Positions 1 through 64,000 of a stretch of 64,000 nt of DNA are shown here, piece by piece. Position numbers and translations under genes: made by a program. Each line of letters starts with the position of its first letter. Position 1 is the stretch's first letter. A model generated the notes under the pieces. That model had not been told where the DNA came from. It was given only the letters and a program-made list of their open reading frames with translations, and did no database searches. Source of the stretch: Sinohyriopsis cumingii (taxonomy: Eukaryota > Mollusca > Bivalvia > Unionida > Unionidae); assembly GCA_028554795.2 (NCBI GenBank), contig CM068842.1, positions 47,699,574-47,763,573 of the forward strand, read 5' to 3'.

Positions 1-202
1 GTCAGAACAATTTGTCCCTTTGTTTCTATATCCGCAATTTCAAATGCATGGTTGGTAACATTAACTTTCATTTATTACAGTATCTGTGTGAGCGTTCATA
101 CATACTAATTTGTGCTCTTGTTAAAGAAGTGATACATGAACGATTGGCTCTATTTTTAAGTTTGTATATTCAAGTTGTAACATGTAGTTTGCAGAGTGAA
201 GT

Positions 203-217
203 GGGTCACAGTGACCC
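203..217. promoter_or_regulatory. Perfect ERE-type palindrome
   Basis: gggtcacagtgaccc is an inverted repeat of GGGTCA with a 3-bp spacer and contains GGTCACAGTGACC, the classic oestrogen response element. Another half-site (tggtcac) follows at about 220. No promoter is visible nearby, so function is unknown. Confidence 0.35.
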
Positions 218-584
218 AGTGGTCACTAATCATGATGATATTGTTTATGACAAGGTTTTTGGTGATCTTATCATACTTGCAAATGAAGTAATTAAATTTT
301 ATATTTAGCACATTAACATATTTGCAAATAAAACAATTACCATATTAGTTTCACACATCTGTGAAGTACCGTTCTGGAGTGATCTAGCTTAGACAGTGGT
401 CAATACGCTGTAATACTATAAATAATTCTTTCTATTCTATTTTTTATTTCTATTTTATTTTCTATTCTATTTCTTCAGGTTTTAAAAACCTCTCTATTGC
501 TAGTGTTTCAAATGATTTATTTTAGATTTTGCTTTGGGCAGCTACATGATTAGTTGAAATTTTCTTCTCTTTCACAGGGAAAAT

Positions 585-665
585 GTATACATTCAGGCTG
601 GGGCTTGAACCCGAGACTTCTCTCATACCAGCTTGGCTTGCCTCCACCTGCGCTATTGAAGCAGT
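585..665 (-). mobile_element. Possible tRNA-like SINE head
   Basis: The minus strand has an A-box-like tagcgcaggtgg and, 44 bases later, a B-box-like ggttcaagccc, the spacing found in tRNAs. The acceptor stem and a convincing anticodon arm are not evident, so this is not called a tRNA gene. Confidence 0.4.
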
Positions 666-1429
666 TATAGTCATTGCTGATTCTTTCAACACATCCTTAA
701 ATTGCCAGATCTTTATCTCAGCTTTGACCTGACTGACCCTTCTTGATAGACATTCAAACAAAGTGTTGAGCATGACAATGCAGCATAAATAAGCCTGCAA
801 CTGTTATCAAGGGTCAAGAGGAAGAAATATGTATTGCCTTACTGAAGTTCAAACTTGGAACCACCATATAAGTAGCTGATTCTCTACCACCCAAATTACA
901 TCTGTATCTGATTTTTTAAAAAAATGCAAACTTAATGTAGCCAAATGAGCATGACAAATGGATCACCATGTCCAACTTAAGGCAGTAATGAAATGCATTC
1001 CTCCAGGTAAATTTTCACTGCATATATACCCTACAATTCAATCATTATTTGAGTGAAATGCAAAATGTTACTGCAATCAAAAACATAAGCAAGTAAGTTA
1101 CTGTGACTTGTATTTTCTAATGAAGATAAGTTGAATAGTACTTAAGAAAAATTTATCCATTAAAGAATCACACTTCCACATGCAATAATTTCTAAAAATG
1201 GAGTTAAATGCAACATCAAGGGCTGGTAGGGGGAATGGGAAAAAAGAGAGAGAAAACATAGAAAAACAAGAATACACTACAAGTCCTCCATATGTTTACA
1301 ATTCCTCTATCTAGGCACTAAAAGGACAGAGCTGACACTAAAGATTACTGAAAAACAAGTCTCAGAATCTTTGATATTTGGTCAAGATATATGTATGTGG
1401 TCTTGCAGCAAACTTACTTTGCAGAAACC

Positions 1430-2240
1430 ATTATTTTCTTATTAGACTTGCCATGACCTTTGATCATGAGATTCCAAAACATTTTTCTCACCCTGAGTGC
1501 AAGCCATCTACACAGTCTGGTCAAGAAACTTAAACCAGAACAAAAGTTATTGAGAAAAATCCATATTTTTTGAGTTAGACCATTGAACTAATAATCCATA
1601 AATCAACAGGTTTTGTTTTGCCTTAATGCATTTCAGTCACTGTGACCTTGACTTATGACCTGTTTTTCCTCTGATTCAAAAAGCTTCTTTCTTACACAAA
1701 GCACAAGCTGAACACAAACTTAGGTGAAGGTACTTGGTTAAAACAATTGTTTTGCAGAAACCATTTTTAATTTTTCAATCATATTAACCCAGACTTTGCA
1801 TCTTTTGATCCCCCAAATCAGTGGCATTGTTTTACTCCAAGTGCATGCCACCCACAAAATTTTGGTCTTGTAGACCTCAAATTATTGTGTAGAAACCATT
1901 TTTTCTGCTTTCAGCTACAGTGACCTTGACCTTTCATTCTTTGACCCCAAAATTAAAGAACTTCTTTCTTACTTCAAGTCATTCATAAAGTTTTATTGAT
2001 GTTTGTGATGTAGAACTAATCTTATAATGTAGAAGCTTATTTACTTGTTTCAGTCACAGTGACCCTAATCTTTAATTTTTTGACCTCAAAATTAACAGTC
2101 TTCTTCCTTACTCTAAGTGCAAGCCATTTACAAAGTTTAATAAAAGTAGATCATGTCAAACTGAAGTTATTGTGCACAAAAAAATCTCAAGATGGATGGA
2201 TAGACAATACTATAACAGTATCTGCTCTGCCTTTTGGCAG
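1430..2240. repeat. Diverged mollusc-type GTGACCTTGACC repeat
   Basis: Five or more degenerate units of about 150 bp carry gtcactgtgaccttgac, ttcttacttcaagt, caagccatctacaaag and attgtgcagaaacca. The end contains gatggatggatagacaa and actctgccttgtgg-like sequence. I recognise the theme from mollusc genomes. Confidence 0.75.
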
Positions 2241-2651
2241 GTGGATATAAAGTTTTTAAGTTTGGCAAGAAACCAGAGAAAAATCACTTAACACCCCATG
2301 TTGATTGTATGGAATAATGTCATGATGTATTTTATGTGGTATAATAGGGTAAATATTGACTCAACTGACTTAAGGACGAATGAAAAGAAGATTTACTGAT
2401 TAAACAGTATTGTATTTCTATTGCTGGTAAGCTGAACAAATTTAAAGTAAAACATTCAGAATACAAGATTAAGATTTTATGCAATTAGTTGTGTGTTTAC
2501 TTTTATCTTAGTGAATGGCATTACCTGGCATTACCTGCCATATTCTTGAATAACTGACAAAAGATCACATTTAGATGTAAGGAATATGACACAAGTTCAA
2601 ATAAAATTTTGAAAATAAAGATGTATTATTGCCAATTCTATTCCTTCATTA

Positions 2652-2901
2652 GGGGCCCTGAGTGGCCAAGTGGTCTAAAGCGCTCTCCGTTATGGATCAC
2701 TGCCATCTCACCTCTGTCTGCGTGGGCTCAAGTCTCGGATTCAGCCAATGTGGGTATGTGAGAAAGCTTGCCAGTAGCTTCTTGTGGGTCGGTGTTCTTT
2801 CCAGGGTTTTCCCAGGTTCTTCCTCCACCATTAACACTGGCCGCCATGTATAGCCTATTGTGTGCTGAAAAATGGCATTAAACCCTACAACAACAACAAC
2901 A
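2652..2901 (+). mobile_element. tRNA-derived SINE (family A), with target-site duplication
   Basis: The head, gtggccaagtggtctaaagc, resembles a Leu/Ser tRNA A box, and a degenerate B box (gggctcaagtctc) follows. The body contains cttcctccaccattaacac and tggccgccatg, like the conserved central domain of metazoan/molluscan SINEs, and the tail is (CAA)n. It is flanked by attccttcatta at 2640-2651 and 2902-2913. Confidence 0.9.
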
Positions 2902-3517
2902 ATTCCTTCATTATAACATTTATTTAAAAAAACAGTAGTGCATCTGACATTTTCATAACTCTGCTTTCAGTTTTCACCATAAACTAAATCAGAGACTCTA
3001 AGTAGTCCCTCTAGGCAAATGTTGTAATTTTATGTCCAAAATTATCTATAGATGTATTAAATCATCAGGGATAACTAATTAGTTTATGAGCTAATGAAAC
3101 AATCTATGTGTGGTGGGACAGTATAATAAATACTGTATTTAAAGAAAATGAAGGTTGCCAATTGACTGTAAATAACATCTGGAAAAAAATTAACATTATT
3201 TTTCAGTAGAAGCCTATGCATGGATAAAATGCACACAATAGAGTAGGCTTGAACCCAAGTCTAGTTTCAGTTCTATCACTGTAGCAGCACAGGTACTACT
3301 TACTGGATATAGGCTGGGAGATTATAGTTAGCAGTACAAGAGAATTTATCTCAAAAAATGAGGTGCACAGCATACTATTTTCATTTAAAAAGTTTCCTCT
3401 CATATAAATTAACAAAATAAAATGACAAAATGAAAGTAGGCTATGACAATTTTACCATAAAATGTATTATAATTTGGCCAAACATTAATACTACAGTCTA
3501 TGGGAATTGAATTATCA

Positions 3518-3704
3518 TATATACTCACTTATATGATGAGTCTAACTGCAAACTGCACAGACCCAGATCTGCCATTGCAGAATGTTCAGGCAGATCTGGG
3601 TCAGTGCAGACAATAAAGACCTTGATCTGCAGGTGCATTACTCTAAGGCAGACCCATATCTTTGTTCTTTGCACATTGCCTTGACTTATAAGCAAGTATA
3701 TATA
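3518..3704. mobile_element. Foldback element, copy 1
   Basis: Outer inverted ends (atatactcacttata ... cttataagcaagtatata) surround two inner inverted repeats. One is built on cagacccagatctgcc/ggcagatctgggtcagtgca and a weaker one on the gacc..gatctgc theme. No coding capacity. Confidence 0.85.
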
Positions 3705-5229
3705 TTAGATCACTGTGTCCTGTTAGCAACTGACATACCCAGTGGTAAAGGACCTGGATAAATTATTCCCAACCACTTTTTTACCTGTCACATCAGCTAG
3801 TTAAAATGAATTTACTTGGAATTTTAGTGAACAAAAATGTCATGGAAGTTTTAAATGCTTTTACTTGTGTACCAACTTTCAGTCACACCAGATGTTAACA
3901 AGGTATATCCAGAGATACCTTACTGAAATCTTGTGCAATGCATTTTCTCATCAGCACTATCAATAACATGAATCCCCCAAAAATACATATGTTATAAATT
4001 TGATCACATAAATGGAGATTAACAATTATTGTTTTTCAAAAATGGAACTTGACAACTGCAATTTATTGCAGGTTAAGGAGGAAAAATGTACATTTGTTAA
4101 ACTGAAATTTGCATAAATTATTGCATTTTCCCCTATTGTCACACTGGGTATATCTACCTGGACAAAAATTGGACCAATAAATGATTTTATATGACCACTA
4201 TATGTTAAGTTTGGTATCTTGGTTTTGTAAATTTTTAATTATTTTTATGAGAATTGTTTTAATAACTTTTTTGTAATTTTCATATATTTTTCTCAATAGT
4301 TTTATGGGTAGATCTCTTTCCACCTCAGATGCAATGACATAAATAAACATCTTCTTTGATAATTCTAAAATACTTATCTTGGAATTTCATTAATGCCAAA
4401 AGGGACTGTTTATCTCTTTAAGTTGGTGAAAATTTGAATCTGTGAACGACATGAATTTCAAGATTTATTTCCCTTTTATATGGCAATCACTGAGAATACA
4501 CACATTTCTAAAGGATGAAAGTTGAATGCTACTGAATTATGTAACTCATTCAATGATTCTGAGATTCTGGGAAAATCCCAAATATTTCAATATATTACCT
4601 AATACATGTGATGATACAGAAAGGGAGGCAACTCAAATTATACAGATGCATGAATTGTACTGCTTGTCAATTACATTTATATTAATATTCTGTCATCAAT
4701 TTATTAACCTAAATTTACCTTTGAAAATCTAATACCTAATAATAATAAAAGCCAGGACAAAGATTATAATTCTCATGTATTAATTATTATGTATATTTAA
4801 TTTGCTCTGCTTATTAGTTTTATTTTATTTCATTACATGCTACTGTAGTGTAACACTGTATGTTGGACTTGACCTTGTCCAAAATTGAGGTAATTTCTGC
4901 TTGACCCAAATTGACTTTTTTACTTTCATCATTGTAAACAACTAATGCATAGCTAAATTATCCTCTGTGTGTATGGGTTTAAAATCAGTATTATTATTAA
5001 TAGAAGAAGTAAATATAATTATTTGGGCAAAGGTTTCGGAATTTCCTAATTAAATTTTACAGGTTATTGTTTTTATTTTGTAAACATCAGGAAAACTCTA
5101 GAAGGATATTCTTCATTAGGTAATTTTGCTTTTAGAAAATGCTAATTATGATCTGAGGTCAAGTAAAGAACTATATATATTGTGACTAAGAGGATTTTAC
5201 CATTCATACTTTAACATCTAGCACTTTCA
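3705..5229. other. No gene or repeat recognised
   Basis: AT-rich sequence. The short motif gaaagggaggcaactc at about 4619, common in mollusc intergenic DNA, is the only thing I recognise. Confidence 0.6.
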
Positions 5230-5690
5230 AGTTGTATTATGTTGTGTCCAGTTGGGATGAATTTTATTCTTCAAATTATTGAATTCATGTGATCATTTTC
5301 TCTGGAAATATAAAAGTGCTCTAATAAAATTCTTGGATAGAGATATTCACTGGAATTTATACTGTATACAAACCTGGAATTATATTTCTGTGATTCATCA
5401 AAAGATGGTTGGCACATCAACACACTAGGTGCTTAGACACATCATCATTGCCAGCAGTTTTTGGATTTATTCTGGTCTTGTACTTAGTTTTATTCAGGAC
5501 TTTAAATTATTAGGATGTGTGTCTGTAATTTTTGGACTAATTTTAGATTTAATTTGCAATACCGTAAGTTCTTTTTTCGAATTTTTACCTTGTATACCAG
5601 GGAAATAAATTATTGTTTAAATTATACAAATCTTGTTGTCTTTCACTCTTTTCTGTTACTTATTTTAAAAGCATAGAATTGTAACACCTG
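5230..5690 (+). mobile_element. Related LTR-like fragment in opposite orientation
   Basis: It shares ccagggaaataaattatt, cttgttgtctttcactctt, gtaagttcttttttc, tctctggaaatat and acatcaacaca in the same order as the minus strand of 9366-9860. Diverged. Confidence 0.55.
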
Positions 5691-5848
5691 ACTGTGCCCA
5701 GGGAAACCTTACCACCATTATTGTCTGAGCATTTCACTCCAAACAGAAGTTTTCAGTGTAAAAGATACATAATGCGGTCATCAGCAAAGGCCACTGACTA
5801 CCATGTTATATTGAGGGTTAGTTGTACCATTGTAAAATATCTGCCTTT

Positions 5849-6096
5849 GTTGTTGCTGTTGTTGTTGTGGGGTTTAACGCTATTTTTCAGCACACGATAG
5901 GCTATGCATGGCAGCCAGTATTAATGGTGGAGGAAGAACCCTGGAAAACCCCGGGAAGAACCACCAACCCACGAGAAGCTACTGGCGAGCTTTCTCACAT
6001 ACCCACGTTAGCCGAATCCTAGACTCAAACCCACGCAGAGGTGAGATGGCAGTGATCCGTAATGGAGAGCGCTTTAGACCACTTGGCCACTTGGGG
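5849..6096 (-). mobile_element. tRNA-derived SINE (family A), with target-site duplication
   Basis: Same family as at 2652 in reverse orientation. The tail (caa-type on the minus strand) is at 5849-5870 and the tRNA-like head ends at about 6096. It is flanked by atctgccttt at 5839-5848 and 6097-6106. It inserted next to LTR-like sequence at 5230-5690. Confidence 0.9.
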
Positions 6097-6229
6097 ATCT
6101 GCCTTTGAAACAGGATTATTTTACACTTGTAACTAAGTGAAATTTCTATGAAAAATGTTATTGCAACAAATATGGAAGAAAAATGTTACTGCAGTACATA
6201 CATGAGTCAGTCTTGTCACAGTCAGCGTC

Positions 6230-6770
6230 GCTCACAACAATTAACATTGACGTATGAGCTAGGCACACAATAAATCACTAGCCTGCTAAGGATGTGATGC
6301 TCTTGTTTGGAGGCATAATTGATTTTTAATTAGAATCTGTTGGGATAATGGTCAAACAGATATGTTAATTTGGGGTTAAGTAGTGGGAAACAACAATGTG
6401 GAGACAATGTTGTGCCATTTGAAATAAGTGTCATAAAATGAGTTTTTCCAGAAATGGTTATTGATAAAAGCAGAATAGAGAGAATTATTATAACTTCAAT
6501 GAGCATATGAAGTTTTGGTGTTTAGATAAAGTTAATCCTGATTGGCTAAGCTAAATGATGGGTGTGCATTTCCCAGATGAAATTAAGTGTTTTAAGTAAT
6601 TTCCCTCACCACAGAAGTCAAAGTTTCTGCATGGAAGCAAGAAGTTCTTAGCTCCAGGATATAACAAGTATTTCTCATTAAATTGTCTAAGGCACAGGTG
6701 TCTGGAAGTTGAGGGACATGGAACTTAAAGAAAAGTGATTCAGGTTCATAGGGAAGGCAAATCTTGGAAA
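6230..6770 (+). repeat. Dispersed repeat X, plus copy
   Basis: It matches the minus strand of 10580-11130 over about 500 bp, for example gccatttgaaataagtgtca, agaatagagaga, tagataaagttaatcc, gattggcta and ttaaattgtctaagg. Probably part of the same retroelement family. The 115-codon ORF here is not supported as a gene. Confidence 0.75.
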
Positions 6771-7684
6771 GCACAAGGACAAAAATAGCTCTATGTGTGC
6801 ACCACAGAGTAGGAAAGGCATCATACAGCCAGGTTATGGTTGATAACCAGGAAGAGGATAGAGAGATGGAGAGAAGAGGAAAAGGAATACAGCAAATCTG
6901 ACCTGTCATCAATTTTGACTTTGAGAAGATCAGAAGCAACCAGGTTAGGCAGGCATACTGAGCATTGAGTTTGACTGATCACTCAATTCTGTGATGAAAT
7001 TTGATATAGCAGAATGGTATCTGCATTTCTTACAGTTTTGTAATTCTATTTCTAAGAGAACATGTATCATTCAAATGTAATGTTCAATTTCATTTTTTTA
7101 ATGTTATTGATTAAATTGTTATATTTTCCATAGGGGGCTAATGTTGTTCTATTCTATATCTCTGCTCAGATCTCTGTTATTCCATCCATCAATTTCATGT
7201 TTTATATTATTATTGACTTGATCAGGCAATAACACCATGGTTGATGATCTCTTAGATAATGATAACCAAACAAAAGCACCACATATTTGTAACAATACTG
7301 AGGTGTCATTTAGAGTGGAACCACTATGACAGTTTTCTGCTGAAAATGGCAATGATGGCTGTCAGATATAGTCTTATCATAACTCAACAGACTAAGGCTA
7401 ATTCACAACCTGATAAACACACACAAAAATCCCATCATTATAAAATTCATGTCTTTTTTCCTAGCTGCTATCCACATTCCTAACTGGAACCATAATATAA
7501 CTAGACATCCTAGTAAATAGTACTATGCCCTGTTGGCTGTAAATCACTAACTATCTCGCTTGAAAAGAAATTACAGCTTAATTACCCCAATAGATTAATG
7601 GACTTCACTCCTTTTCCAAACTACATTATTTACTATTATTATTTGACATAGCATTTCCAGATGTAAAAAAATAAATTCCTAGCA
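6771..7684. other. No gene recognised
   Basis: Between repeat X and the LTR remnant. The short ORFs on both strands show no protein-like features. Confidence 0.55.
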
Positions 7685-7769
7685 TTCTTATGTTATGCAT
7701 TTAGGCTCAAATAAACAGTAACACAAGAAAGAGCAAAAACAACAAGCTTTGAAAAATTAAAACAAATAT
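7685..7769 (-). mobile_element. Partial LTR copy after the protease remnant
   Basis: Direct repeat of 9366-9450, joined directly to the protease sequence. It is interpreted as the end of the 3' LTR left by an internal deletion. Confidence 0.65.
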
Positions 7770-9230
7770 AGACTGTTCCGACTGTCACGGGTCCTGAGGC
7801 TAAGTCTGATGACAAATTTACACAATGGAGAGGAACATTAACAAAGCCGCACTCTACTCCCTGAATAAGAATACTCTCATTAGAAGAAGACTTCACAGTA
7901 AAAGGCAAAGTACTTGACAATAAAAGACTGAGAGTCTCCTGTGTCCCTTAAAATATTATTAGGGATAGGATTGGCTGAATCACCCACGAGTGATATAGAA
8001 CCCTTCAATATGAATGGTTCATAATTCTCCATAATAAAATCAGACTGGGGTTTATTAGATCCAACAAATGTAGTGCTTTCAATACATGACCATGACCTTG
8101 ACCTCTTAGAAATAAGAGCATCTGGAATAGGTCTGTCTTCATTCTGATGCCTATTTTTCAATCTGTGGCCATCAGAAATAAGTTTGACTTTTAGAAGTTG
8201 TGCCAGTTTGAGTTTTAGAAGGGCTTGTATTAGGCTGAAATACTTTTCTGCCAGAAGACAGTTGAGTAGAAGTCTTATTTACAAAAGGAACTTTTATGAG
8301 TTAAGGAATACTCATCAGCAGCACGAGCAGCATTTTCCAAGGTTTCTTTCTGATGCTCGTCAAGATAAATCTTAATGTCACCATGTATGCAGTTTTTGAA
8401 ATCTTAAAGTAATATAAGTTGTTAGAGACTTTGATAATCTTGTTCAACTTTCTTGGCTAAGCACCATCTATCAAATAACTGCTCTTTTCTCTAGCAAATT
8501 CGACATGAGTTTGTCCAGCTTCTTTTTTATAGTTTCTGAATTATTGCCAATAAGCTTCAGGGACTAACTCATATCCCCTTAAGATGCATTCTTTGACCGT
8601 ATCATAGTCACCACTTTGTTGAACTGACAGTGAACAGTAAATATCGTTAGCTTTACCAGTGAGTATACATTGTAATAATTGAGTCCAATGCTTTTTCAAA
8701 ATAAGGAAAATATTTGTCTACTTCTTTTTCTCTGAAAGGGGGCAGTAATCTAATATTCTTTGCAAGGTAAAAACTTAAATTTGGATTTGAAGTATGAATT
8801 TGCTTTTAACTTGCCAGTTCCACTTCTTGCATTCTACATTGATATTCCCTCTCTTTCTCTCTTTCTTCCTTATCTAATTGCATTTGTTTTTCTTGTAATT
8901 GCATTTGGCTTTCTTCCTCTCTTTCTTCTGTTTGTTAACACATTTATTTTTCTTCTTTATCTTTCTGAAGTTCCAGCTTCTTCAACTCTAATTCCATCTT
9001 GTATTTTAATTTTAATTATTTCATTTTTATGTCAGAGTCTGATACAGATTTACTGATCAAAACCAAAGCACTTTGATCCAAAACATTCTTTTCTACCAAA
9101 TGCTGAACTAAAATATTTCTTATTTCTTGTTTTGTTAAGGAAGCCATTAAGTCAGAAAGATCGTATTTTCTTTCTTGAAAAGATTTAATTGTTCCTGGGT
9201 AGGATTTGAAAAAAAGAGATTTCTACTTTT
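7770..9230 (-). pseudogene. Remnant of Ty3-type retrotransposon Gag and protease
   Basis: On the minus strand the sequence at about 8760-8300 reads, in interrupted frames, like the Gag of Ty3-type elements common in invertebrates (EFAREKEQLFDRWC-like, then a LDEHQKETLENAA-like stretch), with several stops and frameshifts. At 8010-7770 a retropepsin-like segment carries RDTGDSQSF, SILIQGVE-like and SSDLASGPVTVG motifs, including the catalytic DTG. No zinc knuckle, reverse transcriptase or integrase was found. After the protease the sequence jumps straight into LTR-like sequence, so the pol region is deleted. Dead element. Confidence 0.8.
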
Positions 9231-9365
9231 GATGATATTTTAGAAAAAGCTTGCCAATTTCACTAAAAATTTCAAACCCTAGGGAAATTCAAATTTAAAA
9301 AAAAACAAAGATTTCTGAAATATTCTACCCAAAATTCAAAATTATCCTTAGAACAAGCTACCCAA

Positions 9366-9860
9366 TTCTTATGTTATGTGTTTAGACTCAAATAAACAGT
9401 AACACATGAAAGAGTGAAAACAACAAGCTTTGAAAAATTATAACAAATAATTTATTTCCCTGGAAAAATACTATAAAAATGAAAAAAAATATGAACTTAC
9501 AGTTTCCAGAATCAAATCCAAAAATGATACAAGAATAAACCATGAATAACGTTTTTGAAGTCCTAATATTGAAATGTTCTAATGATTCTAATGATTCCAA
9601 GTTTGAGTCCTGATGAAGAATCCAAGATGGAATGATATGACATATGATGTAGCCTGTACTGTGTTGATGTTTATAGTTCCTTGTACAAACATAATTAATT
9701 CTCCAGTCTTGGAAATCCAAATAAAATTTTCAACAAAAGTCCTTGTTCAAGACTTCTGTATGAATACAATAATATTTCCAGAGAAACGAATTAATCTTCT
9801 AGAGTCCAAATAATCTGAAGAAAAATTAACATATAACTCAAAAACTCAAAATTTTCAATA
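9366..9860 (-). mobile_element. LTR-like sequence upstream of the Gag remnant
   Basis: The bases at 9366-9450 repeat those at 7685-7769 (aaataaacagtaacacaaga, acaacaagctttgaaaaatt). The segment precedes Gag on the minus strand, so it is the likely 5' LTR. Its right limit is uncertain. Confidence 0.65.
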
Positions 9861-10579
9861 GTTCAATACAAGTCACAACAGAAGAAAACAACTTGACATC
9901 AAGTGTTTAAGAGCCTGGACTCTCAGATCTCTCTCTCTAAACATCACTATCAATACTAAGCATTTTGCAATTTCGGAAATGCCTAATTGCAAAATATATT
10001 GTGAAATAGAGGATGCCATGATCATGTTTACATGTACAAGTCACATAGTTCCTGTATGTCCCTGATAAGAACCAGTCATTTTACTCCTAGAAAAATGTTG
10101 TTTACTTGACCCTCAATCAAGGCCAAGAACTAAGTCAAAAACAGAAACAAAGGTTTCTATTATTAAGTATCTAAGGAAAACTCAGATCAAACTGAATTTT
10201 CTGGAAAATATCAAATTTCTAGTAAACAAAATTATGTTATATTGACATGTAAAAAAATAATAAGACTCCAAAACCCACAAACAATCAAATCAAATCAAAC
10301 ACAACTTAAATCAAATATAAATTAAATCAAATAAGTGTAACAGCATACATGATACATATCATTTAAGACAGATAAATTTACATATTCACATAATTTGTAT
10401 TAGAAGTAATGCATGAAATCCTCAGAATACATTATTCATGTAGCATCCAAGATAAATATATGCAAACCATTAACTCACAAACTCATGGAAAATTGATGTA
10501 TCAATTAAAATGAATAACTTCAACAAAACATTACAAACTTATATCAATTAACAAATTGAAGGTGCTTAAAAGAAATAGT

Positions 10580-11130
10580 GTGCCTTCTGTGACTTGATTC
10601 CTTTTCAATCAAGCCAAATCTCTCTATCCATGCCTTTCAACTTCCAGATACCCATCCCTTGGACAATTTAACAAAAAAATTGCTATTTACTGATCTTGGA
10701 GTCAGGATTCTTGCCTTCTTGCAGAAACTAAGACTGACTAACTATGTGAAGGAGAATAATTTAAACTTTGAACTTTGTCAGTGAAACAGACCCCCTCATT
10801 TAGCTCAAGTTAGCCAATTGGATTAACTTTATCTAGCCACCAAAATTTTAATATGCCTATCATAGTAAGAATAATCCTCTCTATTCTGCCAACATTAGCA
10901 ACTAGTCTAGTTATGACACTTATTTCAAATGGCGCAAATTGTCTCTGGATTGTTTCTACTTTGTTTTCCTCTATTTAACAAGTTAACTTATCTGTCAGAC
11001 TGTTATCTTAAGTGAGTCCTAATTCAAATTCAATCATGCCACCAAACAAGGAAGGTTAACCATCAAAGGCTGGTGATTTATTACAGGCCTAGCCCATATG
11101 TCAAAGTTAATTGTAACATATCATGCTGAT
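10580..11130 (-). repeat. Dispersed repeat X, minus copy
   Basis: Inverted partner of 6230-6770, located to the right of the LTR-like sequence at 9366-9860. Confidence 0.75.
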
Positions 11131-11502
11131 CATGATAAAATGTGCTGCAAGAGCATCTACAAAAAAAATGTCACTTTACAATGGGAGAAAATAACATTAG
11201 GCAAAATAACAGAAAATTTCGTCTCTACTACATGGAATTCATTCAATGAACAATAATAAAAAAGATGAGTCTTCCAATTTAATTAGCATGCAAAGTTTTA
11301 GATTTCATGCTGATTTTGTTTTCAAACAAACAATATAAAGTATAATTCACCTGCAGAGACACTACCAACTTTATCTGAAGAAATAATAAGGATAAAAATT
11401 ACAAAATGATACTGCTATTGTATAAATAAGATCATGAATATAAACCCTTTATAAGTACAAAAAAATAAATGAATTTTTTAATGCTTTATAAACTGCAATA
11501 TT

Positions 11503-13360
11503 CCTGTATCTGCTCTTATACTGTCCATAATGAAGATATTCCTGTACTTGCTCTTACACTGTCTACAGTGTAGTTGGCCCTGTATTAATTCTTATACTGT
11601 CTACAGTGTAGTAGACCACATATTAATTCTTGTACTGTCTACAGTGTAGTTGGCCCTGTATTAATTCTTATACTGTCTACAGTGTAGTAGACCATGTATT
11701 AATTCTTATACTGTCTACAATGTAGTTGGCCCTGTATTAATTCTTACACTGTCTACAGTGTAGTTGGCCCTGTATTAATTCTTATACTGTCTACAGTGTA
11801 GTTGGCCCTGTATTAATTCTTATACTGTCTACAGTGTAGTAGACCACATATTAATTCTTGTACTGTCTACAGTGTAGTTGGCCCTGTATTAATTCTTATA
11901 CTGTCTACAGTGTAGTAGACCATGTATTAATTCTTATACTGTCTACAATGTAGTTGGCCCTGTATTAATTCTTACACTGTCTACAGTGTAGTTGGCCCTG
12001 TATTAATTCTTATACTGTCTACAGTGTAGTTGGCCCTGTATTTATTCTTATACTGTCTACAGTGTAGTTGGCCCTGTATTAATTCTTATACTGTCTACAG
12101 TGTAGTTGGCCCTGTATTAATTCTTATACTGTCTACAGTGTAGTTGGCCCTGTATTAATTCTTATACTGTCTACAGTGTAGTTGGCCTTGTATTAATTCT
12201 TATACTGTCTACAGTGTAGTTGGCCCTGTATTAATTCTTATACTGTCTACAGTGTAGTTGGCCCTGTATTAATTCTTATACTGTCTACAGTGTAGTTGGC
12301 CCTGTATTAATTCTTATACTGTCTACAGTGTAGTTGGCCCTGTATTAATTCTTATACTGTCTACAGTGTAGTTGGCCCTGTATTAATTCTTATACTGTCT
12401 ACAGTGTAGTTGGCCTTGTATTAATTCTTATACTGTCTACAGTGTAGTAGACCACATATTAATTCTTATACTGTCTACAGTGTAGTTGGCCCTGTATTAA
12501 TTCTTATACTGTCTACAATGTAGTTGACCCTGTATTAATTCTTATACTGCCTACAGTGTAGCTGGCAATGTATTAATTCTTATACTGTCTACAATGTAGT
12601 TGACCCTGTATTAATTCTTATACTGTCTACAGTGTAGTTGGCCCTGTATTAATTCTTATACTGTCTACAATGTAGTTGACCCTGTATTAATTCTTATACT
12701 GTCTACAGTGTAGTTGGCAATGTATTAATTCTTATACTGTCTACAATGTAGTTGACCCTGTATTAATTCTTATACTGTCTACAGTGTAGTTGGCCCTGTA
12801 TTAATTCTTATACTGTCTACAATATAGTTGACCCTGTATTAATTCTTATACTGTCTACAGTGTAGTTGGCAATGTATTAATTCTTATACTGTCTACAATG
12901 TAGTTGACCCTGTATTTATTGTTACACTGTCTACAATGCATTTGGCCATGTATTCATTTTTAAACTGTCTGCAATGCAGCTGGCCTTGTATTTATTCTTA
13001 AACTTGCTAGAATGCAGTTGGCCCTGTATTTATTTTTTAACTGTTTACAATGCATTTGGCCACATATTAATTTTTAAACTGTCTACACTGCAACTGGCCT
13101 TGCATTTATTCTTAAACTTGCTACAATGCAGTTGGCTCTGTATTTATTCTTACACTGTGTATGATGTAGTTGGCCCTGTATTTATTCTTACGCTGTCTAC
13201 AATGCAGTTGGCCCTGTGTTCATCCTTAAACTGTCTACAATGCAGTTGGCCCTGTGTTCATCCTTAAACTGTCTACAATGCAGTTGGCCCTGTGTTCATT
13301 CTTAAACTGTCTACAAAGCAGTTGGCCTGGAAATTATTCTTAAACTGTCTATGATGAAGG
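11503..13360. repeat. 1.9-kb minisatellite of 38-bp units with higher-order periods
   Basis: About 48 units built from gtagttggccctgtattaat and tcttatactgtctacagt. Each unit contains the palindrome CTACAGTGTAG. Variant units recur with periods of 228 bp (11611 and 11839) and 152 bp (12564, 12716, 12868). The right end from about 12.93 kb is more diverged (tttttaaactgtctacaatg). Confidence 0.97.
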
Positions 13361-13800
13361 AATTACATCCCTTATCCACTCACAATTCTGACCATCCTAC
13401 TGGTTGCTTAAGGAAGGCTGCAATGTACTTTTTGAAACTTGTCTATTTTCAATAAATTATTCAATCCACCATGCTGGTGGATATTTTCAACCATTTTTGA
13501 TGTTATCCATAGTAGTTAGTATTCACAAACAAGTTCAGGGAACTTGCTTACTGTAACCTTGCTGCAGTTTATGTCTATAGTATATGTTTACTACATGTTT
13601 ACATGTATAAATATATTTCTGAAATAAAATTCCTCATCAAGTATATAAATGAAGATCATGAATAGCCAAGGTTAATGTTGTTGTTTTTCTTAAATATAAT
13701 TTTTTTAAAAGGAAACTGAGGTAAAGCTTATTGTGAAATGCTATGTGAAATCCCAACACCAAGATTCAAATAGCAGCTTCAGGTAATTCATTAGTGTGCC

Positions 13801-14000
13801 TTATATACTTTCTTGTAGGTGGAGGTCAACTGCAAACAACATAGATCTTGACATACTGTGCAAACAGATCAGGGTCTATGATGTTTATGCTATTATTCAA
13901 ACAAATTGCAAAGACCCACATCTGCCAGTGCATTATGTGATGGTAGATCTGGGTCAGTGCAGTTTGCAGTTGAACTCAACTTATAAGCGAGTTTATGCAG
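13801..14000. mobile_element. Foldback element, copy 2 (hairpins in reverse order)
   Basis: The left end is ttatatacttt and the right end cttataagcgagttta. The gatcagggtctatgatgttt hairpin comes before the gacccacatctgcc/gtagatctgggtcagtgcag hairpin, so this copy is inverted relative to copy 1. Confidence 0.85.
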
Positions 14001-15511
14001 TATTTAAACTGGTATTTTTCTGTGGAAACATTATACACACCTTTATGGACCCAGGTTTCTTGACTGTATACATTCCAATAAATTAATTTGTTTTCAAAAA
14101 CTGATGATAACATAAATGGTCATTTTGAATCCTGCAAAACAAGAACTTAAAATATGAGGAAACTATTAATTCTTAGACATACTGTTTGGAGGAATCTTAA
14201 AAATTCTTAAAGGGACTAAACTTAAAATGGCAATTATTTAAAAATCCTGCAATAACTTAAATTCATAAATTTTGTTATGCACAGATAAACATTTTTCTAA
14301 CTGGTAAATGCTTTGTTTTAGTTAGGAATCATAGTAGTATAGAGTAATTTCCCTTGTCACAGCAAGTCAGGACAAACCCAACACTTATGTTGTCTAGGTA
14401 TTCTTCAAATCACAGTGATATTTCAAACCAAAACATAAAGGCTTGACTTCAATATTTTATCATTTGCATACTTTTAGAAGTGTTAGAAGTGGCCATGAAA
14501 TTTGGTTATATATAAAAATATAAAAATGTTAGTTTTTTTGTATTTATATATAAAACTATAAAATGTTAGTTTTTTTGTATTTAAATAAGTAACTCTGTTA
14601 TATCTGGTAAGTCAAATGTCATGGTAAACATTGACATATTAAATTACACTTCCAACTTTATAGTGTCTTCTGGCCCTCACTTTTTTATAGTACTCAGTCT
14701 CTTATAGTATTATTATTAATCCAAAAAGAAACACATCATTTTAAAAATTGAATCTCTTCAACCAAAATGATGCTGCTGTAAAAATGTTCTTTGCTGATTT
14801 GGTACACTTAGCTCTAAGAATGAAAATGACCATATCTTTCAGAAAGACTTTTAAACAGCAACACATTTTTACATTGTTTACATTTTTTTTAAATATGAAG
14901 AATGAATTACAATTTTTTATATTAAAAAGTGATATTGCCACATTACACTAAACCATGTGGTATTTGGATGAAAAATGTAAGAGAAAATTGCCCTAATTAC
15001 TAGAAACCTTCTGTGTCTTTACATTGCAGCATTAGTTTTTATCACTTTTGTCACCCCCACTCCCTGATCTTCTGATCTCATTTCTAACAACAGGTATTAA
15101 CTATCAACACTGGATCTTATCTTCAATTTTAGTGCTAACAGAGAAATCATCAGAGAAGCTATGAAATATTGAGTAACCTACAATGTATGTGATCGTAAAG
15201 TAGTTAATTTTGATATGTCTCACATGTGTATTCAACAAGCAGAATGTAAATAACACCAGTGTGTTCAACACTCCATGGAACAAAATTGGACAACACACAC
15301 AAGCAACATGCCCATGCAAGCCCTGTAGTTCGCAAACCTGTTTAGCCAATAGAATAACTCCTGAGGCTAAGACATAAAAATAGACAAAATTTTCAATATC
15401 GTACTGAATTACCAACTGCACAATAGATCTAATGCATCTGAGCTACGCTTTTGTGTCAAAACAATTTTATGACATAGAGCAAAGATCCCATTCTTTAAAA
15501 CCTGTACATAC
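14001..15511. other. Start of the intron after the last exon found; no exon seen
   Basis: AT-rich. It contains a short duplication (atgttagtttttttgtattt twice near 14530 and 14570). No coding exon of the coiled-coil gene was identified here. Confidence 0.6.
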
Positions 15512-15694
15512 CTCTTTTTGCTCTTTCAATTTGGTTTCCAGACTGTCTTTCATTTTCTTCTCTTGCTCCAATTCATCCTTCAACTGTTTGAATTTCTGTC
15601 GATTCTCAATCTCTAGGTTTTCCTTCTCCTGTTGAATTTGCCAGTCTCGCTCTGATTCCATCACCTGACGCTCATGATTCACTGCCTCATGAAC
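15512..15694 (-). CDS. Coiled-coil exon, last one found (VHEAVNHERQVMESE...)
   Basis: The exon has 61 codons, phase 0 at both ends. The acceptor is CATTTTTCAG|G at 15696-15695 and the donor is AAAGAG|GTATGT at 15511-15510. The rod sequence includes EKENLEIENRQKFKQLKDEL and ends KLKEQKE. The good donor shows the gene continues to the left, but I found no convincing exon in 1-15511. The upstream intron begins with a 37-bp tandem array touching the acceptor region. Confidence 0.92.
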
Positions 15695-15696
15695 CT

Positions 15697-16965
15697 GAAA
15701 AATGACAGATGCTTACTTTGTACAAGACAGCAAAAAAATATAACATATTTATTTTGTACAGGACAGTAAAAGTATGAACAGATGCATACTTTGTAAACCA
15801 CAGTAAGAGTATAACCAGATGCATACTTTTTACATGACAGCAAGAGTAGGAAGAGATGCATACTTTGTACACGACAGTAAGAGTAGGAAGAGATGCATAC
15901 TTCGTACATGACAGTAAGAGTAGGAAGAGTTGTTTACTATGTACATGACGGTAAGAGTATGAACAGATCATTACCATATATATGACAGTAAGAGTATGAA
16001 GAGATGTTTACTGTGTACATGACAGTAAGAGTATGAAGAGATGTTTACTATGTAAATGACAGTAAGAGTATGAAGAGATGTTTACTATGTAAATGACAGT
16101 AAGAGTATGAAGAGATGTTTACTATGTAAATGACAGTAAGAGTATGAAGAGATGTTATTGTGTACATGACAGTAAGAGTATGAAGAGATGTTTTCTATGT
16201 AAATGACAGTAAGAGTATGAAGAGATGTTATTGTGTACATGACAGTAAGAGTATGAAGAGATGTTTACTATGTACATGACAGTAAGAGTATGAAGAGATG
16301 TTATTGTGTACATGACAGTAAGAGTATGAAGAGATGTTTACTGTGTTCATGACAGTAAGAGCATGAAGAGATGTTTACTATGTACATGACAGTAAGAGTA
16401 TGAAGAGATGTTTACTGTGTACACGACAGTAAGAGTATGAACAGATGCATACTTTTTACAAGACAGTAAGAGTATAACAGATGCTTATTTGTACATGACA
16501 GTAAGAGTATCACCAGATGCATACTTTGTCCATGACAGTAAGAATATGAGATGTTTACTACGTACATGACAGTAAGAGTATGAAGAGATGTTTACTGTGT
16601 ACACCACAGTAAGAGTACGAAGAGATGTTTACTGTGTACACCACAGTAAGAGTACGAAGAGACGTTTACTGTGTACATGACAGTAAGAGTATAAAGAGAT
16701 GTTTACTATGTACACCACAGTAAGAGTATGAACAGATGCATACTTTTTAACAATTGTTCAGTCATATCTCTACAATGTCTGCAGTGTGGCAGTTTATAGT
16801 GATGTCTAGCACTGGGACATCATGCCGCAGACATGTAGCATGATGTCCCACCCAGTCATATTATCCTGACACCAGGCCGACCAGTCCTAACACTAACCTC
16901 TTAATGCTGAGTATGAACAGATGCTTACTTTGTACATGACAGTAAGAGTATGAATAATACTATGA
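15697..16965. repeat. 37-bp minisatellite abutting an exon acceptor, with SINE piece inside
   Basis: About 28 units of catgacagtaagagtatga plus agagatgtttactatgta. Diverged units begin within a few bases of the acceptor of the exon at 15694. Near the right end a SINE fragment (16745-16910) interrupts the array, and units resume to about 16965. Confidence 0.93.
16745..16910 (-). mobile_element. SINE family B fragment nested in the 37-bp array
   Basis: It covers the 3' body only, from tttaacaattgttcagtcat to acctcttaatgctga. The tRNA-like head is absent. Array units lie on both sides. Confidence 0.85.
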
Positions 16966-17961
16966 AATCATTTTTCTTTATGGGTGTATTTTCCTGTTTC
17001 ATGAAAAACAGGAGCAAGGTTTTGTCGATTAAGACTGCAATGTTTAGCTGTGTAAACAGTTTTGTTTAGTTTACTGTATATAAATGTTTACCAAATTTGT
17101 AACCAGATAAATAAACATGCATGTGGCTGTCAGTGATGCAGGAAGTATCTGTTCAAATTAAATGATATATTTCAAACACCTCTGCTGAAGAGGACTATTT
17201 GGTATAATTTTTCTGTTAATTTTGTTAAAGTATGGATGAGTTTCAAATTGGCATTATTAGTAAAAAGCCAAAGTTGATAAGACTTGATTTTATAGCACTT
17301 TAAGCAACGTTATACACCTTGCTGGTCTACTTGTAATACAGACAGTCTATTTGTACATAAAAACAGACAGTTATTTTCATAGTCTATTTTGAAATTCAGC
17401 TAATCATTGGGACAACTGTAAGCTTTGATTCACCTCAGGCATTTCTACATCAAGCTCTGATGAGGTTTGGGGAATGAAATCAATTTCATACCACCAATGT
17501 AATGGTCTAGGTATCTACTGTCAAGTTACAAAGGAACCATGAATAATTTATGACCATTGTCACAAATTAAATATGATTTATTGTGTGAATAAACAAAATA
17601 AATCCACCATTGCCACTGTATTGTTTCTATGATTGTTGGAGGAAAATGGCTGATTATGACTACAGTGATTGGAGGTGTGTAGCTTAAGTGTGTGCCGATT
17701 GGTCAGCACATTTGCATGATTGGCAGCTTGTATCTGGTAAAAAAAGATTGCTGTCAATGCTTTACATTAATAGCAATCAAGCTATGTTTTTTGCCACAAA
17801 ACAATAATTTTTTTAACAAACTGGGATCACTAATATGTGACTAAATATAAATTAAAATGAACTTTAATATAAAGGCATTGGATCAACTTACATAATTTTC
17901 TAATACTGCACATTTGTATAGAGTAACAACATGACACACAGCTCGAACAACTTTTACTAAC
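16966..17961. other. Intron sequence without recognised elements
   Basis: Between the 37-bp array and the exon at 17962. Nothing repeated or coding was seen. Confidence 0.6.
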
Positions 17962-18063
17962 CTCCATTTGAAGCTCTTCTTTAAATCTCTCTTCTTGTTT
18001 TTGCTTCTCCCTCTCCAATCTGTCCACTAGCTTCTGCAATCTTTCAATTTCTTCATTCTTGGC
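17962..18063 (-). CDS. Coiled-coil exon (AKNEEIERLQKLVDRLE...)
   Basis: The exon has 34 codons, phase 0 at both ends. The acceptor is CTTTGTTTAG|G at 18065-18064 and the donor is ATGGAG|GTTAGT at 17961-17960. The heptads are strong (IERLQKLVDRLEREKQKQEE), followed by EELQME. Confidence 0.92.
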
Positions 18064-18713
18064 CTAAACAAAGATAGATATATTCCACATTTACCATTCT
18101 GTGAAAACCAATAGAATTAAGTCACTTTCTTGAACTAACATGCACGAGGACAATGTACAATTTATATACAATATATTGTAAATCAAGTTATACTATTCAA
18201 TGTCCTCATAAACACACAAATCCCTCTTTGGGTCAAACTCACCAAAAAATTGATTATACAACACGTGTCACAACCCTGATAGGAGGAAAGTGGCTGCTAA
18301 AACTCATGTAAAAAATGCCCTAATTTTCATGAAGCACGCTTGGTAACTTCTTATACCTTAGGGTTAAATCAATCTAAAACTATCTTAACATGGGTTATAT
18401 TCTAGACAACAATGTTACAACAGAGAATGACCTCCAAAGAGAAGAGCTCTGAGTATATACATGTGATGGGAGCATGCTTTATGCCATTTTTTATTTTTTA
18501 GTGACAAAGTTTTGGTATGGTTGAGTTACTGTGTAACCTTTTATCCTCCTTGAAATGCACCAACATACCAATTTTCAGGTGAAATAGGATCTAAGACACT
18601 GAGAACATAATAAAAGAGCAAATGAACAATGAATGAACCAAGATGAACAAAACATAACACTAAGGAAAGTCTCTGCTTGATATCGGCATTTTTAACTTGG
18701 ACAAAACTATATA

Positions 18714-18928
18714 ACAATATATCTGCATATAAGTCGAGTCCAACTGTAAACCACATAAACCCTTTTCTGCAATCATATAAGGTGCCAGCAGATCAGGGTC
18801 TATGTTGCTTGTTTTACTGATTGCTACTATTGAACTGCATAGAACCAGATCTGCTGGCACATTATGTGTAGGTAGATCTGGGTCTGTGCAGTTTGCAAGA
18901 TCGCATTTTGGACTTGACTTAGAAACTA

Positions 18929-18929
<1 letters not shown>
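18714..18929. mobile_element. Foldback element, copy 3, fused to (TA)n
   Basis: gcatataagtcgagtccaac at the left, cagatcagggtctatgttgc and then agatctgctggcac/gtagatctgggtctgtgcag hairpins. The right terminus is degraded and runs into the TA tract. Confidence 0.86.

Positions 18930-19008
<79 letters not shown>
18930..19008. repeat. (TA)n microsatellite continuing a foldback element end
   Basis: About 39 TA copies follow directly after ...gacttagaaactag, the degenerate right terminus of the foldback element at 18714-18929. In other copies that terminus reads gcgagtatatat. Confidence 0.97.
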
Positions 19009-19010
<2 letters not shown>

Positions 19011-19523
19011 GGTACACATTCACCCTTCAGACTACAGGATACATAATTTCTTTCAAAGATGATAATGCAGAATCCCCTGTCTCGAAGTGTGTCGAACTAA
19101 AATCAAATCCTCTGTCATATTTCTCTCAGTTTAAAAATAACCAAATATGCATTGAATTGGTTCAATATAAACACTATTAAAAGTGTGTCAGTTTTAGTCC
19201 TTGGAAATCCTGCAACCTTTTGGACCCCAAGATAATATGTACCATCTAGTTGTTCTGAAATTCATGCCCCCCTATTAGTATACGTTAATTCTCACTTTTG
19301 GATAAACTATTTTAACCTTAAGAAATTACACATAATTCATCTCCTACATGGGAATCTAAAAGTGACAGCTAGCCATGCAGAATACAGAATTATCAAAAAT
19401 ATAGTCCTACAAGTTAATATCTCCTAGACATCCCATATTTGATAAAAAAAATTCTAAACTATCACGTTTTCTCTTGCACATTTTTACTCAAAATCCTCCA
19501 AAAAACAATTGGGAAATATTTAC

Positions 19524-19682
19524 CCTGATGAGATGGGTATGGTCAGACACTTGTTGTGACAGTTTCTCGTCTGTTTTGGCAGCCACCTCTCTGCGCTCCT
19601 GATCAAATTCATGACGTAATTCCTCTATTGCCTGCTGCTTTTCCAGGAACAGCCTCTCCTGCAGCTGTAGCATGGCAGCATC
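19524..19682 (-). CDS. Coiled-coil exon (DAAMLQLQERLFLEKQQ...)
   Basis: The exon has 53 codons, phase 0 at both ends. The donor is CATCAGG|GTAAAT at 19523-19522. The acceptor at 19684-19683 (CAATGGTATAG|G) has almost no pyrimidine tract. The intron bases next to it are a copy of the unit that forms a tandem array at 20939-21468 in the same intron. The peptide is typical rod sequence (EELRHEFDQERREVAAKTDE). Confidence 0.88.
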
Positions 19683-20823
19683 CTATACCATTGTACAGTA
19701 TATAAATTTATTCATTTTGTTGATCTGAATGCCTGTATTTATAAACCATTTTATTATATGCTCATTTTTTTCTACGTTAACTTTGCATTTTCAGAATTAT
19801 TCAGTATTTTATGATACTGAACTCGTGCACAACTTCATATTGTACTCATAAAGGAACTACGTTTGTAAACAAACAATGGACGCAGATGGCCAGCACTTTT
19901 TCTTAACATAACATGTACACTCACATAGTAGGCAGTTTATGTTTTGGTTGATTACATTTGTTTCTGAATGAACTAAAGCAGATGTTTTGTGGACTACCAC
20001 TTATCAGCTGCTTAGCTACATTCCATGTTGAATTTCTTGATAAAGTGTTTTGGATTTAGGCAGCAGACGCCAGATTTTCATAAAACTGCTGGGTAGCTAC
20101 AAATAACATGCAAGTGACAAGGCATAAACTGTCTTCTATAGCTGGTAATAAGAATGGCAAAAATATACTTAGTTTTACATCCTGAATTTCCTTTCTTAGT
20201 TCTGCAAATCTGAATTACATAAGCCATGTCATGGGCTCTCAAGCTTGATTACACATTTCGAAATTGTACTGTAATTTTGACTATATTCCAAGTGCAATTA
20301 CATCCTCCTTTTTGATACTTGCAATTGAAAGACTTCATATTTTTCCCTCATTATGATTTCAAATATTCAATGACAGAACAGAAACACACTTGCAGATGTC
20401 AACAAGCTTCTCCCTCGCTACTTCAATTCGATGTATTTCATGTAGAATTTGCACAGATGAATCCAGTCCATGATCATGAAATTTCATAGAATCAATAAAA
20501 TTACACAAATCTATTCATTCCAGATGAAATGGAAAAGTTCTTGCAATGCGCATTCATCATTCACAATATGAATCTAAATTTCAATTATAAGTAGACCAAA
20601 ATGCCAAGTTTCTTTCAAAAGTTATGTAGCGCGCTGTTAAGTTCAAATTTATCTGGGCGGAGTTATGTACACATCAATAATGTTGTTGTTGTGTAATGAT
20701 GAATCTGCACTTGTGTATTTAGTTTGGAATATGGCATACATTTAGTTACTTTGTTTCTTGTAGTGTATTTTGTTTATATAATTAAGCCTTAGGTAGAAAA
20801 AGACAAATGAGTATATAATAAAA

Positions 20824-20938
20824 AGGTTACTGCATTTGTATGGGAAAATATGTTGGATGGATATACTGCACTTCCAAGGTCATGCAGTATTCCATCCAAA
20901 AAATTTGTTCATATTTTCCCATACAAATGCAGTAACCT
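20824..20938. repeat. Long hairpin with perfect 29-bp outer arms
   Basis: aggttactgcatttgtatgg...atatg at 20824-20852 is exactly complementary to the bases at 20910-20938. Inner arms ttggatgga/tccatccaa and atactgca/tgcagtat also pair. The loop is about 12 nt and one side has a 10-nt bulge. It could be a small snap-back transposon or a transcribed hairpin. Confidence 0.9.
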
Positions 20939-21468
20939 ATAAGTACAATATATAAACTTATTCATTTTGCTGATGCTGAATTCCTGATTTCATACACCAT
21001 TGTACAGTATATGCACTTATTCATTTTGCTTATCTTGAATGCCTGTATTCATACAACATTGCACAGTATATAAACTTATTCATTTTGCTAATCCTGAATG
21101 CCTGTATTCATACAACATTGTACAGTATATAAACTTATTCATTTTACTGATCCTGAATGCCTGCATTTATACAACATTGTACAATATAAAATATTAATCA
21201 TTTTGTTGATCCTGAATACCTGTATTCATATGCCTATAAACAGTATATAAACTTATTAATTTTGTTAATCTGAATGCCTGTATTCATATACCATTGTACA
21301 GTATATAAAAGTATTAATTTTGCTTACCCTGAATGCCTATATTCATACAACATTGTACAGTATATAAACTTATTAATTTTGTAGTTCTTGATAGTCTGTA
21401 TGTATAAACCATTGTACAGTATACAAACTTATTAATTTTGTTTATCTTGAATGCCTGTATTCACATAA
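20939..21468. repeat. 59-bp tandem repeat, about 9 copies
   Basis: The unit contains ttgtacagtatataaactta, ttcattttgctgatcctgaa and tgcctgtattcatacaac. A further, isolated copy lies at about 19687-19748, directly against the acceptor of the exon ending at 19682. Confidence 0.93.
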
Positions 21469-21513
21469 AAGTGGGCATGTGTAACTTCCTCCAGGGTGTG
21501 GGCTGGATAGCAA

Positions 21514-21829
21514 TTTTTAAATGTACCCATATCATTTAAATGTACCCATGTCATTTAAATGTATCCATATCATTTAAATGTACCCATATCATTTAAATGT
21601 ACCCATATCATTTAAATGTACCCATGTCATTTAAATGTACCCATATCATATAAATTTACCCATATCATTTAAATGTACCCATATCATTTAAATGTACCCA
21701 TATCATTTAAATGTACCCATGTCATATAAATGTACCCATGTCATTTAAATGTACCCATATCATTTAAATGTATCCATATCATTTAAATGTACCCATATCA
21801 TTCAAATGTACCCATATCATTTAAATATA
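21514..21829. repeat. 19-bp tandem repeat, about 17 copies
   Basis: The unit is catttaaatgtacccatat with few substitutions (tgtcat for tatcat, tatcc for tgtacc). It contains the palindrome ATTTAAAT. Intronic. Confidence 0.96.
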
Positions 21830-22445
21830 ACTGGATAAAACCAGATTGCGGGTGGGATGTGGCCCACAGGTTGCACATGTATGATATAAAGATATATCTT
21901 TTCTTTCATTTCTTGAACTTTGAAATGAAATTAATTGATGGAACAAATTATCAATTTGAATAAGAAGATAACAATCAGAAAAAATCCAGCAAATTGGCAC
22001 AGTATAGAGTTGAAACTTGTACTTTATTTTAATTTACAAAAAATGGCTGGTCTTTGAATTATCATGCATGGGAATAACCTTAAAAATTATAATTAATATT
22101 TCAATGTATAATTGTTGATGATCTTTAAAAGTAAAGGAAAATGTGCATGAAAATCAAAGACAATGTATTATCTTGTTTGTGTCAATAATGCAAACTTTTG
22201 AATAATTTATTATTTTATATGCAATACTTGCAGGAACAAAGACTTTAATCTGAAATGATTTATAGGTCAAATAACAGTGTACTTGTGAATGATTTTTGAT
22301 ATTAAAGGATTTTCCATGTTATAGTTATAAAAAAAAACATTTTGTATTTTTATAATTTAGTGGGATTAGTTTTCTTTTTATCATTATATGGATCTGAAAA
22401 ACTGTCAAAAGTAAACCTAGCAAAATGTTACTAATTATAACTGAC

Positions 22446-22551
22446 CATTTCTTTCCGCAGAGTCTGAAGAGTTCTTTTGTGTTCTTCAATCAAGCTGTCC
22501 CTGGCACTCCGTTCTCGAGCTGTCTGTTGTTGGGCTTCATGGAGTTCATTT
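22446..22551 (-). CDS. Coiled-coil exon (NELHEAQQQTARERS...)
   Basis: The acceptor is TTTATTTCAG|A at 22553-22552 and the donor is GAAATG|GTCAGT at 22445-22444. One base completes the split Arg, then 35 codons end KRTLQTLRKEM. It matches the phase-2 end of the previous exon exactly. Confidence 0.91.
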
Positions 22552-23354
22552 CTGAAATAAAATTTGGATTTAATATTACAAATCATACAATTTTCAAACT
22601 GATAAAATATTTGCAACTTTCATGAGAGGACCAATATGTGAAAATACACTTAGCCAGTAATAGAAAAAATGTTGACACAATATGCTTACTCCAAAGAGTC
22701 AATTGCTATTTAATTTTAGTTCGCAATGTGCAAATCTATAGATTTCACCAAACGTTTATTGGAAATTAAATATTATGACCAACAAAAACATAGAAAATTA
22801 ATAAAAAATCATTAAATTAATCTCAGCCCAAAATAGTGAAGATTTAATCTTCATTCATTTTGAGCTGATTGTAGAAGTTCATACCCACAAGCAGATTTTA
22901 TCTTCCATTTATGCAAAATACAACTAGTTTTCTAAGGAACATCATGTCTTCCATGCAAACTACAATATCAAGAAATCCCTGTTTGCATGGCATACAAAAA
23001 CTTTGACACCAAATGCTTCCACATATTCAGATTCATGTTACAATTGCCTTACCAATGGAATGGGTTTAACTATTCTGTACTAGATGTTGCAAACAAGATA
23101 ACAAGTATTTCAGATAGATGCTCTTCAGTTTAGAAAAACAAAAAAAGTACTGAAGGGTACAGCAGATGAATGTCCATTGCATCCCTAGTAAGTTTGATTT
23201 TTTTGTTAACATTCATCTATTATGAAAAGTGGAAACATAATTCATAAAGCTGAACATTTCTTATCTACTGTCTTATATTAAGGAACTCATTAACCCACTT
23301 TTCAATATATAAAGAACTCATTAACCCACTTTTTCATTTTTTAAAATGTAAAAC

Positions 23355-23533
23355 CTGAGTTTCATGCCCATGTCTTCCATCTCTGTATGTTCCTCCTGGA
23401 GTTCATTGAGACGCCGTGACAGCTGCAGAACCTCCTCCCTTAGCACCTCTACCTCATGGTTAGACTGCTTCCGTGTCTCCATCCTTTCTTGTCTTGTCTT
23501 GTCCTTCTCTTCTTCATACAATTTTGTTGTTTC
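23355..23533 (-). CDS. Coiled-coil exon (ETTKLYEEEKDKTRQER...)
   Basis: The acceptor is a strong poly-pyrimidine tract followed by CCTACAG|G at 23535-23534. The donor is CTCAG|GTTTTA at 23354-23353. The exon has 59 codons plus two bases. The heptad-rich centre includes LREEVLQLSRRLNELQEEH. The split codon forms Arg with the next exon. Confidence 0.92.
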
Positions 23534-24212
23534 CTGTAGGAAAAAAAAAAGATGGCTGTAAAATATGATTTGTGGATACAGTGCAACAACAAGTGACAAA
23601 TATGGGATAGATAGTTCATCAAATTCAACCACATTTAACAGAGTGATGATATTACTATTATTTTTGTACATAAATAAAGAATGGAGGTAGATCAATAATC
23701 TCCCCCCACCCAATTCCAAGTGAGTCTCTCTGCTTGATTGTGATGGTTTTAACCAATCTCTGCATATTGTAGGATACTGCTAGATTAAAAAAAGAATGAG
23801 CAAAGAGTATTTTCATTCCAACTTACAGATGAATTCAAATACCTCTTTCTAGTTGCTTGCCGGCTGACCAGATGTATGAATTTTTACACATCACATGGGT
23901 TTTTCATAATTGTAGTAGTTTCAGATATGCAGATGATAATGCTTAAGCGCAGAATTTTTTTAATTCAAATTTGACAGTGTTAAACTGACCATTTCTGTTC
24001 AATTCCTGTTTCTATTGCTTCTTAAAGGTCAGATATGGAAGTTTCCATTTAAACTTTTAAAAAAATTTCCTTACCTGAAATTCCTATACATGTTATTATA
24101 AATTTATATGGCATTGTTTGCAAATAATTGTGTTTAAAGGTATGACACAAAAGCTGGTACAGTCAGTAATTTTGGACAGCAGATTTTGCAAATTTGTTTG
24201 GAGTACCATCTT

Positions 24213-24417
24213 TACTCATTTATAGGTAGACTTCAAGTACAAACAACACAGACCCAGATCTGTCATTGCATTATGCACTGGCAGATAAGGGTGTATGTTC
24301 TTTGTGCTATTGATTACTCTTAGCAAACTGTACAGACTCAGATCTGCTGGTACATTATGCAGTGGTAGATCTGGATCTGTGTAGTTGAACTCATCTTATA
24401 AGTGAGTATAGATGGTA
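24213..24417. mobile_element. Foldback element, copy 4
   Basis: The ends are tactcatttataggtagac and cttataagtgagtata. Both inner hairpins are recognisable (cacagacccagatctgtcat; tcagatctgctggtac with gtagatctggatctgtgtag). Confidence 0.85.
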
Positions 24418-24788
24418 ATTATACAGCAAAAGCAGATTTTGTTATTCTACACATAATGTTCTAAAAAGGCATAAAAAGTTTACACTTAGAAAATGTTCTC
24501 CATAACCGACTTTAAATTTATTTTTTTAAAATGATCATGATATCTGAAAATGGGTGGATGAATTTCATAAAATTAAAATTAAGATGATACAATTCTCACT
24601 AACTGTAGCTTGCCTCATTATAAAATGATTCTGGATATAATGCTGTACCACTATGGACCAAAATTAAACCAATATTTCACAATATGGTATGAAAGAAAAC
24701 AATATGAAGGTCAATGTTGTATCTTGATTTCATTTTTAAAACATTATCATTTCACAAATTTGGATTATTCCCACTCAAATGCAGTTTG

Positions 24789-25048
24789 ATATATAATGCT
24801 GTTCTCACAATAACATGGTTTGGTTTATAATGCTGTTCTCACCATAACATGGTTTAGTACATAATGCTGTTCTCAGTATAACATGGCCTGGTACATAATG
24901 CTTTTCTCACTATAACATGGTTTGGTACATAATACTGTTCTCACTATAACATGGCTTAGTACATAATGCTGTTCTCACTATAACATGGTCTGTACATAAG
25001 GCTGTTCTCACTGTAACATGGTCTAGTACATATTGCTGTTCTCACCAT
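24789..25048. repeat. 34-bp tandem repeat, about 8 copies
   Basis: The unit contains ctgttctcactataacatgg and tttggtacataatg. Intronic, between the exons at 25.55 and 23.53 kb. Confidence 0.92.
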
Positions 25049-25551
25049 AACAGGGTTCCATAATTACATAATATGGTAAGTGGTTATGGACTTTAACTAG
25101 TGCATTGTAACAAGGAAGATCTGATATTAGTTTTACAGATTTCTAATTTGGTTTCCTTGACATATGGGTTTTATTCCTAAAATAAGGAAAAAAGTAAGGA
25201 CTTTTTTCTAAATCAGTGTGGTGACCCAGTGGTTCAGTACCAAAGATGATGTTATGATTAAATTATGGAATGGCAAACATAAAGATTAATCATGATCTAT
25301 CAAAATATTCAAGGTATTTCTATTCAAAAGTGTCAAATATTACACTTAAATATTCAAATATAATGTGATCCTTTGACCAAAACTAATAAATGTTTGTAAT
25401 CAAATGACAATAAAAGAGTGGAGAAGTAAATGTATCATGGGAATTTGCCTGAAAATGCAGCTCCATGTCATTCAGATGCTTGGTGGCACTAATCTGGCAC
25501 ATTCTCCTAAAATTATTGGATATTTTGGAAAAAAGAATATAATTGTCATAC

Positions 25552-25677
25552 CTGTATAATTTCATTCTTGGCTTTCTCCATTTTCCGAAAAGCTGACTCC
25601 ACTTTTTTCAGCTGCTTAGTAGCCTCATCTTTCTCTGCCTGAAGCTGCTCCATCTGATTGGTCACATTTTCCATCTC
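25552..25677 (-). CDS. Coiled-coil exon of 42 codons
   Basis: The acceptor is GATTGGTTGCAG|G at 25679-25678 and the donor is ATACAG|GTATGA at 25551-25550. Both ends are phase 0. The 42 residues correspond exactly to six heptads (EMENVTNQMEQLQAEKDEAT at the start), so skipping would shorten the rod without breaking heptad register. It joins directly to ETTKLYEEEKDK of the next exon. Confidence 0.92.
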
Positions 25678-25854
25678 CTGCAACCAATCAAAAACAAGAA
25701 AATCTTTACAAACAAAAAGCAATTTGATACATCTAAAACAGTTAATTCTTTGATGTGTATTCATTATATCACATTTAAATTGCTCAACTCTGAGCAATGA
25801 AAATTATACATACCAGTACTGACAATTGGAATATTTTGTGTGGAAATGACTCAG

Positions 25855-26040
25855 ACTTCTGCAGCTGATGATATGTGAGTATACCATATTTTATAGGGCT
25901 GACCCAGCCTGCTACATCTAATGATATATGAGCAACCATATTTTGTGGGAATGACCCAGACATCTGCAGCTAATAATATGTGAGTATACCATATTTTGGG
26001 TGAGTAGCCCAGACTTCTGCAGCAAATGATATGTGACCAT
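25855..26040. repeat. About 58-bp tandem repeat, 3 copies
   Basis: The unit contains atgatatgtgagtataccat, attttgtggg and gacccagacttctgcagc. The copies are diverged. Confidence 0.8.
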
Positions 26041-26361
26041 ACCATAATGAGATGGGTCAAAAAGGACAGTGAAAACAACAAAAGAGACCATTATTAAACA
26101 GGAAGTGTTCAAGGATCTACATAACCTTTAAGGTTTCTAACACTGTTTGAGTCATTAAGACTTCATGATGATTAATGTCGAAGTCATTTCACACTTTATT
26201 TGGCTGATGAGGTTTAGGTGGTTGGAAAACAATACCATATCAAATATGCATCCTTGCTCTTCAATATCCAAAATTTAATTTAACTATTTTCTAGTCGACA
26301 GTTTTGGGTCAAGCATGCACCAATTTCTAAAGTCTTTCATCATTATTTCTTCTGCAAGAAC

Positions 26362-26680
26362 ACATGGCAGGCCATGTTTGCCTAGGTTTTCCTCATCATG
26401 CTTGACTTGGCAGGCCATGTTTGCCTAGGTTTTCCTCATCATGCTTGACTTGGCAGGCCATGTTTGCCTAACTTTTCCTCATCATGCATGACTTGGCAGG
26501 CCATGTTTGCCTAGCTTTTCCTCATCATGCATGACTTGGCAGGCCATGTTTGCCTAGTTTTTCCTCATCAAGCTTGACTTGGCAGGCCATGTTTGCCTAG
26601 CTTTTCCTCATCATGCATGACTTGGCAGGCCATGTTTGCCTAGCTTGTCCTCGTCATGTTTGAGTTGGCATGTCATTTTT
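26362..26680. repeat. 43-bp tandem repeat, about 7 copies
   Basis: The unit contains gacttggcaggccatgtttg and cctagcttttcctcatcatg. The copies are very similar, which suggests recent expansion. Confidence 0.95.
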
Positions 26681-26949
26681 TTGCAACTCACTCATGGACT
26701 TGATAAATGATATGTTTAACATTTTTAAGTTGATTCTGTGTGAATCCTAGGCAGTATTAAGTCTATATAATAATAAGTTAAATGACTTCTATATTTTTGC
26801 TTCAAACCTGATGAGAGAAATATTTAAATTGTTCAAGAAGTTTCTATTTATTGGCAGATGAATAACAGACCTTTTACAATAATCTAATTTAAAGAAGCAT
26901 ACCATAAATGGTCTACTTATATGCCCACTTCATGTTTAATATTCCTCAA

Positions 26950-27480
26950 TGGAGATAAATGAATATTATTGGCAGTGACCTTGATCTTTGACCATAAAAT
27001 TATTAATCTTTTTTCTTATCCCAAGTGCAAGCTATCTGCATAGCTTGGTAAAGGATGTCATGCAGAACTAACAGTAATTATTATGTCGGAACCATGTTTA
27101 TTCTGTCAGTGACATTGACCATTGACTGCAAAATTGTTAGGGTTTTTTCCTTTATTAACCCATGTGCAAGCCAAATACAAACTTTGGTGAACATAGATGA
27201 CAGAAAACTATAGTTATTGTGCAGAAACCATTTTTTTCTTCTTTGAATTAGTTTGACCTTGAACAATTGAGCCTGAAATACTACAAGTACAAACTATCCA
27301 CAGTGGTTGGTAGGTGAACATGGTGGAAAACTCAAGCTATTGTGCTTTTCTTCTTTCAATCATGATGACCTTGATCACTGAACTGAAACTAATAAGATTC
27401 TATGTGCATGCCATCCAAAATGTTTGGTAACTGTAGATAGTGGACAACTCAGATTATTGCGCAGAAACAAAAATGTGCTT
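26950..27480. repeat. Diverged GTGACCTTGACC repeat, second copy
   Basis: The same theme as at 1430-2240: ggcagtgaccttgatctttg, ccaagtgcaagctatctgc and attgtgcagaaaccat, repeated at about 140-bp intervals. Its usual closing part (aataaactctgccttgtggt) occurs after the SINE at about 27880. Confidence 0.75.
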
Positions 27481-27486
27481 GTGTTT

Positions 27487-27528
27487 GTGTGTGTGTGAGA
27501 GAGAGAGAAAGAGAGAGAGAGAGAGACA
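27487..27528. repeat. (GT)n(GA)n microsatellite next to a SINE tail
   Basis: Short GT and GA tracts precede the tail of the SINE at 27540-27837. Confidence 0.95.
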
Positions 27529-27539
27529 TGGATTTTCAA

Positions 27540-27837
27540 CATAGCTTTAACAATTTTTCAGTCATATCACTATGATGTCTGCAGTGTGGCAGTTTATAAT
27601 GATATCTATCAATGGGTCATTATGCCATAGACATGTAGCATCATGTCCCACCCAGTCATATTATACTGAAAAAGGAGGCTGACCAGTCCTAACAATAACC
27701 TCTTAATGCTAAGCACCAAGCGAGGCAGCCGCTAGTACCATTTTTATAAGTCTTTGGTATGACACGGCTGGTGTTTGAAACCACAACCTCCCACATCCAG
27801 GCAGATGCTCTAACCACTTAGGCCACCAGAGCGGTCA
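27540..27837 (-). mobile_element. tRNA-derived SINE (family B)
   Basis: On the minus strand it starts with gctctggtggcctaagtggt (A-box-like tggcctaagtgg) and a B-box-like ggtttcaaacacc. The body continues accaaagacttataaaaatg and catgatgctacatgtctatg, and it ends aaagctatgttgaaaatcc. The intact head makes this a near-full copy. Related sequences are at 16745, 32150 and 45790. Confidence 0.88.
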
Positions 27838-28540
27838 CAAATACTAGTAACAGACAGATGGACTGACACAATCATAACATAATAAACTCTGCCTTGTGGT
27901 GGACATAGAAATATTGGATTTGTTTTATTACAAATTCCATTGGACACTTCATGGCTACATCTTCAATTATTCTTGTGTCATGTAATGAACCTACCCTGTT
28001 GTATACGATGAAGTAATATTTCACTAGTTAAATATCACAGATATTAAACTGGATAAAGCAATATAATTTCATGGACATGGTATAATGAAACACAGATTTA
28101 TAGTACTGTACTTCCAATCTTCTTGGCAGTTTGTTTATTTTTGCACCAAGGGCTGAATGAACACTCATTAAAATATGAAAGGCGAGTCCACATGTTGCAT
28201 CACCGTGGTTGGTACAAATGATGCATGTCTCTATTCCCATAAAGTTACCGATTGTGAATTCAGCCCTTACACCAGGACTATGTATTATGAAGATTAATTT
28301 TTGAGTATAAAAAACCTAAAAGTTCACAACACTGACTAAACTTGAATCTTCTTGTGACTTTGTGACTTCATATTTAACACAATGTTTAAACAATCACCAA
28401 TCACACCACTTTCAAACAAATATTCAAACAAACACCCTCATGGGGTGGGAAGGCAGTGATTTTGGGACCATGTGATGACTTTTTAGTGGAAACTTGTCCA
28501 AATCAATAGACTAAAGTGATACTAATCAACCCGTATGATC

Positions 28541-29395
28541 TAATAAGACTCCCTTCTCTGAATTCTGATAATCTAAAGAGACTCCCTTCTCTTCATCTCA
28601 GACCATCTAATAAGACTGCCTTCTCTCAATTCAGGTGGCCGAGTGGTCTAAAGCGTTCGCCGTTACGGATCACTGCCATCTCACCTCTGTCTGCGCCGGT
28701 TCGAGTCTCAGATTCAGCCAATGTAGATATGTGAGAAAGCATGCCAGTAGCTTCTCGTGGGTTGGTGGTTCTTTCCGGGGTTTTCCCGGGTTCTTCCTCC
28801 ACCATTAATACTGGCCGCCATATATGGCCTATCGTGTGCTGAAAAATGGCGTTAAACCCCACAACAACCAACCAACTCTCAATTCAGATCATCGAAAGAG
28901 ACTCCCTTCTCTTCATCTCAGACCATCTAATAAGACTTCCTTCTCTCAATTCAGATCATCGAAAGAGACTCCCTTCTCTTCATCTCAGACCATCTAATAA
29001 GACTGCCTTCTCTCAATTCAGATCATCGAAAGAGACTCCCTTCTCTTCATCTCAGACCATCTAATAAGACTGCCTTCTCTCAATTCAGATCATCGAAAGA
29101 GACTCCCTTCTCTTCATCTCAGACCATCTAAAAGGACTTCCTTCTCTCAATTGAGATCATCGAAAGAGACTCCCTTCTCTTCATCTCAGACCATCTAATA
29201 AGACTGCCTTCTCTCAATTCAGATCATCTAAAGAGACTCCCTTCTCTTCATCTCAGACCATCTAATAAGACTGCCTTCTCTCAATTCAGATCATCGAAAG
29301 AGACTCCCTTCTCTTCATCTCAGACCATCTAATAAGACTGCCTTCTCTCAATTCAGATCATCTAAAGAGACTTCCTTCTCTTTATCTAGCTCATC
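28541..29395. repeat. 67-bp tandem repeat split by a SINE
   Basis: About ten units with caattcagatcatcgaaaga, gactcccttctcttcatctc and agaccatctaataagactg. A SINE sits inside the array at 28635-28875, flanked by a 12-bp target-site duplication taken from the unit. Confidence 0.95.
28635..28875 (+). mobile_element. tRNA-derived SINE (family A) inserted into the 67-bp array
   Basis: Best-preserved copy: A box region gtggccgagtggtctaaagc and B box ggttcgagtctc, then the conserved body and a CAAC-rich tail. The target-site duplication ctctcaattcag occurs at 28623-28634 and 28876-28887. Confidence 0.93.
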
Positions 29396-30334
29396 ATCAG
29401 AATCAAATAAGAAAATAGGGTGATACTAAAGTCTACAGTGAGAATCAGGACCAGTAAAAGCATATGCAAATTTTAATCTCTGTGTCTCTTAGAAGAAAAA
29501 CAATGTAACAAGCATGATACATTTTAAATTAACACTCTAGACAGGCAGATATAAAGTGATTAAAAATCAGTGCAACAAGCATGATAAATTTTAGATCTAA
29601 CTCAATAGACTGATACAAATGAAATTCTTTTCATATGTCCCATTAGAAATTTGCATTGTAAAATGGATTCTGATTCCAAAGAAGACATCAACAGCAAGTA
29701 ATAATGGTGTCATACTGACTGGCATACAAGAGAAGCATCCTCAATTATTTCTACATAAAACTGGAAAAACGTTTGACTCCTTTATGTCTGGCCAAACTCA
29801 ATTTCACTCGCAAATTCCATAAAGACATTTAATTTCTTTTTCATTTTGCTGTGAATCAAATGGTGGATAGCAATTGATCACTTCTCACTGAATCTTTGAT
29901 CACCTTTCACTGAATCTGGAAAAAGTGTACATCACATATAGACCCTGTCAAATAATATTATTTAAATTTGCACATTATAAATTGCAAAGAATGTGAAATT
30001 AATATAAATAACAAAAGCATAATTTCCCTGAAAAAGAAAACAAATATCTGCTAAATAATTGCCCATCTATGGGGCCACTGACACCATATCCCTGGATCCT
30101 AGTCTGAACCCTTCTGTGAATTCATTTATTTTTTGTATAATTATTTTTGTCATTTTGCAGAATAATACTGTTTCATTGGAATTTCTATTTGTGATATCCC
30201 ATGACAGATACTGCAAAGATATTTTACATTGTGTATTTATATAAACTGGTACTCAGTAAAGGTAACTCTAAATATCCAATTTAAAAGACACTGTTGTAAA
30301 ATTTAAATGTCCACATCAGATATTAATTCCTGAC

Positions 30335-30499
30335 CTCTTGCAGCTCCTCCATCTTGGTTCTGGCATGTTTTTGTTCCTGGAACAGTTCCTGTTTGGATGT
30401 CTCCAGCTGTCGGATCAGCTCATCTCGTTCCAGCTGTAGCGCATCCAGATTCCGCAGCCGATTCTTCATGCTCTTATTCTCCTCAACTATCTGCATAGC
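30335..30499 (-). CDS. Coiled-coil exon (AMQIVEENKSMKNRL...)
   Basis: The exon has 55 codons, phase 0 at both ends. The acceptor is ATTCTCACTAG|G at 30501-30500 and the donor is CAAGAG|GTCAGG at 30334-30333. The peptide has a clean heptad pattern (LRNLDALQLERDELIRQLE) and ends KMEELQE. The exon is GC-richer than its surroundings, as expected for conserved coding sequence. It is short enough to be missed by simple ORF searches. Confidence 0.9.
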
Positions 30500-30799
30500 C
30501 TAGTGAGAATTAAAAAAACTTTAGTTGAAATTTTGAAGAATAAAAAAAAACTTATTTTCTCAGTGAATTTGATTGATGATGCCTTAAGTTTTATTTGTTT
30601 AACAAGGCTTGCTTCTTGTGTCTAGGTAAAAATTTTTTACTGAATCTGTTGGGAGTTGGTATGCAATGGAATGGCATTTCATCCATGTAGTCTTGTACTG
30701 TTTTTTCCCCACCACATGAGACCTATGATACATCTTATTTGATTATTGGCTTTCCCATGCATAATGCTGTCTGAAAACTAAGAGTTGGAGTGGTCCCCA

Positions 30800-30990
30800 T
30801 TACAGTACACAGTATGGTTTCCCAAAACGTCTAATGAAACCAGGTCTCTGTTACAGTACACAGTATGGTTTTGAGAAACATCTAATAAAACCAGGTCCAC
30901 ATTACAGTAAGGTTTCCCAAAACATCTAATGAAGCCAAGTCCTTGTTAGAGTACAGAGAATGGTTTCCCAAAACATAAGCCATTTCCCCA
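30800..30990. repeat. About 54-bp tandem repeat, 4 copies
   Basis: The unit contains cattacagtacacagtatgg, tttcccaaaac and atctaatgaaaccaggtc. Copies vary in length. Confidence 0.82.
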
Positions 30991-31204
30991 TTACAGTACA
31001 CAGTAGACCTTAGTCTAAGTCAGAATCTAAGTAGGTTCAATTACACAACCATATGGACTTGTTTTATTGTTGACATTGTATACTACCATTACTGTTCTTG
31101 AAATAAGCACATGAGTTGCATTTCAGTGTGAAAATTGTGCAATAGTTTCTGCTTTATTTTAAATAACAATGATTGTCATGTGGAACTTAACTGTGTGTTG
31201 CCCA

Positions 31205-32860
31205 GCATCCTCTGATTATGATACTGGCAAGTTACATTGATTTATGACTTACAAGTTGGCCACCATAACCATGAAATTGGTACATAAGATTACTGGAAGT
31301 CTGAGGGCACATGCTTTTTTAAGACCAACTAGATACCATAAGACTTCTTTAAGTGGAAACCTAATGTTGATATGACCATCATTTACAGAAGAGTAATGTT
31401 ATTACATCTTCATGACTATTGATGGTCAACCATATTGGTAGTCAGATGGGCACTATTTTATTTTGAGATCATAAGAAGTCTTCCAGTGAAAACTATATGT
31501 CAATATGACCATCTGCTCAGCAGGAATGTAGGTAAGAGATTTGTGAGACAGTCATTATAGTGGCCATATTGGATATCAGAGCAGCACCATTTTCAAGTAA
31601 GACCAACTAGTCATCAGCATCAGAATTTAGTGAAAACCCCATGTTGATATAATCATCTGCTGATGAGGAACAGTGATGATTTTCAAGATGGCCACTGTGG
31701 AGGCCATATTGGATGCCATGTGAGCATCATTTTTATTCAGAACCAACTAGGCATCATAACAAGTCTTGTTATGAAAAAGGATATAAATTTGACCATCATT
31801 TATAAATAGCAATAACAATATTTCCAAGATTGCTAACATAGTGCAATATTGGATGTCAGATGGGTACCATTTTCATTAAGACCAACAAGATCTCATAAAA
31901 AGTCTTTTGATAAAAAACCCATGTTAATATGCCTATCAATTCAGGTGGAGTAGTAATAACAAGAATTTCAAGATGATCACTGTGGTGGGTTAATTCAACA
32001 ACAGATCTAGGACCAACTACATAGAATAAGGAGACTTTACATGAAAACCCATGCCAATATGACCATTTGACCAGGGCAGTAGCAATAACAAGAGTTACAA
32101 GTTGGTCAATGTGGCAGTCACAATGGATGTCAGACTTCCACCATGTAAATATCAGTCATATCTTGACAATGCAGTGTGGCAGTTTATAGTTATGTCTAGC
32201 ACTTAGGCAACATGCTGCAGACATGTAGCATGATGTTTCACCCAGTCACATTATCCTAACACCTGGCCAACCAGTCCTAATACTAACCTCTTAATGCTGA
32301 GCACCTAGCAAGGCAGCAGTTAGTACCATTTTAAAAGTCTTTGGTATGATTTGGCCAGTGCTCTAACCCATGACCTCCTTCATCCAAGGTGAAATGTTCT
32401 AACCACTAGGCCACTGGAGCAGTAGTCTTTTAGTGAAAACTGCATGTTGATATGACTAGTCACTTAGTAGGAGTAGAGATAAAAAGATTCTAAAATTGGC
32501 AACATAGTGGCCATACTGGTATCATATTGGTACCATTTTAATTTGGGACCAACTGGACATCATAAGAAGTACATCAGTGAAAACCCCAAGTCAACACTCA
32601 GAAGGAATAGCATTAAGGTCATGCTGGATGTCATATTGATATATTTCATTCTGTACCAACCAGACATCATAACTATCAGTATCACCATCAGTTCAGAAGA
32701 AGCAGTGATAACATTTTCAAGATGGCCACAGTGGCAGCCTTATGGGACATCAGATCAGCTAACAAGAATTTAAAGCTGACTATCATGGTGGTCATATATC
32801 ATGGTGGTCATACATCATGGTGGTCATATTGGATATCCAGCTAGTATCTTTATCATTTAG
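31205..32860. repeat. Diverged ~140-bp repeat array (gatggccac...atattggat) split by a SINE
   Basis: Recurring blocks of gatggccactgtgg, ccatattggatgtcagatg, accaactagacatcataa, gaagtctt and gaaaaccccatgttgatat are spaced about 140 bp apart. A SINE interrupts at about 32150-32424. The copies are old and diverged. Intron between the exons at 34.38 and 30.50 kb. Confidence 0.85.
32150..32424 (-). mobile_element. tRNA-derived SINE (family B), diverged
   Basis: Same body as the 27540 copy (gcagtgtggcagtttatagt, acatgtagcatgatg, ctcttaatgctgagcacc) and a head ending with ctaaccactaggccactgga. Inserted into the ~140-bp repeat array. Confidence 0.87.
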
Positions 32861-33104
32861 GATGAAGAAGACCTAGATATGAATGTGTGTGTGTGTGTGC
32901 GTGTAAAGTTTCAAAGCAATCCTTCAGGTACGTTATGAAAAGTAGTGACAACAAACTTGTGCTAATGAATGGACAGCAGTAAACAGACATAGGACAGGTG
33001 GATATTGTTATGTATACCTATATTATGCATATTATTTTCATAAAAAATGTTTTTGTAAGAGTCATTCAGTTAATGACATTTTTACTACTAATATCCTATG
33101 CTCA

Positions 33105-33150
33105 TAATAATAATAATTATAATAATAATAATAATAATAATATTAATAAT
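33105..33150. repeat. (ATA)n microsatellite
   Basis: Imperfect run of aataat units inside an intron. Confidence 0.93.
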
Positions 33151-34380
33151 GCTTCATTTATAGAGGGTGACTCATTAGTCAAGGACTATTCTCCCTTGAG
33201 GCCCTATTAAGGAGAGTATAACAATGTACATTATATGAAGATAGCAATAATTAGTGTTTATTTTAACATATTTAGTATTAAAATACTAAATACTAGTAGT
33301 AATGCTCATAGTTTGCACTTTAAAGATGAATCATGAATATAAGACATTATATATCTTAAACAGTCTGAAAGGCCAAGAATAAAATTGTAAATTGAATAAT
33401 TCATGGGTTTCAAGGTTGAGTAGTACTATATAATCCAGATAAACATCACATGATCTAATTTCAGTACATGAGGTCAGAAAGGTCAATCAAACCTAATTCT
33501 TGATTAGCTAGTGTAGTAGACCATATGACTCTGTTTACGAAAATGTGATTCTGAAATGCCAAGATGATTTACTCAAAGCCATGTACTGCATTCTCTCTAT
33601 TGCATATTAGCATTCCATATAATAGAAATAATACTTAGAAGTAGGAAATCTTGGTAGTACTATCAGTCTTGGAGGAGTTGAGTGGATTGATTCATTTAGT
33701 TATTTTAATCATTTATTGGAATTATAGTGCTCTAACATTCATTTAAAGACACTTTGGATATATAATAGATGTATGGATTTATTGTGAATCCAATTAAGGA
33801 CATTTGGGTTTATAGCTGTACAGAATTACTGTCAATTTATTTAAAGACTATTTGGGTTTATAGCTGTCATGAGATTTCCGTGAATTCATTTAAAGACATA
33901 CTGGGATTATAACAGTTATTCTTCTGTATTGTTGATACATCATTACAATACATACTGTCATTTTGAATACCTTTGGAACTCATTTGGATTACTTTAAACT
34001 TTTGGAATTGATAGAACATTTAGGACTAATGGAATTCATTCACCATACAATAATTTATTGTTAGTTCTTTCTCATTGTATTTTAGGGATTTATATTATAT
34101 TTTTCAATTTTCCAAATCCAGACACATGGATATAGAATGAATGGACAGCAGTCAGTCGACATAGGATGGGTGGATAATGTATACTGGACAATAGGCCATT
34201 GCATAAGTTCCTTTAGTCTCTGACCAGTTGGCCTAAAATGCAAGAAAATGAAAAATGGTAATTTCATGTAAAGCTGTTAGCCATTACCAAAATAGAAATT
34301 AAAGAACTGCATTATAACTATTTTCTATGTTATATTGAATTGCTTTCTACCAATGAGACAAATGCTTGAGATAAATTCAC

Positions 34381-34552
34381 CTCTTCCTTTGTGAATCCAA
34401 AAGAATTAAACTGTTTCATTTCTTCCTCTCTGAGGTGTGCCTGCGCCTCATATTCTTTGAGCAGTCTGCGCTTTTTATTGGCATCTTCTGCTAGTCTGTC
34501 AACCTCTTTCTTGGTATTTTCTTTCTTGTATTCAATCAGCATCAACTGTGAT
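34381..34552 (-). CDS. Coiled-coil exon (SQLMLIEYKKENTKKEV...)
   Basis: The acceptor is AATAATGTACAG|A at 34554-34553, with a poor pyrimidine tract. The donor is GAAGAG|GTGAAT at 34380-34379. One base completes the split Arg codon, then 57 codons follow. The Lys/Glu-rich helix includes DRLAEDANKKRRLLKEYEAQ and ends in a short less helical patch, QFNSFGFTKEE, which could be a hinge in the rod. Confidence 0.86.
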
Positions 34553-34689
34553 CTGTACATTATTGAGAAAAAGAAATCATGCAGAAGAGTATTTTTGAAG
34601 CATATTTATACTTAACCAACATTGAGGAAAAGCTGCTAGTGTATGCTGTACTATTCCAATACAAAATGTGGCATATAAGACAAACTATC

Positions 34690-34845
34690 GAGACAGTCAA
34701 ACCTGCCTGAAATGCCATGAATATAAGACATCATATATCTTAAACAGCCTGAAAGGCCATAAATATAAGATATTATACATCTTAAACAGCCTGAAAGGCC
34801 ATGAATATAAGACATTATATATCTTAAACAGCATCAGTTAAGGGT
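34690..34845. repeat. About 50-bp repeat, 3 copies, plus a distant copy
   Basis: The unit contains atgaatataagacattatat and atcttaaacagcctgaaagg. A single related copy lies at about 33330-33380. Confidence 0.85.
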
Positions 34846-35127
34846 TCTCCAAGTTGAAAGAAACCTGTTTTCAGCAGCTTCTTGTCTAATGAGGGCAGCT
34901 GATCTATTTTCTAGATATGACTGGTTAACAAAGGTTTGATTGAGTCTGTGATAAATCACACCTGGTATAAAAAAATGACTGAGACCTGTGACAACAGTGA
35001 ATCAATAGCCATCCAGAAATTTCATAATTTGAATGGAAGATTTCTAAAAACTTTAGCATGTATGTCTAATGATTCCTTGATACAGTGATTACTTTCTTTG
35101 TTCATGTTACAAATTCCTTTTTCTCAC

Positions 35128-35240
35128 CTGGCATCCTCTGCTTTGACCTGAAGCTCCTGTAACATTCTCTGGGTCTCCACAAGTGCACCTTTTGTCACCT
35201 CCAGTGCATTATGGGTTGTCTGAAGCTCAGTCTTTAGTTC
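35128..35240 (-). CDS. Coiled-coil exon (ELKTELQTTHNALEV...)
   Basis: The acceptor is TTTATAACAG|G at 35242-35241 and the donor is GATGCCAG|GTGAGA, near consensus. The exon holds 37 codons plus two bases. Leu and Val recur with heptad spacing between Glu, Lys and Gln residues, as expected for a parallel coiled coil. The split codon joins to the next exon as Arg. Confidence 0.9.
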
Positions 35241-35929
35241 CTGTTATAAACACATAATGAAGAGTTTCAAGAAAGATAAAAATGTTTGTGTACCAATGAA
35301 TATCATATACAGAATTTGTAAAACAATTGGTTTGTGACAGTGCAGAGTTTCCTGTATAAAAAAAATAACTGATGCATTAAACAAAAGACCCATGAGGGTC
35401 TGAGATTGCTTGATTCCCCTTGATAATGGGATTCTATCATAGGCCTTGATGATGGGATGCTCTCTTTCAAATTAAATTAAACTCTTTTCAGCAGTTTTTG
35501 AGAAGTCACTTAAAGTTTTTATTTGATTATGGATAAGCTTTATTATTTCAGACTTTAAAGGATTTGATGCCTGGATGCTTTTTGTTGAATTAGGTTAATT
35601 TACTTTCTTTTTTTGAGGATTTGTTTGAAGGTTTTTCTGTTGTAAGTAAAAATATTTGATGGCAGACTAAAATTATTTTATCAAATTTTAAAGGTCTTAT
35701 AGCCAGAATGCATTATGTATAATTTGGTAAAATTCTGTTCAACAGAACTTTAAAAAATATATTTTAATTAGATATTTTTTAATTTAGTAATGGTAGCCAT
35801 ACATGATAACAAATCAGCATTAACTGCACGAAACTGAATGGTCATGGTGCCTGAATGCTCTGTCAGATTTGGTCCATTCTGATTAGTGCTTTAAAAAAAA
35901 AACAGATTTTCTCTATACATGTATTTAAT

Positions 35930-36860
35930 AAACTACATCCATATGTGATGATGATTTGGCATCATTTGCTCAAATGTATGTAGTAAAGTATGGCCATGTA
36001 TTTGATGAAGATTTGGCATAATTTGTACATAAATGTATCTAGTAAAGTATGGCTATATTTGATGATGACATGGCATAATTTGTACAAATGTATTTAGTAA
36101 AGTATGTATATATTTGATGATGACATGGCATAATTTGTACAAATGTATTTAGTAAAGTATGTCTATATTTGATGATTTGGCATAATTTGCACAAATGTAT
36201 TTAGTAAAGCATGTCTATATTTGATGATGACATGGCATAATTTGTACAAATGTATTTAGTAATTATGTCCATATTTGATGATTTGGCATAATTTGCACAA
36301 ATGTATTTAGTAAAATATGGCTATATTTGATGATGATTTGGCATAATTTGTACATAAATGTATCTAGTAAAGTATGGCTATATTTGATGAAGATTTGGCA
36401 TAATTTGTACATAAATGTATCTAGTAAAGTATGGCTATATTTGATGATGATATGGCATAATTTGTACAAATGTATTTAGTAATTATGTCCATATTTGATG
36501 ATTTGGCATATTTGTACAAATGTATTTAGTAAAGTATGACTATATTTGATGATTTGGCATAATTTGTACATAAATGTATTTAGTAAAGTATGGCTATATT
36601 TGATGATGACATGGCATCATTTGTACAAATGTATTTAGTAAAGTATGGCTATATTTGATGATGATTTGGCATAATTTGTACAAATGTATTTAGCAAACTA
36701 CGGCTACATTTGATGAAGACCTGGCATATTTGTTCAAATGTATTTAGTAAAGTATGGTTTTATTTCATGATGATTTGTCATCATTCACACAGATGTATTC
36801 AGCAAACTGTGGTCATATTTGATGATAATTTGGCATCATTTGTACAAATATAAAAGGTCA
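35930..36860. repeat. About 55-bp tandem repeat, ~17 copies
   Basis: The unit contains tttgatgatgacatggcata, atttgtacaaatgtatttag and taaagtatggctata. Short (gatgatttggc) and long (gatgatgacatggc) variants alternate. The GTACAAATGTA part forms a short inverted repeat with neighbouring units. Confidence 0.94.
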
Positions 36861-37214
36861 TTATAAGAATGCTTTCAAAAAAGAATGTTTAGATTTGTAC
36901 AGAAGATTTTAAGAAGTCAACAAAAATAGAAATTAAATGCTGACAGATGGATGACATACAATGCAGGGATATATCAGTATCTCCTTTGACCTTATGACCT
37001 AGTATTCTAAATAAATGAATTCTTTCTGGAGCAAAATATATTCCTGATTACCCATACCTATTAATGCATACCTGTCATAGCATGACATGTGACATGAAGA
37101 ACATCATTTCTATCTCCCCAAATCACCCAATATGGAAATGTTTTTAAAAAACAATTTCTAATAAATCTCAGTCTTAAAAATGTTCAAAAAGGAAGAGAGA
37201 CATCTTTCTGGACA

Positions 37215-37505
37215 CCATGATATATGCCAATAACCTGCAGCCTGTTTGAACAGTAAAAGGTTCTGATTTACATACCATGATATATGACAATAACCTGCAG
37301 CCTGTTTGAACAATAAAAGGTTGTAATTGACATACCATGATATATGCCAATAACCTGCAGCCTGTTCAAACAGTAAAAGGTTGTGATTTACATACCATGA
37401 TATATGCCAATAACCTGCAGCCTGTTTGAACAGTAAAAGGTTGTGATTTACATACCATGATATATGCCAATAACCTGCAGCCTGTTTAAACAGAAAAGGT
37501 TATGA
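37215..37505. repeat. 60-bp tandem repeat, 5 copies
   Basis: The unit contains cataccatgatatatgccaa, taacctgcagcctgtttgaa and cagtaaaaggttgtgattta. Nearly identical copies. Confidence 0.95.
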
Positions 37506-38227
37506 TTTACATAACTTCATGCTTGAATGCTAATTTATAACCATCCTCAGTGGCAGTTTATACAGCTGATTGTATAGAGGTGACTAAACAGCAAAGGCAG
37601 TCAGAGACAAACAACCATCATTCAAAAAGAATCACTTAACTGACTGCCAATAGCTAGTGTGATTTTGTGTTGCCAGTCATGTTGCTGGTTTAGCATAGTG
37701 GGATAATCTGCATGATATAAAAGTACATGTACACAAATGGAACACTGCTTAGTTCATTTGAATTAGGTAAATCACAGGTACTTGTTGAAGAAAAAAGTTA
37801 TTTCACTTTGCTGCCTTGAATAAGAACACATCTTTATTACAGATTATTGGCTGGTTTGTGATTAGTGGGAATTTCATTTTTAGGTTGGATTTTACTGCAT
37901 ACATAAAATGCAAAATGTGATTATTTTGGAAGATGGAATGGTAACATTAAGTGCAGTGTGGAAGTGCAATTTATTTTTGAAGACAAAATTTGAAATGCAG
38001 TTGAGATTCAGGAAACAATAAGCAAACTGTGAGCGAGAAAAGCCCAGTAAAACTAAATTTCAAAATTCATGATTGATGAAGTTTGACTTTGTGAAGTACA
38101 GCAGTGATGAGAAGTATTTGATACTTTCCATATTTGTACAGCATTATTGATAATAGCAATTCTGTAGTATATGTACTGCAAAAGCTATATCTATATTTGT
38201 AATTCTAGGGAATATGACATCTATCAA

Positions 38228-41200
38228 CATGGCAACATCATGCTGCATTAAGACAATGCATGACTGCAGCAACACCACCATGCATCAGGACAAACCATGA
38301 CTGCAGCCACACCACCATGGATCAGGACAATGCATGACTGCAGTAATGCCACCATGCATCAGGACAATGCATGACTGCAGTAATACCACCATGCATCAGG
38401 ACAATGTATGACTGCAGTAACACCACCATGCATCAGGACAATGCTTGAATGCAGTAACACCACCATGCATCAGGACAATGCATGACTGCAGTAATGCCAC
38501 CATGGATCAGGACAATGCATGACTGCAGTAATGTCACCATGCATCAGGACAATGCATGACTGCAGTAATGCCACCATGCATCAGGACAATGCATGACTGC
38601 AGCAACACCACCATGCATCAGGACCATGCATAACTGCAGCAATTCCACCAAGCATCAGGACAAAGCATCACTGCAGTAATGTCACCATGCATCAGGACAA
38701 TGCATGACTGCGGTAATCTCAATATGCATCAGGACAATGCATGACTGCAATAACACCACCATACATCAGGACAATGCATGACTGCAGTAACACCACCACC
38801 ATGCATCATGACAATGCATGACTGCAGCAACACCAACCTGCATCAGGACAAACTATGACTGCAGTAATGTCACCATGCATCAGGACAATGTATGACTGCA
38901 GTAATGCCACCTTGAATCAGGACAATGCATAACTGCAGTAACACCACCATGCATTAGGACAAAGTATGACTGCAGTAACACCACCATGCATCAGGACAAT
39001 GCATGACTGCAGTAATGCCACCATGCATCAGGACAAAGCATGAATGCAGTAACACCACCATGCATCAGGATAATGCATGACTACAGTAACACCACCATGC
39101 ATCAGGACAATGCATGAATGCAGTAACACCATCATGCATCAGGACAATGCATGACTACAGTAACACCACCATGCATCAGGACAATGCATGACTGCAGTAA
39201 CACCACCATGCATCAGGACAATGCATGACTGCAGTAATGTCACCATGCATCAGGACAATGCATGACTGCAGTAATGCCACCATGCATCAGGACAATGCAT
39301 GACTGCAATAACACCACCATGCATCAGGACAATGCATGACTATAGTAACACCACCATGCATCAGGACAATGCATGACTGCAGTAATGTCACCATGCATCA
39401 GGACCATGCATGACTGCAGCAACACCACCATGCATCAGGACAATGCATAACTGCAGTAACACCACCATGCATCAGGACAATGCATAACTGCAGTAATCCC
39501 ACCATGCATCAGGACAATGCATGACTGCAGTAACACCACCACCATGTATCATGACAATGCATGACTGCAGCAACACCAGCCTGCATCAGGACAAACCATG
39601 ACTGCAGTAATGTCACCATGCATCAGGACAATGTATGACTGCAGTAATGCCACCTTGAATCAGGACAATGCATAACTGCAGTAACACCACCATGCATTAG
39701 GACAATGTATGACTGGAGTAAAACCACAATGCATCAGGACAATGCATGACTGCAGTAACACCACCATGCATCAGGACAATACATGACTGCAGTAATGCCA
39801 CCTTGAATCAGGACAATGCATGACTGCAGTAACACCACCATGTATCAGGACAATGCATAACTGCAGTAATGCCACCATGCATCAGGACAATGCATGACTG
39901 CAGTAATGCCACCATGCATTAGGACAATGCATGCTTGCAGCAACACCAATCTGCATCAGGACAATGCATGACTGCAGTAACACCACAATGCATCAGGACA
40001 ATGCATGACCACAGTAATACCACCATGCATCAGGATAATGCATGACTGCAGTAATGCCATCCTGAATCAGGACAATGTATAACTGCAGCAACACCACCAT
40101 GCATCAGGACAATGTATGACTACAGTAACACCACCATGCATCAGGACAAACCATAACTGCAGTAATGTCACCATGCATCAGGACAATGCATGACTGCAGT
40201 AATGCCATCCTGAATCAGGACAATGCATGACTGCAGTAACACCATCTTGAATCAGGACAATGCATAACTGCAGTAACACCACCATGCATTAGGACAATGC
40301 ATGACTGCAGTAACACCAATCTGCATCAGGACAATGCATGACTGCAGTAACACTACAATGCATCAGGACAAACCATGACTGCAGTAATGCCACCCTGCAT
40401 TCAGGACAAAGCATGAATGCAGTAAAACCACCATGCATCAGAACAAACCATGACTGCAGTAACACCACCATGCATTAGGACAATGTATGACTGCAGTAAC
40501 ACCACCATGCATTAGGTCAATGTATGACTGCAGTAACACCACCATGCATCAGGACAATGCATGACTGCAGTAAAACCACCATGCATCAGGACAATGCATG
40601 AATGCAGTAAAACCACCATGCATCAGGACAATGTATGACTGCAGTAAAACCACCATGCATCAGGACAATATATAACTACAGTAACACCACCATGCATCAG
40701 GACAATGCTTGAATGCAGTAATGCCACCATGCATCAGGACAAAGCATGAATGCAGTAACACCACCATGTATCAGGACAATGCATGACTACAGTAACACCA
40801 CCATGCATCAGGACAATGCATGACTACAGTAATGCCACCATGCATCAGGACAATGCATGACTACAGTAACACCACCATGCATCAGGACAATGCATGAATG
40901 CAGTAATGCCACCATGCATCAGGACAATGCATGACTACAGTAACACCACCATGCATCAGGACAATGCATGAATGCAGTAATGCCACGATGCATCAGGACA
41001 ATGCATGACTGCAATAACACCACCATGTATCAGGACAAAGCATGACTGCAGTAATGTCACCATGCATGAGGACAATGTATGACTGCAGTAACACCACCTT
41101 GAATCAGGACAATGTATGACTGCAGTAACACCAACATGCATCAGGACAATGTATGACTGCAGTAACACCACCATGCATCAGGACAATGCATGACTACAGT

Positions 41201-41828
41201 AACGCCACCATGCATCAGGACAATGCATGACTACAGTAACACCACCATGCATCAGGACAATGCATGAATGCAGTAATGCCACCATGCATCAGGACAATGC
41301 ATGACTACAGTAACACCACCATGCATCAGGACAATGCATGAATGCAGTAATGCCACGATGCATCAGGACAATGCATGACTGCAATAACACCACCATGTAT
41401 CAGGACAAAGCATGACTGCAGTAATGTCACCATGCATCAGGACAATGTATGACTGCAGTAACACCACCTTGAATCAGGACAATGTATGACTGCAGTAACA
41501 CCAACATGCATCAGGACAATGTATGACTGCAGTAACACCACCATGCATTAGGACAATGCATGACTGCAGTAATGTCATCATGCATCAGGACAATGCATGA
41601 CTGCAGTAACACCACCTTGAATCAGGACAATATATACTGCAGTAACACCACCCTGCATCAGGACAATGTATGACTGCAGTAATGCCACCATAGATCAGGA
41701 CAATGTATGACTGCAGTAATGCCACCATACATCAGGACAATACATGAATGCAGTAACACCACCATGCATCATGACAATGTATACTGCAGTAACACCACCC
41801 TGCATCAGGACAATGTATGAAGGTGAAC
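38228..41828. repeat. 3.6-kb minisatellite of 37-bp units
   Basis: Roughly 97 head-to-tail units with the core catcaggacaatgcatgact followed by gcagtaacaccaccatg. The unit carries ATGCAT and CTGCAG palindromes. Higher-order structure is visible: a 370-bp block (ten units) at about 40.76-41.13 kb is repeated at 41.13-41.50 kb, and a block at about 38.79 kb recurs about 740 bp later. It lies in the intron between the exons at 42.46 and 35.24 kb. The ORFs through it are by-products of the repeat. Confidence 0.97.
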
Positions 41829-42038
41829 TTCAATCTCAAAAGGAACAAATCTGTTTTGACAGACTGTCACAAGAGATGAATAGTTTTTCTACTACACAGT
41901 ACCATTCAGTCTCTAATGAATACAAAGATGAACACTGACACCTGTATCACCTTCGAAACTGCTATTTAACTACTGTGAGCGGCAAGGTCTGCATCCATGA
42001 CACTGTATTCCACTGTCCAGTGGATTCTAAAGACTTTT

Positions 42039-42040
<2 letters not shown>

Positions 42041-42093
<53 letters not shown>

Positions 42094-42096
42094 GTG
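42041..42096. repeat. (GT)n microsatellite
   Basis: About 26 GT copies with one GC interruption near the right end. Confidence 0.98.
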
Positions 42097-42459
42097 ATGC
42101 TGATGTATGACAATGTTAAAATCTACAAGCTATTTTGGGTCTGAAAGTGTATTAAATTTTTCGATAAAACATATTTTCTTTTAGTTTATTCAGATTAAAA
42201 TATTCAGTCTTTTTCTACACAAGAACATAACTTATTCTCTGTCGATGAAATCACTTGGGTTATGTCGACCTTTCTATATGCTAAATGATGTGTTGGTATT
42301 ACATTCTGCAGAGTCTTCATGAAACTGAAGTGGGGATAGACATAATCTATTGCATGAGCAGATTATACAAGATTCGGTGTTTTATGTACGTTTTCTTCAT
42401 TCACATCTGTATATACTTTATTCATAGACAAAATAAAAATATAAGACAACTTTTCATAC

Positions 42460-42543
42460 CTTCTCCTGATCTGACAAGCTCTTTTTAATTTTGTTGTCAT
42501 GGAAACTGTGAAGCTGAGAGCCACTGAATTCACTACTAGATTC
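42460..42543 (-). CDS. Ser-rich linker exon (28 codons)
   Basis: The acceptor is TTCATATAG|G at 42545-42544 and the donor is GAGAAG|GTATGA at 42459-42458. Both ends are phase 0, so the exon could be skipped without a frameshift. It encodes ESSSEFSGSQLHSFHDNK followed by a basic stretch ending SDQEK, which leads into the coiled-coil exon at 35.2 kb. No domain was recognised. The downstream intron holds the 3.6-kb 37-bp tandem array. Confidence 0.85.
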
Positions 42544-43015
42544 CTATATGAATGAGAAAATACTGTTGAAAAATATAATACTAATTTATTGTGTCTAGGA
42601 AACTAAACACTGTCTTATTACGATTACTGTATGCATGCCCAGCTGTAAACTGAGCATAGTTCCAGATAGGCAGATGCATGATATGATGATATTGTTACTG
42701 CCACTTACGATTTAGTTAATCTCATTTAACCAGACTCTCACATGGCTCTATGAGATCTACTTCATATGAGGATCTGTTAATTTTATCTCCATCAATCTCA
42801 TTCAAACCAATCAATATTTATGCAAAATATGATGTCATACCAAGACATATTATGTCACCTGATATCATTAGCCAATCAAACAACTTTTCCAAATTTTTTG
42901 GGAAAGCCTCATTCTGGTGTTACAAGGAAAAATCATCTTTCATGCGATCTTTAACTGGTGAAAGAATATCTGGTGAAGATCTCACACAGCCTTGTCAGAG
43001 TCTGGCAAAGTAGCG

Positions 43016-43092
43016 TGTAGCATAAACCCTGATCTGCCAGCACATTATAATCATGATCAGCAGATCTGGGTTTATGCTGTACACAGCTGGAT
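43016..43092. mobile_element. Foldback element, single-hairpin fragment
   Basis: gcataaaccctgatctgcc pairs with cagatctgggtttatgc around a short loop. The outer ends are missing. Confidence 0.7.
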
Positions 43093-43263
43093 GCATGTTA
43101 GATACATGTAGATATGGTAGTAAAGAGGTAAGTGTGATCACCATAAAAGAACACATTTATAAACATGGGTGACCATGTCCTGGTGGGGGTTGGGGTTGGT
43201 TGAAACAGTGGAGGGGTGGAAGTTGCATCTTCCAGTACTTTTAAACAATCCATTGTGCAATAC

Positions 43264-43342
<79 letters not shown>

Positions 43343-43346
43343 GAGC
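43264..43346. repeat. Compound (TA)n(GA)n microsatellite
   Basis: About ten TA copies lead into about 30 GA copies with one interruption. Intronic. Confidence 0.98.
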
Positions 43347-43990
43347 TTCCCTTACATGCCCACAAAAACCCAAAAAAATTCATATGGATGCTCATGTTTA
43401 TTAACATAGGTTTATACCAATAAATATTAGTAATGTGAATAGAAACAAAACTGTCAGACATATTGTGTTCTTGTGAAATTTGCTGATTTCCACAAGTGTA
43501 TGTATACATTTGGTTTGCATGTTGTGTGACCAAAAGGTTCACAAAAGACTCATTCTAGACTTATCTGCATCAAATATGTAAAATTTTGACTGTCAGGATA
43601 AAACTACAGGGAAAGGTTAAGAAACCATGAAGATTGGTTTGTGCCAGTTAACAGAATCAATTACCCCACCCACCCCAACAAAAATTTGAGGTTCAAAATG
43701 TGTCAGATCATAAATTAATAAAGTAAAAGGAATTTAAAAGAAAAACAATAGCCTGTTTAACTAAGGTAATGCCAGTCTATTTAAATCCTTACCTTATCAA
43801 AACTTGAGAAAAGTGGCTGAAAATCATTTAAATTTGAACCCCACCCTTGCAGTGCAAAATAATGTGGCAATACAAATAATTAGAGTGGACTATAATGTAT
43901 TCTTGGTATCTCTGGGGACACAAAATAAATATTTGCCATTAAAAACCACTTTAAACAAATTTGCCAACAAAAAACATGGAGATCACTTAC

Positions 43991-44171
43991 AGATGACCTT
44001 GACAAAGAAAGCATGGTGCGGGTAGGGGAACGAGAATCTCTGGGTCTTCTGGTAGGTGACAAAGATTTAGAAAGTCGCTCCTTTTCCATCTCCAGTCGAA
44101 TTTTTTCAGACTCCCGTGCAATTTCATTGCGGGTCTCCTCCACACTGTCTGTCTCAATCTTTTTGTCAAGT
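43991..44171 (-). CDS. Charged helix followed by Ser-Pro/Arg linker exon
   Basis: The exon is 181 nt: one base completing a split codon, then 60 codons. The acceptor is AAAATTTTAG|A at 44173-44172 and the donor is TCATCT|GTAAGT, close to consensus. The first half is a charged helix (ETRNEIARESEKIRLEMEKE). The second half is a basic Ser-rich linker with two SPTR motifs (LSPTRRPRDSRSPTRT), plausible proline-directed kinase sites. It marks the transition from the disordered N-terminal part to the coiled coil. Confidence 0.88.
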
Positions 44172-45293
44172 CTAAAATTTTCAAGAGATATTATATGGTT
44201 AAATTACAGGCTGAAATAAATCATGTTGGGAATTTTCCAAAACAAAACGCAAAAATATAAAATATACATTATTGTTAGAACCAATGAGGTGTATTAACTT
44301 GAAATTAACCTCTCCCTACAGTGCCAAAAATGTAAAAGAATTATACAAACAGTAAGTTTGGTCAAATGTGCCATGCAGAATTACGTAAGTGTAGCTTTGA
44401 TTCACACACCTTGCTCAACAATTACAGATCATGCCCACAAAGTTCCAATTCAAAGTTTGCATAACTGTTATTAAACTTAACCATATTTCTCAATAACCTC
44501 ATAAATAAATGAACCAGTCTGCCAAATGACTACTTTACACTGATACAAGGTTGACTTTAAACAGGAACTTTTGCCATTGTCAATATCACTGCACATAGCC
44601 TGAGACTTCACATCACAACATCAAAGTACCTGTGTGCTTCCAGTTCATAGAATAGTAGTGAATTCTTTTGAATAACTGTATCCATGAAGGGAAAACTAAA
44701 AGCTGCAAAACAAGGCTTGTAACCAGAGAAATGCAAAATGGAAGTAAATGATACTCATACAGTGGAAGAAAAAGATAATTATTAATTTCCAGCAATGTTA
44801 AATAAGAACCTAGTAACTAATATTCATAAATTCTAATAAACTCATGCAAGTATACATTTTATTCATAAATTTGAATAAATGCACTCATATATACATTGTA
44901 TTTATAAAGGGCAGAAAAATAGCATTGCAAAATGCTTGGTATGCATTTCTGAGATCATTGTGCAACCCAAGCTAGTTTTAGATTGTGCATAAGTACAAGG
45001 TTGCAGATCCAAACCTAATGGTTTCCTTTATGATGTAAATTATTACATCTCACTATATGATCAACATTAAATAATTAAAAGTAGAAGGGATTTGCTTTTC
45101 AAAGCAAAAACGTGTCTCACCCCCACCCACACCCATGGCAATTAATGTCATTCTGTGACAAGATTACCTAACTGACAAAATGTTAGTAAAAATCTAGCAG
45201 GGTGAATAAATTGAAAGTTTTTAGAATGTGATATTTGTTTTGTTTGCTTGTTTTTACGTGTATTGGTTTGAACAGCACCTTTAATACATTACA
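44172..45293. other. Intron sequence without recognised elements
   Basis: AT-rich, no tandem repeats. The 60-codon ORF at 44.6-44.8 kb has no coding character. Confidence 0.6.
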
Positions 45294-45450
45294 GGCTATG
45301 ATGGATGAGTGGTCAAAGGCATTCACCTTTACAGATTGGTGACATTTCACCTATGCCCACATGGGTCTGAGAACTCTCAGCTTGGCCAATGTAGGTATGT
45401 GAGAAAGCTTGCCAGTAGCTTCCCATATCCAACAGTGGAGCTAGGGGGAT
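45294..45450 (+). mobile_element. SINE family A fragment
   Basis: Diverged head (atggatgagtggtcaaagg) and the gccaatgtaggtatgtgaga part of the body. The 3' half is missing or replaced after about 45430. Confidence 0.75.
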
Positions 45451-45678
45451 GGAATCTAGGACCAAAAAGATAATAGATTTTTGTTTTTTTAAATACTGCA
45501 AACCAATTAGGTCTAAGAACAAAAAGTAGACAAATTGTCATAATATCATTAATATGTAACCACAATTTCTACAAGTGTCTTCAAAGATGCATGAAAAACT
45601 TTATTTGTATACCTGAAGGAGTTTATGATAAATTCTAGCAAGAGATGTAGCATAATCATTATGAAAAGGTTTTTAACA

Positions 45679-45782
<104 letters not shown>

Positions 45783-45789
45783 TTTGGAT

Positions 45790-46083
45790 TTTTAACATAG
45801 CTTTAACAACTTTTTAGTCATATCTCTACGATGTCTGCAGTGTGTCAGTTTATAGTGATATCTAGCACTGGGGCATCATGCTGCAAACATATAGCATGAT
45901 GTCCCATCCAATCACATTATCCTCACACCTGGCCAACCTGTCCTAACACTAATCTCTTAATGCTGAGTGCCTAGTGAGGCAGCTGTATTTTTATAAGTCT
46001 TTGGTATGACTCAGTTGGGGTTCAAACCTATGACCTCCCACATCCATGGTGGCCACTCTAACCACTAGGCCACAGGAGTGGTC
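45790..46083 (-). mobile_element. tRNA-derived SINE (family B) after a (GT)n tract
   Basis: The tail aacatagctttaacaac starts at about 45795 and the head ends ctctaaccactaggccacag at about 46075. Near full length. Confidence 0.88.
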
Positions 46084-47154
46084 CCATACATGTGCAAAAC
46101 ATAATTTAAAAACGTTTGTAATGAGTTTTAAATCTGATCATATAAAGCATGTATTTTGTCTATATGAAGGGAAATTTATTTAATCATGCCTAAATTGTTC
46201 AAACAAGTTACAAAATCTGTAAATGAAAAATTGCTATAGTTGCTTGAAAATCTAATCGGTTCATCTACATATTAATACAAAATATGCATCCAAAACATTT
46301 GTTTGTCCACCTCAAGTAATCCCTTAAAATATGCAATCCTAAATCAAGCTCATATGAGCATGTGATAGCTTGTGACAAGCTCATGCTAAGATTGTTACGA
46401 TCTTAAGTCTAAGCTAGCAGACTAGGTGGGAACTCACAGCAAACTCATAGAAGCTTGTATAAGAAATTTGGCAACATCTATGTTTGCTTGCACGATCTGG
46501 CTAACAAACCCTGCAGATAAAATATTCATCTAGAAAACTTGATATATAGTGATGGTGAGAAATTTGCTACATGATGTCAAATTTTGTATGTATAAAATCA
46601 TTAACTTGCATGTCAAATCCATAATCTTTACATGTTTGGAAAGGTGTTGAAATTCCCAGTTATTTTATTTTAGCTCTTTATTGCATTGGTATATTAATCC
46701 TGGGGAATTATGCAGGAGTACTGTGGATGTTGCTATATATTTGCAAGTTTTGGACAATTTACACCTATGTAATTGCATGTTTTTGTTGGTACCTAATGAA
46801 GATTAATGAATTTATAATCCGCAATTTTTAAATAACTGTAACTATGTAATGTGAATATTGATTTCTCACATTAGTGAAAAGTTATGACTAATTAACACTT
46901 TACAAAAAACAATAATTTAATGAGAAGAATTTGTATGCCAGTATTTTATTCACAATTCTAACATATATACAAACATGAACAAAGTTTTTGCAATGTTCAT
47001 AAAATCAATTTAAAAAACAGTGTGAATTTGTATGTGAAATGAAAAGCTGAATGGAGTAGAAAGTAGAACAATATGTCAGCCAACCAAATCAATATCAAAA
47101 ATACATTTTAACTACCACCAAGTATATAGAACAAAACTTATCATCCCTAGTGAT

Positions 47155-47545
47155 ACTGTGACTGAAATTTCAGTCAAATCATTATATCACCAAAATAATG
47201 ATATTTCACCAAATTTCAGTGAAATCATTATATCATCAAAATAATGATATTTCACCAAATTTCAGTGAAATCATTATATCACCAAAATAATGATATTTCA
47301 CCAAATTTCAGTGAAATCATTATATCACCAAAATAATATTTCACCAAATTTCAGTGAAATCATTATATCACCAAAATAATATTTCACCAAATTTCAGTGA
47401 AATCATTATATCACCAAAATAATGATATTTCACCAAATTTCAGTGAAATCATTATATCACCAAAATAATGATATTTCACCAAATTTAAGTGAAATCATTA
47501 TATCACCAAAATAATTATATTTCACCAAATTTCAGTGAAATTTCA
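47155..47545. repeat. 46-bp tandem repeat with two hairpins per unit, ~8 copies
   Basis: The unit contains atttcaccaaatttcagtga, aatcattatatcaccaaaat and aatgat. ATTTCAC/GTGAAAT and ATCATTAT/ATAATGAT are inverted arms inside each unit. Two units lack 3 bp. Confidence 0.94.
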
Positions 47546-48383
47546 CTGAGATTTAGCCAAATTTTCATTGAAAAAATATCCATGAGTAACAGTACTTCAC
47601 TCATATAAAAACTAACTTTTATTTCATTTTACTACAATGTATTTTTTGCTGTTTGTACTTTCTGAATGACTTTCAGCAAAACTTAGCTTTTCCATTTCTA
47701 ATAGCTCTAATTTTATTGTTCATTTTTGGAACAATAACTTCTTTCCATTTTCTTTCTTATGTTTATTTTTAAAAAAATATTTTTGGGTTTAACTGCCCTC
47801 AGATGACAAGATTGTTGTCCATTTTAAAGCAGAATACCCCTATTATCCTGACTTGAATCCAATTTCCCTTGACAGGACAGTTTTTAATTATCTAGTTGTG
47901 CTAGAATTCTGAGAAAAATCAGTGTAATTATATCATAATAAATGTTTGTCACAGCTGTTTATGGATTGAGGGCTCATTCAAGTTCAAGCTATCACAACAG
48001 CATCAACAGTTTGTCCATTCAAAAGTCCAGTCTACAACTTCTGTATCTCATGTATGTCATATAATAGCTGTACAAATCTGCATCATTTATACTGAAATAT
48101 TACTGTGATTAATAAAGTGCTGTATAATTTATATCTATTATTTCATTTGAAACTTTTTTAAATGTTAGTGAAAATTTACTAAATTTCAGTAAAATAGTCT
48201 ATACTAATTCAGAAATTTCACTATTTCAGTCAAATTTTAAAAAGAATTCAATAAGTTTTCAGCAAAAAGTTTGGAAATTTTTTAGTGAATATTTGTGAAA
48301 TCTCAATGAAAGTTTTCGTCAAGATTTTAGTGAAATCTTGCCATCCTATCACTATCCCAGTGTGACAGTCATTGTATAATTAC

Positions 48384-48454
48384 TTTTCTATATGTTCTTG
48401 GTTTAAAGAGCAATGTAGGGAGAGTGAGGCATCATCAGATAGGAAGTAGTCATC
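48384..48454 (-). CDS. Small acidic exon (DDYFLSDDASLSLHC...)
   Basis: The acceptor has a clear pyrimidine tract (ATTTCCATTTTTAG at 48456-48455) and the donor is GAAAA|GTAATT at 48383-48382. The exon is 71 nt, 23 codons plus two bases. It enters in phase 0 and leaves in phase 2, exactly what is needed to connect the exon at 52.4 kb with that at 44.1 kb, where the split codon becomes Lys. The peptide starts DDYFLSDDASLSLHC. No domain was recognised, and the exon is too short to judge by composition alone. Confidence 0.7.
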
Positions 48455-49189
48455 CTAAAAATGGAAATAAAGTCTCGTTTTCCATTCATGAGTTATTGTT
48501 GTAATTACTTATTTTTACCAATTGTTGATTCATCAAAACAGTGTTGACTTCACCCATTTCTAGAACCAGGCATATTTAAGAATAAATTTATGTTCATTTT
48601 ACCTGGGATAAACTATTATACCCTGACTATGAAAAGGCAGCAACAAATGCAATGTAGAAAGCAGGTTGATGGCTGGGGATAAAACATAGCACTTCTAGAA
48701 ACCTGGCAATACTCTATTTATGTTTTGTTTAATTTTAATTAAGTATTGTGTACATGGAACAATTAGTACTTTAAAGGAATCAATAGTTTTATCCCCCCCA
48801 AAAAATGTGTATGTCTTACATTTGCTGGGATACCTTCTTTGACTACCTGTATGTTTTGTTCTATGGCAAAAAATAAAAGTTCTATAGCATTTTATGCAAT
48901 TTAGAAATAAATATTAAATTAGAAAGGCTACCAGTACACCTGAATTATATCTTTTGGTCTTTTGAGAATAAAATTAGGAGGTCCTGATTTCAGAACCACC
49001 AATATTTAAGCCTTATCTGGTAAAAATACTGGTAGTTTGAACACTTGTTCTGGTAATGTGGAGCACATGTGATGCAAAGAAAAGAAATGAACTTACAGAA
49101 TATTCAATAATAAATATTTATAGAACATACAACACCAATGACAACAAATGGTACAAATTATCATAATACAGTACCTACTAAAAAACATC

Positions 49190-49370
49190 AGAGTATCTTA
49201 TACATAAGAGACAGATTATCTCAAGCCTACATAACAGACTTCAGAGTATCTCAGACCTACATTACAGACCTCAGAGTATCTCAGGCCTAGATAACAGAAT
49301 TCAGAGCATCTCAAACCCACATAACAGACCTTCAAGAATCTCAGGCCTACATAATGGACTTCTGAGTATA
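49190..49370. repeat. About 34-bp tandem repeat, 5 copies
   Basis: The unit contains acataacagacttcagagta and tctcagacct. Moderately diverged. Confidence 0.82.
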
Positions 49371-49916
49371 CTTTTATTCCAGTTAAATACATGAGTTACA
49401 CAGTACATGACACCCTGATGAGTAATAATATTTAGCTATAATAAGCTTCATTCCATAATCTCAAAAGAATGATAGACAATTTTAGATATTGAGAAAAATA
49501 CTTGGTATCGACAAGAGGACCCACAATGTGGTTCACAACACAACTTCTAATGATGATATATACACATACCAAGTTTGTTTTATCTCTTTGCCTCAAAAGG
49601 CTCTAAAGTTATAGAACCAATAGGAAAATAAGACAGAAAACTGAAAATAATGATCTAAGACCTTGAACTTTAATTTAGATGTGGTAGACAACATATCTTT
49701 TTATTTATAAGTTTACAACCTGGATTGATCTGATATTCCAATCCATGTCCCTGTAGTCACAAGTTTGGCACACTAACCACAAAGTCACCATGCCTTACAA
49801 TATGCAAGGAAGTACATCAGGCCTTTTTACAATGCTGAGCCCACAGGGTACATCAAACACATTCTTGTGATGATATACCAATATCAAATTCCCAATCAGT
49901 TAGCTATTTGTCATCT

Positions 49917-50175
49917 TTCTATCTATTTCCAGACTGTTTCCTGACATGAATTTGTCTCGTCAGACTCTTGAAATGCTGTTACCTATTTCCAGTCTATTTC
50001 CTGGCATGAATATGTCTTGTCAGATTCTTGAAATGCTGTTATCTGTTTCCAATCTATTTCCTGACCTGAAATTGTCTTGTCAGATTCTTGTAATGCTGTT
50101 ATCTATGTCCAGTCTATTTCCTGACATGAATTTGTCTTGTCAGACTCTTGCCATGCTGTTACTTGTAGTATCCAG
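49917..50175. repeat. 60-bp tandem repeat, about 4 copies
   Basis: The unit contains ttcctgacatgaatttgtct, cgtcagactcttgaaatgct and gttatctatttcc. Because 60 is a multiple of three, an 80-codon ORF of repeated peptide runs through it. I do not regard it as a gene. Confidence 0.93.
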
Positions 50176-50684
50176 TTTGTTGCCATAAGGCCGATTTCAT
50201 AAATGAGAGACAGACATCATAAAATGGAGGACAGCACAAGAAACTTTTCATATGACAATGTTTAGGTAACAATATTTCTAGCCATGACAAACTTGATTCC
50301 ATACACATACATGCTTATTTATGGATATGACTGTATATCTGTATACATGCATGTAGAAATAAATCAAAGCATTTTATTGACAGAAGCCTCAGATATCTCG
50401 AGTTATACATAGTTCTCAGCACTAAGGACATAATAATGCCATCTTTTCAATCACCACATTTTATTGCAAATTATGAGCAAATTTCCTAGCATGATGAGTT
50501 TGGAGAAGAAAGATAAGTTCTGCTAGGGAACACCCAAACACTATATATTTTTTTGAGTGATATTTCTTATGTACTTGCCAAAATTGTAAAATCTTCTCTT
50601 TTCAAACATCATAGCTAACAAGAAAAAGCATATGATTTTTAATAAGTAAATGGACTAATAAAAAGATTCATTCTTTTTTAACAT

Positions 50685-50825
50685 TACTGGCATGATACTT
50701 TTGTAACATTATGATACCTTTTTAACATTACAATACTTTTTCACATTATGATGTTTTTAACATTATAACACTTTTTTAACATTATGATGTGTTTTTAACA
50801 TTATGATAATTTTGTAACATTCTCA
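50685..50825. repeat. Short repeats of ttttaacattatgat
   Basis: About seven imperfect copies of acattatgatactttttta, spaced 20-25 bp. Confidence 0.8.
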
Positions 50826-51088
50826 GATACTTCATTTTATTCAGACAGATCAAAATCAATAGAACAAAAACTTTGTGACTTAAATTTCTGCAAATATGTC
50901 AAAAATATGAAACATGGTAATAATTTTTTTATCACATACTGTAAATATAAATCAGAGTTATAAAATCAAATAATAAATATAAAGTCACACTGTAACCCAA
51001 TACATCAGCAATGACATGAAAAATCACAAGTTGATTTGACCATTCCTGTCATATAATACAATGGTATATTATAGTAATATTCATTACC

Positions 51089-51300
51089 ATATATACTCAC
51101 TTCTAAGATTAGTGCAACTGCAAGCTGCACAGACCCACAGCTGCTGTTACATAATGTGCTGTCAGATCTGGGGTCTGTGCAGTTAGGAGTAATCATTAGA
51201 ACAAACAACGTAGACCCTGGTATGCAGGCGCATTATGCTATGGCAGATAATGATCTTTGTTTTTGGCAGTTTGACATAACTTATAAGCAAATATATATGT
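51089..51300. mobile_element. Foldback element, copy 5 (cluster)
   Basis: tatatactcacttctaagat at the left and cttataagcaaatatatat at the right. The hairpins are cacagacccacagctgctg and acaacgtagaccctggtatg, each with its partner arm. Confidence 0.85.
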
Positions 51301-51410
51301 TACATATACAGTATTTAAAAAGTACCAAATTATTTACCCTGTTACACTGACCATAGGATTCTCTATACATACTGTCATGCAAAACTTGATTAATTAAAAA
51401 ATGTACTATA

Positions 51411-51622
51411 CATATACTTTTTTAAAAGTTGAGTCCAACTGCAATCTACAAAGACCCAGGTCTGCCAGTACATGATGCACCAGCAGATCTGGGTCTATGC
51501 AGTTTGTTAGGCACAATCATTAAAACAAACAACACAGAACCTGTGTTATGTCATTATGTGACAGAAGATCAGGGTTTCTGTTGTTTACTATTGAACTTGG
51601 CTTATAAGCGAGTATGTGTGGT
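51411..51622. mobile_element. Foldback element, copy 6 (cluster)
   Basis: gttgagtccaactgcaatct to cttataagcgagtatgtgtg. The inner arms are gacccaggtctgccag and cagcagatctgggtctatgc. Confidence 0.85.
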
Positions 51623-51757
51623 ACTGTATACTGATATATGAAAATCCATCAAGTTCCTTTGACACTGCCAGCAGTGATTTGTTTTACATTTCTAAAGTTT
51701 CAAACATAAAATGTTAGAAAATGATAACAAAAAATGATACAATCAATTATAAGTACC

Positions 51758-51974
51758 TTATATACTTGCTTATGAGTCCAACTGCAAACTGCACAGACAC
51801 AGAACTGCCATATCATAATGCTCTGGCAGACCGAGGTCTGTGCAGTTTGTTAGGAGTAATCTATAGAACAAACAACATAGACCCTGATCTGCAGGCACAT
51901 TATGCTATGGCAGATCAGGATCTTAGTTGTTTGCAGTTTGACTTGACTTATATAGGAGTATATATATATGGTAT
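51758..51974. mobile_element. Foldback element, copy 7 (cluster)
   Basis: tatacttgcttatgagtcca to gacttatataggagtatat. Both inner hairpins are well kept (ctgatctgcaggcacattat with atggcagatcagg). Confidence 0.87.
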
Positions 51975-52059
51975 ATATCATGACCTGATTATATAAATAA
52001 TGCATACCTTATGATTTATGAAAATCATACAATAGCATATGCAGTCACTTATAAGTACC

Positions 52060-52268
52060 ACATACACTCACTTATTAGTCGAGTCTAACTGCAAATAATA
52101 TAGCTCCTGATCTGCTATAGCATAATGCACCTACAGATCAGGGCCTATGTTGTTTATTTTACTGATTACTCCTTACAAACTGCACAGATCCAGATCTGCT
52201 GGCACATGTGATGGCAGATCTGGGTCTGTGCAGTTTGCAGTTTGCCTTGTCTTATAGGAAATAAAGAC
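52060..52268. mobile_element. Foldback element, copy 8 (cluster, reversed hairpin order)
   Basis: cactcacttattagtcgagt to the degraded ccttgtcttatagg. The ctacagatcagggcctatgt hairpin precedes gatccagatctgctggcac with its partner ggcagatctgggtctgtgca. Confidence 0.86.
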
Positions 52269-52275
52269 AGTAATG

Positions 52276-52380
52276 TACAATTGCAAACTGCACAAATCCG
52301 GATGTGCCAATGAATAAAGCCAGCAGATCTAGGTCAATGCAGTTTGTTAGATCGGGGTCTTGTTTGTAGTTGGCAATTAT
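52276..52380. mobile_element. Foldback element, truncated copy 9
   Basis: One hairpin only (gcaaactgcacaaatccgg with cagcagatctaggtcaatgc) and a remnant of the second (gatcggggtcttgtttgt). It ends about 35 bp from the weak donor of the exon at 52415. Confidence 0.75.
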
Positions 52381-52414
52381 ATCGACTACAGCAAATGGAC
52401 ACCATTCTTAAAAC

Positions 52415-52515
52415 TTTTGAAATTTGCAGTCTTGGATTTTTGTTCACGCACAAATAACACAACTGTTCCAGTGATTCTAAACACAAATCAAATGCCCGTA
52501 ATTGCTGAGCATATC
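52415..52515 (-). CDS. Small exon, amphipathic segment (GYAQQLRAFDLCLESLEQ...)
   Basis: The acceptor is GTGCCCAG|GA at 52517-52516, and the exon begins with two bases that complete the Gly codon split by the giant exon. It encodes 33 more residues beginning YAQQLRAFDLCLESLEQLC and ending LQISK. The pattern is helical and amphipathic with four Cys-containing positions or neighbours. The donor is weak (TCAAAA|GTTTTAAG at 52414-52413) but gives phase 0, as the next exon needs. A foldback repeat copy ends about 35 bp into the downstream intron. No known domain was recognised. The call rests on phase agreement and protein-like composition. Confidence 0.62.
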
Positions 52516-52929
52516 CTGGGCACATGTACATAGCAAATGTACTGAATGAACAAATTTCAAGATAAATCTTGAAGTTCCATCAAGTGTATTGTTGTCTTGA
52601 TGTCAGAGAGAAACATGAACCTCTTGTACTGAACAATTTACTTTTTTCTTCTGCTAATTAGAAGACCATGCATTAGTGACACTACTGATACCATGCATCA
52701 ATCACATCTTGAGGAAATTAAAGAACATTATTTTAACTTTTTTGCAGTAATTGGAGAGTCTATCAGTCAGCTACTATGCTTCCACAAACCTTATGAGAAA
52801 TCTTCCCAAGTCTCATACCACCCCCCACCCCCAAAGTCATCACATTTATTTACTATTTTGCAGTGTAAATGCATTTGCTTGCTGATAGACTGGCATATAA
52901 ATGAAGATATTTGAACCAGAGTGATCTGA

Positions 52930-53644
<715 letters not shown>

Positions 53645-54089
53645 TTTGCATCTTGAGTGGCATCTATTCAATCTGGCTAACAAATGTCTTATGAGAAATA
53701 AAGAGAAGAACTGGTAGACCAACAGAGAGATCCATTTAATCAAACTGTTACCTGCAAGACATTGGGGCATAAACAAAAACCTAATATTCATTAATTTTGC
53801 TGATGTTGAGACCACTGTGACTCCTGGAAAGTGATACATAGGTCTCATTATTTGTCTAAGCAGCCAAGACCAAATAAGGTGAATATTAATTCTGTAGGAT
53901 GGACATGGACCTCTGCTTTCAACTGATTTTTTCTATTGCAAGCCTCTCCATTGATATCTACAAGTGAACAATTCACAAAAAAATCCATTTCTCAGAAACT
54001 GATTCTCCATCTATCCTCCTTCCTGTGGACAAATATAAATGGCAGTTCACTTAACTGATAGCCAATGACTCAAGCTTGAGTTATCCTAC

Positions 54090-55045
54090 CTATCCATTCT
54101 TTTGAAAATCTTGAAAATTCTTCTAATAAACCAGAGAAGTCATCATCTGTGTGATACTTAATTAACTCATTGGCATCATTTGAATTGTCCATAGAATTGT
54201 TAGCCATAGTATCACTCCCTTTAGCATTAAAATCTTCTTTTGAGGAAACCCAAAGATTTTTGTTGACATCTATCGTGCATAATCATTACCTGTTTATTTT
54301 TCAAATCCAGCAAATGGACTAAAATGAACAGCTCTCTTTCTGTCATGGCTAGAATTTGTATCATTATCTCATATTAAGTTCATGCAGATGAACAAATTTT
54401 TGTGTTGATATAATTCTCCTTGTCTTCATAAAATAAATTTTTATTATCTGCACAATATGATTGTGTTGTACATGGCTTAATCAAAGCATGATTATATTTT
54501 CTGCTGATGACTTCTCTTTTTTTGTCTCTGAAGTCTTCATATTCATGTGCCGTTCTCCTGGATAATCTTCTAGGTCTTTGGAGGATCAAGGCATGGCCAC
54601 CTTCAGGACTGGATATCTCTTAGCACAGCAAGATGTAAACATTTCCAAATCTATTTTACAATTATTTTTTCTATAGGTAATACCAGAAATTGGTACTTTT
54701 GTTAAAGAACCTTCCAGCTTCATTGTGGAAGAAATTATCTGATTTGGACATACAGTTATCTACACAACTGTATTGGTTTATACCTGTGGTAACCCTCTGT
54801 CTCTGAGAGTGTGAAACTATGTCCTGCACTGGTTGTCCTGTCTCCCATCTTAAGCCCTTGTGTCATTTGTACTCCTTTTGCATTGGGAGACACATTCTTG
54901 GAGCTTGTCACTGTAATGAAGTTAGGTTCCTTGTTGTCAGTGTCTTTTAACTAGTCTCATCCATGGCTTCTTCAAGTTTTGGAAACTCATCTCTTTCTTC
55001 CCTGACATTTCTATTATCCATGGCCTTCTCCTCCAAGATACAAAA
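54090..55045 (-). pseudogene. Decayed protein-coding relic (former exon) inside the intron
   Basis: On the minus strand, protein-like stretches follow one another in changing frames. These include EKAMDNRNVREERDEF (stop at 54949-54947), NVSPNAKGVQMTQGLKMG (stop at 54758-54756), SKSDNFFHNEAGRFF (stop at 54673-54671), DLEMFTSCCAKRYPV (stop at 54588-54586), RRTAHEYEDFRDKKREV (stop near 54380), DRKRAVHFSPFAGFEK (stop at 54296-54294) and TDDDFSGLLEEFSRFSKEW. At least six frame changes or stops are needed. Composition (Ser, Asp, Asn, Lys) is like the giant exon next to it. The last stretch ends in a donor-like ATAG|GTAGGA of phase 1, the same phase as the functional donor at 55937. I infer a former 3' part of the giant exon, or of a duplicate of it. 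Assembly indels are possible but all surrounding exons are intact. Confidence 0.7.
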
Positions 55046-55049
55046 CAAT

Positions 55050-55955
55050 ATAGTTTTTTTTTGGCTATCTGTGTGTCAATCTCAACTTAATCTGGCTCTG
55101 TAGTTTTTTTTGGCTATCTGTGTGTCAATCTCAATTTAATCTGGCTCTGTAGTTTTTTTTGGCTATCTGTGTGTCAATCTCAACTTAATCTGGCTCTGTA
55201 GTTTTTTTCTGGCTATCTGTGTGTCAATCTCAACTTAATCTGGCTCTGTAGTTTTTTTTGGCTATCTGTGTGTCAATCTCAACTTAATCTGGCTCTGTAG
55301 TTTTTTTTGGCTGTCTGTGTGTCAATCTCAACTTAATCTGGCTCTGTAGTTTTTTTTTGGCCGTCTGTGTGTCAATCTCCACTTAACCTGGCTCTGTAGT
55401 TTTTTTTTGGCTGTCTGTGTGTCAATCTCAACTTAATCTGGCTCTGTAGTTTTTTTTGGGCTGACTGTGTGTCAATCTCAACTTAATCTGGCTCTGTAGT
55501 TTTTTTTTGGCTATCTGTGTGTCAATCTCAACTTAATCTGGCTCTGTAGTTTTTTTTTGGCTATCTGTGTGTCAATCTCAACTTAATCTGGCTCTGTAGT
55601 TTTTTTTTGGCTATCTGTGTGTCAATCTCAACTTAATCTGGCTCTGTAGTTTTTTTTTGGCTATCTGTGTGTCAATCTCAACTTAATCTGGCTCTGTAGT
55701 TTTTTTTTGGCTATCTGTGTGTCAATCTCAACTTAATCTGGCTCTGTAGTTTGTTTTTGGCTATCTGTGTGTCAATCTCAACTTAATCTGGCTCTGTAGT
55801 TTTTTTTTGGCTATCTGTGTGTCAATCTCAACTTAATCTGGCTCTGTAGTTTTTTTTTGGCTATCTGTGTGTCAATCTCAACTTTATCTGGCTCTGTAGT
55901 TTTTTTCTGGCTGACTGTGTGTCAATCTCCACTTAACCTGGCTCATAATCACATT
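55050..55955. repeat. 49-bp minisatellite overlapping the giant exon's splice donor
   Basis: About 18 copies of a unit containing ggctatctgtgtgtcaatc, aacttaatctggctctgtag and a T run of variable length. The copy nearest the exon (55921-55947) contains the exon end and donor, read on the minus strand as GAGCCAG|GTTAAGTGGAG. Most other copies read GAGCCAGATTAAGTTGAG, so the donor GT is AT. One internal copy (55376-55395) keeps GAGCCAGGTTAAGTGGAG. Confidence 0.95.
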
Positions 55956-58900
55956 GAATGATTCCATCTTCTTTTAAAAAAAATTGCAGTTGTGAAGATA
56001 TTTTTCGAGACAGAAGTATTCTTTTGAAGGTTTCTTTAGCACTGATTTTATGAGAAAATGTGAAATTATGATCTTCGTCCTCAAAACTGCATTGGCTTCC
56101 TTGCTGGAACAGTTCAGATTGGTCAACGTAATATTGTTTCTTGAAATCTTTAGTTTCAAAAGTTTCATCCACTGTATCTGCATCATAATTTTTGTTATCT
56201 TCACAGTATATTGTATTGTTGTCAGTTACTTTATCAGATGGAAAACTTTCAATGCCATTATGAGACACTATAGATTCCATGCTATCATATAGCTTGTGTT
56301 CCTCTGATGGCGTCAAATGCTGAAACAAAGACAGATCAGTCGATTTATAGCCATCTCTGAATCCACTCATCAAACAGTTTGGACTATCTTCTGTTGATGA
56401 GTGAGATTCACAGTCGACATAACCATTCATTTTGCTTGAGTCCATGCTGTCTTTTAGGCCTCTATCTAAACGAATCCTTTGACCTGAATTTTTACTTTTT
56501 TCTATATCTGATGTACCCCTTAGCTTAAACTCAGCATCTGAACAAGTATAAAGTCTTTCAAAATTTTCATCATTCTTTACAAATCTGGAAAGCCTTGTTT
56601 GGAATGCACCATTATCGTTTCCATTCTCATGAGAAATGTTGTCATCATGGCCTTCGAAAGAACCATTACTAGGACTAAAATGCCACTGCTTCTCAACAGA
56701 ATCTGAATCTTTTTTTCTGTCTGTTCCTAAAACAATGAAAGCTGAGGACCTAAAGCTGGGCCTCCCAGAATCATCTACCAAAATGGAGACTTCACTTCTA
56801 AAGAGGCAACTTTTTCCAGAATCGTTAAGTTCTAAACCAAATTTTCTCTCGTGGTCAACTTTGTCATCTTCAACTTTGTGATCCAAATAGTGGTCATGAC
56901 AACCTAGTCTTGCAGAGTTACTATTACCATCTGTTATAGCAAAATTTGCATTGGGTAAGAGTCTGTTACGGTCTTCTCCATGTATGCTGCTGTTATTGCA
57001 ATTTAACTCTGTACACTGCTTTTGTTTTGATAAAGAAAATTTTTGGTGACACGATGAAATGGTGACATCACTCTCTATCTTATCCAAACTCTTCATAAGA
57101 ATGTCATTGATTGGAGAACAACAATTGACTGAGATAAGCATGTTTGTTTGACTAGATGAATCTTCTGAATTAATACTTCTATCCATCAAACTGTTAGCAC
57201 TGTTGCTGTGGCAACCAGTCATCTTATCAGAAATACTGTGCTTTTCCAGTCTATTTTTCCCAGCCTCAAGGTCATCCCTGTCATAATCGTTCTTATCCCA
57301 CTGAGTAGCTCTGTCTTGGACAAGACAAAAAATATTAGCAAACCCATTTGAACTTGCTTGAAGAAAGTTCTTGGCCAGGCCTGAAAGATCTGAAAGACTA
57401 ACCAGAGGCATCAGAGTTCCATCTTCTGCTTGTGTTCCCACCACTCGTTTCTTGAGAGGACCTCCCTGCTGGGTGTCCATAGTGGAGGTGCTAACACATG
57501 AGGAGTTGTAAGTTTCTTTAAGGTAGCTTTTACGACTAAAATTAATATCAGGGTATGTCTCAACTGCCTGACATGCCTTTTCCATCTGAGAATCATCACT
57601 TAAAGAGGTGAGAGATTCTGATGGAATTTTTTTCCTGTCCGGTGATATATCATAATCCAAACTATCATTCTGATTGTCCAGGCTTTTAATCTCAATGACA
57701 GTTACTGGTGACAGATGACTGCATGGACTTGAAGAAGATGGAGTTGGAGACAAAAGTTTGTCATCTCTATCACTGACAGTAAGAAAGTTGGAAGATGTGG
57801 ACAATCTTCTTTCTTCTCTTCCATGTGTTAAAGAATGCAGTCCTTCACCTGAATTTCCATCATGTTCCTCTGGCAGTGTATCTATACTTTTGAAGACTTT
57901 TTCAACTTGATGCCCCCATTGTCTCCCTGACATAATCTCTGCAACTTCTAAGCTATCTGTGGAAATTACTTGTTTTGTCTCACTGTGTGGAACTGGAGTC
58001 TTGGGTCTCTCAGTGATACATGATATCTTATTATCTACAGGACTACATATGTCACCTTCAGAACCAAGTTTGTCAGAAACAACGATGCTTGGAACACTTA
58101 TCAAAGCTTTGCATTTACTGCTATCTGAGGTATCAGTATGTTTCTGTATAAATAATTCTGCATGTTCTGTACTTGCCGAGTTGCCAAAATTTTCATCACA
58201 AGTACTGGAATGGAACACATGCAAATAAATATTATTTTCTGTGTGCTCATCTGAGTCATTATATTCTTTGGAATTTTTTTCCTCCTGGATGAAAAACTTT
58301 TTCATATGGGAATCTCTGTTCTCCTGGAAATCAAAACTCGGGGATCTGGAATGCACCTTAATGTCGTCTTCTTCACTCAGTGTTTCCAGAAACAGTGGTA
58401 GTGAATTTTGTCGGTTTCTAGAATACATCTGCCTCTTCCTATCCACAGAAGTTTCGTGAGTTTTTGATTTACAATTAACATCTTCAGAAGCCTGGGAGTC
58501 TGTATTTTTAATCAGCCGGTCAGAAACTGTAGTCCTGCTGAGAGGGCGATGTTGTAATATTTTGTCATTAAAGCTATTTGTTCGAGGCCTTGAGCCTGAC
58601 TTAAAGAATCTTTTGGGGTATTGGAAAGGCCTCATTGCCTTATATGTAGACAGAGAGGAACTATCATTTAATTTATCAAATGACTCTTTCCAAGCATTAA
58701 TTTTGGAGTTGTTGCTGCCTCTATTAGGAAAATAACTTTGATCAAAACTTTTGCAGTACTCTGGATAACTAGTCTGACCTTGATGGGGCATAATTGAGTG
58801 TAAGTTGGTACTGTTCTTGACCATTTTCTCATACCAGCTACGCATGAACCTCTCAGGAAGAAATTCACTGCCATCAGCAAAACCAAGATTCATTAGAACC

Positions 58901-59962
58901 TGCTCAGCTACCAGTGGTTGATAGTTCATTGCATCAAGTGGCACAGATGGGTGTTGTCTATGAAAGGTTACACCAGAGTGCCTCATTGAAGGAAGAGGTG
59001 ACCTGGCTGGGTAACCACCACCGAAAACATCCCCTTTACAAAAAAATGTACCACCTTTTTGCATAACTGATGAATTAGATTGCTGGAAGTTGTCAAAATC
59101 ATGATTGATCCTATCATTTGATGTGCTTGATGACACAGAATTTGATGTAATAAACTGATCACTAGTTGTTTCTGAGGACACGACAGAGCTGGCAAAGGAT
59201 GAATCCACCCTACTGATGTGAGGCTTTATTCTCTTTAGCTTTGAATATTGCTCAAAAAGTCCATAAGAATCAATGGATATTTGTGCACTATCCGTGGATG
59301 ATGTGCTAGATGTATCTGCTCCTCCCCTGTGCTTTTTCCTGCTAAACACCTTCTTGGCAAATGGAAATTCTTCATTATCTTCATCTGGAATGATCAAGTC
59401 ATGATGTCTCTGTTGGCCTTTTTTAATAATTTTTTGTGAATTTTTTTGTCCAACAACTCTTTGTTTCTTTGAGTCCTCTCTAGAGGAGCTTACAGTATGT
59501 GATGAGTATCTGTTGAATTCATTTTCACTGACAGGATGATATAAATCTGTACTCTTTCTCAGATCAAAATCAATCCATTCATCAAGCAAAGAGTCTGATG
59601 TGCTTGACTTGGAGGCATTGGACCTGTTAGCAAAACTGCTTTTTGAACTCTCATAATTGGGCACAAAACTGCTTCCTGTGGATTCTTGATTGGTAAATTG
59701 CTGTCCTGAGTACATCTTCAAATCTCCATGGGAGTTCTCTAATTTTACATTGGATGACACAGAGTCGCAACTACAAGTGTCATACCTATCACAAGAGCTC
59801 CTTGAAGAGTGGGTTTGTGATAATTCTGACTGGTTCTGGCTGTCAGATTCATCAAATGAAGAGGAGATTTTGGACATTCTAGATGCTGAATACAAGTGGT
59901 CCTTGTCCAGTGCAAATCTCGGAGAGAACTCATTCAAATTCCATCCAGAGGAGATCCATTGT
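55938..59962 (-). CDS. Giant internal exon: Ser-rich disordered protein with KRAP/ITPRID-like motif
   Basis: This exon carries 1,341 whole codons plus one split base at each end. The acceptor is TTGTTGCAG|A at 59964-59963 and the donor is CCAG|GTTAAGT at 55937-55936. The open frame runs on to 59988 only by reading into the acceptor tract, so the Met there is probably not a start. The protein is rich in Ser, Asp, Asn and Lys with no membrane segment or globular domain that I can see. At exon residues about 352-372 (58908-58846) it reads AEQVLMNLGF, a short spacer, then LPERF. This resembles the core of the KRAP/ITPRID/Tespa1 inositol-trisphosphate-receptor-binding region, whose pattern as I recall it is LxxLGF, acidic residues, then IPxRF. 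In vertebrate members this motif lies in the N-terminal part and a coiled coil near the C-terminus, the same order as here. The match is short and the family assignment is tentative. The frame meets a stop (TAA) inside the donor, so an unspliced product would end after ...CDYEPG. Confidence 0.93.
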
Positions 59963-60354
59963 CTGCAACAATATAGAAAATATGTCATCTTTATTTTATC
60001 TCTTTGAACCCTTTGATTGTTATAAATGTCACATTGAAATTCTGTACAGAGAGGAAAATCTAATTACACAGAAGAATTTTCAAATGTTCTAAAATGAACA
60101 ATGAACAAGAAGAAAATTCAGAAAAAATTCAATCAAGCTTTGGAATTAGCCTAAACACAAGTTTTTTTTAAAGTGAAACAACATGATTCATATCTTTTCA
60201 TTCTCTAAGGTTCTCACTAAAATTTTAATGTTGAAGTTCAGGATCCAAAGATGAACAAAGATATAGTGTCCCAGCTGAGAAAGTTAGTTCCACTCCTAAA
60301 CTTATATGTAGATGCACCAATTAATTGTTATTCATCTGTCAAACTACTGTTATT

Positions 60355-60745
60355 ATGAGCAAAGCAAAATATTTGATGTTATACAGCTGTCAACAGCTAT
60401 CATGATCAATGCAAAATATTTGATGTTACACAGCTGTCAACAGTTATCGTGATCAGTGCAAAATATTTTATGTCATTCAGCTGTCAACTGCTATTGTGGT
60501 CAAGGAAATATTTTATGTTATTCAGCTGTCAGCTGCTATTGTGGTCATCAAGGCAAATTATTTGATGTTATTCAGATGTCATATGCTATTGTGGTCAAGG
60601 TGAAATATTTGACATTATTTAGCTGTCAAATGCTATTATGGTCATCAAGTCAAATTATTTGATGTTATTCAGATGTCAAATGCTATTGTGGTCATCAAAG
60701 CAAATTATTTGATGTTATTCAGATGTCAAATGCTATTGTGGCCAA
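60355..60745. repeat. About 50-bp tandem repeat, ~8 copies
   Basis: The unit contains tatttgatgttattcagatg, tcaaatgctattgtggtcat and caaagcaaa. Copies vary in length. Intron upstream of the giant exon. Confidence 0.9.
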
Positions 60746-61994
60746 GGCAAAATATTTGGTGGATGAAAGTAAAGAATGCAACAGTTTCTACTTTCTAATT
60801 TAGTGTAAATAAAGGAAACAACTCAAAAGAGATATACAAGGATCAAAATAGGTCAGATCAAAGTGTAACTTGACTTGCCCATCCAACCTATGCAAACAAA
60901 CTTTTTATTTAATTAAAATAGTCACTACTACTACTACCATTATTATTACTATTATTTGACAATGTGTAATATTATATTACTACCATTATTATTACTATTA
61001 TTTGACAATGTTGATATTATATTACTTCTATCACAAGATAACAGGCAAATAACTTGTGTAATAATTAACCTCAATATGGATCAGAAAAATTTGAATGAGA
61101 TACAAGTGTTTTACTGTTATCTGACAATAGGCATTTGTCTTATTAAAAAAGATATCATTACTGCAGTAAAGTACTGCATATTGTCATATTGTCCACCCAC
61201 CCCAAATGTTAACTTTTTGCACACTGGCATTTTAAGCAGATTTACTATGTTGGGAATATACATTATATGTGTAAGCTGTAAAGTAGGTGACATACTGATA
61301 TAGAAGGCATGGAAAATCACCAGTATAATCTCATGCCCTGGAGAGGTTTTTCTGGGGGTAGGGGGAAGGTTAAGTTCAAGTCTAGAAATCCATAAAGTGG
61401 CAAAACTTATTGATACTAAAGAAGAGGATTGAACCCAACCAAGTGTATCATCAAATCTGAGACAAAATCCAATCAATCAGATTCTATTGTCAAAATTTTT
61501 GGGGTTTTTTGTTGTTGTTTTTTATAATTTTAATATCTAATATATCCTTAAGATTTGGAAGTGACATGGAGAGGAGTGTGGGGAGTGGGCATCTTTAAAA
61601 TCCAAACCAGCGTAAATATGCTGGGACAGGGCTGTGAGGTGTCCACATAAGAAAAAAAGTCAGAAGGTCTATCACCATTATTAACAATCAGTTTATATGT
61701 AAATATTAGGCAAAGGTTCCTTAAAGAGAGTGGACCAGTCTGAATTCACATTTGTCTGTCTCCTATGGTAGCATGATAATAACCAGAAGTGCCAATGAAA
61801 CATTATTAAAGATACAGCGCCCTCTGTAAGAAAATGGCTGAATGTGTCAGAAACATTGGGAAATTAAGGCTAATTTTTCTTTTGTAAATGAGTTGACCAG
61901 TGGAACTCAAATTTTATAGCTGTAATAAATAAAATAAACTTTATCACTGACATGTATATTAGAGTTCTACTCTTTGTATATGCTGTTTAATGAC

Positions 61995-63332
61995 CAAGCC
62001 CTGGACAGAATCTATCAGTAACCAAAATGCCTCCAAAGATACTACACTACCTCACAGAATCTATCAGTAACCAAAATGCCTTCAAAGATACTACACTACG
62101 TCACAGAATCTATCAGTAACCAAAATGCCTCCATAGATACTACACTACCTCACAGAATCTATCAGTAACCATAATGCCTCAAAAGATACTACACTACCTC
62201 ACAGAATCTATCAGTAACCAAAATGCCTCCATAGATACTACACTACCTCACAGAATCTATCAGTAACCAAAATGCCTCCATAGATACTACACTACCTCAC
62301 AGAATCTATCAGTAACCAAAATGCCTCCATAGATACTACACTACCTCACAGAATCTATCAGTAACCAAAATGCCTCCATAGATACTACACTACCTCACAG
62401 AATCTATCAGTAACCAAAATGCCTCCAAAGATACTACACTACGTCACAGAATCTATCAGTAACCAAAATGCCTCCATAGATACTACACTACCTCACAGAA
62501 TCTATCAGTAACCAAAATGCCTCCATAGATACTACACTACCTCACAGAATCTATCAGTAACCAAAATGCCTCCATAGATACTACACTACCTCACAGAATC
62601 TATCAGTAACCAAAATGCCTCCATAGATTCTACACTACCTCACAGAATCTATCAGTAACCAAAATGCCTCCATAGATACTACACTACCTCACAGAATCTA
62701 TCAGTAACCAAAATGCCTCCATAGATACTACACTACCTCACAGAATCTATCAGTAACCAAAATGCCTCCATAGATACTACACTACCTCACAGAATCTATC
62801 AGTAACCAAAATGCCTCCATAGATACTACACTACGTCACAGAATCTATCAGTAACCAAAATGCCTCCATAGATTCTACACTACGTCACAGAATCTATCAG
62901 TAACCAAAATGCCTCCATAGATACTACACTACCTCACAGAATCTATCAGTAACCAAAATGCCTCCATAGATACTACACTACCTCACAGAATCTATCAGTA
63001 ACCAAAATGCCTCCATAGATACTACACTACCTCACAGAATCTATCAGTAACCAAAATGCCTCCATAGATACTACACTACCTCACAGAATCTATCAGTAAC
63101 CAAAATGCCTCCATTGATACTACACTACCTCACAGAATCTATCAGTAACCAAAATGCCTCCAAAGATACTACACTACCTCACAGAATCTATCAGTAACCA
63201 AAATGCCTCCATAGATACTACACTACCTCACAGAATCTATCAGTAACCAAAATGCCTCCATAGATACTACACTACCTCACAGAATCTATCAGTAACCAAA
63301 ATGCCTCCATAGATACTACACTACCTCACAGA
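61995..63332. repeat. 49-bp minisatellite, about 27 copies
   Basis: The unit contains cctcacagaatctatcagta, accaaaatgcctccatagat and actacacta. Copies are almost identical, differing mainly by cctcac/cgtcac and atagat/aaagat. This suggests recent expansion or homogenisation. Confidence 0.97.
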
Positions 63333-64000
63333 AAAAAAGCTTACAAAGACTGTGATCTTTATTTGCATAATATAAATGATGGCTACCATTCGCTGGAGAC
63401 TTTTTTAGGGTGGGATACAGGTTGAGGCTGGCTATAATAGGAAATATTTTCTAATTATATGTCAGCATTTCAGCCGATAAACTAGGTCATGTTTATAGCT
63501 AGTTCGACAAAATTTAACATAACAATACCATTAAATGGCAAAAGATATTCAGCAAACTAAACCAATCTTATAAAAATTTTGTTATAGTTAAATATTTTAT
63601 AAAAATAAGCTATTATATTGAAGAGAACAACAATGAATATGATGTAATGTGCTTACAATGTCTTGTTTATGAAAAAAAAGTACTTAAGAATTTAGAAAAA
63701 GATAATATATCTGGGGAATTTCTAGAGAATCAATTGTAGAGGCAAGTTGACAAATTGAAGGTTGATAGCAGATGATAAAGTAGGTGTTGGACAACTTCTT
63801 GCAAAATTTGAAACTTGGATTAAGATACAGTATTGTTCTAAGGTAACCATTTGTATGTTTTAAATAATGTATTTATTAGTATGATTCTAAAAGATAATAA
63901 TAAATAGGTTTTTCTGGGTTACAAGTTCAAGAAGGTCATAGAGTAGGTCTTCATGTTGACATTTTAAAATCACATTTTAATATGCATTTAGAATAGAAAT
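63333..64000. other. Right edge: no feature recognised
   Basis: AT-rich sequence after the 49-bp array. The upstream exon(s) of the minus-strand gene were not found here. Confidence 0.6.

Follow-up and report, generated by a model that had tools for sequence, protein, structure and literature searches.

A minisatellite at the end of a giant coding exon in Sinohyriopsis cumingii and the possible birth of an intron from exon sequence

How new spliceosomal introns originate is still a matter of debate, and young cases in which the evidence of their formation is preserved are scarce. According to the intronization hypothesis, as presented in the cited portion of Catania and Lynch (2008; PMC2586383), where Irimia et al. 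(2008) are also cited, a part of an exon that carries stop codons becomes an intron. In human segmental duplications, minisatellite expansion within genes is said, in the section drawn on here, to activate cryptic splice sites and to form novel introns (PMC2812944). The amphioxus "Mirages" are described as minisatellite-like duplications of exon-intron boundaries, and in the passages cited their authors propose that the repeats may become intronic given a downstream acceptor, whether present or arising (PMC3087553). The novel introns of Drosophila, in the extract used, are flanked by weaker splice sites and tend to contain stops, and genomic insertions are proposed as their origin (PMC2809761).

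The window analysed here is a stretch of 64,000 nucleotides, C19:47699574-47763573 of a 2.9-Gb assembly, and the gene under study is on its minus strand, to which all gene features below belong. What is directly observed is an array, a coding-like stretch broken in frame, candidate splice sites with matching phases, and a heptad register that runs across the joins 54090/52515 and 52452/44171 (slashes mark splice boundaries throughout). From these we infer the actual splicing, an ancestral continuous exon and the order of events.

The explanation that we propose, and whose chances of being right or wrong we consider about even, is that an intron arose within a giant coding exon, the end of which was kept as a small exon of its own. 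The ancestral giant exon would have extended to the donor at 54090. A stretch of about 50 bp within it would have turned into a minisatellite, with units that disrupt the reading frame and introduce stops. Splicing from a phase-1 donor in unit 1 (after 55938) to a phase-1 acceptor ahead of 54236 would remove the array and the roughly 800 bp behind it as one intron (55937-54237, 1,701 nt), containing the minisatellite together with the decayed coding sequence. The bypassed coding sequence would have decayed through frameshifts, and the last 147 nt of the ancestral exon, encoding the start of a coiled coil, would have survived as an exon in its own right, spliced to 52515. We advance only tentatively the more specific version, in which a minisatellite itself born from coding sequence split the giant exon, and a donor pairing with U1 around a bulged nucleotide, together with an in-phase acceptor, discards the array and about 265 codons, keeping the coiled-coil end and leaving the lost coding sequence still legible. 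If the proposal is true, the locus still shows the repeat responsible for breaking the exon, a donor within the first repeat unit, bypassed codons in the course of decay and a preserved exon end with its old donor, and the copy number of the repeat is predicted to be free to vary without touching the protein.

The giant exon, the array and the splice-site candidates

The giant open reading frame runs from 60063 to 55936 (1,376 codons), with a candidate acceptor at 59962 and a candidate donor after 55938 (GAGCCAG/GTTAAGT, phase 1); it terminates in ...CDYEPG, followed by TAA at 55933. When the giant exon was searched against its own genome, the self-match alone was returned at E <= 0.001, and no relatives emerged from genome_contigs or viral_contigs, each scanned once. 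The exon belongs to no Pfam family and has no PDB sequence match, and a 350-aa part of it gave one sub-threshold, unrelated match in Pfam. Since no credible Pfam family was found for any part of the gene examined, and no PDB sequence match either, the gene is left unnamed. An LGF...PERF motif suggested an ITPRID/KRAP identity; this was rejected, as the PF14722 match is absent from the giant exon. The one KRAP_IP3R_bind (PF14722) match of the genome is at C10:91047496-91047654 (38.1 bits, E 2.5e-6).

The minisatellite occupies positions 55051-55944 (TRF: period 50, 18 copies, 96% matches). The initial annotation had placed the exon end, 55938, inside the first unit of a 49-bp array. The location stands, as the candidate GT is immediately preceded by 55938, a base within repeat unit 1; the period does not, the units being 50 bp long in 13 of 17 full units and 49 bp long in the other 4. 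The array contains 22, 22 and 21 stops across the three frames and is therefore untranslatable throughout. Unit 1 starts GAGCCAGGTTAAGTGG at 55944, and the proposed donor lies 7 bp into the array. The claim that the array had supplied a new donor does not hold as such: the GGTTAAG variant, with GT at the donor place, is found in units 1 and 12 only of the 18, the same place reading GATTAAG or GATTAAA in 15 units and GATAAAG in unit 2, so the array as such is not a source of donors, and the donor, which lies in the edge unit, is weak when scored by matrix. Translated in the frame of the exon, unit 2 gives EPDKVEIDTQIAKKKL, and unit 1 gives EPG, a stop and VEIDTQSARKKL; these readings fit a unit born from coding sequence and do not prove it. 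A search of the genome with the array returned the self-match alone.

Two sequences are shared between separate units, GGTTAAGTGG being common to units 12 (55394) and 1 (55944) and AGTCAGCC to units 10 (55494) and 1, which hints at exchange between distant units. The window holds 21 separate minisatellite arrays with a TRF score of at least 150, covering 13.7 of its 64 kb; examples are those at 38244-41820, 11552-13351 and 62005-63333.

Splice sites were scored with matrices and a U1 5' end that we assume to be correct. The donor at 55938 scores -0.66 by matrix, and its U1 duplex (-9.7 kcal/mol) is among the best 0.3% of GTs on the minus strand, with a pairing that requires one bulged U, CAG/GU(U)AAGU. 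The donor at 54090 is strong by matrix (3.0), with a U1 duplex (-9.4 kcal/mol) among the best 0.4%. Bulge registers are, in the cited part of PMC9311317, a recognised mode of 5' splice site binding. The sequence ATAG/GTAGGA, with 54090 as the last exonic base, and the phase 1 common to 55938, 54090 and the acceptor at 52515 were both confirmed as first annotated. The acceptor at 54236, cctcaaaag/AAG (tctttgggtttcctcaaaag/AAG), is middling, with a score of 1.8 (best 9% of AGs); the acceptor at 52515 scores 1.4 (best 10.5%). Candidate splice sites of phase 1, both modest by matrix, are thereby present at 55938 and 54236, on either side of the 1,701-nt stretch. Two other in-phase donors were not preferred: 55953 (score 1.33) would create a TGA with the 52515 exon, and 56484 (score -0.39, U1 -6.5 kcal/mol) would drop 546 nt of open exon.

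The coding-like, frame-broken stretch

The sequence between the array and the candidate small exon (54237-55033, inside the proposed intron) is coding-like and broken in frame, and is probably former exon sequence; we refer to it as the relic. About 950 bp of protein-like sequence in at least seven frame segments had been annotated past the array, and this was borne out: the best frameshift-tolerant path, scored with the codon usage of the giant exon, extends from 55033 to 54097 in 8 segments, with 7 frameshifts and 1 in-frame stop. Dinucleotide shuffles equalled this path in 0 of 300 cases at frameshift penalties of 6 and 8, and in 1 of 300 at a penalty of 10. Among 346 tiles of the window, higher scores were confined to the giant exon, the exon near 44188-43982 (on either strand) and a repeat at 28.5-29.4 kb. 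In a genome background of 800 tiles from 16 arbitrarily placed 10-kb loci, 3, 8 and 18 tiles did as well at penalties of 6, 8 and 10. With a composition-free frame score over the same path, the last segment alone remains, and 11-14 of the 800 tiles equal it.

Without its last segment, the relic was evaluated with a genome-background codon score. It exceeded all 123 intron tiles of the same gene at penalties of 4, 6 and 8, and 500, 499 and 489 of 500 shuffles at these same penalties, at which 1, 7 and 17 of 736 random tiles matched it; its antisense strand scores 10.3. The 809 bp of the relic contain four sense open reading frames of at least 57 aa and none antisense, a number reached by 0 of 500 shuffles and 8.4% of random tiles. 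Its A/T skew is +0.218, compared with a maximum of +0.154 among the intron tiles of the same gene (n = 65) and +0.106 in the giant exon. A 34-nt match with 85% identity links the relic to the giant exon, with YCxDNKN in both frames (34.0 bits), a level reached by 3 of 400 shuffles, 0 of 144 random tiles and 0 of 15 intron tiles; at the protein level, this match is not significant (E 0.21).

The codon score, the restriction of long open reading frames to the sense strand, the A/T skew and the nucleotide match all count against an ordinary old intron, in which the exons at 55938 and 54236 were always separate, the minisatellite overlaps the donor incidentally, and the relic resembles coding sequence by chance or is unrelated debris. 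We consider this explanation unlikely on balance, and if it is right, the locus has an ordinary minisatellite at an exon edge. It draws support from the commonness of minisatellites in the window and from the tests in which the relic, without its last segment, gives a weak frame-only signal or is not distinctive. The composition-free frame score of 55045-54237 was matched at a penalty of 4 by 0 of 500 shuffles, 0 of 123 intron tiles and 53 of 736 random tiles, and at penalties of 6 and 8 by 71-74 of 500 shuffles, 12 of 123 intron tiles and 197 of 736 random tiles. In a frame-free trinucleotide test, 156 of 576 random tiles were as high as the relic, and the best segment extended to 53890. In a decay simulation, saturated sequences still scored about 42, under a mutation model that drifted in base composition. 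Because the codon-score, open-reading-frame, skew and nucleotide tests are positive and the frame-only and frame-free tests are weak, we regard the origin of 55033-54237 as former exon sequence as likely rather than established.

Other identities of the relic were rejected. Its DNA and its stitched peptide, searched against the 2.9-Gb assembly, match only themselves, which speaks against a transposon or a paralogue. A tandem copy of the giant exon was rejected for the relic as a whole, there being the one short match described above and no collinear alignment. A reading of the relic as several live exons was also rejected, since successive reading frames overlap (54950-54756, 54862-54671, 54759-54586 and 54619-54380) and leave no space for introns. 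A second exon candidate within the relic, 54910-54784, scores 11.2.

The excess of frameshifts (7, versus 1 in-frame stop on the best path) is what would be expected if the broken frames were sequencing or assembly mistakes beside a repeat. This is nevertheless very improbable in our judgement, as the giant open reading frame is open over 4.1 kb, no stop interrupts the exon chain, segment 7 contains two stops in a longer reading and the assembly has no second copy of the relic; moreover, the stops of the array make a bypass necessary whatever the relic reads.

The retained exon end and the downstream chain

The tail beyond the array had been annotated as bypassed and decayed as far as 54090. 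With the reservations given above, decay is supported from the array to about 54237; the final piece, 54236-54090, is open and exon-like and is probably a surviving exon of 147 nt, with phase 1 at entry and exit, that encodes ...DFSGLLEEFSRFSKEWI. The last segment of the relic path, 54270-54091, is stop-free and ranks, by frame score, at the 98th percentile among windows of the giant exon; the seven remaining segments range from the 7th to the 82nd. In an exon scan, 54236-54090 scores 19.9 and is the top candidate between 55100 and 52700. The other minus-strand sequences that score at least 19.5 are parts of the giant exon, eleven further members of the chain and 8162-7914, and the background is 7 such candidates in 320 strand-kb (16 arbitrary loci); the codon table of the scan was trained on this same gene, so the high scores of the chain exons are partly by construction. 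Its openness, its frame score and its rank in the interval suggest that 54236-54090 is probably still spliced in. As 147 nt is a multiple of three, this exon can be included or skipped without a change of frame.

The next exon, 52452-52515 (YAQQLRAFDLCLESLEQLCY, phase 1 in and 2 out), is weak by splice and codon scores, which at 0.2-1.0 are at background level, and was accepted for its coiled-coil register and its place in the phase chain, not for its scores. It is followed by 43991-44171 (LDKKIETDSVEETR..., phase 2 in and 0 out). Joining 54090/52515 and 52452/44171 gives DFSGLLEEFSRFSKEWIG-YAQQLRAFDLCLESLEQLCYLLDKKIETD, in which 13 of the 14 heptad core positions across both joins are occupied by F, L, W, Y, C or I, within a single uninterrupted register, with W, Y and C counted as hydrophobic in a test that was devised after the peptide pattern had been noticed. 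The 18 residues to the left of the 52515 exon fit this register through 54090 with p 0.0023 (20,000 shuffles), a fit found in 0.03% of 11,651 random stop-free windows. Taken at face value, the register indicates a join, present or past, between 54090 and 52515, and a functional-looking half of a coiled coil in the piece that precedes 54090. Given the strong donor and a heptad coiled coil that continues in register into 52515, the initial proposal that the exon once ended at 54090 is very probably correct.

The companion proposal, that 55938 is spliced directly to 52515 and that everything from the array through 54090 is decaying intron, fares differently, and we hold it to be quite improbable. 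The phases do fit, the bypassed 147-nt piece is a multiple of three, and 147 bp would escape frameshifts by chance, at the rate observed upstream, with a probability of 0.23-0.33. A direct join, however, breaks the heptad register (p 0.97 for the 18 residues to the left of the 52515 exon), and it would skip an intact, exon-like piece that is the best exon candidate of its interval and in which a continuous coiled coil begins.

Between 42543 and 15512 there are ten more candidate exons, consistent in phase and for the most part coiled-coil-like: 42543-42460, 35240-35128, 34552-34381, 30499-30335, 25677-25552, 23533-23355, 22551-22446, 19682-19524, 18063-17962 and 15694-15512. The chain of 14 exons that includes the giant exon and 54236-54090 is consistent in phase and, counted from the start of the open reading frame, comprises 1,969 codons with zero stops, the donors at 52452 and 23355 having been picked for phase fit. 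Thirteen open, phase-consistent candidate exons downstream argue that the array is bypassed. They weigh against a truncated product, in which the array is unspliced, translation ends at 55933 and the downstream exons are out of use; the weakness of the 55938 donor by the usual matrix and the TAA that follows it would agree with truncation, which we nonetheless think highly unlikely.

Some further sequences were noted around the chain. Downstream of the window, on the minus strand near position 4719 of locus L014, a coiled-coil-like peptide (QEHMKELEKMHEK...) with a weak HAP1_N match (E 0.0015, 18.3 bits, under the 33.9-bit cut-off) may be a later exon of the same gene. An open, exon-like stretch at 7914-8162, on the minus strand and outside the chain, has an exon-scan score of 21.8 and may represent either an exon or the remains of a transposon. 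The peptide themes WPSGLKRSPL... and EEEPGKTLERT... recur on either strand at 2558-2966, 5822-6185 and 28510-28883, and near 7554 of locus L011, in what looks like an interspersed element.

Comparison with described routes to new introns

As far as the cited portions of the literature go, the kind of event proposed here is already known, since repeat-driven intron formation has been described (PMC2812944, PMC3087553). The sources consulted on intronization or intron gain with minisatellites or tandem repeats, and on cephalopod minisatellites and introns, contain, in the parts covered, no case that we recognised as this gene.

The locus resembles intronization, as outlined in the passages cited from PMC2586383, in that a stop-carrying part of an exon would be spliced out in frame, and a phase of alternative splicing would be expected. 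It differs in that the disruptive element is apparently a minisatellite, and in that we infer the ancestral state and the splicing from sequence alone. The human segmental duplications, in the section cited (PMC2812944), concern recent paralogues with transcripts and units averaging 30 bp repeated 4 times, whereas the array described here has 18 copies of about 50 bp, some 800 bp of apparently decayed coding flank and no detected paralogue.

The Mirages share with this locus a tandem array on an exon-intron boundary. According to the cited account (PMC3087553), however, their units duplicate an existing boundary and many of them carry splice signals, while here a GT at the donor place is found in units 1 and 12 of 18, so that the units do not generally carry one. 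A published duplication case, in the part drawn on, is similar in having a donor that comes from duplicated, formerly exonic sequence, and differs in consisting of one duplication across an existing intron boundary instead of an array with a separate downstream acceptor. Finally, the putative intron is like the novel introns of Drosophila, as characterised in the extract used (PMC2809761), in having a donor that is weak by matrix and stops in all frames; an origin by insertion is proposed for those introns, whereas here the intron would have originated from the sequence of the exon itself.
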